A DNA stretch of 64,000 bases. Source: Paramecium tetraurelia. Lineage: Eukaryota; Ciliophora; Oligohymenophorea; Peniculida; Parameciidae. The position numbers were made by a program, and so were the translations under genes. Below the pieces are notes generated by a model. The model worked only from the letters and a program-made list of their open reading frames with translations. It was not told where the DNA came from and made no database searches. Positions 1-64,000 of this stretch are shown here, piece after piece; position 1 is the stretch's first letter, and each line of letters starts with the position of its first letter. The stretch covers positions 1 to 64,000 of the forward strand of contig NW_001799222.1 of the NCBI RefSeq assembly GCF_000165425.1, read 5' to 3'.

Positions 1-3000
1 GAGTTGTATTTACAGCATTAAAGCAAGATAATACTTCATGAATGAACTATATATTAATAATAATAATTACCTTGAAGCATATTTTGAAAACTGCTAAAGT
101 TCCTGGATAATGGTTGAATATCTTATGTTTTCCTGATTCATAAATTTCATCTATACTATTTCACAATCTATTCTAGAATTTTATGGTGTTTGTTATTATT
201 TAATTTCAATTGAGACTAATTCAAAATAAATGAAGTAAGAAAATGCAATGAAAATACCATGAAACAGTAAAATTGGGTATTCATTTAATATTAGATTATT
301 ATCTTCAATTTTATTCTCATTTTGAGAATAAGAGATATTTTCTTATGAAACTGAATTATAGGGAGATTAAATTAAAAATATACTTCCTAATTGTTGGCAT
401 TTACAAGATATTTATACAGTTTTATTATCAATTTCTTCAGTTGATAATTCACATTTATAGAAATTTCCATCCTTATTGATATTAAAACAATCATATGAAT
501 AGAGTTTTTCTTAAGAAACTTGTTCTTAGCAATATGGAGTTTAAAGCATGTCCATTATATATTATCTAGGTGCAGATTGATAATCAATATAACGATCATT
601 ATAAAGATGATTCTTTAAAGTAGCTTTCTTCAAGGTCTTTTCATTTATTTCGAGAATAGTTAAATTAAAGAATTTTTGCAATTAGGATTATAACTTTTGA
701 GATAAATTTAAATAGTTGTAATTTAATTCTATTTGTTCTTTCTAAACAAAATCAATTAATCCATCTAATAAATCTCTTTCAATATTAAATTGTTTATTTA
801 TCATTTCTTTTGTATTTTTGGATAATTACCATATTAGAATTAGTCCATTATTACTTAATTGAAACCCATTAACCTTTGCTTGAATATTAAGATGCTTTGC
901 AATCTTTTCAATCAGACTTATTAATCCTTCTGCTACATTAATAATCTAATCTTTATCTTAATTGGAAGTAATAGTGGCTTTTGGGATTTTAAGGAAGATA
1001 TCATCAGTTAAATACAATATAGCTGATAAAGAGTTTATAATAGCTTATTTTTTTTAATACAATTTTTCATCCAAGAACACATCTTTTTGGAGAATTTATT
1101 CATTAAAATCTGCAAGCTTTTTTATCATTTTCTGAGTGATTGACATAATTTATTTTAGTTCTTCTAGCAAACTAGGTGGAGTGACAGTTAATGAAATATT
1201 AACATTTGTAATGTTGACATAAAAGGTTTTTGTGAAATTTTCAAAACAACTGTTTAAATTTTCATTTTATAATCTAGAAGAAGAGTACGAATCTTTATTT
1301 TGAATTATTCTTTTATACAATTTAATAGTTTGATATACTAACAATTGATCATCAATATTATCAGCTCTCAAATAGGTTTGTATATTTGTATATAACTAAT
1401 TAGACAAAGCAATACAATTTAATCGTCGTAATGATTCAATACAATTTCTAATAATAATGAAATTTAGAAATTTAAATTCTATTACTGAATTTTGTTCTAG
1501 GAACAATTGAGCACAGTCTTTGTTACATTTAGCTATTTTTCAATATTTAAGTAAGATCCTTTTGAATCCATTGCCTAAATTAGAAGAATGCCATCAGAGA
1601 ATGGAAGAGTGACTTATACAGTATAAGAACTTGAATAACTGCTCAAGATTAATGAATAATCAGTTGTTCTATTCAGAAAATCAATTAAATCTTATTTTTA
1701 AAGAAAATATCTCAATTGGTAAGTAAAAGGAGCTGATTCAGAAAAATGGCAAACTGTAATTACCTTTTAGGGTTTAAAAGCTTAAACTGTTTAGTCACTT
1801 AAACTGACTAAACATGTAGGAGGCTAATTAACATTTATTTATAAATCTTCTTGACTAGGTATTATTTCATTTGTAAATTAAGCCAAAAAGTTCAGATTTG
1901 TTTTATCTCCTTTTGTAAATTCCTAAAATTAGTCAAACATACGAAATTCTTATTAAAAGTATTCAGATAATAATATCTATACAAGTTTGAAGTTATAAAT
2001 AATAGCTACTTGATAATCGACAAGATACTGCCTATCTTCAAAAGGAATAGTAAAAGTGAACTCCAAATTTTCAAAGTTATTTATTGCCCTCATTAAATAC
2101 CCTTTACTATAAGTTACATTCAATAATTTAAAATCATTATCTAAATAGACAATATTTTATTTAAACATATCTGAGTATTAGTTTTTTGAAGCCACTACTG
2201 ACCAACTTTAAATAGTGTAAGGTTTGATAGTTTATTTGGGAATTACTTGGACACTTTCAGTTTTATTGATTTAGATTAATTTTTGATTTAAATTCTTACA
2301 AAGTGAATTCATAGTCAGGTCAGCACATTCAACATTTATTGAAATACCAGGATCCTCATTCCAGTCATATTGAGTATCAAAATCTTTACATGATATGTAT
2401 ATATGAGTTTCTTTTCTATAATTCTGAAACTTTTTAGTGCCTTAAAATTAACAAAGTATACCTCCAGAGGTAATGTCAATTGTAATGTTTCTTTTAATTG
2501 AAAAATTAAGTAAAGCATCAAGGGTTGTTTATTCGAAAGTGTATGCAGTTCTAGAAGTTAAGGTATAATTTAAAATAGTAACACTAAAACTGCTTTGATT
2601 TGTGATTTCTGAATAATTTACTCTTGATGATTTTGAATTGGAATCGTTTCTATAAACTTCCACTAAGGACATAGTATATTTAGAATGATCACCTTATGTT
2701 GCTACTGTCTATTCAGAACAACCCTTTTTATTAATTTTAAATTCCAAAACAATAGTTTCATAATTAAAATACATGGGTTTTGAAACCCCAAGAATGGTGG
2801 GAAATTGACCAGAATGGGTTTCCAATTTAATTTTTTGTATACTTTTTTAGGCAACAAAATTTTGAAAGTCTAAAAAGAATGTAATTTTGGACTGATTAGG
2901 CAGAGTTTAAAATGGGATAACTAATTCTAAAATCTATAATTTAGTTAATAAAGCAACAAAATTGTCAAGGTCACCATTTCAATTAGATCCATCTACCGAA

Positions 3001-5228
3001 TAGGTCCATTTTATTTCAATGAAATCTCTAAATCCATCATTCATTTTTAATTTCAAGGATATTGTATTATCATCGCAAGGATTTATAATTGAAGTTGGTA
3101 AATCATATAATATAATTGGAGAGACTGGGTTTAAGGGACTTTTAATATAATTGAAGATAAACACATTTAACTTTTTATCGCATTCTTGATGACCGAAATT
3201 GCTATTATAAAATATAATCTTATCCCCTGGAATGAATTTGGGCTAATATCCTACCTTCAAAATTAATTTTGTATCATCAACAGGGTCAATATAACAACTA
3301 GGATTCTTACCAAGTAATTAATATGTTTGATTTTCTAATATTACGAAGCAGACATTATCTGAAAATTGAGTAGTAAAATATTATGGATTCATTAATTGTT
3401 AGATAAGACTCTCAAAATTTTGCAAGAAGTGCAATTAGTAATTGAATTTTGGCATGTATAACAAGTAATATCACAAGTTTAGCATAAGCCGGCAATTTCA
3501 GTAGTTTCAGGCATGCATATGCAGTTTTTAGTTTTGGTATCTAGTATTCTCATTAATGATTAATCGCATTCAACACAATTTCTAAAACTGATCTTACAAT
3601 TTAAGCAATTTTGATCACATTTACTACATTTACCCAAATCATTAACAAAATAGCCTGTAATGCATGGACAATTATTTCCATCTAAATGTCAAGTAACTTC
3701 GCAAGATGTACAATAATCAGCATTGTTTTAACAAGTCAAACATTAACTCTAGCATTGATGACAATGAGGAGAAATTCCATCATCATAATATCCAGGTAAA
3801 CATTGACATATTCCTTAATTAAATACTCTGAAGGAAGTTGACATTTCTATGCAAGATTGACAAAATTTATATCCAGAGGAATTACAAGTAAAACAAGAAT
3901 AATGACATTTTGCACAAGTTTCCTCTCCAGCATCATAATAAGAATCCAAACAATTACAAGCTAGCATCTATAAATTTTATAATCTATTAGATGTAGATGA
4001 ACATGAAATACATTTTGTAAAAGCAGAGCTGCATTAAAAACAAGAATAGTGACATTCTATTAATGATAGTAATCTAAATTACTTTAGCATTTAGAATTAG
4101 ATCCGTTATCAAAATATCCCTCTTAACATAGACATTTCTAGTTGATAAGGATTCTAAAAGAGTTTTGATAACAAGATAGACATGTAGTCTCTACTCCTGC
4201 GCAAGTTTCACACCTATAATTGCATTCTAATATTTAGAACTAAAATCATACATTAACACTTTGGCTTGCCAATATTAAAATAATGAGGAGAACAAGGACA
4301 ACTAGAATTTGATAAAACCCTCTTCTCACTAGCCAAGCATTGTGTACATTGATTAGATTTAGGCCCATTACAATTTAAGCAAGAATAATGGCAACCTATG
4401 TTAAATTAATATGATATAACTTTGACAGCGAACTCTGCCTAAAATTTAATAACTACTAATGGTAACTCCGTTTGACTTAGTTTTGCAAATACAAACATTT
4501 CCTTATAAGTATCTATCTGTTTTACAAGATAGGCAATTATCAGCAGTAGCTGTACAATCCAAGCAATACGCACTGCATGCTAACGATTATTTTGACCTAT
4601 ACCTGTACATTCAGGCCTTCCGGCATCATAGTATTTACTCATGCAAGAACAGGATCCTGAAGGATCCAATTTTCTCATAATTTAAGTATAACAGGATGTG
4701 CATTAATTTGATTTATCACCATTACACTTTTAGCAAGAGCTATGGCAAACTACTTTGAATCATATATATACCTAAGCAGATTGGATTGCCAGGTTGATCA
4801 TATGTTTTGGCTGGGCAAGAACAAGAATTTTTATTTCCTAGATCCCTAAGAGAGAGAAGTGGACAAGATGTACAATTCTAAATTGTGCCACTGCAATTTG
4901 CACAACGATATGAGCAACCTGTGGTTTACTATAATTATTACTTTAACACATCGGGTCACCGATTGCTTTTTCAATATATGTATATTGACAGACACACCTA
5001 TTAGTCTTAAATTCTCTATTATTACTAGAGGCACATGTTAGATAATTATTTAGAGCTGGACCAAAGCAGGTCATGCATGTATAATGGCAGGCTATAAAAA
5101 AAAAAAAGTACGGGAACATTTTCCTAATTCACAGAAAGGTGTTGTATTTTAGAAGGAGATGAATAAGATGATTAAAAACTACGCCAAATGAATATTATTC
5201 TAAATTCTGTATAAAATATAAGAGTCAT
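1..5228 (-). CDS. Cysteine-rich / REJ-like / GPS membrane protein, 3' end beyond window, interrupted
   Basis: The 5' end lies to the right and the gene runs off the left edge. From about 5160 down to 3423 it encodes repeated cysteine clusters (CxxC, CxCxxGYYD-type units) as in furin-like/TNFR-like repeats of large ciliate surface proteins. About 3420-1550 resembles the receptor-for-egg-jelly (REJ) region of polycystin-1 relatives. About 500-370 is a GPS-like motif ending CKCQQLGSIFLI, followed near 250-190 by a hydrophobic segment that could be the first membrane helix. Introns visible: 5092-5111, 4919-4941, 4750-4771, 4580-4602, 4396-4420, 4227-4251, 4057-4082 and 47-70. Problems: TGA codons in frame at 3689-3691 and 2979-2981, a one-base shift in the A4T4 tract near 3414-3421, an unclear frame change (or a 38-nt intron) near 1450-1500, and a start (ATG at 5226-5228) not in frame with the cysteine repeats. 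It is either a young pseudogene or poor assembly. The domain calls are inference from motif shape. Confidence 0.6.
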
Positions 5229-5926
5229 GGATTTTTATTTCAAAAATAAGAGAAGTTGAAGTGCAACTTGTTATAATCTTGAACATGAATATTTGAATAA
5301 ATAAATTCTATCTAAATGTTCCTTTAATATCACTTGTAGGAAGAATCTGACTATAAATTGAAAATATGCCTTTAATTTAATTTTTGTATGAGAAATCAAC
5401 TACTTCTAGTAGTTAGATTGGAATATTTAGGAGAATATCGGCTAATAACTCTGTGATGAATTATTTGAAATGGATGATGAAAGTTTGAGTTTATTTTATA
5501 TAGATAAAGTCAATTCAAAATAATATTCCTTGCATATTGAAAAATGTTGTTAGTTAGGCACTCTTTTTTATGACCAAATATCTCTTACAAATATATAGGG
5601 TCTGGTTATAGAATTTTCAAACTTTTGTTGAATTTGCCTGAAAATAATTTTAAATTTGCTTTTTTCTCATAAAGAATAAACACATCATATCATTTTTTTG
5701 TCTTCTCTATAATTTGCAAAAAAAATTACAAAATAATAAAATACTCAATCATTATGAAATATTTTATAAATTTATTTTCAAAATGAAAAAAAAGTAATTT
5801 TTTTTTATGAATAAACCATGATTAAATTGTAAATTAAACCTCAAAAATAAATTAGAATTAATCAATGATAACTTTTAAGTTGATTTTTGTTACGTTATCC
5901 ATTACTTTAGCGATTTTTCTCAGACT
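5229..5926. other. AT-rich stretch without a supported gene
   Basis: I see no sustained frame on either strand under the ciliate code, no RNA gene and no repeat array. It lies upstream of the cysteine-rich gene and downstream of the minus-strand relics that follow. Confidence 0.5.
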
Positions 5927-6848
5927 TCAATTATTCTTGGGGAGCTTGCTTACTTTTGATTTTCCTTTCCTGTTCTCATAATCAATACCCACCTCAAAGG
6001 CCTCTTTTATTTAATCTATTAAATTTCTCTGTAACCCGATGTAGATAAAGTTCTCAATCCATCTTAAGATATATACATTTTTACAAATGATTACTATGGA
6101 GTTAAAAACGTTTGGTATTAACTTAGATAATCAATGATATATAGCCTCCTACTAGTGACAACCTAGAGTTTTTTAAATATTGTCAGATCAGAATTATTCT
6201 CTTTATGATTTACAAATCATCCTCCAAATTCGATAACATTTTAATATTTCTGCAATTATTTCATATAATATTTATTGGAATGCAGAACACAATTATTCGA
6301 TAATTATTGTAGTTGACTCTAAAGTAAAAGAAAATCGTTATGTGTGTTGAAGTTTACAAAAATTACTTTTATTATCTATTCTAATAATTATTATTCATTT
6401 CCCTTTTCAATAAATCAGTTATTTGTTCATTTTAAACTCTTAGTTTTTCGTTAAATTTGAATATCATTAATCTAGTGCTAGGTAGACATCATTTTAAGTT
6501 CAAATTCCTTATTTTTGGGCAGAATAATTTGTGCAAATGAAGTATAAAAAGATCTGTTCCAGCAAATTTCAACCAAATTGAATTAAACTTAAAATCTTTC
6601 TAATTATAGCCCACACATTTGATAATGACTTGTTGTCATAAATTTTGTGATTTGCAATAGTTGTTTTAATTTAACGTTCTCATTAAAGTAGCTGAATAAT
6701 TACAGCTATTTATTTTTGTCTGTGCTTAAAATTGAGATGTATAGAGCTCCAAGGAATTAATTTTTATGAATGAGCATTCTTCATCATCATAAAATTTAAT
6801 GAAAAAATATTCTTTTTTATTGTATTTAATTTTATAACTACTGAACAT
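5927..6848 (-). pseudogene. Degraded coding relic, unknown family
   Basis: Two blocks keep the look of Paramecium protein sequence with intact stretches between TGA codons. The first (6848 down to 6636) starts MFSSYKIKYNKKEYFFIKFY and continues, in the same frame after TGA at 6636-6638, through a stretch containing WLKFAGTDLFILHLHK down to about 6495. The second (about 6120 down to a TGA at 5927-5929) reads through RWIENFIYIGLQRNLIDQIK and ends KVSKLPKNN. In between, no frame stays open. This pattern suggests the remains of one or two genes on the minus strand. I do not recognise the family. It may belong with the neighbouring RPN13 relic as part of a decaying duplicated block. Confidence 0.4.
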
Positions 6849-6866
6849 AATGTTACAATTGATGAA

Positions 6867-7746
6867 TCAAATATTTTTATTTTCATGATTTACTAGTGTA
6901 GTAATAGCTTTTACAAAGGCTATGAGGCTATCAAATTCCTTCCCTAGAATAGAATTATCTAGTTCTAATTATTGTAAGACAGAGCTTTGTTCTCTTCCTT
7001 GTACGGCTAAGCAAAGTTGATCTAAAGCTTATTTGAATTATGGACTTAAGAGATTTTCTCTAAAATATTGCATGCTTTGTTGATCAACTGGTAAATATCT
7101 AAGCTAACATTCTTTAATGTTCTTTCAAAGCTTCAAATAATCCTAGTCTTATATCACAGTAAAACGGAATTCACTAGTCAATATATTGCTTAATTATAGG
7201 CCTTAATTTGTATGTCTATATATATTGCTACTAAAATAATTCTAATAACTATTATTAATTAATATTAATTAAAGGATATCTTTATTAGGATTCTAAATAA
7301 TTATTTTATGTAACAACAAATTCTGGCTGCTATTAATTTATTGAAGAATATGCCTCAAATTATATTAGATTGCCAATGATTTATGAATCAAGAACCATCT
7401 TGAACTAATGTATGAACGTTTCATCCTCACTAACATCATTATTCTTTTTAGAATATATTTTAGATTACTTGCATCCAAAAAAAATATTTTGAATCTTCAT
7501 CTGTGATCTTCAGTAAATAAACTCTATGCTATCCCTTAACTTTCTCAAAATTGTAGTTCCTTTAAAGATAGCTCTTTCCCAAGTATTGTTTATTTAATTA
7601 CAAATTCTAATCTACTATTTTGATCCAAATTATACCACTTGAGCCATAATTCATTTTCATCATTCAAATTTAAGTTTAACAATCCTTTGGTTTTTTGCAT
7701 TACTACTGTTTTAGTTTCCTGATTAAATTCCACAAGGAATACTCAT
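6867..7746 (-). pseudogene. RPN13/ADRM1-like proteasomal ubiquitin receptor, decayed
   Basis: The N-terminal half matches the Pru domain of Rpn13: it begins FLVEFNQETK, has the W-containing strand ELWLKWYNLDQNSRLEF, and ends in the diagnostic strand RVYLLKITDEDSKYFFWMQ. The C-terminal half matches the DEUBAD (UCH37-binding) domain, with QLRYLPVDQQSMQ and NLLSPQFKQALDQLCLAVQG. Known family members bind ubiquitin and Rpn2 at the proteasome base. The copy is broken: a one-base excess in a T4 tract inside the Pru domain, a one-base excess in an A3 tract before RYLPVD, a TGA within the linker just before IPFYCDIRLG, and an ATG (7744-7746) out of frame with the next codons. The final stop is 6867-6869. 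After the whole-genome duplications known in Paramecium, loss of one copy is common, so an intact paralogue elsewhere is expected (inference). Confidence 0.65.
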
Positions 7747-9009
7747 TTCCTAATTCATAATTGATTATAATATTTTAATCTAAATTGTTTTTATGATAAG
7801 AATGATAATTTTATATGAAATAATATCTATTAATAATAGGACAGATGATGAAACAATAATCAGAATAAAATAATACCATCATGAATTTTTGTGATTTTGA
7901 ATTCTCAAAATACAAAGAGTATCAAGATAGTTTAGATTATTTTAAATCTTTATTCTGAATCTTCTTGTTTTAATTCTATACGAATTATCAGATTCAATTC
8001 AAAAATCTCTTTATTATCCTATGTATTAAAGTGTTTATTAAATAATCACTGTAGTTAAACTGTGATTGCTTTTTTTTCATATTTTAATTTGTTCTGACTA
8101 AATTACAATTATTTCTTATTTCCTTTAGCATTGCTATCTAAACTTGATATTTTTTTAGAAACATTAAATATATAGGCTAATTAAATCGCAGAGATTACAG
8201 TTATTCTCAAGTGCGATCATTTATATTTCAATATTTTAAATTAATTATTATAATTATCACAGAATTAAGAAAATAACTAAATATTATTAATAACTCTATT
8301 GGTTTACCAGAGTTATTTTATTTAAGAAAATAGTAGCAGATAATTGCATACCCTCCTAAATTTTTTTAATTAAATCAATTAAATTCCAAAATTAAATTAA
8401 ATACAAAATTTGATAATTAATTAATTGATAATCAATTTTTATTCTTAAGAAAAATCTATCGTTTTACTACTAATGTTGTCTGCCTTCGTGTTTAATAATT
8501 AATTTGCTGATTATTTTAGTCCAGATTGATTAAATAAATTTTTTTTAATTTCTTGAAAACAACACTCCAACCTATATTAAATGTCAAGTACATTTTTTGT
8601 TATTGTGAAATTCTTATAGATGAGATTATATAGCATAATTTACAAATTAAGCAAATCTCACCATTATCATATTGTCATAATTAGTCATTGATTGGAATTA
8701 GCCAAAGCAATTATCGCCATATTGAGGTTAACTTTCACTGCATAATTTAGATAGACTTGCACAGTCTTGATTGAACTTATTATAACATAAGACGGTTGTT
8801 CAGATCTGATCGGTATTGATTGCTAGTTTTCAATATCTATTTTTAGAATAAATAATTAAAAAGGCAAATCACATATCAGATATTTTATTAATTAATATAT
8901 TAATGATTAGGGTTTAACTGCTGCTAATTTTAGTAGGAATTATTATTGGATAGGTATAATTTAACATAATAGCTAGGCCAAAGAGTATTAATTACCACTT
9001 AAATTAAAT
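7747..9009. other. Long AT-rich spacer; possible upstream extension of the next gene
   Basis: No gene is supported between 7747 and about 8690. From about 8690 to 9009 one plus-strand frame, the frame of the following membrane-protein gene, stays free of TGA. It could therefore hold additional N-terminal sequence or an upstream exon of that gene, but I find no convincing start there. Confidence 0.4.
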
Positions 9010-10574
9010 ATGACAGATGTAGGATGTGATTACATCGAACATTTTGAATTTACTCTGGCCGATAATACAGCCTAAGTGATTGGTTAGTTTAATTCTACAG
9101 GAGGATTTTATTAAGTATTGAATTGTATTATCGATTTAGCTAAGTGGCTTCAAAGATTATTAAGGTGTAGTGGATAACAAATTACATGCTTGTGATATAC
9201 ATTACACAACTTGGTAATATTCAATCAAACAAATGAGATTATACAGAAAGGCTCAAAACTTAATAATTGTTGAATAGGATGCATAATTGTAGAGTGCATA
9301 GAGTTAGGAACTGGAACTTTAATTAATATTTGAACAGACTCAATATGATTTGTAATCGAACTAAGAACTTGCTGATAGAAAAACAGCTATTGTTTCAGTG
9401 TTCTTTACTACTGGTTACTCAGGAATATAATCTCATTTACCTGATGGAATAGATATGCTTCTTCCATTTACATAAATTGTATATTGATTTTATTGATTTT
9501 AGAATCGTAAAAAGCCAACTTAATAATTTAATGTGGATTTAAATCCAGATCGATAATTGGATGCCATATAAAGATATTTCTTTTAGTATATGACTTTTGT
9601 TGGTAAGGACGGAGATAAACTGTAAAACATGTACTTTAACAGAAAAAAATTTTACATTCCTTAATCATTTGTAGATACATTCTTTGGTACCTCACAAGAA
9701 TACTAAACTATCCCAAATTCAAATCCAACCGCTGTCTCATAAGATGAAATGGATGAAGAGATGGTAAAGATATGTTATGGAACTTTGGAAGAAACTGTTT
9801 TAAGATAGAATTACGCTGTTTGGCTTTGGATTGTCGGATTATTAGTGTGGTGGATTGTTATGGTTTGCACTGAAAACGATACAGAATCAGTATTTTTGGA
9901 AGAATACAAAGATAACAGATTAACTATGATTCCTTTGTACAGTATGTACAAATTAAACAATGATATATTCTTCTCAAAATTATCAAGGTAATCTCATTAT
10001 TTGTTATACTTTGCTTGGGAAATTCTAATAATTTCTATATTATATGGATAATTCCATGAAGATAGAACTTACGAAGTTGGAGATGCAATTATTCTTTGGT
10101 ATGGAATTGTAGCAATAGTACTCGCTTGGCCAGTGGGCTACTTTTTTGGATGGATCGTTTTTACTGCTAGGGAGTAACACAAAGAAAAAATTAAATTGGA
10201 GATAGATTATAAACAAATTACTGTATCAATATTATTTATTAATTTAGAGCAAATAATCTCCAGAAGCTGAAAAATTACATGCAGCCATATTAGATGAAGA
10301 GAATAGAATGTACACAACTTGGTATGTGTATTATGGATTTATGTTTCTGGCATTGTGGGCTTGCGTCCTAATAAGCATATGGATGATGAAGTTTGTAGAT
10401 GCAGACACTTCAGCTTATTGGGTGGCCACAATATTTGTTATGATCTTCATGGATCAAATTGTGTTGGATTCAATTGTTCCTTTTCTACCATTGATTGGGG
10501 CTGTTCAAAAATATAGAGGATATTGGTATGACGCAGAATTGGCAAGTTTATGGAAACATCGTGAAGAATTATGA
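9010..10574 (+). CDS. Polycystin-like multi-pass membrane protein
   Basis: The spliced frame gives 496 aa, with introns at 9115-9139, 9479-9502 and 10223-10247. About five membrane segments lie in the second half: WLWIVGLLVWWIVMVC, HYLLYFAWEILIISILYG, IILWYGIVAIVLAWPVGYFF, FMFLALWACVLISIW and WVATIFVMIFMDQIVLDSIV. The order of an LYSMY-type loop, a soluble linker, a helix ending ILYG and a helix ending in VGYFFGW recalls the region between the PLAT domain and the later helices of polycystin-1 family proteins. No PLAT domain is obvious. ATG 9010 is the first in-frame ATG I trust, but the frame is open upstream, so the N-terminus may be longer. The two 25-nt introns and the in-frame 24-nt intron all have GTA...TAG ends. 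The family link is inference. Confidence 0.7.
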
Positions 10575-10621
10575 TTTTACAATAAAACATAACATCATTC
10601 CATTTCATTTCCATTCTTTGT

Positions 10622-10960
10622 TCATAATGCAATAATTTACAGGTTACTTAGTTAAACAGTTTCGACTTTTCTCTTATGTCCAGCAGGATTTAATACAATA
10701 TAAGCTGTTAAGACATTATATGTATATAATATCAAGCATATCTAAATGTTCTTCCAAATCTTTCCTTTTAATTCGAGCTACCATCAAATTCTCAGATTAA
10801 TACGAAAAGAAACTGATTAATAAAAAATGAAACTTAAAATTCGATGATGGAATATACTTCTTCTCAAAGGTTTTAATTACACATTCACAGTTCAATTTCT
10901 ATTTAAAAAAAGAACAATGTAATAAGGAACACTTGTCGTTTGTAATTGCACAGCAAAATT
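10622..10960 (-). CDS. Possible small minus-strand gene or fragment
   Basis: Two overlapping minus-strand frames look protein-like here. One ends at TGA 10622-10624 and contains TAYIVLNPAGHKRKVETV after a hydrophobic stretch (QICLILYTYNVLTAY). The other contains MVARIKRKDLEEHLDM. They occupy overlapping DNA, so at most one is real unless splicing joins parts of them. The stop lies 48 nt past the end of the upstream plus-strand gene (tail-to-tail). I do not recognise the family and found no clear start. Confidence 0.3.
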
Positions 10961-11199
10961 CAGAGTTGTGAATGAATTTAATTCAATTGATTAATTCCCC
11001 TTTAAATTTGCAAATTGATAACCGATCAATAAAATATTCCTATAAGATTAAAAGTAGACTTAGTTTAACACAAATTTCGTAGGATAATTTAATATCAATT
11101 TGTTGTATAAATAGGTTTAGCATTATTTCTAGGATTAAAAATGAAAGAGATTGAATAAAAGCAAATATATATAACAAAATTTGATTTAATAATATAAAA

Positions 11200-12144
11200 A
11201 TGATGAATACGATAAATCAATCATCTGCATATCTGCATACATTAATATATGTTTCTTCTTACATTATTAGCAAATCGATTTATAGACTGTATAAAGAGAG
11301 TATTAACCAATTATTAAACTAGGATAATTTGGTGAAAGTAGTTCAAACTAAAAGAGAGGTCGATACTAAAGAAAAAGAATCAAGATTCTTTTGTTAGGAT
11401 TTCCAACATTCTTATGCTTAATTCACAGTTACACAACAATGTATCAATCGTACAAGCTTGATTTTAAAACCCTTATTTAATGGAATAACAATTCCAAAGT
11501 TTGTATGGGAATTGCAATTTCATTTTACATGAGTTTTGTATTATATGGTGGACCTATTTACCATGAATTTTGGGTATCTCTATTTGATTCAAATTAGAAC
11601 GGCAACTTAAAAAAGAAATTGGGCAAACTTTAATTCAATAAGTTTAGATGGGACTACTTTTCTAAAATAGTTGTGGTAATATAAACGATAAAATTTAGAC
11701 TCCATTAATTGAAGAATTAATTTTTAGAGGATTTACGAATAATTCTTTCAATCCAGAGTACAAGAATAATCATTTTTATATGATATATTCAACTTTTCTT
11801 TATTTACTAGGTATATTAATAATATTATTAAAGTTCGTTTAATATTATTTGAGCCCAAATAATTGTCTGCAAATAAATGGAATTACGTTAAACAGATTGC
11901 AAAGTCCTTATCACTTGGAGTGTATCTGTCCTACGTTCTAGTTTAAACCGAAACATTGATAGCAGTTGTTATTAATCACGGCTGCATCAACTTTATGGGA
12001 TCACCTAACATACAAGATTTACTAAAAGGCAATTATTCTCGCGAGTTGAGATTCAGTAATATTTTAGTTCTTATTGTAGAAATAATGAGGTTTTATTTCT
12101 TAGGATTTTTGGCTTTTCTCATTTTTTGTTTACTAGTATTATGA
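11200..12144 (+). CDS. RCE1/CPBP-type CAAX prenyl protease homologue
   Basis: Splicing three 23-nt introns (11300-11322, 11676-11698, 11811-11833) gives 291 aa. The family (CAAX protease 2, ER membrane) removes the last three residues from prenylated proteins. Visible features: an N-terminal hydrophobic segment (YLHTLIYVSSYII), a second (ILLLGFPTFLCLIH), motif 1 TPLIEELIFRGF with the catalytic-type Glu pair and Arg, motif 3 VVINHGCINFMGSP with HxxxN and the RCE1-like G-x-P, and a hydrophobic C-terminal segment. Motif 2, the FxxAHxHH histidine cluster expected after YSTFLYLL, is missing: the chain passes directly to VRLILFEPKQ across the third intron, which ends in AAG rather than TAG. The protein may therefore be inactive, or this splice call may be wrong. 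Confidence 0.75.
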
Positions 12145-12162
12145 ATTAAATTTATATGTAAA

Positions 12163-14196
12163 TCAATCAAATAATTCATCAAAACTGTATAGAGACAATT
12201 TAATTAATGCGCTATTATCAATGAATGCAATGTGAGCAGCCCTTCCAATCATGGTATCCAAAGATCTACAAATATAAACTACAATACTTTCCGACTAATT
12301 CATAATTCACATCTAATCTATCAATCTTTTAATTAGATAGATTCTTCATGATATTATCGATCATTTTATTGATAATCATGGCATCCTTACTGCTTCCTTT
12401 TGGCCTTTATATTCTAGCTGATTCAAAAGGACTATAAGTATCTTAATAAGAACTCATGAGTGCAATATTTGTAAACCATCCTAAACCCTCATATGTCGAC
12501 AATTTATAGAGGCAAGTCTCGAATGGGTTTGAAGAATCATTCAACGTTAACTAATTTAAGCAAATACATTTTTTCCATTTTCTTATGAACCATAGTCCCG
12601 TATCAACAACCTTACTCGATGATAATGTATAACTTAAGTGAGGACTTCCCAATGACAAGTAGGTAAACATTTTATCTTTATATTTACTCAAATGAGGTAA
12701 TGCCGCTCTAATTATGATTCCTCCAAGTGAATGGCCTATAAAAGACAACTTAGAAAAATTGTCTTTTGGACACCATTCTTTAATCCACCTCTTTACTTCT
12801 AAGGCTAATTTCTCTCCCATTACTAATATGTCCGTATCTGTGTTATCTTCATTACATTTTGACAATAAAGTTAAATGATCAGGATATCTGATGGCCATGT
12901 TGTTTCTCCACAATCTCATATCATATGAGTTCCCTTAATATCCATGTACAAAAACAAGTAAATGAAGCCCTTTTACAGGTTTCAGTTAGAATTCTTATTT
13001 TCTTGACACATCCCTAAACACTATTGGATGAATTTTTGCTTCTGGGAATAAATCTAAATCCTCAATATTTAATGGTTCTAATTATTTGTAATAATTATTA
13101 TTTCTGTATTATTTTGCCATCATTTTATGATTTTTCCCTAGCGAAATATCTGATTATGATAAATCCTCTACTGTTTGAACATGTTAAAAGATGCTCTCTC
13201 CCCATCTCTCTTTTATTTTTTGGGTGTACTCTTGTTCTAAGATTTTGGTCAAAGTATCAGCCATAAAGTTATGTGCATCTATAAACTAATACCAAACAAC
13301 AAAAATTTTGGAGGATGTATGTTTAACCTCTAAAAATAATTAATTACAAAACTCTTCCTATAGTTAAACATTTGCTTTTAGTTCATCCATTCGTGCGCTA
13401 TATTCAGAAAAATCCCTAAAATTTACAGATTTATTCAAGTATTGTAATCGCCCAAATTTATTTTGAATGTGTTCATCTGATATGCATTATTTTACGTTTG
13501 TCTAATAATAGCTTTCAAGTTATTCATGGATTTATAACAATATCTTATTATAGCCTGCATAAAACTCAGATACCAAATTCTGTTTAACTAATAGATATAA
13601 TTCTTGAATTACATTTATTAGTTATGTTGCTCATAAATTATTCAAGAGTAAGATCGTTTTAATGATATTTAAAATCAACTAAAACTGAATGAATGGTTAA
13701 TTTTAATTAGCAAAAATGAGATTCATCAAATTGACATGATACAAACTCTTTTATCAACTTTATATTGTGTAATCTACTTTCAAATTTTGCTACGCATTTT
13801 TAATATTGTTACAATTTATCCTATAATCAAATTTTATTATACTATTTTAAAGTCTTCTTGCGTTATTGTGCTAAGTTCACAAAACAACAGTTCTATAATA
13901 CAATAAATATTATGAGGATCCATTTCAGGATAAGCTTAAACTTCTATTCTAAATACGCAGCCTTCATTTAAATCAACTATTTAATCGCAATATTTAATGA
14001 TGAATGCTTTGCTGTAGAAAGTTGTGTCTAATAGTTTGTGTTATTCAACTAAAATATCATTAACTTAACTCTGGGCAAACTTTTTCTTTTCTACTGTCAT
14101 ATATGGCTATGCATATATTGTTTCAGATTAAGTTTAACTTTTTTAGAATATTGTAGTTTTTTAATTAATATACTCCTTAATGATAAAGGTCGACAT
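12163..14196 (-). CDS. FAM135-type serine hydrolase (DUF676 lipase-like)
   Basis: Spliced length is 656 aa with introns 13821-13842, 13555-13573 and 12266-12287. The C-terminal third is an alpha/beta hydrolase of the DUF676 class: oxyanion-side HLLVFVHGYQGNSYDMRLW, nucleophile elbow FIGHSLGGIIIRAAL, and a late HIAF segment that may supply the histidine. The N-terminal part (YSKAFIIKYCDQIVDLNEG, then HSVLVDFKYH) matches the conserved N-terminal module of FAM135A/B, and the middle is a helical linker. Substrates are unknown for this family in ciliates. ATG 14194-14196 opens the frame. Its stop is 19 nt from the stop of the RCE1-like gene, a tail-to-tail pair. Confidence 0.85.
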
Positions 14197-14356
14197 TTCT
14201 AAATTCCTTTAAATGAACAAATATTTCAATAGTGCCACTGAGCATTATTAAATGATAAAATTAAATAAATATTAATAAATTAAAACACTTTTTTGATAAG
14301 AGATTTCAGTTCTACTTACTCTTTGAGTATGATGTGATTATTTAATGATTGGATAA

Positions 14357-17050
14357 TCAGCTTTTATTCAAGGAAGAATATAGTGAGAATTTATCAAACA
14401 AATTTGTATGCTTCAATAAATAGTAGATTAATTATATACTATCAGGTAATTCAGTCAATTGATGATGCTTGTGCTGTCTTTAAATTGTCTCATACAACTA
14501 CTGTATTGATTTATTAAAGCAACTTTAACACAAATTTAAAAACTTCTTAGTCAATATAATCTACTGATTCTTCAATGAGTTTTTAAGTTATTATTTATAT
14601 AATCTTTTGCAGTATCACTATTTTTGAAAATAAACAATATATTCCCCTTTCTTTATTTCCTTATTCAATTCTTACTCAATTGACTAGATTTTGATTCCTG
14701 TCCAAGTTTTTATAGGTGCTCTTTCATGTGATTCAGAATCTGAGATTTAATGAATTAAAGGCTAAAAATATTTAAGCATCGCTTTAATAATATTTAATTT
14801 TCTATTTGGAAATATAAGTAAAACCATTCTTTTTGAATATTTATCAATTTGAATTAAATATAAAAATTTATATTAATTTCTGAGAATTCGATTTAGCGTA
14901 ATCAAATGCTAATATTTCAGTTCAATATCACTAAAATACATTATGAAATAAAACCAAAGAAAATCAATTATAGTACTTGTAAAATATAATGAACTTAAAT
15001 TTTCATGAAAATATTTCATCTTCACCTATTAATACTAGGTCTGATTATTCCTTTACAATTGTCGATTGCCTAAGGGAAATTTGCTCTGTCTAAGGTTCAT
15101 ATTATGAATTTAAATTCATATTTATTTCAATTATTTTTTCTGATTACAAATTGGTAAGATATTCATCATAATATTTTGTTATCATTTTCAATCTATTCTC
15201 TAGAATCTCAGACATATAAGGTAATTGCTATATTGCGCACTCTGAAATAATAGGAAAGACAGGATATTCTTTAGTAGATTTAGATATTTATTCATAGATA
15301 GGAATTTTGTAATTCTCATCAAATTATTTTCTCCATAAGTTCAATTTGTTAAAATCTTTATTTTATAAAATTTTTAGATCGCTAGATTAGATTGTCACGC
15401 TTTCTTATAGCAGAAACTTATTGAAATCACCAGAAACAGAATTATCTGTATAAATGAGAGCTATCAAATTTTTAAAAGCATTGATAATCATCTAATCTTC
15501 TTTAATAACTGTCTAATAGAGTTATAATATTAAATTGAAATGCTATGAGTCTAATTTTGAAATCAAAAATTTAACAGTGATCATATCGCATATCGTCACT
15601 AAAGTTAGGAGCTTATCATCTTATAAATATCATATAAATATTACATTTATGTTATTGACTATTCATAACTTTCAGACAAATAATCAAAGATTTTTTTACA
15701 ACGTCAAATTCATCTAGAATAACTAAAGCTATTTCTGATTATGAAATTATATTATGTATTTGAATTAAGCAAGACTTAATCAATGGGTTAATAGTAATAT
15801 GGTCAGCAATGATTAATTCTAACCACTTCTAAACACTTTTGACAATCTATATGGGTATCGTATCTCTTTATTCTTGAAGTAATTTATCGATTTGCGATTA
15901 ATCATAATCCTCCAACAGTTTCATTTAATTTTCAAATTCTGGGTGCAATGAATTGTAAAAAAACTATTCCAAAGCTAATTCTAAAGTTGTAAATTGAGTT
16001 ATTAATTTGCAAGACAATCTCTCAAATTATCTGATAGAAGATTCAGAATTATTGAAGTTTCCATCTAGATATAGTCGAAGTGACTGATTGATTGATTCAA
16101 CTAATTCATTCATAAAAACAATAATTCCTTCATCAATTTACCAATTTGGTTGGAGATTATACTCTTTGAGCATCATATTTTCAACAAAGGTTTCATTCCG
16201 TTATTCAGGAAATCTATTATAAATTAAATAAAATACAATGGGGAATTAATGGGGAAAATCTATCCATAATCATTGGAGAGCTTTTTCAAAATTTGATTAT
16301 TATATCTAATATATCACATTTGTGTACTCAATATAAATAAGCAACATTTCTTTCATCATCATTTAGGTCCAGATTAAATTTGGTGTGCTCCATTCTCTGC
16401 TAAAATTACTAAATATAGCTGTTTCATCTCCATCATCCAAAAAAAGCTAAATTTTCTTAAATTTTAGAATACTTCATATAGTTAATTAGGCAATAATTTG
16501 ATGAGTCTATATGATTCTAATTAATCATCTGATTTTCTTAATTATCGATCTGCGTTTTGATATTCGTATTGTAAAAGATCCCTATAAAATAAAAATGCTT
16601 CCATTCTATCATTTTCATCTACGACATTCAACTAAATTTCAATTTATTATTATACTTTGAAAATGACTTCTAAAAGCACACTTGCAAAACCACTGGCTAT
16701 CAAATGCATGCATTTCGCTTTATCTTTTACATCATACCTTTATCGAATTAATTGTAAAAACTTTTATAATATAGATTAATACTGCTCCTATAGATTTGTT
16801 CTCTTAATTTTTCCATTAGGTTCCAAGCTGCGTTCAATTCANNNNNNNNNNNNNNNNNNNNNNNNNNNNNNNNNNNNNNNNNNNNNNNNNNNNNNNNNNN
16901 NNNNNNNNNNNNNNNNNNNNNNNNNNNNNNNNNNNNNNNNNNNNNNNNNNNNNNNNNNNNNNNNNNNNNNNNNNNNNNNNNNNNNNNNNNNGGACCGACA
17001 CAGATATTTCGATACAGCTGGACTGTTAGACTATTAAGTTTTGGGTTCAT
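14357..17050 (-). CDS. RME-8/DNAJC13-like endosomal protein, partial (contains assembly gap)
   Basis: The reading starts at an ATG (17048-17050, MNPKLNSLTVQLYRNICVG), enters the N gap, then resumes with ELNAAWNLMEKL and continues to TGA 14357-14359. The segment QLYELFLDDGDETAIF followed by WSTPNLIWT fits the repeated 'F...TPxLIWN' blocks of RME-8/DNAJC13, a large endosomal DnaJ protein acting with Hsc70 in membrane traffic. Introns seen include 16447-16472 and 22-nt and 23-nt introns that remove an apparent stop near 16270. The DnaJ domain itself is not in view. RME-8 proteins exceed 2,000 aa while only about 850 aa are visible here, so the gap may hide much more than 150 bases, or the ATG may not be the true start. 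The assignment rests on one motif, so moderate confidence. Confidence 0.5.
16842..16991. other. Assembly gap (150 N)
   Basis: A run of 150 N, probably a nominal spacer. It lies inside the RME-8-like gene and interrupts its N-terminal coding sequence. Confidence 0.98.
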
Positions 17051-17562
17051 GTAATGAGATCACAATTTTATAAGTAGATTTTAGATTTTTTTACATCAAC
17101 GCTTCTTCATTTGAAAACATAACAAAAATATTTATTTTTATCAAATATATTTAAAATGTTATATAATGATAATTTTATTTAGAATTAATTGAGCTGCTGT
17201 AATCTTAAAAATGATGATATTCATTATAAGAAAATATTTGTAAGTTAACAGAGTTTTATTTTCAAATTAGCTTTTCCTTAAACCAAAAATACTGTGAACC
17301 AACAAAATTGTCAAGGATTAGCTTAAAATTACAGAAAAAAGTAAAACTAAATCGAATCATAGAAATAATTTATTATGAACGATGGGTTATTGCGCAATTA
17401 AATTAAAATCAAATTTAAAAGGAAAAAGAGAAGGATAATAAATTAGACAAAATGTTCTTTTAAAATATCCCATAGTATGTTAATTTCAGATAAGATTTTA
17501 AATAAGAAGTTTATGTTAAAAATCTTTTTGATTTGAATATTTATTTAATTCTTAAAGAAAAT
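17051..17562. other. AT-rich spacer
   Basis: I see no supported gene between the upstream end of the RME-8-like gene and the stop of the next minus-strand gene. The sequence is highly AT-rich with A and T runs. Confidence 0.45.
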
Positions 17563-19129
17563 TCATTATTTCTTGATGATAATTTTTCCATTAACTTTAT
17601 TATGAGTTAGTGTAATAGATTGTCTCTTTGTATTTTGCTTGTATTCTGTTTATAATCTGATTGTGTCTGTATTATGCAATTATAATTTCTTTTTTTATTT
17701 TGGGTGAGGGCTCTCCAACATAATTTTAAATTGTTAAAAGGAGGAAAGTTTGTCGAGATTTTTCAGAAGATTCTTTTAAGAACTATTCTGAGATGTTTAC
17801 GCACTTGCTTTATAAAATTATCTTAATTTTTCAGGAGTCTTTTTGGGTTATGTCTTGATCTTGCTACTAAAATTGTTAGAGTATATTTTAATAAGTTTTG
17901 ATTCCTTTTTAGCAGGGGTGAATTCTGTCTATAATGATTACTGTGAATTAGATTTTTTATGTACAGGTGTAATGTAATTAAATAATTTAGGTTGACTTTA
18001 ATTATTACCACCAGAGCTTATGATTTAACTTAAACGCATTTATTCTGTTTTTAATTGTTCTGATGAAACACTTCTAGTACTTGTAATAAAGTGAGCACTA
18101 CTATGTTTAGCTTAGTTGCTATTACAATTGTTTTGATCAACCTTATTCGAGAATATTTTTTGGATTTTTATCTTATTATCTTAAGATAGTTTTATGATCT
18201 TGGCTTTCATGAATTTTTAGAATTCATTTTCTTCTTAACTGCTATTAATGTGTTATTATGAGGATGACTTTTAGGTCGGAATTGGCCTTTCTGGAGATTA
18301 CTTTTAGGAATTTCTAATGTTTGCTTAAACTTTTCCAGTTATCAAATTAAATGGTAAGTTTAATTTTAACTTATCCTTATTTAATTAATTGTTTCTTATG
18401 ACTAATTGCTTTAACAATTTCAAATTCTAAGTTGGTTATTTCGATAGTTATTTTTAATTGTTTTTTTCTGTTTAAATTTATTGTTGCATTGTTAACCATG
18501 TTTCATCTATATTCTAAAATAAAAAATAGGCTAATTACAATATAATCGTCTTCCTTTTAGAATTTGATTATTTATCTTAGAAGAGATTTCGCAGATTTCT
18601 CGCTCAGCTTTGTTATACTATTCAATACTTGAATATCTTCATTTAATTTTTCATATTCTATATATTACAGAAAACTCAATACATGTGCTTATACTAGATT
18701 ATTCATATGGAATTCCTAGTTAAATTTTGATCTTTCTGTATTCATATTTTCTAATTTTAATATCATGAAATTAATTACTTTTTTTTCTCATAAAAATAAG
18801 TAGCCATATCTGCAAGGAATCCAAAAAACATTCTTGGTATATCTTTATGATATTTGTAATATTCTAATAATTGCTTGAACTTGTTAGATTATATTGTAAT
18901 CGGATAATATCTATATTCATAATACAAATTTGAATTACTTTTTTAAATACTCTTCATTCTCCTTTACATGTAAGTTGTCTTTGAAATCTATGACCCACTT
19001 TACTGGTTTTGTTGAAAAAAAGTCCTCAAATTTTTTGACTTTTTATTATGAATATTTAGTGTACAAGGCCTTCTCAATCTTTAATGAATGATACACTATT
19101 TATTAAATATGCGTATAAATGTTTGACAT
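17563..19129 (-). CDS. Conserved-looking protein of unknown function, 486 aa
   Basis: Four introns (18911-18938, 18751-18778, 18658-18682, 18514-18538) join into 486 aa from ATG 19127-19129 (MSNIYTHIQQIVYHSLKIEK). The first 200 residues are well ordered, with a block KFKQLLEYYKYHKDIPRMFF then FLADMATYFYEKK. A short predicted coiled coil follows (YEKLNEDIQVLNSITKLSEK). The C-terminal 300 residues are Ser/Gln/Lys-rich and probably disordered, ending KVNGKIIIKKQ. The N-terminal block looks like a conserved domain in ciliate proteins but I cannot name it. The stop is TGA 17563-17565. Confidence 0.75.
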
Positions 19130-19700
19130 TTTTTGAACATTTTAATTTTTAACAGAACGGGCAATCCCTCTTTCTAAAAGAACTCTTCATAACTGAATAT
19201 AATTTTAATATTGTATAATAATTAATACAAATTCCTTTCTTAACAATATGTGTTCTTACGAAATTAGTAAATTGATATTCAAACCATCCTTAGTTCTTGG
19301 ATTTATTGATTAGATATGTACTTGAAAAAATTGATTTCTTTCAATCAGAATTTTCATAAATTTCATCCCATAATAATAATTAAGTATCTCTGCTTTATTT
19401 TTATAAATTTTTACTAATACATAAAAACCAATTTACTAGCTTGAATTAGGCAATATAAAACCAATTGAACTATATCAATTTAATCAAATTTATTTATTGG
19501 ATTTATATGCACATCAGAAAATTTAACATTTGAGGATCTTTTATAGTTAAGCGAATTTAGATTATTAATAGATCATCATTAATGATATTATTGATTTCAA
19601 TAAACGAATTTACAACCTTTTAATCTTTTGGTGTTGCAAGCTAAGAAAAATTCAATTTTCTTCTTTATGTTCATAAAATTTTGAATTTAAAGAATTAAGA
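19130..19700 (-). pseudogene. Possible coding relic upstream of the unknown gene
   Basis: A minus-strand frame from about 19690 to 19083 is protein-like: SFIEINNIINDDLLIIQIRL, later SRDTQLLLWDEIYENSD, a TGA, then STYLINKSKNQGWFEYQFTN and FRKRDCPFC. It overlaps the start of the downstream gene in another frame and contains an in-frame TGA, so it is either a decayed gene or a short gene with an intron I misread. Family unknown. Confidence 0.3.
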
Positions 19701-20495
19701 TAGTGTAAACTTTAACCCAATTTTAGGAAATGGGGCTGTAATAATTTGAATAGCAGTTCAAACCTTGATAAATAAGTGTTTAACAAATGAGCCACCATTA
19801 AGATTGGAAATTAAATTAAATTAATTGAAAGTTAACTGAGGTAATTTACTGGATAAAGCTAAAAATTTAAGAGCTAAGTAGTTATGAGAATAATAAAATT
19901 TATATGCCTATAGATTAATTAAATTGAGATCAGACCATTAAAAGATAATTTTAATTATGTGTTGTAAAATTTTAATGATTAGAGTCTAAAAGAAAATTAA
20001 ATAATTTATTAATTGAGGATTATATTTGCCTAAGTAAATAAGATTAATTAAGAACATATCCAATGAACCTTTTGTAGTTTTGAAAAATAACAAAGTAATT
20101 AAATAAAGGTATATTATAACTTATTACGATATTGTATATAGTTGCATTTAAATGTACATAATTGCAATTCTTACTTAACTATTTTATAATTAATATCAAT
20201 ATATCCTTATATTTTTCAAATATATATATTCGTATATTAATTAATTTGGAATGTATTAGTAAAAATAATCTGATTTTAAATTATAATAGGTTAATCAAAG
20301 GTCAAATAATTTATAAATTACATATGATAAGTTGCTAAGATTAGAAGAGATATTTTATGAAAACTAGGATAAATGATAGTTTTTATTAGATTATTTACTA
20401 ACTCGTTATTTTTAAATTCAAAACAGATTACTATTCTCCAAACATAGTTTATGTCTAATTATTAATAAATTTACTTATTTTAAATCACTAATTTA
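19701..20495. other. AT-rich intergenic region before the tandem array
   Basis: No supported gene is visible. Several poly-A/T rich segments occur. It probably contains the promoter of the first paralogue, but ciliate promoters have no motif I can call by eye. Confidence 0.45.
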
Positions 20496-23400
20496 ATGGG
20501 TTGTTGCATTTCATAACAAAGAACCTAAGAAGCAGTTATCTAAACTTAAATTAAAAAGGCTGTTGAAGAACAGGAAGAAATGTCTATTATTGAGGATGTG
20601 GAACAAGAGTTCAATGATATTATTGAATAACCTGAACCAGTGATAAATGATTAAAAAAAAGAAGAACACTTAGCAAAAATTCAAAAAAGCGAAGAGGAAG
20701 AGGATAAGTAAGAAAAAAAATAATTAAAATCAAAAACGACAAAAAGAGATGAAAATTATCTTAAAATTATTGAATACAAAAGCATTAAGATTAATTACTA
20801 CATTCTAACTCCGAAACATGATGAAGTTTCTACATACTACGATTTCATCATAAATACAAGTCATTTAGAATTTTAATATGAGATAAAATGCAAAGCGATT
20901 GTTACTTCTGAACCAGAATAACCATTTTCAATCAAACCATATTCCTATTTGGAAGCATCTTCAAATTCAGGTTACGATATATTTTTTAGAAATGATACTT
21001 ATTTTACAATAGATTAATAATAAAACACTAACAGACAATCTTTTGATACATTGCTAGAAGTGGAAAGAACTCTGAAAAAGAAAAAGGAATAGGCAATTCT
21101 GCCGTAAGCATTTTAACTACGTCAATAGAAATAAGAGGATTCTCAATAAAATTTGAATAGTCCAAGAAGATCACCCAAAAAGCAAAAAGGGAAAATTCAA
21201 ACTGAAGTTGTTTAAGAAATGTTGGAAATAATGCATGTATTCGACCTGGAATTGTGCCCCCGTTTCCATTAGTTATTATTTTTTTTAATGGTATAATAAT
21301 AAATGGCAAAGTTAAAACCTTATTTAGTAAATATATCTGAAGTCTACTTTCTTTTTGATTAGAAACCTTCCTTGGATGAACAATAAGTTTAAAAGGTGGC
21401 AATATTTTATGAATATTTAGACTATAGTTTATAAGAATTCCAAGATTATTTAAAAAAAGAGAAAAAATAATTGTCTCATTTGTTATTCCTGAGATTATCC
21501 TAAGACTTAATATAGATATTTTACAATTGTTACAACTCTTACACATATAGATGTAATTTCACCTTAAAATCAGTCTTTTACACTAGTAAAAATAAAAGAT
21601 TTAGATTATAAGCATTCGCAAGATTATAAACTTTAATAAGATTCTCAAATGAATAGGAAGTCTAATAACTTCTTTAAACAGTTAATGAATAATAGTATAA
21701 ATTCTTTATTAGAGACTTTGAAAAGGATTTTGGGGCTTTGTGTGATCTTATTCTTCTTTTCAAGAATGTTGATAATTAAATCGGAAATATAAAGAAGATT
21801 AGGAGGAAAAAGAAAAATTCAGATCTTCACCATTAGAAATATGCCGAATTTGCTATGAATTTATTAGATTCTGAAAATACAGACAAACTAGTATATGAAT
21901 TGATAAGGTTAAAATGCTAGCCTATCGATAAAGATAATTTTGATTACATTTTAGAGGAGATTAAGACATTACTAATGACTTTAGAATAATAAATTTAAGA
22001 GGAAACCTAATAGAGAGAAAAAATGAATGATTTAAAGGAGTAGATGATTTTTCAAAATGAAAGCATTATTAAAGTAAATAATAGTGAGCAAGTAGGTACT
22101 AATGCAGAAGTGGACAACGAACAACATACGTTTGAAACTCATTTGGCAAAAAAATCGAAAAAGTTAAAAGTTTAACCAAGCGAAAGTGATCTATTTAATG
22201 AAATGAAATACTCAGCCTTATTTTACTTCGAGACATTTATGGAAAGAAGTTAGAAATTCTTAGAAGTATGCACAAATGATGCGCATCGGGCATATGCTCT
22301 TATACTATAATCCATAGGACAAACTATGAATATTCCATCAAGAGAATAAAAATTAGCAGAATAATAATTAATTTTGCAAGAAGCAAGCAAATTAGTGTTA
22401 AAGGAGAGAGTTTTCATAATTTAAGATTCGTTTCATTATTATTTGTTACTAACTCTAATAAGTTCATTGGTTGATAAACCTATTTAATTACTAAATTAAC
22501 TTAAGTTACTTATTCAGTAATAAAATAGCATAAGAAGGAAATAAATAAGGCCTAAATTAAGTACACAACATACATGCACAGGAATAATTGAAATGAGAAA
22601 GGCATTGATCTTGGATCTATTTTACATTGATCATTATCTGAAACGTCATTTATTCTAAAATGCCACTCATTTAGTATAGCATATTGTAACATAATAATTG
22701 CGATTCAATTTAAAATCCTATTTACTCTATGGTCGAAGTCTCTTCATTAGTGGAGTCCTTTGTGAAAAAATGATGTAACCAGTGTCAGCCATGTTGAATT
22801 TAGAAGTCTGTAGACTGCTTTATTAACAATTTTTCCCTGTTTAGAAGTTTATGTATTTGGATGAAGAGACCAACCAATTGGTAGATGTAGAATATTAAGA
22901 AAATAGCAAATAATACAGATAAGTTTTACTTCATTTTGAAAATGAAGGATCAGAAAATTTGAATATTCTTGAATTTAATTTAGGTCTTGTTTATTTTACA
23001 TTGGCTGAAAAAGAGAATGCTTTGAAATGTTTGAGAAAAGTCAAAGAATCGAGAGAAAAGAAGTATGATATAGTTTCTGATGAAGTTTTGGAAGTAGTCT
23101 TGTAAATATTGAAAATACATGTTGAATAAGAAGAAAATGGAGCTGCTTTAGAGATTTGCTAAGAATATTATGCAAAATTTCAATATTTGGCTAAATAGAA
23201 TATTATAACAAAAAGCAGACTCATAGCTCGTTTGTAATTGATCATGGCAGCGATATATGAATGCAATAGGATGTTAGTGAGTGCTTTAAAATATTATCAA
23301 AAAGCTAATAAAACATTTGCAATGTCAAAAAACAATTCTTATGTTAGATAATTGCATATTTTATAGAAAATAAGAAAAATAGTTGAGTAAATTAAATTAA

Positions 23401-24620
23401 AGGCTTATTAATCTCATAGTTTAGAATAGTAATCAGAGTTTAATATTGAACATTATCTTGGTCATCTGTCTGAGAAAGTGAAACCTTACTTTAATAATTA
23501 GTTTATTCGAATGTTAGAAAACGACAGGATAGTTTTATATAATATCACTTTGATGAAAAGGTACATAAGAGCAAACCAAAGCTTAAGAAATTTAGAGTAT
23601 CAATAGGCGTTAAAAAGATATTAAAGAATACATGAAAAATTCAAAAAACAGAAGATTGACGAATGTTATGGATTTACCTTAGAAAAGATTGGTACCATAT
23701 ATTTAATTTAAAGAAATTTAAAAACAGCCATACAACATTTAAAAATGGCATCTGAATTACATGATCGATACTTGTAGTTTCCTTTGAAAGAAATGAGGAT
23801 ATTGACCTGTGAAATATATATATTACTTGGTTAAGCTATGCTAAGGAATAGTAAAGATGTTTAAAAACAATTAACCATTATTGATGACTTTATTTAGAAT
23901 ATCAATGATTTATTGAATTGGTAAAATGTTCCTTATTAATAAAGATCAAATAAATTTGCCATATTATCAAATAAATTAGGTAGATAAGTATTGTATGTGC
24001 TTAATGACCTTTTTGAGAGAGTAGAAAACTATAATACTTTGAGAGTTAAATTTGGATAGAATTTAAATAATGCTTAAGTTTTGAATGCCATTTCAGAGAA
24101 ATTTTTGAATGAGAAATTCAATTAATAATCTGTAAGAAATTCAGACATTTCAAATCAGAGGAAATCATGTCTATTTGGTTTATTCAGTTAGGGAAAAAGG
24201 AGGTAAGCCACTTGGAAAGCAACAATGTCACCAAATTAATAAAGAAATTAATTAAATGAAGTGGTAAGTGGGGAATAAATGGAATTATCAAAAAGTAAAA
24301 TTGAGATTCAGACCGGAAAAGCTAAAGAATAAAGCACAGATAGAGTTGACAAAACTTAGAAAATAAAGATTTAAATTACAATAACAGAGACTGAAAGAGA
24401 TCAATAAATCTAACAGCTTAAAAAAGATAGGCCAGAAATTTATGAGCAATTGTAAGAGTTTGAAATAGATTAAAAAACAAGTTCAAAATTAAAAACATCT
24501 TTACCAGCGACAGCTTTAGTCAGTCCAGTACTCAGTCCCATCAGCATAAAATCACCATCTTAATAAAAATCCTAAGATAAAAAAATAAACCCTTTCCAAA
24601 AAGTCAAAAGAAAGAAATGA
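20496..24620 (+). CDS. Tandem paralogue 1: N-myristoylated pseudokinase-like/TPR protein
   Basis: An uninterrupted 1,374-codon frame with no intron, starting MGCCISQQRTQ. Gly2 followed by Cys3-Cys4 predicts N-myristoylation plus palmitoylation, so attachment to a membrane (inference). A conserved motif DENYLKIIEYK lies near residue 90. Residues about 240-440 resemble a protein-kinase fold with a hinge-like FYEYLDYSLQEFQDYL and a catalytic-loop position reading YRCNFTLKSVFY in place of HRDxKxxN. An activation-segment position reads LQAFARLQ in place of DFG, so a pseudokinase is proposed. Later helical repeats look TPR-like (LGLVYFTLAEKENALKCLRK; ALKYYQKANKTF). The low-complexity tail ends KKINPFQKVKRKK. 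The next paralogue starts 47 nt downstream on the same strand. Confidence 0.85.
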
Positions 24621-24667
24621 ATATTTTGACTAATTTAATATATATTATTATTACATATATAAAATAT

Positions 24668-27600
24668 ATGGGTATATGTTTTGGAGCCAAGAAGAATGAT
24701 CGTTATGCAATTATTTAAAAACAAATCAATAACACTGTAAAGGAATAAGAAGATATGTAAATTTAAGAAGAATTGGCATATTAAAATAAACAATTACTTG
24801 ATGAGGAAGAGATAACACTGAAGATTAACACATAAACTTAACTAATAGTTTCTAAAGATCTAAATGAAACGGCCAGTTAATAGATCATTGAATAAAAGGC
24901 TTCTACTAAAAAGAAAAGGAAGAAAAAAACTAAAGATGAAAATTATCTCAAACAAATAGAGTATCATATAACACTTAAATCTATTATTATTGAAGAAGAA
25001 TAAGATCAGACTTAGTCATAATATAATATAATAATGGTACTAGAATATATGGGTTATTGTCATAATGTCTAATTAAAAGGTGTTTTAATTAATCACCCAA
25101 AGAAAACGTTTCAACTAATTCCAAATACCTATGAGGATGCTGCTAAGCATTCGAGATTCTCTCCTTTTTTTTAAAATGACTTTTACTTTAACATCAACGC
25201 TGATCCCTTACATAATACTAATTATTTCGAGAAATTATTACATGTGGAAAGAACTGTGACAATAGATAGACAGATCAGAATATCACCTACCAAAAGATTT
25301 TCTAGACGATCATCTTCTGTTTTAGATGAACACCAAAGTCCATCCCCTTTAAAAAAGAGATAAAATGTAAAAAAATCTGAATTTGTAAGTGAATTACTTG
25401 AAGTTGTATAAGTTTTTGATTTGGAAGCCTAGCCTAGATTTCTTTAAATATTATTTGCCCTATTATTGAAAGAATAATTACCTTAAATTAGTAATAACTT
25501 TGTGTACATTGAAGAGTTGATTTTTTTATTTGATTAATTGCCTAAAATGGAATAGCCCAATGTGTACAGAATTGGCATTTTCTATGAGAGTCTTGATTAT
25601 AATCTTCATGATCTGCTTGTTTATATGAAACATGAAGAGGTTAAATTGTCCCAAATTTGCTTTCTAAAATTAGCACACAATTTAATTTAAGCTTTATATA
25701 ATTGCTATTCAAATCATTGTTATAGAATCAATTTCACTTTATCCACAATATTTTACACAAAACGATTCAAAAAATTTAAGATCTAATCTTTTTGCAGAAT
25801 GTAAAGTCTAATACCATTTGAAGGAGATCAGTAGCTTAACCTAAAAAATGTCCCTGAACAAAAACTTAAGTTTTTTATCAGATCTTTTAAAAAGGATTTT
25901 GCTGCCTTATGTGATTTAATTTTATACTTCAAAGATGTCAATAAACCATTAGACAGTATCCAATATCTTCGTAAATAAGCTAAAACAAATAACTCTCCTG
26001 AATATTTAAAATATGCAGAAATTACTTTTGAAAAAGAATACGAGAAGACTTTGGTTGAAGTAATTAGATTTAGTTTAGATGAGATCTAATACGAAAAATT
26101 GAATGAGTACTTACTTTCAATTTATTTATAGATTATTATGTGACTTGAAAGACACTACAATTAATTTAGAATAAATCATTGCCGAATTAGAATTAAGAAG
26201 TGAAACAGATAAAAAATTATAGAAAGAAAACCAAAATTTCTAAATGTACGATTAGTCAAATAGCGAGAGAGATGAATTTATAACAGAAATAGAAAATCTT
26301 GACTTAATTTAATAAATGAATTCACTCCCAGAATTCAATAAATCTCAAAAAGTAACAACTCTTAAATGCTTGTACAAAGAATTACTATATTCTTCCCTCT
26401 TTATGAATTATCGTTTCTAACAAAATTGTATATCCTATCAATAGAATAGCTCAGATACCCTACATGCTGTTCATTCTAATATTTTATAATCTTTTTAATC
26501 AATAGATTTCAATGAATCACATTATGAAGCATCGCTTAATGAATAAGCAAAAAACCTTTAACCTTCTATCGATTAAGCAGTAGCCCATCCTATTGACCGA
26601 TAAGATCCATTTCATTATTATGTTTTGATAAATCTCTTAACATTATCTCATGATCGACCATTTTCTTTGATTATTCAACTGTAAAAGTTGATCGAAGCAT
26701 AATAGAAGATAAAAAAGGAATTGGTAAAACCAAAGTTGAAATAAAATCATGCTCCTGGAGGATTGATTGAAATGAGAAAGACAATAGTTCTTCAAGTGTT
26801 CTACACAGAAAACTTAATCAGTAGACATAATTATTCTTAAGCAATCCATTATATGTAAAAAATAATTACATTGCAGTAAAAATTAAATCAAAAGCACTCT
26901 CTACTTTACGCGTATTGTTTATTTTTGAATGGGTAATTATGCGCTAAAACCATGTAAACGATTTCTGCAATGCTCAATTTAGAAATGTGTAAACAATTTT
27001 ACGATTTGTATTTTCCATCTTCAATAATTATTCCAGAAAAAACTATTGAACCTAAATAACCGTAATAATAAAATTAAAAATAAGAAAATCAATAAGTTCA
27101 GCCAACAAAACCATAACTTGTAATTAAGGAAGTAGATAATTTATCAACAACCAACTAATCAGTTTTAGAATTTAGCTTGGGATAGATGTACTCCTAATTA
27201 AACGATTAAGAAAATGCGCTGAAATGTTTGAAAAGAGCTCAAGCTATAAGAGAAAAGAGATTTGAATAATTCTCTGACTAAGTGATTGAAATTACTCTAG
27301 AAATTCTACGAGTTTATGTGGAGTAAGAAGAAAGTGGGGCCGTTGCTAAATTATGTTGTCAATTAGCTGCGAAGATGAATGAAAAATATAAACATAAAGA
27401 AGTTTTAAAAACTAAAAATGTTGGAATACTTCAATTAATTATGGCTGTGATATACGAAAGCAACGGAGTTTTGGTTAGTTCTCTCAGATTCTATCAGCGA
27501 GCTTTAAAAACATTTTAAGGTTCAAGATCAAATAATTACATAAGATAATTATACATTAGTGATAAAATTAAAGGAATTATAGAAAGAATAAAATAGATAG

Positions 27601-29087
27601 CCACACAAACTATTTCAATGGATAAACAATGTATTAATCAACTTAATAATCTCAAGGGCTTTCTAAGTATTTCTGATATTCTTAAGCCTTACTTTTCAAA
27701 TTCTTATTATTAAAATCAAAAATAAACAAACACTATAAATCAGAACATTGTATCTTCTTTGGTTTATGCTAATGGCTATTTAAATAACTACGAATTAATA
27801 GATGCACTTACTAGATATTAGGCTACTCACAAAATCTATAAGAAATAAAGGATTGACGAGTGTTTTGGAATTGTATTAGAAAAACTTGGTTTAATTAATA
27901 TTTACCAAAAAAAATACGATTAAGGAATTCAATTTATGAAATTAGCCTTGGAAATTCATGAAAGGTATTTATTGTTCCCAATGAAGTAATGTAATATTAT
28001 CAAAATAAACCTTTACATTTTATTAGATATGGCCTAAAAGAATTAATAGAAAAAAATTCTTGATTAATTTGATGTAATAGAGAAATTCATTGAGCAAATT
28101 TATGAAGATATCCATTGGAATTTGACTCCTGAAGTAGCTTCTCGAATCAACAAATTTAAAGTGATGTCAGCTAAAATTGGTTCTAAGGCTTTGCATTAGA
28201 TTTTAGAACTTATTCATAATATAGATCTGTATTATAATGTAAAGAAACTGTTGTATGAAAACTTCGCAGATCCTCAATAACTCTAAGAATAAGCTTAATT
28301 ATATTTATCAAAAAAATTAATATAGATGAGCAACAAAAAAAGACAACACTGGCTAGAAAAAAGAACGAGATGTTAGATTGGTTAATTGGCAAAAGTTCAT
28401 ATTATCTAACGAAAAAGAGTTACCAGTATGTTTTCTTGTAATGAGGCGAAGAAGGTTGATGAGTAGACAAAAAGTAGAATAACACAAAACTCTACACTTG
28501 TTGACTAAACAAATGAGAAAATACAAAAAAATTAATTATCTTCAGTTGATGAATCCAAAGAAACTGCATTGCCAAATAATAAAATTTTGATAGATTTAAG
28601 GTCTGCTGAAGAAATTTTGGAAGAGCAGAGATAACGTTAACTAGAATTACTGCAACAGCGAAAACTGCGTTTAATTAGAAATTTGAGCCAATCCAATGAG
28701 TTCAATTTTTAAAATCAGTAAAGCTAAAATGGTTCTTTCATTATTTAAAGATAAAGCCAAATGATGTAATTTAATCAGATGAAGTAAATTTTGTAAAATT
28801 AGTAATAATAAGTTGAATATTAAAAATCTAATCCAATCAAAGATAATCAACAGCAATCAATATCTACTTCAAAAATTTTATAGCCAATTAAAGCAGGAGG
28901 AAGACAAAAGAAGTCATTGTCATAACCTGGGGTTGATCAAGATTAATTGAAGAATTCATATATAAAATTGGCTGATGAAGGTTTGACTAATAAGAGAAGG
29001 AGAACTATCAGTTAACAAAGTTTGGCATCAATTTCATAAGTAAAACGAAAAATTAATCCTTTTGAAAAATCGGTTAAAAAAAAATGA
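24668..29087 (+). CDS. Tandem paralogue 2: N-myristoylated pseudokinase-like/TPR protein
   Basis: One 25-nt intron (26107-26131) joins a 1,464-aa frame. The start MGICFGAKKNDR keeps Gly2 and Cys4. The same landmarks occur in the same order as in paralogue 1: KDENYLKQIEYH, LLHVERT, the kinase-like hinge FYESLDYNLHDLLVYM, the catalytic-loop position YRINFTLSTIFY and the DFG position KIQSFCRM. The block LIEMRKTIVLQVFY, ISAMLNLEMCKQFYDLYF and the TPR-like ENALKCLKRAQAIREKR follow. The extended C-terminal region is Gln/Ser-rich and ends RKINPFEKSVKKK. It sits between the other two copies, 47 nt after the first and 170 nt before the third, so the array arose by local duplication. The degenerate catalytic residues argue against kinase activity. 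Confidence 0.85.
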
Positions 29088-29257
29088 TTATTTATTTTAT
29101 TATTTAAATTTTCAATAATGTCTCGTATCTTCCCAAACAACAATACTTTATTCAACTGTATGAATTCTCTCAAGTTTTACAACATAAAATATTAAATACT
29201 CAAAACTTATTACATAAATCATTATTAATCTTCAATAAGAATTGTATATATAAAATA

Positions 29258-32200
29258 ATGGGTGTATGCTGTTCTAAATAAAGAGATAGAGAAGATGGAA
29301 TAAGATAATAAATCGCATAGACGGTAGTGGAATAATAAAAAATAAAAGAAGAAGAAGAATAAGAACAGATTTAATTTTAGTGTTATTCATCAAGCAGAAA
29401 GTCATAAACTTTTCAAATTAACCCAACTAATCCAAATGAAATCTGCAATTTAGTGACTCAAGTTGGAAACGAGGATGTAGCAGTCGATGTTGACTAACCA
29501 AAATTGGATAAAATCAAAAGGAAAAAATCAGAGCATCATAAAGACGATGCAAACTACTTAAGAAAATTAGATCACATTTTATCAATTAAATCAATTGTGG
29601 TCGAAGTGCAAAAGGAAGGAGATATGAAATATTACAAAATTTCCACACTTATTAACTATAAAGAACTTTGTTATAATGTTAATCTGTATGGTACCTTAAC
29701 AACACAATTAGATTTTAAATATTTCACTTTAAAGCCTAGGAGATTTGAGGAGGCTCATAAATATTCAAGGTTTCTCACTTTTTTTTCAAATGACAATTAC
29801 TTCAATGCAGATAAGGAATGCACAAATAATTTTAATGCATTTGATAAATTATTATATGTTGAGAGGAGCCAGCAAGAATTGAAGGCGAATATGAAAAGAT
29901 TACAAAAGAGGCAGAGCACGATTATACATGAAAAACTGGCTGAAACATGTTTGATAAATTCAACCAATCAAGAAATGTTAGAAATTATCTCAGTTGTTGA
30001 TATTGAATAATAATCCAGATTTTTGACAGTTCTGTTTCACTTGCTGGTTTAAAAATATTTTAAAAAATTAGAACTTTATTTAGTATTTATAACAAATGCC
30101 ACTTTCTTATTTGAAGTACCTCCCTAATTTGATTAACCAACTGTATACAGATTAGCTTTATTTTATGATAAGTTAGATTACTCTTTAAAAGATTTATAAA
30201 ATATGTGTCTGAAGAACCAAATGGAATTATCTAAGATTTTATATCAAAAATTGGCACTTAACCTTATCGATATCTTTTATTAATGTTATTCAAACTATTT
30301 ATATAGGTTGAATTTCACATTGTCAACAATATTTTATGTTTCTAAATTTAAGATGTTTAAGTTGTAAACTTTTGGAAGGCTTAAGTACTTGCTATAATTC
30401 GGAATGAATGTAGATGATGGTATCAAATTATTAGATGAAAAGAAAATGAGGTTATTTTAAAAAGCATTCAAAAAAGATCTTTTAGCCTTATGTGATCTAT
30501 TAGTATATTTTAAAAAGATTAATAATTTATCTTTGAAACAAATTCAAACTCAAAGGAAAAAGTTTGTCTAAAGTATTAAAAAAGGTGAAGAGCAGGATGA
30601 AGATACTAATTATTTAATTTACATTGATAAGATTTTGTCATCCACATCCGATCGATATATCTTAGAATTTATTCGTATGGCAATCTACGCAAATGAAATT
30701 AAATAAACAGACAAAACTTTACAAGATACTTTGCCAATAATTGAGTCTCTACAAAAATCTATCAATGAATATGAATCCAATCTAGAACTATAAGGCAAAG
30801 ATTCTCAATAATAAAATGAAATCTAACTTTATGACAATCCTCGCTTAGAATCCTAATAATAGAAAGAAATAGAATCAGAAGGCTCATTAGAATTTAAGGA
30901 TGACCAAAAATTGTTAACGACCTTTTAATTTGATTTTAATTCTGAAAATGAGGAATTCTCTCTCAATAAAGATAAATTCAATGAGGCATAATTAGTTTAT
31001 AAAGAACTACTTTATTAATCATTATTATTTTAGGATTAATTTTATTCATGTTATCAAAAATTTTAGGTGTGTGGGAAATCGAAATTAGAGGAAGCATATG
31101 TTGAAGTATTATATGCATTTTATACATTAAAATCTATGAATGATGAGTCTTGGTAATATAAATTAAAAGTTCTATCAAAATTGATGAATAAACCAATCGA
31201 AATTATGAATTAAATTTATGAAACCAGCATTGATCATTTCCATATTACTATCATCTTTCAGATACTCACATTATCTCAGAGAAAACCACTGCCCTTATTG
31301 AATGAATTTCAACGAAGTATCAATAAATAATTAGCAATGAAAATGCAAATGGATAAAAGATTAAGAAGTCACAATTCCTCAAGAGGCATAATTGAATAGA
31401 AAAAACATATAATGGTTTAACTAATGTATGCCCAATCCTATTTAGCCAGTCATAACTATTATTAAGCAGTACACAAAATACAAAAAGTGATTGGATTTTA
31501 ATTAAAAAATTAGCATTTGGCTTCGTTATTTTATGGATATTCTCTATTAGTTAGTGGAGAGATACAAAAAGAAAGTCTATAAGCAGTATCAGCAATGCTC
31601 AATTTAGAAATGAGTCAGGTGATATATGATGGTTATTTCCCAGAATTCATAACATTAGAAGAAACCCAAGATCAAGCAGAAAATGGAGTAAAAGAGAAAA
31701 CTACTTAAAAATATGAATACCTAAAAGTCTAAAATTTAGCAACCAGCAATAAGGCTAAATTGGAATTGTTATTAGGAATGAGTTACTTTGATGTGCATGA
31801 TTAAGAGAACTCATTGAAATGTTTAAAAATGGCTGAAATATTGTTACTAAGATCATTTGACATGTATGCAGATGAAGTTGTAACTGTTGTATTAAAACAG
31901 TTGTAACTATTTGTATTATAAGATGACATAGGATCAGCCTTCAAAATAACACTTTCTTATGCAGAAAAAATGAACTAATATTATATAGAAGGAAAAACAT
32001 TTAAAAGAAAAATCATTTCTAAGTTGTAGTTTATAATGGCATGCATTTTTGAATTTAATGGATTATTTTTAAGTGCTCTTCGATATATCGAGAGATCTAA
32101 TCGTACTTATACTAATTCTAAATGCAACAACTTTATCATTTAAATGCATTTTTAGGCTAAGAAATTGAGTTTAATATCAAAAATCAAAGCGGCATTCTAA

Positions 32201-33370
32201 AAAATCAAAAATAAACAGTAATTAAGAGATCCCACTGATTTAGCCTTATTTTCAACTCTAAATGAACATATGGCCCCTACTTTCCTTTCACAATTTTATA
32301 GGCAAAGATTTGTCTAAAAGTCCTCTTTACTTCTTGAAAAATATGGGTTATATTTGATTAAGGTTTAATAATTGCAGAGACTCAAAATGAATCAAAAAGC
32401 ACTCAAAATATTGAAAAAGATTGTTAAGATTTTAAATAAAACTAAAAAGGATGAGTTATACGCTATCTTGTCTGGTTATGTAACTTATCTGAATCTTGAA
32501 AATTCTAAAAAACCACAATAGATTAAATATTTACTTGAATAAATAGAAATTAATGAAAGATATTTTCTCTTCCCATTTAAAGAATTTCACTTATTAAAAT
32601 GTTTAATTTATCTCATTATTCTCTATACAAAAATGAATTAAGCAAAATCAATTCAAGAAACCAATGTGAAAATTCAAATGATAATTGATGAATTTCTTGA
32701 AAGTCTCTAATGGAAATCCATTTCAACTAAATCTCTTAAAAATGCCCCTAATAAATTTGAGATATTCCTCAAAAAAGGTAGGATTTCTTTATTGTATCAA
32801 ATCTCTGCTGTTGTTGAAATAATTGAATATTATCACACTTTAAAGAAGTAAATATTTGATGCTATGTTCAATGGAATGCAATTGGTGCAACTCTATAAAA
32901 AAATCAGAGTTGATTTTGAACAGTTTATGATTGATATCAATAGTCAAATATTATTTTAGAAGTAAAATTGTATGTTTGGATATTACTCCTAAATAAAGTA
33001 TCAAAATTATGAACCATCAGTAGAGCACAAAAATGATAATAAAGTTTAAGAAACTGTAGTTCTTTAGTCATAGCAAGAAAAAGATACAGATACAAATTTA
33101 TAGAAAACTGACACATCTAAAATTGTTTTTGACATTAGAAGTTATTAAGAGATATTGATCTCTAACAAATAGACACGTTTGTCAAAATAACAACTATTGA
33201 GCAAAACAGAACCTAAAAATAAGGATATTAGTTTTGAAAACATCTCAGGAAAACATGAGAAACAAAAATCAACAAATTATACTGATTAATTGAGAGTGAA
33301 GAGTATTAAAAAGTCTACTAAATTAAATCCATTTGAAAGCACGATGAAAAAAACTCAAAAATATCTTTGA
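29258..33370 (+). CDS. Tandem paralogue 3: N-myristoylated pseudokinase-like/TPR protein
   Basis: A single uninterrupted frame of 1,370 aa. It begins MGVCCSKQRDRED, again Gly2 with Cys4-Cys5, a dual-acylation-type N-terminus. Conserved landmarks: DDANYLRKLDH, LLYVERS, the kinase-like hinge FYDKLDYSLKDLQ, the catalytic-loop position YRLNFTLSTIFY, and the activation-segment position KLQTFGRL, where only Phe-Gly of DFG remains. The AMLNLEMSQVIYDGYFPE block and the TPR-like motif DQENSLKCLKMAEILL follow. The tail ends KSTKLNPFES. This copy keeps the best residual kinase signature, so it is the best starting point for a structure search. The gene is followed by about 760 nt without a supported gene. 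Confidence 0.85.
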
Positions 33371-34130
33371 TGAATTATTAATAGAAAATTATAAAATAAT
33401 TATCCTCATTTATTATTTAATCCTTTATTTCTTTAATGTAAATGATGTTGAGTTAAAATTTGAACTTTTTTTAAGTGTATAAAATTTTTTGTAATTTATT
33501 AATTTTTACATCCTCCAAAAAGTCCTAAGGAAGATATTTGCATAACTTTCAAGTAAAACTAGATATAGATCGTTGTTGTCTGCTTATATATTTGCATAGT
33601 CAATAAAACTATAAACAACACATTAAGCATTATAGTTTTCTTACATAAATAAAAAAATAATTAGAATTTAATTCAATAAATTATTGAACCAGTATTTTAA
33701 ATATACAACGTTACTAAAAGTTCATACCATAATTCAAATTGCCTTAAAAATTCTTTAACGCTTAGAAGATTCAATAATGTTATTTCTATTAGGTGTATAT
33801 TTTGTAGTTAAATGATATTAATAGAATACTGTTACTCTATTCCTTTTCTATTAAATTAATAAACTATTATATATAAATTCTAGAATCTTAATGTAGGTTC
33901 ATGATTTTTATACTTATTGTTAATTCATTATTCTCTTAATTATAAGTTCATGAAGGGTATTTTGTTATTAGAATCATTCAATAATGAAACTCAACTTCTC
34001 TTGGAATGGCCTCTTAAGGGCTTTAATAATTGATATTTGATATGATTATGATACAGTTTTATAATCTTAAATGCTGTAAAATTATTGAAACATATTTCTG
34101 AATTTATGATATTCATTAATAATAATATAA
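33371..34130. other. Intergenic region, with a weak minus-strand frame
   Basis: No gene is firmly supported. A minus-strand frame from an ATG at 33644-33646 (MQENYNAQCVVYSFIDYANI) stays open for about 90 codons and runs into the 3' end of the third tandem paralogue. It may be a small gene or relic, but no stop or intron structure is convincing. Confidence 0.35.
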
Positions 34131-36373
34131 ATGGACCAATTCTCACTTGAGACTAAAATACGAGAGGTTGTTTATGAATTATCTTAACCGACTATGATGA
34201 GATGTAATATCCCTTATATTTATATAGTATCTGATTGCATAAGATAAATAGATCAATAGTAACTGAGTATTGATTATTTGAAATAGTAAATTAGATAATA
34301 GAATGAAAACCAGCAAAATCACTAGATTGAAACTAATAGGAGATATTCTGAAATTGATGCTCTTTAGAAATAGTAAAAAAAGCTAGAGTAAGAAATCATG
34401 AAGAATCTAACTGAAGCTCAATAATCGTCAGCTAATTTTAAATCAAGAGTTGAAAAAATGGAAATGGAATTGGAACAATAAAAGAGTAATTATTAAGTTA
34501 CTATGAATTCATAATATAAAACTTAATCTGATTTGGATTAGCTGGCAAAGAAGCAAGCCGAATATAGTGTAGCCTTTAATAATAAAATTGAAGATTTTAT
34601 GAAAGATTACTATACTTATTTTGTAGAAAATAGAAATTAAGTGCATGATATCTCGAAGGAATAGCAATAGACTTCAAAGTATGTTCAAAGTTAATATAAA
34701 CAATTGGAGCAACTAGAAATATATAAAAATCTATCAGAATAATCCTAATCAAGCTTGGCTGATAGGGTTGAATGGATAATAAAAGAGATGAATCATCTGG
34801 TGAATCAGGAATATTTTAAATTTACTTTCGATAAAGTATAATATTGGATGTATATATAGAGGAAGAAAAGTCAAGAATGGAGGATAATCAATTTCTGAAG
34901 GGAGCAGTATAATTACTGCAGAGTTAAGTGCAGGTCTACAACATTTCCTTTGATGAAAGAGTGAAAGGGTTAGAGATGTTTGAAATTCAATATCGTCAAT
35001 AGTTGAACTCTTTTTAATAATAAATGAATAGCTAAACTGAGAACTATTAGAAATTCTTCAAGGAAACTAGTTAGCAATTGCAAAGTTAGAATACTGCATT
35101 AAATGTGATATAGGACTTTTAGAAGAACTCTGAAGAGAAAATATCACTTATAGTGAATAACTAGATCGGTGTATTTCAAACCAACCTTAATAACTAAATG
35201 AAGAAATTGACAGATCAATTTAATGGTTTGAAGGTCACAATAGCAAAAGAAATGACATAGGAATTCAACTATAAATTAGAAGACATACGTTAGCAATTAT
35301 TGAATGAATCCTTAAAGTAATTGAACATAAGATTAGCAACTTTTGAATTATAAATTTAGGAGTTGAAAAATAAGTAATATCAAAAGGATGCTGAGGTTTA
35401 GGTTATTTTATCTGATAATTCATTAAGCCAACAGGAACAGCTATAGAATTTTATAATTGAATAAATAGATATGAAAATGACAAGTAGTTCTTCGTTTAAA
35501 GGGTAGAAAGTAGTTAGGAGGAATAGTATTTGTTTAAATGCTAAGGGGGGATTTAATTTAATACAGGCTGGTCACGCTGATATTTAGAAATCTTTGGTGC
35601 TAAGTGAACAATTGAGTGAACAATTAGAAGACATGAAGACTGATATTCAGATGTTGTTTGAGATGAGAGAGGAGATGGAATAAAAGTTTAAGGTGTTTGA
35701 AGCTGACTTCTCAGTAGCTATCTAGAATTTTGATAGAAATCATTCTCATGTGTTGAAATTGAAATCAGATATATTCAATGATACCGAATATTTGAACAGT
35801 TAAATTAAAATATTATTTAGAGAGAAGGATATAATTAATCGGAAATTTTCATTGCTTTTATAATTATTTTCTGGAGGATCTGAGGTAGCATAAATTACTG
35901 TTGCCTATTTACTTAAATAATTGAAGGATCCAATTAAATTTACATCTGATTTAGGAATGGTCTTTGAATTCAGAAACGAGATATGCAGTTACAGACAATC
36001 AAATTATACTATAGAGGATCTTTTGAAAAAGTCGTTTCAGAGTTTCATTGATAGTTGGGATAAAAGTGAGTTGCTAGAAGTAAGAGAGTTCAATCCACAT
36101 TGGTATTTCAATAAATACATTTATAAAAATCATGCAAGTCTATCTAAGACTTTAGACAGATCATTCGAAAAAACAATTAAATGCACAACTCAGACAGTAG
36201 TAGATGGTGAAGAGTTTGTGAGGAGATCTGGGAGATAGCGAAACACTTCTTAAAAATAGTCAATAATGATGAGTATGGATTCAACGAGATAGAAAAAAGT
36301 AACTGTCAGATCTATGTACAAATAATAAGAGCGAGATGATTCGAATGAGTGCTTTCCAAAGGTGAAAAAGTGA
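34131..36373 (+). CDS. Glutamine-rich coiled-coil protein, 738 aa
   Basis: One 26-nt intron (34836-34861, ending AGAG) gives 738 aa. Most of residues 40-560 are heptad-like and very rich in Gln, Glu, Lys and Ser (for example EVIQQQKKLEQEIMKNL-type segments), so long coiled coils are expected. A more globular C-terminal segment contains FKFTSDLGMVF-type sequence followed by FNPHWYFNKYIYKN. The tail is basic and Ser-rich. Nearly all glutamines are TAA or TAG, which is why standard-code translation shreds the gene. I cannot assign a family. Structural roles in basal bodies, cilia or cortex are common for such proteins in Paramecium, but this is a guess. The next gene starts 53 nt downstream. Confidence 0.8.
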
Positions 36374-36425
36374 ACAAATTTATATCGATTATGATACATT
36401 ATATTAATAATGGATTAATAAAATT

Positions 36426-38383
36426 ATGGATTAAGAAAGAAGACGAAGGTGGATCTAATCCCAATAGTAGAGGCTAGATGATATCAGATCAAGGAGACTT
36501 ACTCCAACTCACCATCTCAAAATCGATAATATAAGATTGAGCAAAACTGAAAAGATTATCCAAATGAAATAGTCAACAATAATTCGACAGTAGTAATCCA
36601 TGGCTATTGATGAATGTATTTCTAAGGGAGATTGCAAACTCATCTTTTTACAATAATAAAAAGAAGACATTGGATTTAAGACATTTTCAGAAATGATGAG
36701 AACCAATTCCAGTTGGTGGGGTAAAGCAGATTAACTCAATCCTAATGAATCTACACTCAAAAACAGATTACAATTCAATCAATTCTAAGCTAATCAATTC
36801 ACTAATTAATTAACTAGAAAATGGACAAGCACTGTAAATGAAGTTACAGAGTTGATAAATAAACAATAAGAATTGTAGCAGCTCTAAAAAGTTAAGAAAA
36901 TTAAACTAAAGCCAAAACCTATTCCTTAAGTAGAGGAGGATGAATAACATAATGATGATACTACTAAGTAATTTGATCCTTCTTCAACTTCCATCAAAGT
37001 ATTTTGGTTCAATATCTAAATCAATGAGTGGAAACCACCTGTTAGAGAAGGATGCACTGTCACTTATGTTCCATCTCTAAACAAGGCCTTTATGTATGGA
37101 GGTATTGGCAATGATTTATTTAAAAATGTCATTGCTTTGAATACACAGACATGGGTATGGAGAGATATTGGAGTTGGAAAAGGAGAAGCACCACCTGAAG
37201 GTAGGTTTGGACACACAGCCACTTTATATAAATAAAGCATAATAATATATGGAGGAGAAAAAAAGTTTAATAACCTTATGAAGAGAAGAGAATGTTATAG
37301 TGATGTTAGAATGTTCAATCCGGCAGAGAAAACGTGGACTCAATTAAAAACCAATGGTGATATTATAGAAGGAAGAAGAAATCATATTGCTTAATGTGTT
37401 GGAAAATACTTTATCATTTTTGGAGGACTCAACCCTTATGGTTTAGTGTTAAATGATGCTTGTGCTCTTAATTTAGAAAATAATAAATGGTATTGAATTT
37501 AACTATAATCTAGGACCGTATTGCATATAGAAAACCAATTTCTCGAAGGTGTGTCTGATGCTGCTTCTGCTGCTCTGTTCAATGGAGAAGTTAAAATGGA
37601 AAATCCTTACTTTAGCTATGAATGCAATAAGAAGAAAGGGAAGTGCCCTACTGTTAATTAGGAGGGCATCTACGTATTTGGAGGGAAAACTCAAAATGGG
37701 GAAGCCACAAATGATTTGAGAGTCATTTAATTTGGATTCAAACCCATTAAGATCGTTAAATTAAAAACCAAAGTACTTGTTTGCCTTCATTTTAGGGGTA
37801 AGTTCCAATTGCTCGCTATTCTCATAGTCTTAATTACTTTTATCATCTAAATGCTCTCATTCTTTATGGGGGTCGAAATGATTCGAAAGAAGAGAATATC
37901 CTCAATGATTTATATGTGTTGTAATTGATGTAGATGAACTGGGTGCTCGTTTAATAAATTGGAGGCCTTAAATATGGGAAATTCAATCACTGCAGTGTTT
38001 TAATCGATTCTAAAATCATGATTTTTGGAGGCTACACCAAGAATGTATATGCCAATGCTGACATTCAATTAATCGAATTAGATTAATATAAAGTTTCTAA
38101 AATGATTAAAGAAAATAAAAACAATAACCAATTGTCTATAAATAGTTCAGATTTATTGACGAATACAAATTTGAAAGTTTTTAAGACTGAATTCTATCAA
38201 GAGAAAGCTGATTAAGAAAAAAACGAAACGAATAAACAATATGATACAATGAGATCTAGCTAAGTGAGCTTAAAGAGTTTCATGCCTCTACCCAGTAAAA
38301 GTAGTTCTTAATTAATGCAAGATTATAAATTATTGAGGTTGAGATCTAAATTTTCTTCACCGAATATCTTCTAAAGTATATGA
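36426..38383 (+). CDS. Kelch-repeat protein, 636 aa
   Basis: Introns 37490-37513 and 37773-37795 give 636 aa from MDQERRRRWIQ. The N-terminal 200 residues are charged and Gln-rich with helical propensity. From about residue 215 a Kelch beta-propeller is visible. Blades carry the GG doublet and spaced aromatic residues (AFMYGGIGNDLF; RFGHTATLYKQSIIIYGG; RRNHIAQCVGKYFIIFGG; GIYVFGGKTQNG; RYSHSLNYFYHLNALILYGG; HCSVLIDSKIMIFGG). Kelch propellers bind protein partners, and none is predictable here. The C-terminal tail is Ser/Lys-rich. There is no BTB, F-box or other catalytic module. It lies in the same orientation as, and close to, the coiled-coil gene. Confidence 0.9.
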
Positions 38384-38451
38384 TACACAAATATTTAATA
38401 AATAACATTTATCCTATACTATACTTCAAATTATTTAATGTAATATAATTA

Positions 38452-41098
38452 TCATTTTCTTTTTGTTGTTGCATTTGGAGGTTTTTTGTTTTTAGTAACA
38501 TTTTTTTTCTTTTACTTATTTACCTAATCTACACTTTCCTTATCGACAACGATACCAAAACTTCCAATTTTCGAATCCTAAATAATTTAAATTGATTATT
38601 ACCATTAATTTTTCATTGTTTTTACATTGTTAATTTAATTTTTCGATTATAACACTTGCTAATCTCTTAGTCTGATTTGAAATGTCATCATTTACAAAAA
38701 TCAAGAATGATTAATCTTAGTTATCAATGATGGCTTTAATCTCTCCATAATAAATCATCTATAATATTACTAATAAGAAATACCTTATAAATGATTGTTT
38801 TAGTGACTTATTCTGACAACTAAAATCTTTCTCTAAGGTGATCAACTGAAATATTAGAAAAGGCATTCTTAAAAGTGTATAAATAGCACTTCAAAGCTTG
38901 CTCCTAGACCCTTACTTTAATTTGTTATTAGACTTATTCATACGAAGGTATTCTTGTCCAAAGTTGGATTTATTTCAAGAGATCCCAACATTTAGTCCAA
39001 TTTCCTTTGGCCAATTCTTTGGAGGCAGCATAAATCAAGTCTCTCATATTTTCAGGTTATGGATTGAAAGTTTATGAATCGTAATATTAACAAAGTTATC
39101 TAAATTTACGACTTATGATTTTGTGTGAATCTTCAAAGAGATCTTAATTAATGTTTGGAACTTCAAGTAACATAGCAGCCAAAAAATAAACAAACTCAAT
39201 AGTCTCAACATTAATTGACATATGATATGGAACTGTGTATCTATACTCTCCTTCCACTTATTTCATATAATTCTGGGAGAGCAAATCCTTGAGAACCTTG
39301 TCTCTGCTCAACAAATCAGCCAAGTGTATATGAGTCTCATTGATCAAACCTTATCTAAATGCTCCGAATCCCAATTAGACCAGAGCTCTATTATAATATA
39401 ATTGGATCAATGTCTTCATTTATGATACTTATTCGTATGAGATATTTGATATGAATATTTCATGAGCTTACTCATATTTTCCATTCAATGCTAAATTGTA
39501 GACCCAATACAGTGTTGCTTTGACAATAGTTTCCTTATCTCCATATTTGAGGATATTCTCGACGAGAGATTAGATCTTGGATGAAATGTCTCCATTTCCA
39601 AAGATTTATAGTGGTGTTGCAGCCTACTTATTAGTTTATAATTCCAACAACTTTTGGATCACAGCAGGTCCAATGTAGTAGATGGCTTCTAATTGTTTGA
39701 AACTCATCAAAGCAACATTGGCAGTGTCGTTCTTGATTTTGAGTAATTCCAAGAGTTTTTGGGAGAGATGTGTCAATTGATATAGATCACTGAGTCTTTC
39801 AGCATATTCCTAGGTGTAATAGTCAATGTTTTAAAAGGCTTTATTTAATTCAACTTCAAGTGTTTAGAAATTGACTAAAAGAGTACTAATGAATCTGAAT
39901 TCAGAGAAGGAGTTCTCCTAGTCATATTTGCTGTAAGTGTGTAGCTTTTCAACTTTGACTCCCTTGTCTTGATGAAGTGAGAATAAGATGAATGTATTTT
40001 AATAGATTTACAACCATGATTATCTATTGAAATATAAGGGTGCTTCTGATTTTGCTTGATCAATCTATAAAGAAATTGTGATGAGCAATATCTAAGAATA
40101 TTAAATGAAGACTTACTTCAACAGCTCTTTGGAGATTCTCTTTGATGAAATGTTGGATATACTTTTCGCAAACGTAAAGATTCTCCACTTGATTCTTTTG
40201 GACTCCTCTGGATGAGACAATTTGCTCCAACTTCTTCTTCACTGAATCGGCATCATAATCAATATGAATTTCTTTATTTTAGGCAATATCAAATTTGACA
40301 TCGTAATCGATAATGTCTGCAATGACCTTCTTGTTGACTTTCTCTTGTTAAATCTCCTCATTCTTTTGGTCCTTCTTATCTGGTAATTTCTTTTTTAACC
40401 AATATCTTCTTCTGACCATTGGATCATTTGATTAAAGCAAATATTTATCATCATCTTCTGAATCTGAAGATTCTTCTTTCTACTGTGCTTCTGGCTCAGA
40501 ATCGGATCCAGCTGCTTTTTTCTCTGCCCTGACTTTCTTCTTCCTCTCATCATCACTCTGATCAGTTGTAACAGGATTGTTGATAAATTCGTCTATTTTA
40601 TCTTTGATTGCTAAATGATGCATAGGATGAATGAATACTCAAGTTATACTTCTTGATTCTTTGTTTTAATGTGTTGTATGCTTTGCTATTATTGACTCCC
40701 AATTTCTTTTTTTATTCAGCTGTAAATTAGAGAACCAACACTTCGATTTAGCACATTATTCTGATATAAAATCTGGGTAATCCACCCTCTTTTTCAAATA
40801 CTTTGGTGCTCTTTTCAACTTCTTTGTTTAATTCTTCAAATTTATCCAATAATGTAACGAAATCTTAATTTTTAATTTTAATCTTAATATCTTTAATGAT
40901 TTCTCTCAATCTCGCATATCTCTTTTCCTTTTCTGTGACAATCACTCTCTGCCCCTAATCATCATCTGAATCTATTAGTCCTTAAATGATTCTGGTTCTT
41001 GTTGCTAATGATTATATTCCTGCATCTACTTCAGGTCCTCCTTTTGGAGCCTCATCTTCCCCTTCAGAATTGGATTCCTCCTAAAAGAATTTACTCAT
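38452..41098 (-). CDS. eIF3c: Translation initiation factor eIF3 subunit c
   Basis: One intron (40092-40116) yields 873 aa, close to the roughly 910 aa of animal eIF3c. The acidic N-terminus begins MSKFFQEESNSEGEDE. It is followed by the family's signature RYARLREIIKDIKIKIKNQD, FEELNKEVEKS and KEGGLPRFYIR, the section that in eIF3c/Nip1 contacts eIF1 and eIF5. A second acidic patch and a RYWLKKK segment precede the helical body. The C-terminal part holds a PCI domain with QLYYNRALVQLGFGAFRQGL and a wing-helix-like end, finishing in a Lys-rich tail (ATTKRK). eIF3c is a core subunit that organises eIF3 on the 40S ribosome. Its stop is 68 nt from the end of the Kelch gene (convergent). Confidence 0.92.
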
Positions 41099-41210
41099 AT
41101 AATTTCTTTTTAAATAAATGATTTATTTATTTCCATATGATAAAATTCATTAATAAGTATTAAAAATCTCTCTCTATATTTTTATTAAGCATTTAAATAT
41201 AAATATATCG

Positions 41211-42121
41211 TCAATTGCTGCGAAACTTGGGAGACTCAGCTATCTTATTGCTCCCATAAAAACAATTCTCTTTCTCTTCCGAATCGAAGTTCGCTTTTCT
41301 TGAATCAACTTACAGCTTCAACATCAATTGTTAACACCATTAATTAAATTGAATCACAAATTATCTCTTCGCAATCATTTATTAAACACAACTCTGATGC
41401 TCATCCAATCTCTTTTTGTAAATCGTCATGATATTTTAAAACGGTTTCATCTGCATCGATTCAATGATGTTAATTTCATTATGAACTATATCATCCTTCA
41501 TCTTATACAATGAATCAGAGATAGATTAGGTGATTTAAGCATAACTCAATTATTCCTATTACAATTCCATGCATAAGGAATCCTAGGATCAAGATAAATG
41601 GTTACTTTCAATTGAATGATTGTCTATACGATAGAATGCAGCTATTATTCAATCAATTTCACTTAAGTTTAAAGTTGATCCAAATGCTGAATCTTCATTA
41701 TGTTTTATGAGAGTTGTTCTTTAAAGTTATTCAACGTCCTCTTTCTCTCTTCCATCTCTAAGAAACTATTGATTTCAGTTGGCAATTGGACTACCTTCTC
41801 ATTATTGATCCTGCTGGGACATTCTTTAGCAAATTTCTTATCAATGAAAGCGCATTCACTTAACTTCGGGGATTGAGAAGTCTTGCTCATTAAATTCGAC
41901 GCTGACAAACAATTTTGTAATTTAGGAGATATCTGAATATTGTTTTTGGTTCTATCTGATGTAGCCTTTGAATCTTGAATAATCTTTCCATTCATCTTAC
42001 TCAAAATCAAGGAGATTTAAGAGGCAGTGGCTTGAGTATATTCTTTGCATTTTGTCCCTTTCTAATCCTTAGATTGGTTTTTGGCTTTTATGTAGTATTG
42101 ATGAACTGACTTCAGCTACAT
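41211..42121 (-). CDS. Small coiled-coil protein, 295 aa, unknown
   Basis: One 23-nt intron (41583-41605) gives 295 aa from MQLKSVHQYYIKAKN. The first half is polar with several Ser-Pro/Lys pairs (SKTSQSPKLSECAFIDKKF) and probably disordered. The second half is helical with Gln/Glu/Lys heptads (FLEMEERKRTLNNFKEQLS; IYKKRLDEHQSCVQQMI). The end is SPKFRSN. No family is recognised. It reads in the same direction as eIF3c, 112 nt upstream of it. If the intron were not removed the frame would stop at 41546-41548, so the splice matters for the C-terminal half. Confidence 0.75.
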
Positions 42122-42296
42122 AAATTTAACTAACTTATTTTATTATTAAATTAATATAATAAGTATTATAAAAATGATTATTTTGCATTTATTACATTAA
42201 TATATGTTTTCTAAGTATAAGTTAAATATTCTTGCTCCAAAATAATTTATCGATTTGCAACTCCAATTAACTATTTTGCAAATAAAAATTTTGTAA

Positions 42297-42705
42297 ATGT
42301 CAGAGAAATCAGATAAAGAATAGGGATGTAAATAATAATAATAATTAAAGTGTATAATAGGTTTATTTATTCTGAGAATATACGATTGAAAAAAGATTGG
42401 TTTATGAAAATATAGGGACGTAAATTATGAAATCAATTACAAAGACTTAATTCTGTGAATCCTACCATCAATACCAAATTCCCATAATTGAAGAAAATAA
42501 AATAAAAGACGAATCTAAAGAAATTGATAGCCAAAACAGTAAACTTATGAGCACATCTATCAATCACCACTGTTAAGATACTTTCTCACCTATACAGGAG
42601 AGAAGTCTAACCAAAATATAAAAACGCCATTCTTTCTTATTTCCAAAATAAACACCAGGGAGAGATCCTTATAAAATAATCATGTATATGACAAAACTAC
42701 TTTGA
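42297..42705 (+). CDS. Hypothetical protein, 127 aa
   Basis: A single intron at 42352-42376 (GTATAATAG...GAG, 25 nt) joins MSEKSDKEQGCKQQQQLK to a polar stretch containing YTIEKRLVYENIGTQ and ending PYKIIMYMTKLL. No domain is recognised. The acceptor GAG is unusual, but removal of this intron is the only way I find to keep the frame open, and the spliced length is a multiple of three. The gene is divergent from the coiled-coil gene on its left and convergent with the patatin gene on its right. Confidence 0.6.
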
Positions 42706-42785
42706 TCATTTTTCAATTATTCCTCTTAAATTGTTATATATTGCATAATAAAAATAAATAAATTTTCTAAAAATGATTCAAAATA

Positions 42786-45700
42786 TCATTTAGATTCTAG
42801 TCTTCTTGCAGTATTTTCTTCCAACCAGCGAATGAAAGATTTGTCCTAATATCTTCCGAATATTTCTTTATGAAAGTATGATTCTGCTGCAACCAAAGCA
42901 GCCTATTAATACTCTTCAAATACTTTTGGATCAGTACAATCCATTTATGCCATACTCTCTTTGTAATTTATAAATCAAATATATACCTTAAAGATCATAC
43001 TCTGGAATTATTCTGAGGTATTTTCCTTCATGTCTTTTGAGTTCAAGATCCACAAAATCTTGATTACTTTCACCAAAAGCATCTATTATCTTCCCGACAC
43101 TCAATAACCCTTCATCAACTTGTAGTTGTTACTTCTACTTGGCCACTCCAGTTGAGAGACTTAAAAGGAAGAAATTGTCCTAATCTCTATTCAACATACA
43201 CTTTCTGAGGTCTTCCAAAACAAAATTGGATGGGTTGTTGACTCCTATACCCCCATCAATAAATTGATACTCTTTTCCTGCTAAAGATTTGATTTAGGCA
43301 GCAGGAAAATAGGTTGGTGCAGCTGAAGTGGCTCTTCCTACATCCTTCATTAAGAAATTCTCTGTAAGATCAACTTTGGCTTTCCTTGAACTAAATACTT
43401 TAGCAACTGTCTCTCCTCTCTGCTTTTGTAATTTGACAGCTGTAACTATCACATTTGTATTTTAAATGGTTTCACTCAACTTCACAGTTCCGCAATGTCT
43501 AGATAATACATTCTCTATCCCCTTGGCATCATACTTAGATTTACTCATGATATTCCAAACCCCTCTCTTTGAATCCTCAAATATTGTCTTCCCTTCCTCA
43601 GTGAATAGCTTGATCAAACCATCCTTATCTACTAATGAACTCTAACCATCTTTAGTCCCAGCCATAGTTAAGGCCAACATCCCTCCAATAGATGTGCCTC
43701 CAATGCTATCGAACAATTGATATGGCTCTTTCTTCATCTAAGTACACAAGTAATTCAAGATAGTTGCTGGTAACAATCCTCTCATTCCTCCTCCATCCAA
43801 AGACAACCCAGTATAACTGTAATCTGAGACATCTATCCTCAGAGTGTCTTATTTAACAAACTTCTCACTTAACATAGTTTCCTTTTGTTCTTTCTTCTCT
43901 CTAAAGTAGTTTATTTTGGACATTCCTAATTTATAATAGGTTCTCTGCTTTAATTCCTAATCCAAAATATGTAAATCAAAGAACAATACGGTTTAACTAC
44001 CTTGATAGAGTTTAGTTAAGAGTCTCAGAGAATCATCATCAATTGTTGGAAGAGTGATTGAAAGTGTAATTAATTTATCAAATAGATAAGAGATCTCTTT
44101 CTTAAAGCTTTTCAAAGTCAAATCTAAATATTATAAGGTTTAACTTTTAATCAACTCTTCAAACATTAAATTTGAATCTATGGTTTCATTTTAAAAGAAT
44201 AATTGACTCAAAGATTTGTTCTAACCAATCGATTTAGAGAGTTCCTGAGTAGTTTCTGGATTAAACTTGTTTCTTCTCAAATCCAATGCTTACAAATTGT
44301 AACTCTAACATAAGAATTTACAAAATGATGATATGTCTTAATCTATTTAAAAACAATTCTATAATGTTAAATTCTTCAAATAGATCATCTAATTTTCCTT
44401 ATTTTACCATTGTTGCTATTCCAATTTCGCTAGCAATTCAAATTTAGCATTTCCAACACTATTATGACTCAAATTCAAAGAATTGAGAGGAGTCTTTACA
44501 ACCTTATCTGATAAGGCCTATTCAAATAAGTGGTTTAAACCTTAACTTGTAATCTAATTCCTACTCAGATCTATGTATCTCAGATTCTCACATTCCCAAA
44601 ATTACTTACTTATGGATATCAACATATTATCATCTATTCCTGCATTGCTCAAATTCAAATGTTGAATATTAATCACACTGAATGTACCTTCATTAAATAT
44701 CTCGTATAAATTGTCTACAGTCAAACTATTCCCTGAGAAATCCAAGGATGGAAAATGTAGGTATTTATCTGATTGTTTCAAATTTGAGAGGTACTTTTCA
44801 ATGATTGAACTCTTAATCATTTTCAAATTAGCAAAACTCACCTTTATGAACTATTTATAATAGGATATCTATTGCAACAATTAAATTATCTTTTCCAAAA
44901 CAGATTCACTCGCACTTGGAATTGTTATCCATTCAATATTCTATAAGAATTACTTCACTGTCTAATTCACTAAGTATTACTCTCTACCTATACTACTCTC
45001 GATTATTGAAGAAAGATCAATTAAAAATTAATCCAAGAATTTTCGTTTATCTTCACTTTTATGACAAATCAAGGATTGCAATTCTAAAGTGTTGATAAAT
45101 TAATTCTTAAATAAACATTGAAATATCCCAAAAATGTACACTTTCTTGCCTTTATCATCAAGTTATTTGGATAAAAATGTTAAAAACTAACTTTGTTAAT
45201 CTTCAATTACAATTCCACTTTTCACCAAGTAAGTTGGCAGTGGGGATCTTGAATTTTAATCAGTAAATAGAAATTTTTCATAGATATCACCCAATAACGA
45301 GAACATAAACTCCACATATGTTTTTTAGAACGAGGACTCCTCTTCATTAACCTTAATGATTTTCTTATTTGCTAACTGTTTGAAAGCCCCATTTGATGTG
45401 ATATCATCAAAGATTACTTATATTCCTTATAACATCCACATCTCTACTATCTCTTGCTATAGTTATTTGCTCCCTTTCGCCTAAATCTTATTTAATTGAT
45501 TGATCGTATAGACTTATGTTAATTAGGGACAATTATTCACATTCAAATTCTGCAGGAATTACCCACTCATTTCAATTGATTTTATGTTTGGTAACTCTGA
45601 AGCCAATAGAGTCTTCAATCTCAAAAATTGTAATTTCTTTTAGACTCCTAATTGAATTAATCCAGCACACCCACTGATATTCAATACATGCAATTCACTG

Positions 45701-48700
45701 CATTTATAACAAATCTCATTAATAAAACTATCTGTAATTGTATCAATATATGAAATATTTAATATCTTAATTCTTATTAATTCAAATTGCATGAATATTT
45801 ACGAGAATTATCTATACGATAAACAACTAAAGTTTACATATTCAAAAGGTTAATTGTAATCTTATGAATATTTTAGTAGACTTTCTAGCATTACTGAGAC
45901 TTGTGATTCCTTCAGATTCCTCCAATCGGTTGAATTTATTAATAATTAAAAGTGATTTGGTTTCTTTATGATTTGTAACTTTTTACTGAAATCCTCTACT
46001 TCAGTCAACAGTCTCGTGTACTTTAACACCATCTTCAAACCTTTTGATGGCCCAATTGAATTTTTTAATTGGAAACTGGAAGGATACTTGGAAAATGAAA
46101 AGGATTCTCTAAAAGAAATAAAATCTTGTCTAGTCAAACAAATAGGTAAGGTACTTGAGAGTTCATTGAATTTTTATATCAAATTTAATGAGCTATTGTT
46201 TATAAGAGTTTGATAATATTCTCCTAAATTTGGATCACATTGTTTAAGCAGATCTAAATAGGTTATGTTCTATTTGGCTTATTAGATTAAAGTTGCACGA
46301 TGTATCAAAGCAATCATGTTTTCTTTGTTAAGTGGCAAAATTAAGATAGACTGTGTCTTATCGACCTTTAAATCGAGCTAACTTAATTGTTTCAACCATT
46401 ATTGCAAAATGATAGTTAAATTTGAAAATGCGCTTAAATATTTTGGATCTATCTTTTCATTCATAAACTGTGTGAGAAAATAGATGTTTTTACAACATAA
46501 ATTGATTTTATCACCCTCTCTCTCAAATCCACAAATATTTATTAAATTGTCGTGTTTTGGATCAAAATAAAAGTTTGTTGTAACAGGAGCAAAGTAATTT
46601 CCACAAGGTACTAGCAATTCTTAGTCAGGAGTAATGTTAGTAGGGAGTAGAAGAATGCTCAATAGGATTTTGTATGCTAAATTCTAGGAACCTATTTTGT
46701 TTATTAAATTTGATTCATTGAAGTGATGATGTAACATATATTGAGCTATTGTAAATCTAATCCTTTATCCTTCAATCATCGTGTTGATCACTTCATAAAT
46801 GGAGTAAATTTAACCCTTATGAGTGGCCAATTCAACCTTGGAGATAAATTAATCTAATGAGATCAATTTATAAAGAGATATGGCCATATATTTTTAGAGT
46901 GGGAAGTTGGGTTGCATGAACAGGAGAGAATTATCCTTCACATTAAGCAATGCGAAATGTTTATCAAAATTTTGATTGATTATCGTATTCAAATTGACTT
47001 CTAAGTAATTAGGCAAATCTTATCTGTTATCCAAAAGGTTATTGTTGAAAATACACTCATATTATTGACTTGTAAAATGGACTGACCCTTTGTATAGTAT
47101 TTAGAATTCATATTATCCACTTTGTTTTGTCATCTGAGTCCAAAAGTAGTTCCATCCCAAACTCCCCAATAGATGGGGATAATATTTTTCAACACCTTCG
47201 AAGACTTGATTATGAAACTTTTATAATTAATCGTCATCTTCTAATAAATAATCAAAGAAGTTGTTTCTTATTTTTCTATTATTTTCTATTGATAGCAATT
47301 TCAAAAATAAATTAAACTTTTTATGTTTAAGTGAGCTTTCAGCAATTGAAAGTTGTCCTAAACCAACAATGTTATGCATCTTCTTATTCATCAAATACAA
47401 TATTATTTTATTGCATTACTCATCTGTTTAATCGATTCCTGAGATTGATTCAAATAAATTCAAATTCAATTCTTGAAATTTGTTGCCTAAAAATTGAATT
47501 GCTAATAATTCAACAAGGAAAGTATTTTTAAATTATGAACTTGATTGTGCATATTAATAATTAGCTTGAAATGCTTACTTCCATAATTCATAATCAAACC
47601 ATGACTTATTAAAATTTCGTATGACAGGATCATAAATTTCATCTTAATGATTTTTAAATTATGTATCTAAATTGTAAAAGTTTGTATATGCCAAATAATC
47701 TATGAGCTTGATTCTATTGATTAAACTGATATCATAATTGATATTCAATTTTTAGAAAAATTCTATTACTGTGAAAGATGGCGACTTCAACACTTGTTTA
47801 TTCTGTTTATCCACCTCCTACTTTAATTCTCTCAATTGATTATTGTACTTAATCAGCAAATACCCATCAACGAGTTTGTGCATAACTTCTTCTAAATTTA
47901 ACTTATTTATAAAGTCTTCATACTCAGTTAATTTTTATAGTTTGCTCGTCTCCAACCGCATGAATTGGAAAAACAAAGGGTTCAATAATTGAGTGATCTA
48001 TATTAATTTTACATTGTAATTTTACGGAAATATTACTTCCTAAATGTAAATAAATGTATCTTCCATCTTCTTGACTCGTTTATAAGTGATGGAAATAACT
48101 TCTTCGCTGATTTACATTGATTTAATTCTATCCTGATTTGTTTTAGAATGATAATTGAAATCAAAAATTTATGTTTCTGCAAGGAAATCAAGAAATTTGA
48201 GAAATGCTGCAAATATATCCTTTGGTTTGATTGCATTGAATTCTTGTAAGTCGTAGGAGGCTTCAAAGATATCTTTCTTAAAATGAAATAACGGATTTTT
48301 AAATTGCTCATATTGTGTAATTTATTATTGCATAGCATTTCCATAGAAGGCTTATAAAGTGCCAAAGTATTTTGGGACTAAGTGATCCAAATGATCGGAA
48401 ACAAAAAGGGATAAATAATGTTTAGCAAATTCGTTTTTGTTTATGTTTAATTCAGACTCGTCTTTAATTTGGGTTACGAAATAGTATTAATATCGTTTTG
48501 GTTTATTTGTAAGGGTCAATCGGATGACAAAGCCAGGGGGTAGATCGAGGCCAAAAAGTTCAGATCTCAAAACATATGACAGCAGATATCTTTGATAGTA
48601 GAACACTTAACTTATTCTGGTCATGTGAAAGCCTTCTTTTTGCAATTATTATATGAAATTTTCATCCTAATTTAAAATAAGGGTTGCCATCTCTTTAGAT

Positions 48701-49227
48701 ATATTGTTGGGCTAATTTAGTGGAGATTTCATTTAGACTTACTCTTCAAATTACTTAATTTGCTTTAACAGATTGATTTATTATTCAATGATTTTCAATT
48801 ATTGATGTATTCCTGAATAGGGATGAATAAATTAAGACATGCAGATTAAATCATTTACTTCTTAAGTTAGGATTTCCAATAATCTATCTCTGGATAATCT
48901 TCCAATTTATGGAGAATTAGTGGGCAAATAATTGGATTATAAATGTTATTTTTTAAGTTTTTTAATAAAATCAGCCAATTTTCTAAAATACTTCATTTCA
49001 TTATATTCAACTGTTATACCTCTATCATTTTCAATGCTGAGAAAAGAGTAGTTTTCTTCTGATAATTAATTTAAATATTGATTTTCTTATTCCTAAATAT
49101 TGTCACCATATTGTAAATTGAGTTGTTATAGATATTACTTGAGTTTGATTCTACATGTAGCAAATTCATCAGGCTTGGCATTCAATTTTTAATAGAACTC
49201 ATTAACAAACTTTTGTAATTTTTCCAT
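42786..49227 (-). CDS. Giant LRR-patatin phospholipase-like protein, about 2,130 aa
   Basis: Reading from MEKLQKFVNEFYQKLN (ATG 49225-49227) to TGA 42786-42788 gives roughly 2,130 aa. One clear intron lies near 42962-42989. The first about 1,000 residues form a helical region of unknown family. The middle (about 45,900-44,050) carries leucine-rich repeats such as LNLSNAGIDDNMLISISK, LRYIDLSRNQITSQGL and LQALDLRRNKFNPE. The C-terminal catalytic unit is patatin-like: glycine-rich loop SLDGGGMRGLLPATI, nucleophile elbow GGTSIGGMLAL (Gly-x-Ser-x-Gly), and the Asp of the dyad in FIDGGIGVNNPS. Patatins hydrolyse fatty-acyl esters of phospholipids. The catalytic Ser and Asp are both present, so activity is likely (inference). 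Other introns may exist that I have not placed. Confidence 0.85.
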
Positions 49228-49330
49228 AATAATTAAATAATCATAATTTCGAGAAATTATCGAACATTCTTCAAGATATAGTTTTGATTAATTTACAATG
49301 AATAGGGAATTATATATATATATTTAATTT

Positions 49331-50520
49331 TCAGTGTATTTGCAATCTTTCTCTCAAGTACTCCTTCAGAGTCACAATTTTATCTTAAATGTGATCCACA
49401 ATCCTTGAAATCAAATCAAGCGATTAAACTCTTTGTTAAGATTCCATTTAATAAATTTCCTACTGTTGTCTGCACCATTAATCTTGACCATCCAAATTAT
49501 TCTAAACTTAAATTAATTCATTACTTAATTTCTCTCTACCTCAGCCTAATGATACTCAACTTTCCCTTCAGATTCTTCAATTATGCTCTAGTAATTCAAG
49601 ATTGCCTATTCTAAATTCTACCTCTGATCCTAGAGAGTGTTTCTCTCATTGATAAGATCCGATAAGAACTTCTACCACCCTTAAGACTATTATTTCTCAA
49701 TGTCCTCATCCTAGGATTTGCTCTCCACGATTTGGACTCTTAAGTTGGCTAACAGTTGTAACACCTTCTTTGCTTGATCTGCATCTGCTCTTGAGCTCAT
49801 TTAAGTCATCATGGATATGATCGGTTAAAACAATAATCCAGCAGATGTAGATTGACTAGAATTCAAAATCACTAATTTACTTTTATAATCTGGACAACAC
49901 TTTGGTAAATCTGCTTTTCACTTATATGAATGAAGATCCACCGGATAAATGTTCAATCAATGCATAAGCTTCATCAATAGCAGAAATTGATTCTATGTGA
50001 TCTTTTTGTTTCGATTAAAATTCAGAGTATTAAAGATCTCTTTCACTCTAACCCTCATTTGTTTTTCTTAGGTTTTCTTCAATTTCCACAGAGACCTCAG
50101 CAATTTTGTTTAAAGAACGTTCTAAATTCCTTTAGTTTTCCTCATTTATAAATTCAAACTACTTACTTCAACGATTTTAGAATGAGCTTTAAATTACTAT
50201 TGATGGTAAGCCAAATTTGTAGCAAAGTCATGCAATAATCTGTTACAAGAAGCCTACGTATTTTGTATAAATAGGTCAGCATCTTTTTATTCTTATTCAA
50301 TCATAAATCTATACTAATAAAGCAAATCATAATACCTAATATTATTAATATAACTTTGGATTTCATGAACTGGTGAACCTGTTGCTAAGCCTATCTGAAT
50401 AGCATTTAAAAATATCCTTCCAGAGCGTTACGTGTCTATTTCTGTCAGAATAGTTTTGGAATCCTTCATAGTGGCTGATACCATCACTAAATATAGACTT
50501 AAGACATATGAAAATCTCAT
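49331..50520 (-). CDS. Trichocyst matrix protein (TMP)
   Basis: Introns of 26, 25 and 23 nt join 371 aa, the usual TMP precursor size. The N-terminus MRFSYVLSLYLVMVSA is a signal peptide. The body is highly helical with Gln/Glu-rich coiled coils and few cysteines, including ASCNRLLHDFATNLAYHQQQ, SEFQSKQKDHIESISAIDEA and ADQAKKVLQLLANLRVQIVE. The C-terminus reads LISRIVDHIQDKIVTLKEYL. TMPs are made as precursors, cleaved and packed as a crystal in the trichocyst, a secretory organelle that extends on exocytosis. They form large multigene families in Paramecium. This gene is the strongest single taxonomic marker in the window. It lies 103 nt from the start of the patatin gene, same strand. Confidence 0.88.
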
Positions 50521-50759
50521 TAATTAAAAATAGTAAATTAAAAACGTATATAACTAAATATGTGATAATTCCATTATTTCATTCAATGACATGATAATGA
50601 TATCACGCTGCATGAAATTTATTGCTAACCAAATTTATGGCCAATAAGCTTTGCAAAACAATTGTTTGAAACCTCATAACCTGTCATTAATCCTCTAGAA
50701 TTTTAACTAAATGAAAATGAAAATTACTTTTACAATATTCTCATATATTATTCATTAAT

Positions 50760-51240
50760 TCAATTAAATATTGATTTCCAAACAACTTGTATCACTTCAT
50801 AGTTATCTAAAATCAACATTTTTCTTACCCTGTATTCAGCTTGAATATGTTATTTATAACAGTATTTTCTTAAGATTCGATCTTCATTAAATTATTGTTC
50901 TATACCAGAAATCTCTGCCATCTTCTTCATTGCCGCTGTAATAAATAATGTTCCCATCATATAGAGTTTATTCTGAATATTATGCGTTGTATATGTAAAT
51001 CATGAAACACATAATTTTTTTTGACTAACTATAAACTTTCTCTTTTTTTTGTATTTTAGATCTTACTTACTCTCTCTCCTTTCCAAAGATTTACTGCTAC
51101 ATTCTTATATTAATTATTAAATTACCTTTGATGTCGGTGTTTTCTTTTTTCTATTATTTCTATTGTTATTATCTTCAAATAATGCCCACAACAAATATTT
51201 TGATTATTGTATAAGTGATAAAATTGAGATTGCTATGTTA
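50760..51240 (-). CDS. Possible small gene between kinesin and trichocyst genes
   Basis: Minus-strand frames in this interval look partly coding. One near 51,230-51,100 reads ISILSLIQQSKYLLWALFED and NNNRNNRKKKTPTS. Two alternative frames near 51,000-50,760 read MMGTLFITAAMKKMAEISGI and, one base over, YSGNEEDGRDFWYRT. A 29-nt GTA...TAG intron near 51,100 could join parts. The exon structure cannot be settled by eye, nor the family. The first frame ends at TGA 50760-50762. Confidence 0.35.
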
Positions 51241-51278
51241 TCTAATTAAATTTATAAGATGTATATAAGTAAATTAAT

Positions 51279-53504
51279 TCATTTTTCATCTTCTGACACA
51301 TTCTCTTTACCTATAATTTGTTAATTTATAGGATTTTTGGTGCCTCCCTTCAAACATTTGTATATCTTTTTGTTTTGTCTAAATGAAGAATTGACCTCAG
51401 ATGTATCCAACATGGAATTCTTTTCCAATCTCTGTAATTCTTTTAACTAATCATATTTCACAAACAACTTCTGATTTTCTACGCTAAGTCTGTTTACCTC
51501 TTCTGATAATTTCTAATTGATATTAAATAATAAAAGTACAAAGATTTTGAGTTGTCTATCATCAATCAATTTCTTTAGTTTCTGACATTCTCTTTAATAC
51601 TTTTATTTCTCATTAATCACTTGATGCACTCCTTCCAACATTTTCTCTATGTTATTATTTAACTCTTTGCATTTCTCATCATAATTCCTATTATCTATTT
51701 CAATATTCGTCATTCATACTTTTAGCCAATTAATTCTCTAATTTTAATGACTTTGCTTTTTCTGCATCTAAAAGCTGTTAAGTCTTTTCCAAAGTTTCTA
51801 AGAGTTCTTATTGACTGCTATTGTCAGTCTGCAATTCCAAATTCTATTTCTTTAATTGAGCTACTTACGTATGTAACTCAGCCAATTAATCATCTACATA
51901 AATATTAATGATTACTTTGAATATTGAATTCCTTTTTATCGTCTGTTAAGAAGGCCATTAATTATTCATTCAATTAATCCTTGTGATGTTTCTTATATAA
52001 ATAGGTAATCTATTTTAATTTAGAAGTGACTCTCTCCTTCACAAAGTTGTCAATGAGAGTCAAAACCTAATCATCCTCAAAGATGTCTTTCTCTCCATTT
52101 TGACCAAGCTTTTAAGACAAAGTTCTTTGGATATTAGACAGCTTCTTTTAATAGTCAGTCTCCATCCTCAGATACTGATGTTCATAATCCTAAATCTCTA
52201 TTAATGATATTATCCTAATAATTACTTTCTTGCATTTCATCCTCTTTTATTCTCAATTAGTTTCTTAATTCTATTTCCTTCTATTAACTGATAAATTGAG
52301 CCTATTTAAACATCTCTATTTCTTACTCGTACTTAGCCATTATCTATTACATTTATAATAACTATTCACTATTATTTGGAATATCAGAATTAAAATCCTC
52401 CTATATATCCTTCAAAATCTCCTTATCTTCTTCACTAATCACAATGCCTTTTTTGAATTATGATAATTGCTCCTACAATACCAATATTTCTCTTTCCTTC
52501 TCTTAGACAATCATCTTCAATTCTTCCACAGTATGTTCCTTATTTATTTTTGGCTTGTTCTTGATTGCCTTTGCTCTAACTCCGAATCTCAAAGTAGAGA
52601 GAGTCTCCTGCAAATTAAATTGAGCAGGAGAACATGTTATAATAAGTGTAGTTCTACTGTTACCACCAAAAGAACACTGCAATATTCTTGTTAATTTTGA
52701 ATCTCTGTATGGCACATGTTAACTTCCATCTGTAAGTGCATTAATCACCTAACCTAAGGCTGACAATGACTTGTTGATCCCCTTGGCTTCATCCAAGATT
52801 TTCCCCTCTGCTCCTGTTTTAGACACCTTTTCACTACCCGCCAAATCTACCAAAAATAGTTTGCCTGTTTTGGCAGACTAATCTCTTAAGTCTATAGATT
52901 AAACTGTCATTAAAAATATCATGTGTGATCGAGATGACTATTCATTCATATTAGTGCTTGCTATCATTCGATTAGCATTGCACATCTTCAATATATCATA
53001 TATTTCTGATTAATCAGCTATTGATGTTTCAGTTACTCCTTCTATGTATGTTGAATGATTTTTATCCTCTCTTATTTTCAGATCTGTTTTCTTGATGTTT
53101 TACAAGTCTCTCACTTTTTCCATGTATAACTCTGTCACTGATATTTTTATTCGGTACTCTACATAATCGGGACTGGCTTCAATATAATCAAACACTGTAT
53201 TGACCATTCTTTTTATTATTCCTTAATCATCTCCAGTCGTCCCTTCCATCGTATGGGTCTTTCCAGATCCAGTTTAGCCATAAGCTACCACAGTCCCATT
53301 GAATCCCTCTAAGACTCCTTAAATTACTGGCTCTGCTGCCACCTTAAATACATCAATTTATTTTCCTGGATGGAATATATGATCGAAATTGAATTGTTGG
53401 TTTTCTATGAGAACACTTCTTTCATCTGCGAAGTAGATTTAGCTTTCAACCTATCCAGGGATGGGAGGTCTAAATCGACATATCACTTGAATATTTGTAG
53501 TCAT
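51279..53504 (-). CDS. Kinesin-1-like motor protein
   Basis: The N-terminal motor starts [14 protein letters not shown]. It shows the P-loop [15 protein letters not shown], switch [12 protein letters not shown], switch [16 protein letters not shown], and the family hallmark [19 protein letters not shown] followed by [20 protein letters not shown]. The neck begins [19 protein letters not shown], the neck-linker sequence pattern of conventional kinesin (kinesin-1). A long coiled-coil stalk follows. The tail ends with KICKC-like basic sequence and KENVSEDEK at TGA 51279-51281. About 700 aa after splicing, shorter than animal kinesin-1 heavy chain (about 960 aa). Plus-end-directed transport on microtubules is the expected role. 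Light-chain binding cannot be judged. Several short introns are likely in the stalk that I did not place individually. Confidence 0.88.
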
Positions 53505-53753
53505 ATTAAAATTCAAAATAATTAATGTTTCGAACTGTTAATTTAATTAATTAAAAATATTAAAAAAACTAAGGTCATTCCTTTTTATATCAAATACTAA
53601 CTAATTAATAGGAAACTAACTTTAGATAATTTACAAATCACATGAACCTTCCTTATAATATTATCAATTAAACATGTCTTGTAACAAATATATATATTCA
53701 ATTCTTAATTCAAATTTTATAATAAATACAAATAAATATAAATAATTACTATT

Positions 53754-54624
53754 ATGGCCAACGAAGCAAGACTCTAATCCTTACAAAATTGGAAAGCCTC
53801 CCTTGAGTTAAAGAAAATACTCGATAGCCAAGGGTAATTCATCATATTTAATCCAATTTTAGAATTGATCACCAAAATTAAGATTATTTGGCTTAATTGA
53901 CTTATAAGATTGCAGAAAGAGCTTTTGGAAGCCAAAGCAAAAATAATCTTGAAAGCAAAGTGTGCCAGATGGTGGAATAACAAACTTGTGCAATTTGCTT
54001 TGAACTCATGGTACCTCCTTAGTATTCTCCCATCCTATTATTTCCATGTGGACACTCATTTTGTAAATCTTGTGTTTTAGATGGGACAAAGTTAAGAATC
54101 CAGAAATGCAGTCTTTGTAGGTCAAAAATAAGTGCACATGCAATTAATTTGGGTTTATAAAATTTAATCTGCACCTTTGCAGAGTAGAAATAGCAGATTC
54201 CAAAATAAACTGAATAAATGGCAGTTCAAGATCACGCAACGATGCCCAAAGAAAATGCTTTCACTAATCAATACAGAATGTTTAAGCTTAGATGCGATAT
54301 TCTTGAATAGGAAAAGTAGCAGCTGCAAATCTAAACTAAAGAGTTAAAAAATGAATTAGTGGAACTGGAAAGGAAGGTTGTATCTTTGCAATCAGAGAGG
54401 GAGAAGATTATCTCAAAATAAGCCATGCTTTAAAATAATGTAAAATATCAATATCATTGCAGTTAGATTAAGTTAATTAAGGACTTTAGACTATTGTGGA
54501 TAGAAGTAAGGCCATAACTGTAAAAATATATAACATATAAGAATAAATGAAAATTCTGGATGAAACTATGAAACCTCTTCAATAGGAAATGAATAAATAT
54601 GAAGTTTTGGCCAAATCAGCTTGA
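53754..54624 (+). CDS. RING-finger protein with C-terminal coiled coil, 272 aa
   Basis: Introns 53834-53862 (29 nt) and 54440-54462 (23 nt, ending CAG) give 272 aa from MANEARLQSLQNWK. The RING reads CAICFELM, then CGHSFCKSC (Cys-x-His-x2-Phe-Cys-x2-Cys) and KCSLCRSKI, the C3HC4 order typical of E3 ubiquitin ligases of the TRIM/RNF class. After the RING, residues 150-260 form a heptad-rich coiled coil (QQLQIQTKELKNELVELE), giving an RBCC-like layout without a visible B-box. It likely acts as an oligomeric ubiquitin ligase (inference). It is divergent from the kinesin gene, 249 nt apart. Confidence 0.85.
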
Positions 54625-54665
54625 TTGTTATTATAAATAAATTGCAATCTCTATTTACAAATGCT

Positions 54666-55419
54666 TCAAATGCTGATCTGAAATCTATTTTTTTCCTTAC
54701 TTAATCGAAAACCGAAATGTCTTATGATCTCTATTCCTTATAAGTACATTAGAAATCTTCCAAATCATCAAGATTGATAGATATCTATGATATGTTTAAT
54801 TTCGTTACTTCTTCCTCATCCTCCTCCTAATGTTCTTTGAATTTGCTTACAATGATATATTTTTCATTTTAAAGATTGTCTTTATTTAAATCTTTTTGAG
54901 AACTAATTTCAGTTTGTAAATCATCAATTTAATCTTACTTCTTCAACTCGTCGAATTAAGAAAGAATGTCTAATTTTTTGATCTATTTGAGACATGACTT
55001 GGGATTTGGTGTGTTCCCATCTTCAAAATCATTGAAATCTTTTGAATTTATAACATCATTCAAATTATTGGGAGTCATTTTTAAAGAAGATTCTTCTGAG
55101 AGATTTCTCCATTCAATTATGCTGTAGAAGTGTTCATACTCCTCAAGATCTGAATAGTTTCTAGTTTCTTCATCAGAGGATGTCTAATCATCGAAGCATC
55201 TGCCCTTAGTTGAACTTGAGATTTTTCTGCTCAGTTGTCTTCTCTTTTTGCTTACTCAAATACTCAGAGGGACACTTGTAAATAGAGTGAATAATGTTTT
55301 TATCAAAACAAAATGTTACACTTTTAGTTTTCTTTCCATCTTCATCCTCTTTTGTCTATATATCTTGTACTATTTAATTTATAACTAATTAAAAATATCA
55401 TAATACTGTTTTAATTCAT
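54666..55419 (-). CDS. Acidic protein with PP1-docking-like motif; one homopolymer frameshift
   Basis: From ATG 55417-55419, a 22-nt intron leads to EDEDGKKTKSVTFCFDKNII. KSVTF fits the RVxF consensus for protein phosphatase 1 docking. The frame then needs one base removed from the T5 run at 55245-55249 to continue into SRKISSSTKGRCFDDQTSSD. From there it is highly acidic and Ser-rich (NYSDLEEYEHFYSIIEWRN) through coiled segments to a final 23-nt intron and TGA 54666-54668. Without the base removal the frame ends at once; with it the total fits. The lesion is therefore either a sequencing error in a homopolymer or a recent disabling mutation. No domain beyond the motif is recognised. Confidence 0.6.
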
Positions 55420-55641
55420 AAGAAAATGAACATTGTTCAGTTTTCCAATCAAATTAATTATTAATTTAATTAAGAATCCAGTTTAGTTAGTTGACAATTT
55501 TGGTTCTATTTTAAAAATCCTATCAATTCCAAACATCAATACATTTCCACACATTCTGAATTATTTTCACATCAATACTGATCTTGAAAGGAATGAATTT
55601 TAAACAAAAATTTAGAATAAATTGTCGAATTTTTATTATTT

Positions 55642-57711
55642 ATGTTTAATTCATAAAAAACTGCAGAATTGTGCAACAAAGAAAAATACATTCTATTCAT
55701 ATAATGGTGCAAAGAAAATGGAGCTTTGATATCTGATGAAGTTTAGTATCCATCTGCTTTTGGAGCTTAAGGTTATACTGGAGTTAGTGCAAAAATGAAT
55801 ATTCCCGCTAATAAGGTAATTATTGCAATACCAAACAAATTGATCATAAGTCATCATAAAGTATTGAAAAGTGAATTGAGTGATATGTTCAAGACTCATA
55901 AACAATTTTTCGATGATTAGATCACTGCAGATGCTGAATTCAATTGTTTGGGTATGAAATAAGTTGTACCCTATAGCACTTTACATATTTTATCATAAAT
56001 TATAAGGGGACAAGTCATTTTGGTATCCTTATTTGAATGTAGTAGAACAACACACTATGTTTGAATGGAGAAATAGAGACCTATTCAATTTATAGGATCA
56101 ATCCCTAATTGATGAATTTATGTATATCTAATCTGAGATGGATAAATCTTGGTATAAATTTAAAGGGTTAATGAACAAGTATCCCCAATACTTTGGTAGT
56201 CTAACAGAAGAACAAAAAGACATGTTTTATTGGAGCAATGAATTTGTGATGACTCGTTGTTTTGGTTGGACACTGCCATCCACAAGTTTAGTACCTATGG
56301 CTGATATGCTCAATCATTCTAATACTAATCCTGCTACATATCATTTGATCAATAGATCAATTGAATAAAATGGTCAACCCAATAATAGATACACTCTTAA
56401 AAGAGAAAGGATTGATTTGAAATTACTAGAACTTGATTTTAAAGTTGATCCAAAATACTCAATCAGAAATTCGCAAGAAGCCTACATCTAAACCAATAAA
56501 CAATTGTTAGTTCATGAGTTTGAAGGACAAACAAGCAGAGATAAAATTAATTAAATTAATTACAATGTGTTGTAACTTTGGAAGGAAAAACAAGCATGGG
56601 AGTTGGATTTTGAATCATCTTCCTAATCAGAGGACAATGATACTGATTCAGAAGATGAAGATAAGGTAGACAAGCTCTCCTAGATAAGAAAGAAAGAACT
56701 TAAGATTTTATAAGAAAAGAATATGAAGTTAGATTAATAATACACTTAAAAATGCTAAGATATTATTACTAGTCTTATTCCCAAGAATGCATAGTATAAA
56801 CAAACACAAACAAATATTTAAATTAAGGGTAAGAGGACTTTTGAAGAAGATTTGGAGAAAGATTAGGATAGTTCAGAAAGTAGTGATGATTCGGAGAAGG
56901 ATTTCGATTGGTATAATGATGATGATGATTAAGTTTATTTTTGTATCACAACAGCAGGTCAAATTCAATAAGGAGAATAGATTTACACATTCTATGGTAG
57001 AAGAAATAATAGATTCTTATTGTTGTGGTATGGGTTCACAATGAATAATAATAAGTATAATTCATTCAATCTTAGAGTATATTATATCAATTATATATTA
57101 AGTTATGGCTCAATCCAGAACCTATGGCTATGAATGACTAAATCTACTCTAAGATTATTGTCACTGACATAGTGAATACTAGTCATCTGAAATTGGGGTA
57201 AATCAATGGAGTACCAATCAATCAATTGAGCAGGGAAATCAAATTGAAGGGCTCCAAATTATAAGAAGGTATGTTCAAATTTAGATTTAGATTTAATCAT
57301 TTATGTAAGACTCTTTTTAATGGCCTATTATATTGGATAGGATGCAAATTCAATTTTATTAACTATACCAATTTCGATTGATTTTGAAATCCAGGTTTTT
57401 GATTTCACTTTAAAGTTACTTTCATATCTGGCATAGAGGTATATTAAAATTAAATTAGATTCAAATCACCATATTAAGAAGATTTAAATTTGAATTAAAA
57501 TAATTTGACGTGTGAAGAGTATTTTGCACTGAACTATAGACTTGGATAAAAGGAGTTAATATTATTGCAAATAAATCACATCATGGAGGCTTTGAAACTG
57601 TTAAGAATGTTGAAATAGCAACCGAAGTTAAACATCAAAGAGTATTTTATGTAGCAATCCAATTCTGTTGAAAAAATAAGAGCCTTGAGATATTATATAA
57701 AATATTTGTGA
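55642..57711 (+). CDS. SET-domain protein methyltransferase, SETD3/LSMT type
   Basis: Four introns of 25, 26, 22 and 20 nt give 658 aa. The order fits the SETD3/SETD6/Rubisco-LSMT class: N-terminal FIQWCKENGALISDEV, a split SET with an I-SET insert, the core motif SLVPMADMLNHSN, the end motif GEQIYTFYGRRNNRFLLLWYGF, and a C-terminal helical substrate-binding domain (LIIYVRLFLMAYYIGQD; NSVEKIRALRYYIKYL). The AdoMet-binding Asn-His of the ADMLNHSN motif and the tyrosine of YG are present. The insert between the SET halves is unusually long and acidic, with QSEDNDTDSEDEDK and SSESSDDSEKDFD. Animal SETD3 methylates actin His73. The Paramecium substrate is unknown. Confidence 0.82.
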
Positions 57712-57852
57712 TTATTTTGGTTAATTTGAATAAAAAATACTTACTTTTTCAGGTTTGAATAGGTAATTTTAAATTGGAAATTTCTTAATATCTAAAATTG
57801 AATAATTTTAATTAAATTTTGATTTATAAGAATATCAAATATTACAATACAT

Positions 57853-58239
57853 TCATTATTTTTACAAGTTCTATTAATTTTTGGTTTCCTTATTTGCAAA
57901 CTAATTCATCTCCTTTTGAAATTTTGAGAATACATTATTATGAATTCCTTTCTGAGATGGTATAGCTTGAAAGGTAACAAAATTGGAGAATTATTATTCA
58001 GATGGTAGAGTTTAAAAAGAATATTGTGGACCAGTTGATAGTTAAGAGGATTTTTGTCTCTCCTTAAATACTCCAAACTGATGCTTCTGGGGCTGATATT
58101 CCTCTTCTGAATCAGAGGACGAAACCATTTGTTATGGCTCCTCGAATGGTGAAGCATGTTTCGTATTTTAAGGTGGACTGTTATCAACTTCTAAAGTTTC
58201 AACTCTGTCAACTTTTTTGCAACATTATCCATTCCCCAT
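57853..58239 (-). CDS. Small predicted N-myristoylated protein, 128 aa
   Basis: A single uninterrupted frame of 128 aa begins MGNGQCCKKVDRVETLEV. Gly2 with Cys6-Cys7 suits N-myristoylation and palmitoylation, followed by a Ser/Glu-rich middle (MVSSSDSEEEYQPQKHQF) and a Gln/Ser-rich end (FSKFQKEMNQ). No domain is recognised. It reads in the same direction as the cyclic-nucleotide-binding channel and starts only 37 nt after that gene's stop. A functional link with the channel at the membrane is possible, but rests on proximity and acylation only. A second frame over the same DNA is open but is basic and His-rich and less protein-like, so I prefer this one. Confidence 0.7.
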
Positions 58240-58276
58240 TTATATTTATTAATTAATATTAAGAATATATTTTGTA

Positions 58277-60671
58277 TCATTTCGGTACTATCTGATGTCG
58301 TAGCGGAGGCGTAAAATACTTCTTATGGTTTAATGAAATATTTCTAATGTAATAATTGAAGGATACCTCATTTGATTAAAATAGAACGTATCAATATTCT
58401 AACTTGGGAAGTAATATTTAAAACTATGAACTTTATCAATGTCATAGCTATCATTTGGTTTTTCAACATATTATTATTTAAGTTCACTTAACTGTGCTTC
58501 ATCGATTTCAAACTCATCTGCATTTACAATAATATTTTTTTATTTTGCTTTTCTCCTTCTTGCCTTTTTTCTGTCTTATTATTTGTATTCATTTTTGACA
58601 ATCTAAGAACTCATGACATTCTTTTAAGATTCAAAAGTGAAATGAGTCAATGGACAACAATTACTCATATGATCAGTCAAATTGCAAGTAAAACAACTTA
58701 ATTGCTAAACAAATAGATGTGAAATCTTACCAATAAATCATATCTTTTGCCCAACAGAACTAAATCTTTCAATTAACAATATCTTTCATAGTCTGCTTCA
58801 AACTTCAGTAATGTATTGATAAAGGTAGTCCTATTCACTTGATATAAAGTCGTTTGGGTCCTGGTTTTTGCAGAACATTGTCTACCATCCCCAGTAATAA
58901 AAGAGTATTACCCAAAGACTGCACCACTCCTCAAATGAGCAACCAAAGGTTAGGTTGCACTACTGCTATTAATATATAAATCAACTTGACCCTCTTTCAA
59001 AATATAAAATGAGTAATCATCATGAACTGCCTCCTTATCGAGAAAGATAGTTTCATCTGCTGCAAAATAGACTTCTCTTAATTCTTCCGATAATTCCTTG
59101 ATAAATTCAAATGTAAAATTATCACTCATCCAAGGAATCTTAATTAGATCCATCCCATATGATTCAAACATTAATTCTTGTCTTAAAGACGGGGCTAATG
59201 AACCTATGACCACTTGTTCTAGTTTCTACTCTCTTGCTCTTTACTTATCCCATATATGATCCAAATATTTTCTAATTTTAGCCTATAATGACACAGAGAT
59301 CTACTTGTCCCTCATAAATCTATTGATAGCTATAAGATGTCTTTTTAATATTATAAATTAATTTACTTCTAAAACTTTTTCTTACTTGCCTTATATTCCA
59401 AGTAAACTTCTTAGATAGTCTACACATTCAATGCGAACAAAAAGATTGCTATTAACATAGCCATTGTGCTAATTAGTATTTCAAGAGGGTTAGCTGGAGT
59501 AATATCACCGTATGAGACAGTTGTCAACGTTGCAAAAGACCAATACAATGATAAGAAATATTGCGATTACAATGACTTACTGTAAATCTCACCATTAAAC
59601 ATATCATTCTCTAACCATGTTCCCCAATTAAAATTCTCCTCATCCTCTTACTTCAAATCATACATGTAAACTCCAGCACGATAGAACAAAGCAGCATTCA
59701 ATTAGACAATAATTAGAATCTCAATAATTATCTTAAATATCAAATATATGGTTTTTGATTTTCTATGCAATTACACTCTTTCCTAAAATCTTTAATCATA
59801 AATTGACAGCTTATAGAATTTTAAAAAGAAGAAATATCTGATTATTGTTGACTCATTTACCTACTCTGAAACGAGACAGAGGTATAAAACAAAAAGTGGA
59901 ATGAAATCAAAGAAAAACCCAGTTTTTAAATAATTTATGTACACCTACTTTTTGTTTTTTACATATTCCCCCCTTTCAAAATATGATACATGCATTTCTA
60001 TTAGAATGTCTAATGTCATACAAAAGGTATAAATCATATTTAACCATCCTGTATATCCTTATTTCCATTAATCCCAGTACCATTCCTGATCTCCCTCATT
60101 TTTTGAAAAATATAAATTTATCATAAGAAAATAAAAGTATATTAATAAACCCACAGACATGTATATACTCCATAAATTTAGCCAGTTTGATGTCGGTTCA
60201 ATAACTGAAAATTTGGAACTGTTATTAATTAAAAATATTCTTACCAAAATCTCAGAATCCATTAAGTCTACAATTACGATTTTTCATTCTCAATTGTGGA
60301 GAATTTCTGTTTATTTATGATCTCAATTGCGTTCTTTGTATATTTGTTCTTCACCCAATTACTACTTTTATCGTCAATTAATTTAAGATGATTACTCAAC
60401 TAAATTCCCCATTCTTGTACATTTATCTACGGCTATTCTCTCTACACACCCACCTTCTACTCTAATTGATTAAGGATCTTCATATTAATCCCATCATTAC
60501 GGATTCATTCGCAAACTAACTCTTTGAGATCGGCAGTTTGTCTTGCTCTAACAGAGAAGCTGTGGGGTCTTCATTTGCTGAATTGACATTTAATTTTGGC
60601 ATCACAAACGAAAATGATTCTGCATTAAGTTTTTTCTTGTTTAGGGCAGCATGTTTTCTGAAGGCGTACAT
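58277..60671 (-). CDS. Cyclic-nucleotide-binding K+ channel (CNG/EAG superfamily)
   Basis: Five introns give about 758 aa. The N-terminal cytoplasmic region starts MYAFRKHAALNKKK. Then come six membrane segments: S1 LWSIYMSVGLLIYFYFLMIN, S2 near MIYTFCMTLDILIEMHV, S3 TGFFFDFIPLFVLYLCLV, S4 with few charges near YFFFLKFYKLSIYDQRF, and S5 FKIIIEILIIVQLNAALF. The pore is SFATLTTVSYGDITPANP and S6 STMAMLIAIFLFALNVQTI. The C-linker leads to a CNBD with APSLRQELMFESYG, FLDKEAVHDDYSFYILKEG and VAHLRSGAVFGQYSF. The filter reads TVSYGD instead of the usual TVGYGD. A zinc-ribbon-like CFTCNLTDHMSNCC follows the CNBD. One intron may be as short as 17 nt (or 20). Confidence 0.85.
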
Positions 60672-60942
60672 GTAGAATTGATGAAAAATTTAATTAATCA
60701 TTTATGGTGTACAAATAATGCCAAATTTACTAGATAACACAATTTAATTTTCAAGTTGATTATTTATAATCATAAATAAAACTCGTTTTAAGTTTGAATT
60801 ACTTAACTAAGAGACAATGAAATCGAATTATTAAGTATAAATTTATTTATAATAATAATAAATAAATTAAGAATCCAATATAAAAATTTAAATTGCACAC
60901 ATATATAATATTATTTTACATTTATACAATTATATATACGAT

Positions 60943-62284
60943 TCAACTTTTCTTCTAATTAAATTTCAAACTTTCCATTATTTGCTATTGAATTAGTTTT
61001 TCATCCTCCGAAATACCCTCGAAATCAAATTCCTTACTATCATAATATTAAGGAAATTTTTCAGGTACCACAGTTTGAGGAGGAGGAGGAGGTGCCTTTT
61101 TGATCGGTGGAGCCTTTTCTTATTTTTCTTTTTGTGACATCTCATTTAACATTTTCTATTCTAAATATTCCTCTGAACTCATTCCAAACTGTTCTTCCAC
61201 TTCCATTTACTTTTAAATCTCTCTTGCTATAGCTGTATCAGGTCTCCTTAAGTCAGGCCTATTGTTTGAAATGTAAGACTATGGTTTATTATTTTAAGGA
61301 TTTTTATAGCTTTCTAAACTTTTCTAATTTTGAACTGGTTACCTTTGTTATTATTACGGTTGTGGTTAAATTTGTTAGGATTGCTTATTCAAATATTGTT
61401 GCTTTTCGTATTGATTATCAAATTGAGTTTTATCTTCTTTTTAAGTTGAATTCTATTATCTTTAATTAGTTAAGGAACCAGGCTATTATTTAGGTTAGAT
61501 GGCTTGAGTTGTAGGCTACTTTTAAGTCCGAGAACCTGTTTAAGTATTAGAGGATGGAGGTCTTATATTATCTTTTTATCTATTTTTATCCTCATCCTTA
61601 ATTTGATATGAATTTTTTGCTTCTCCAGCTGCTTATCCATATTTATACCCAGACCCAACAGGCTTAGTTTATTATTGTTATTGCTATTATTGTTGTTGAA
61701 GTTATTATTTTTTAAATGCTTGGCTTTACGCATCTTGTTATGATGTCTCCTTTTTGCTGTTAAACTTTTATTGATCGAATCTGTCATCTATTTATTGCTT
61801 ATTATAATTGGGCTTATCAAAAATATCTGAATAACTCGGCTTATTCTAAACTTAAGGAGGCTCAGCTTTTGGTTTAGGTTTACAAGTGATCACGTGGCTT
61901 TCGTACTCTCGGATCATTACGTAATTATTGCAAATGTCACATTTTTGAGTTCTACTGCCACATTGGGTCTCATGCGAAAATATTTAATCGGTTGGAAAAT
62001 AGAGATCGCAATGCATGCATTACTTTGGCTTCTTCAAGCATTTATGTTTTTTCAAATCTAATAATATAATATTGAAAACGACCTTCAGATTCTAGAGAAC
62101 AATATTAACATTTTTCTTTTTTGTGGTATTCCTCCTCATGACTCTCCGGATCATTTTTATCGTAAAATTAACCACATTTTTGACACTTTATATTATTACG
62201 CAAACAATATGTTTCATGGAGCATATGTTTAGATTCTGCTATTGGTTGCTTACAATTGGAGCATGGGATTGTGATTTCGTTCAT
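60943..62284 (-). CDS. XAF1/TRAFD1-like zinc-finger protein with Q-rich and UIM-like tail, 438 aa
   Basis: One intron (62058-62082, starting GTC) gives 438 aa from MNEITIPCSNCKQPIAESKH. The first about 150 residues carry repeated CxxC...HxxxC zinc modules (CSNCKQPI...HETYC; CQKCGQFYDKNDPESHEEE; CMHCDLYFP...HETQC; CDICNNYVMIREYESHVITC) in the arrangement of TRAF-type fingers of XAF1 and TRAFD1/FLN29. The next 200 residues are Gln-rich, including a ten-Gln run encoded largely by TAA/TAG. The C-terminal part has a proline run (APPPPPPQ) and ends with EGISEDEKLIQQQIMESLKF, which resembles a ubiquitin-interacting motif. TRAFD1 is an innate-immunity regulator in animals. The role here is unknown, but ubiquitin binding is plausible. 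Confidence 0.8.
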
Positions 62285-62299
62285 AATATTTTATTTTAA

Positions 62300-64000
62300 T
62301 CAATTATAACGAAATAAAAACTTTTATTTCAAAATGCTCAATAACTACACAGTGTCTGGATGATATACATTATAATCTATAAACACAACTTGATATCCAA
62401 GTTTAGAGAATTACTCAACTGCCCTTTCTGTTTCTGCTGTATACACTTTATCCAATCCTCTAATTAAACGAGGGTACTCCTCCAAAAATACGACCACCTT
62501 CTGTTTTGGACAAGCAAAGTCAGCAATATGAGGGAAATCACTATAATTCATGATCCATTAATTTTTATCAAGTTTGAGTGCTTACCAAACTAATTCTTTA
62601 AAATGTGTATGCTAAATCACATTGTCACTTATTTGGGACAGTTTCCAAAACATATTCATTTCCTAATTTGAATATGTTTCCTCGATTGAATACTCTTCAA
62701 ATGGATTCTTCAATATTGGAGACAGTTTAGTGTGGGGCTTGGAACGAACAAAGTTGAATATCGATAATAATCCTTGATAGGTTCTGTTTCTATAATGTAA
62801 CTTTCTAGATTTCTCCAGTTCACTCTTCTTTAATTGTTATTCAATTTTGTCAATGAATTCTTGGCAGTCTTAACAAGTATTATATACTTCATCTATCTTT
62901 TTTTTATTAGCATTTATGAGGGATTTTAATTGTTCATTGAATAAATTAGGCCAAATTTGATTCACCTAAACTAGATGTTCCAACAGATTAGGTAAATAAA
63001 TGAGGTTATTGATTAATTTAAGAATTTGTGGTGTTTTAAATATTTTTGTCTATGGCTAGAAGTCAGGTACTAAAATAGATGTATAATACAAAGCTTCGAT
63101 GTAAGTGAGTATGGGTTCTAAAACTAAAACCCTCTTATTCGTTTTGGAAGTAGATATTCTTTGGAATCCATTTTTCTGCAAATTAGTTTATAAAACATTG
63201 AATTTCTCTGTCAAATTAATTATGAATTATCTTTAGTTAAGCTGATTTTAGATTTCTAAATTTTTATTATAATTTTAATAATATGGCAGGATTTCTGAAT
63301 ATTCAGAATCATTGAATTCAAATTCTACTTCTTGTTCCATATTTGGATTCAAAGCCTCTTCAAAAATCAACAATTCCTAATCCTTAACATTTGCTAGGTA
63401 AGTTATAAGTGAATTTCTGATGAAATTATCAACTTCATCAATCATAGTTTGATCACTCATTATAGATCGAAACCCTTTTAGAGAATTGCTATTCAATAAA
63501 TACACGATTTATTTTATATCATTCTTTTAGACTTTGTAATTGGAAATTTATTTGTGGCATTGCTTTAATGATATGTAGTACAATTGTGGGGAGAAGTATT
63601 TAAAATATACTAATGATTGATATGATGGATAATTACATGGCAACGCATATATCATGTGATCAGCCTTGAATTCTCCTTAATTTATAGTATTTGTGATTAT
63701 ATGATTAATAGACATTTGTATTAACTTAAAATCGTCTGGTGAATAAATCCATAACAATTTCTTAGCCACATCCTTAGTGTTCAAATTTCGCTGTACAATA
63801 AAATTGTAATTCTTGTTGAACAACTTCTCAAGACTTATTGAATATAGATTACATTATTTACATCTTAGCATAAGCAATCTTAATCTCGGAGTATTATTCT
63901 TCACTCAAAAAACTTAAATGATTATTTATCATGAGTTAAGAAAATTCATATTTCATTATTTCAGAAGCCACTAGTTCAAAATTACTTAATTTTTATATGT
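62300..64000 (-). CDS. RAP-domain-like protein, 5' part beyond window
   Basis: The gene ends at TGA 62300-62302 and continues past the right edge. One intron of 28 nt lies near 63,830-63,865. The upstream two thirds are helical (KDVAKKLLWIYSPDDFKLIQ; SLKGFRSIMSDQTMIDEVDN) as in helical-repeat organellar RNA-binding proteins. The C-terminal 70 residues have the shape of a RAP domain: ADFACPKQKVVVFLEEYPRL, then TAETERAVEQFSKLGYQVVF and IDYNVYHPDTVQLL. RAP domains sit at the C-terminus of FASTK and other proteins acting on mitochondrial or plastid RNA. A mitochondrial RNA role is inference. The start codon and any targeting peptide are outside the window. Confidence 0.5.

Follow-up and report, generated by a model that had tools for sequence, protein, structure and literature searches.

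The window, a stretch of 64,000 nucleotides from Paramecium tetraurelia, carries three adjacent, full-length plus-strand genes, which we term g1, g2 and g3. Read with ciliate code 6 (TAA and TAG are sense codons in this genome), they encode proteins of 1374, 1464 and 1370 residues and are separated by spacers of 47 nt (g1-g2) and 170 nt (g2-g3). g1 (20496..24620) and g3 (29258..33370) are uninterrupted open frames, and g2 (24668..29087) is composed of two exons (24668-26106 and 26132-29087) joined across a single phase 2 intron of 25 nt (26107..26131, plus strand, GTACTT...TAG). A preliminary description of this DNA had listed the same sizes, spacers, common strand and intron content, all of which were confirmed; it had also called the proteins giant, a word that is generous even though the lengths of 1370-1464 residues stand. 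In-frame ATGs are present upstream of the starts of g2 and g3, and since these overlap the stop codon of the preceding gene, the MGxC starts of g2 and g3 are the likely ones. Protein comparison aligned g1 with g2 across 1327 residues (34% identity, E 0.0), g2 with g3 across 1154 residues (32%, E 4e-157) and g1 with g3 in two parts (30% across 696 residues and 34% across 361). Judged from these alignments, g1, g2 and g3 are true paralogues, whole-length, with ~30-35% identity. The N-Y of a DENYLK/DANYLR motif is present in the trio, as had been described. Elsewhere in the window, on the minus strand, we observed a DUF676 serine esterase-like gene (12218-13390; PF05057, E 1.4e-33) with weak overlapping matches to PGAP1 and palmitoyl-thioesterase, an open frame of 2098 residues (42931-49227) whose C-terminal part matches patatin-like phospholipase (PF01734, E 6e-22) and which has an LRR match below threshold, and an exon with a kinesin motor domain (52182-53504; PF00225, E 9e-107).

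With its TAA and TAG sense codons, a 25-nt intron, ohnologous blocks and G4T2-type repeats at or near the ends of several contigs (e.g. C10, C15, C50 and C231), the genome (69 Mb in 231 contigs) resembles a macronuclear assembly from the Paramecium aurelia group. Searching it with g1, the N- and C-terminal halves of g2, and g3 as protein queries revealed at least nine members of the family and no other matches; every match to the N-half was paired with a match to the C-half. Besides the trio, these are the tandem pair C72a (C72:51975-56149, with a probable late intron) and C72b (C72:56334-60488), C160b (C160:219173-223270), C160c (C160:267008-271305, in two frames), C175a (C175:268806-272849, minus strand) and C175b (C175:378092-382366; 377912-382366 in row L026). 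The open frame of C175b contains a run of N, probably an assembly gap. C160c carries a candidate 23-nt phase 2 intron whose place, judged by eye, apparently matches that of the g2 intron. Searches of prokaryote and virus contig collections, which are uninformative on other ciliates, returned no relatives, and no description of the family was found in the titles and abstract starts covered by our literature search, subscription papers and preprints lying outside its cover.

In a tree drawn with a midpoint root, g1 paired with C72a and g3 with C175b, each with support of 100/100. A second large clade (100/100), whose inner order is open, consisted of C72b, the C160b/C175a pair and g3/C175b, while g2 grouped with g1/C72a at 83/88 and C160c, entered as a rough join, formed a long branch. 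Given that the C72 pair holds one g1-type and one g3-type gene, the array of the trio may well be old; the flanks of that pair (~10 kb on either side) gave no further match to the window. Synteny identified C175 from ~374.9 kb up to 391 kb or beyond as an ohnologous block of window positions 17218-42556, with matches to the upstream gene (87%), a coiled-coil gene (61-67%), a Kelch gene (83%) and an eIF3c gene (94%); the stretch upstream of the block, C175:365-374.9 kb, aligned weakly with the window at a single place. Only the copy of g3, C175b, is retained in this block, so that loss of g1 and g2 from it after the duplication is the simplest account, and a tblastn search of the interval from the C175 neighbour gene to C175b yielded no convincing relic of either (best E 0.44).

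To describe constraint, we calculated dN/dS (NG86, code 6), the values being rough because dS exceeded 1.2. Whole-gene dN/dS was 0.143 for g3/C175b and 0.067 for the C160b/C175a pair. Dividing g3/C175b, the one pair split by segment, at boundaries of our own choice gave 0.046 for residues 1-30 (few sites), 0.061 for residues 241-440, the lowest measurable value among the large segments, 0.131 for the C-terminal repeat half and 0.20-0.27 for the linkers. The beta-rich stretch at residues 91-205 was 79% identical with saturated synonymous sites. The tail at residues 1246-1350 reached 0.43 with 35% identity, and the last 20 residues that follow it, which include an NPF motif, showed 75% identity and a dN/dS of 0.21. 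The genes belong to a real, conserved ciliate family, of which they are maintained duplicates.

All three proteins begin with the described MG(C/I/V)C: MGCCISQ in g1 (20496..20516), MGICFGA in g2 (24668..24688) and MGVCCSK in g3 (29258..29278), all on the plus strand. Each start fits the PROSITE PS00008-type pattern, which we take to define a myristoylation signal, and the motif is present at the start of 9/9 members, together with cysteine at positions 3-5 (also 9/9). The genome itself matches NMT_C at four places. These motifs suggest that Gly2 may be N-myristoylated and Cys3-5 palmitoylated, which would fix the protein to a membrane.

The kinase-like core spans residues 238-440 of g1 (21207..21815), 237-440 of g2 (25376..25987) and 241-440 of g3 (29978..30577), all plus strand. 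Here YRCN, YRIN and YRLN, respectively, occupy an HRD-like place, and AFA, SFC and TFG a DFG-like place. If this register is right, the HRD aspartate is replaced by L/I/C and the DFG aspartate by S/T/A in all nine members, the preliminary description having spoken of a kinase-like middle without catalytic residues. The spacing of the landmarks is uniform across the nine members: 46 residues from hinge to R, 22 from R to F and 35-37 from F to D. The corresponding distances in Paramecium kinases are 44-46 (10 of 12 measurable), 19-20 (12/12) and 35-38 (10/12), so that the family lies at most three residues off. Over the core, two low-confidence AlphaFold models weakly resemble kinase N-lobes, with matches ending at the hinge-like position. 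With VIA-align, 46 of the best 50 rows for the second model are kinases by title; for the first, 18 of the best 50 rows cover the same core residues and all 18 are kinases by title and chain length. In the comparison of folds that the preliminary description had proposed as a check, the models showed this weak N-lobe resemblance and Foldseek returned no significant match.

Sequence comparison was uniformly negative. Relaxed Pfam scans, in which the HMMER filters drop most matches above an E of ~0.1, showed neither PF07714 nor PF00069, whether in the trio (E limit 5) or in the nine N-halves (E limit 10), and phmmer and hmmsearch against the PDB found no kinase for the core. Alignment of the nine cores with 12 Paramecium kinases by hhalign gave a probability of 1.3%. 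When hmmsearch --max was run alongside shuffled and reversed controls, the best real match (2.1 bits) fell outside the core, and the best shuffle, out of 40 for each of 10 sequences, reached 7.2 bits. Profile-profile alignment with a strict gap cost returned the expected kinase register at a score of 13.7 (z 1.55; best of 25 shuffles 15.5), and two looser gap settings, also with 25 shuffles each, gave z 1.63 and 1.62 with a different register. Kinase homology by sequence was accordingly rejected, Pfam, phmmer, hmmsearch and hhalign all being without a significant match.

In a somewhat unlikely alternative, the proteins are acyl-anchored TPR scaffolds whose middle adopts another alpha/beta fold that is not derived from a kinase, YRxN and xFx being coincidental. 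Every sequence-based kinase test was negative, as this would predict, the structure models are of low confidence, and the R-to-F distance of 22 departs from the 19-20 of kinases. On the other hand, the remaining landmark distances lie in the kinase range in 9/9 members, kinases dominate the VIA rows listed over the core, with matches ending at the hinge-like position, and, among the large segments whose dN/dS could be measured (the beta-rich stretch could not), the core has the lowest. The landmark spacing and the two low-confidence models make a pseudokinase fold plausible, and such a kinase-like domain would probably be dead.

The C-terminal half of g2 (26132..28349) matches TPR_12, TPR_8 and TPR_2 above the Pfam gathering cut-offs, which were compared for the trio only out of the nine members (34.5 bits against 30.1, 28.9 against 25.7 and 28.2 against 27, respectively). 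The TPR-like half of g1 (22113..24215, approximately residues 540-1240) remains sub-threshold, its best matches being TPR_1 at 827-849 and TPR_12 at 1033-1088, and the homologous half of g3 (30830..33010) has no Pfam match with g3 scanned whole; all three halves are on the plus strand. The TPR-like repeats attributed to all three proteins were thus borne out in g2 but not at this level in g1 or g3. At E<=0.01, TPR models were matched by 3 of 10 family rows scanned whole, and TPR_2 by 4 of 8 C-halves. One PDB search with the TPR half retrieved nothing and another a single ribosomal S15 chain (E 0.024). g2 also has a sub-threshold MIT match (17.5 bits vs 30).

Near the C-terminus, INPF or LNPF is present in the trio, as had been noted: the NPF codons lie at 24588..24596 in g1 (C-terminal end KINPFQKVKRKK), 29055..29063 in g2 (C-terminal end KINPFEKSVKKK) and 33326..33334 in g3 (C-terminal end KLNPFESTMKKTQKYL), plus strand throughout. 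The motif starts 9-15 residues from the C-terminus in all nine members; its expectation in the last 20 residues is ~0.001 per protein, the members not being independent. It is the sole NPF in seven of the nine and is followed by basic residues. The ohnologue pair C160b/C175a (L023, L024) has a second, internal NPF ~550 residues from the C-terminus. The genome contains 13 matches to the EH domain (PF12763), which at four places lie two close together, as in Eps15-like proteins.

We tentatively favor, with confidence a little short of even, a reading in which the family consists of acyl-anchored pseudokinase-TPR adaptors that recruit EH-domain proteins via NPF. With the acylated N-terminus holding the protein at a membrane, the kinase-like core without HRD and DFG aspartates would act by binding or as a switch rather than by catalysis, the TPR half would bind clients or sister copies (dimerization), and the C-terminal NPF would capture EH-domain proteins of the Eps15 or EHD type and thereby tie the complex to membranes of endocytosis or recycling. 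No observation places the proteins at the cortex or cilium, as the preliminary description had suggested, and NPF together with the EH domains encoded in the genome is as compatible with sites of endocytosis or recycling.

A different division of labor, in which the proteins form pseudokinase-TPR dimers at the membrane that connect a receptor with cytosolic signaling proteins as in plant BSKs and NPF only traffics the scaffold itself, appears distinctly unlikely. The order of parts is that of BSK3, for which the excerpted text of PMC6336344 describes myristoylation as needed for plasma-membrane location, a contribution of the TPRs to dimers and a role as scaffold; however, no RLK/Pelle-type signal (PF07714) was detected in the family and an upstream receptor is not known. 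Very unlikely, finally, is that these are structural TPR proteins of the cortex or basal body, held by acyl groups on the membrane of alveoli or cilia and lacking EH or signaling partners: many ciliate TPR proteins are cytoskeletal and g2 has its sub-threshold MIT match, but NPF is kept in 9/9 members beside a fast-evolving tail.

Plant BSKs comprise ~490 residues, whereas the adaptors proposed here comprise ~1400 and have in addition a beta-rich stretch in the N-terminal part and the NPF tail; their TPR half is much longer, and their core escapes every kinase HMM. The likeness to BSKs (RLCK-XII), as far as these are covered in the excerpt of PMC6336344, lies in N-myristoylation (here the motif), a kinase domain of uncertain activity (BSK8 is called a pseudokinase in a title cited there) and C-terminal TPRs. 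The earlier statement that no described family has this layout was therefore too strong; we do not class the family as BSK because it has no detectable RLK-type kinase domain, and the common layout is probably convergent. With NPF-type EH ligands such as AGFG/Hrb the proteins share the tripeptide, but the family rows scanned showed no match to the Arf-GAP domain and the NPF is single and C-terminal in 7/9, with basic residues after it. Pseudokinases such as MLKL gave no significant sequence or fold match. The endocytic suggestion draws, by analogy only, on the K13 complex of Toxoplasma, for which the excerpted PMC10105704 reports a two-EH Eps15-like protein and AGFG and notes NPF motifs in the latter, K13 itself being apparently absent from ciliates according to the same text. 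That ciliates independently evolved a BSK-like anchor-pseudokinase-TPR layout, added an NPF tail and use such adaptors to organize the endocytic machinery of EH-domain proteins on the surface of alveolate cells is unlikely as a whole. If the core is a pseudokinase, the myristoyl-pseudokinase-TPR scaffold known from plants would have arisen a second time, apparently independently, in a lineage whose organization of cortical endocytosis is poorly known.
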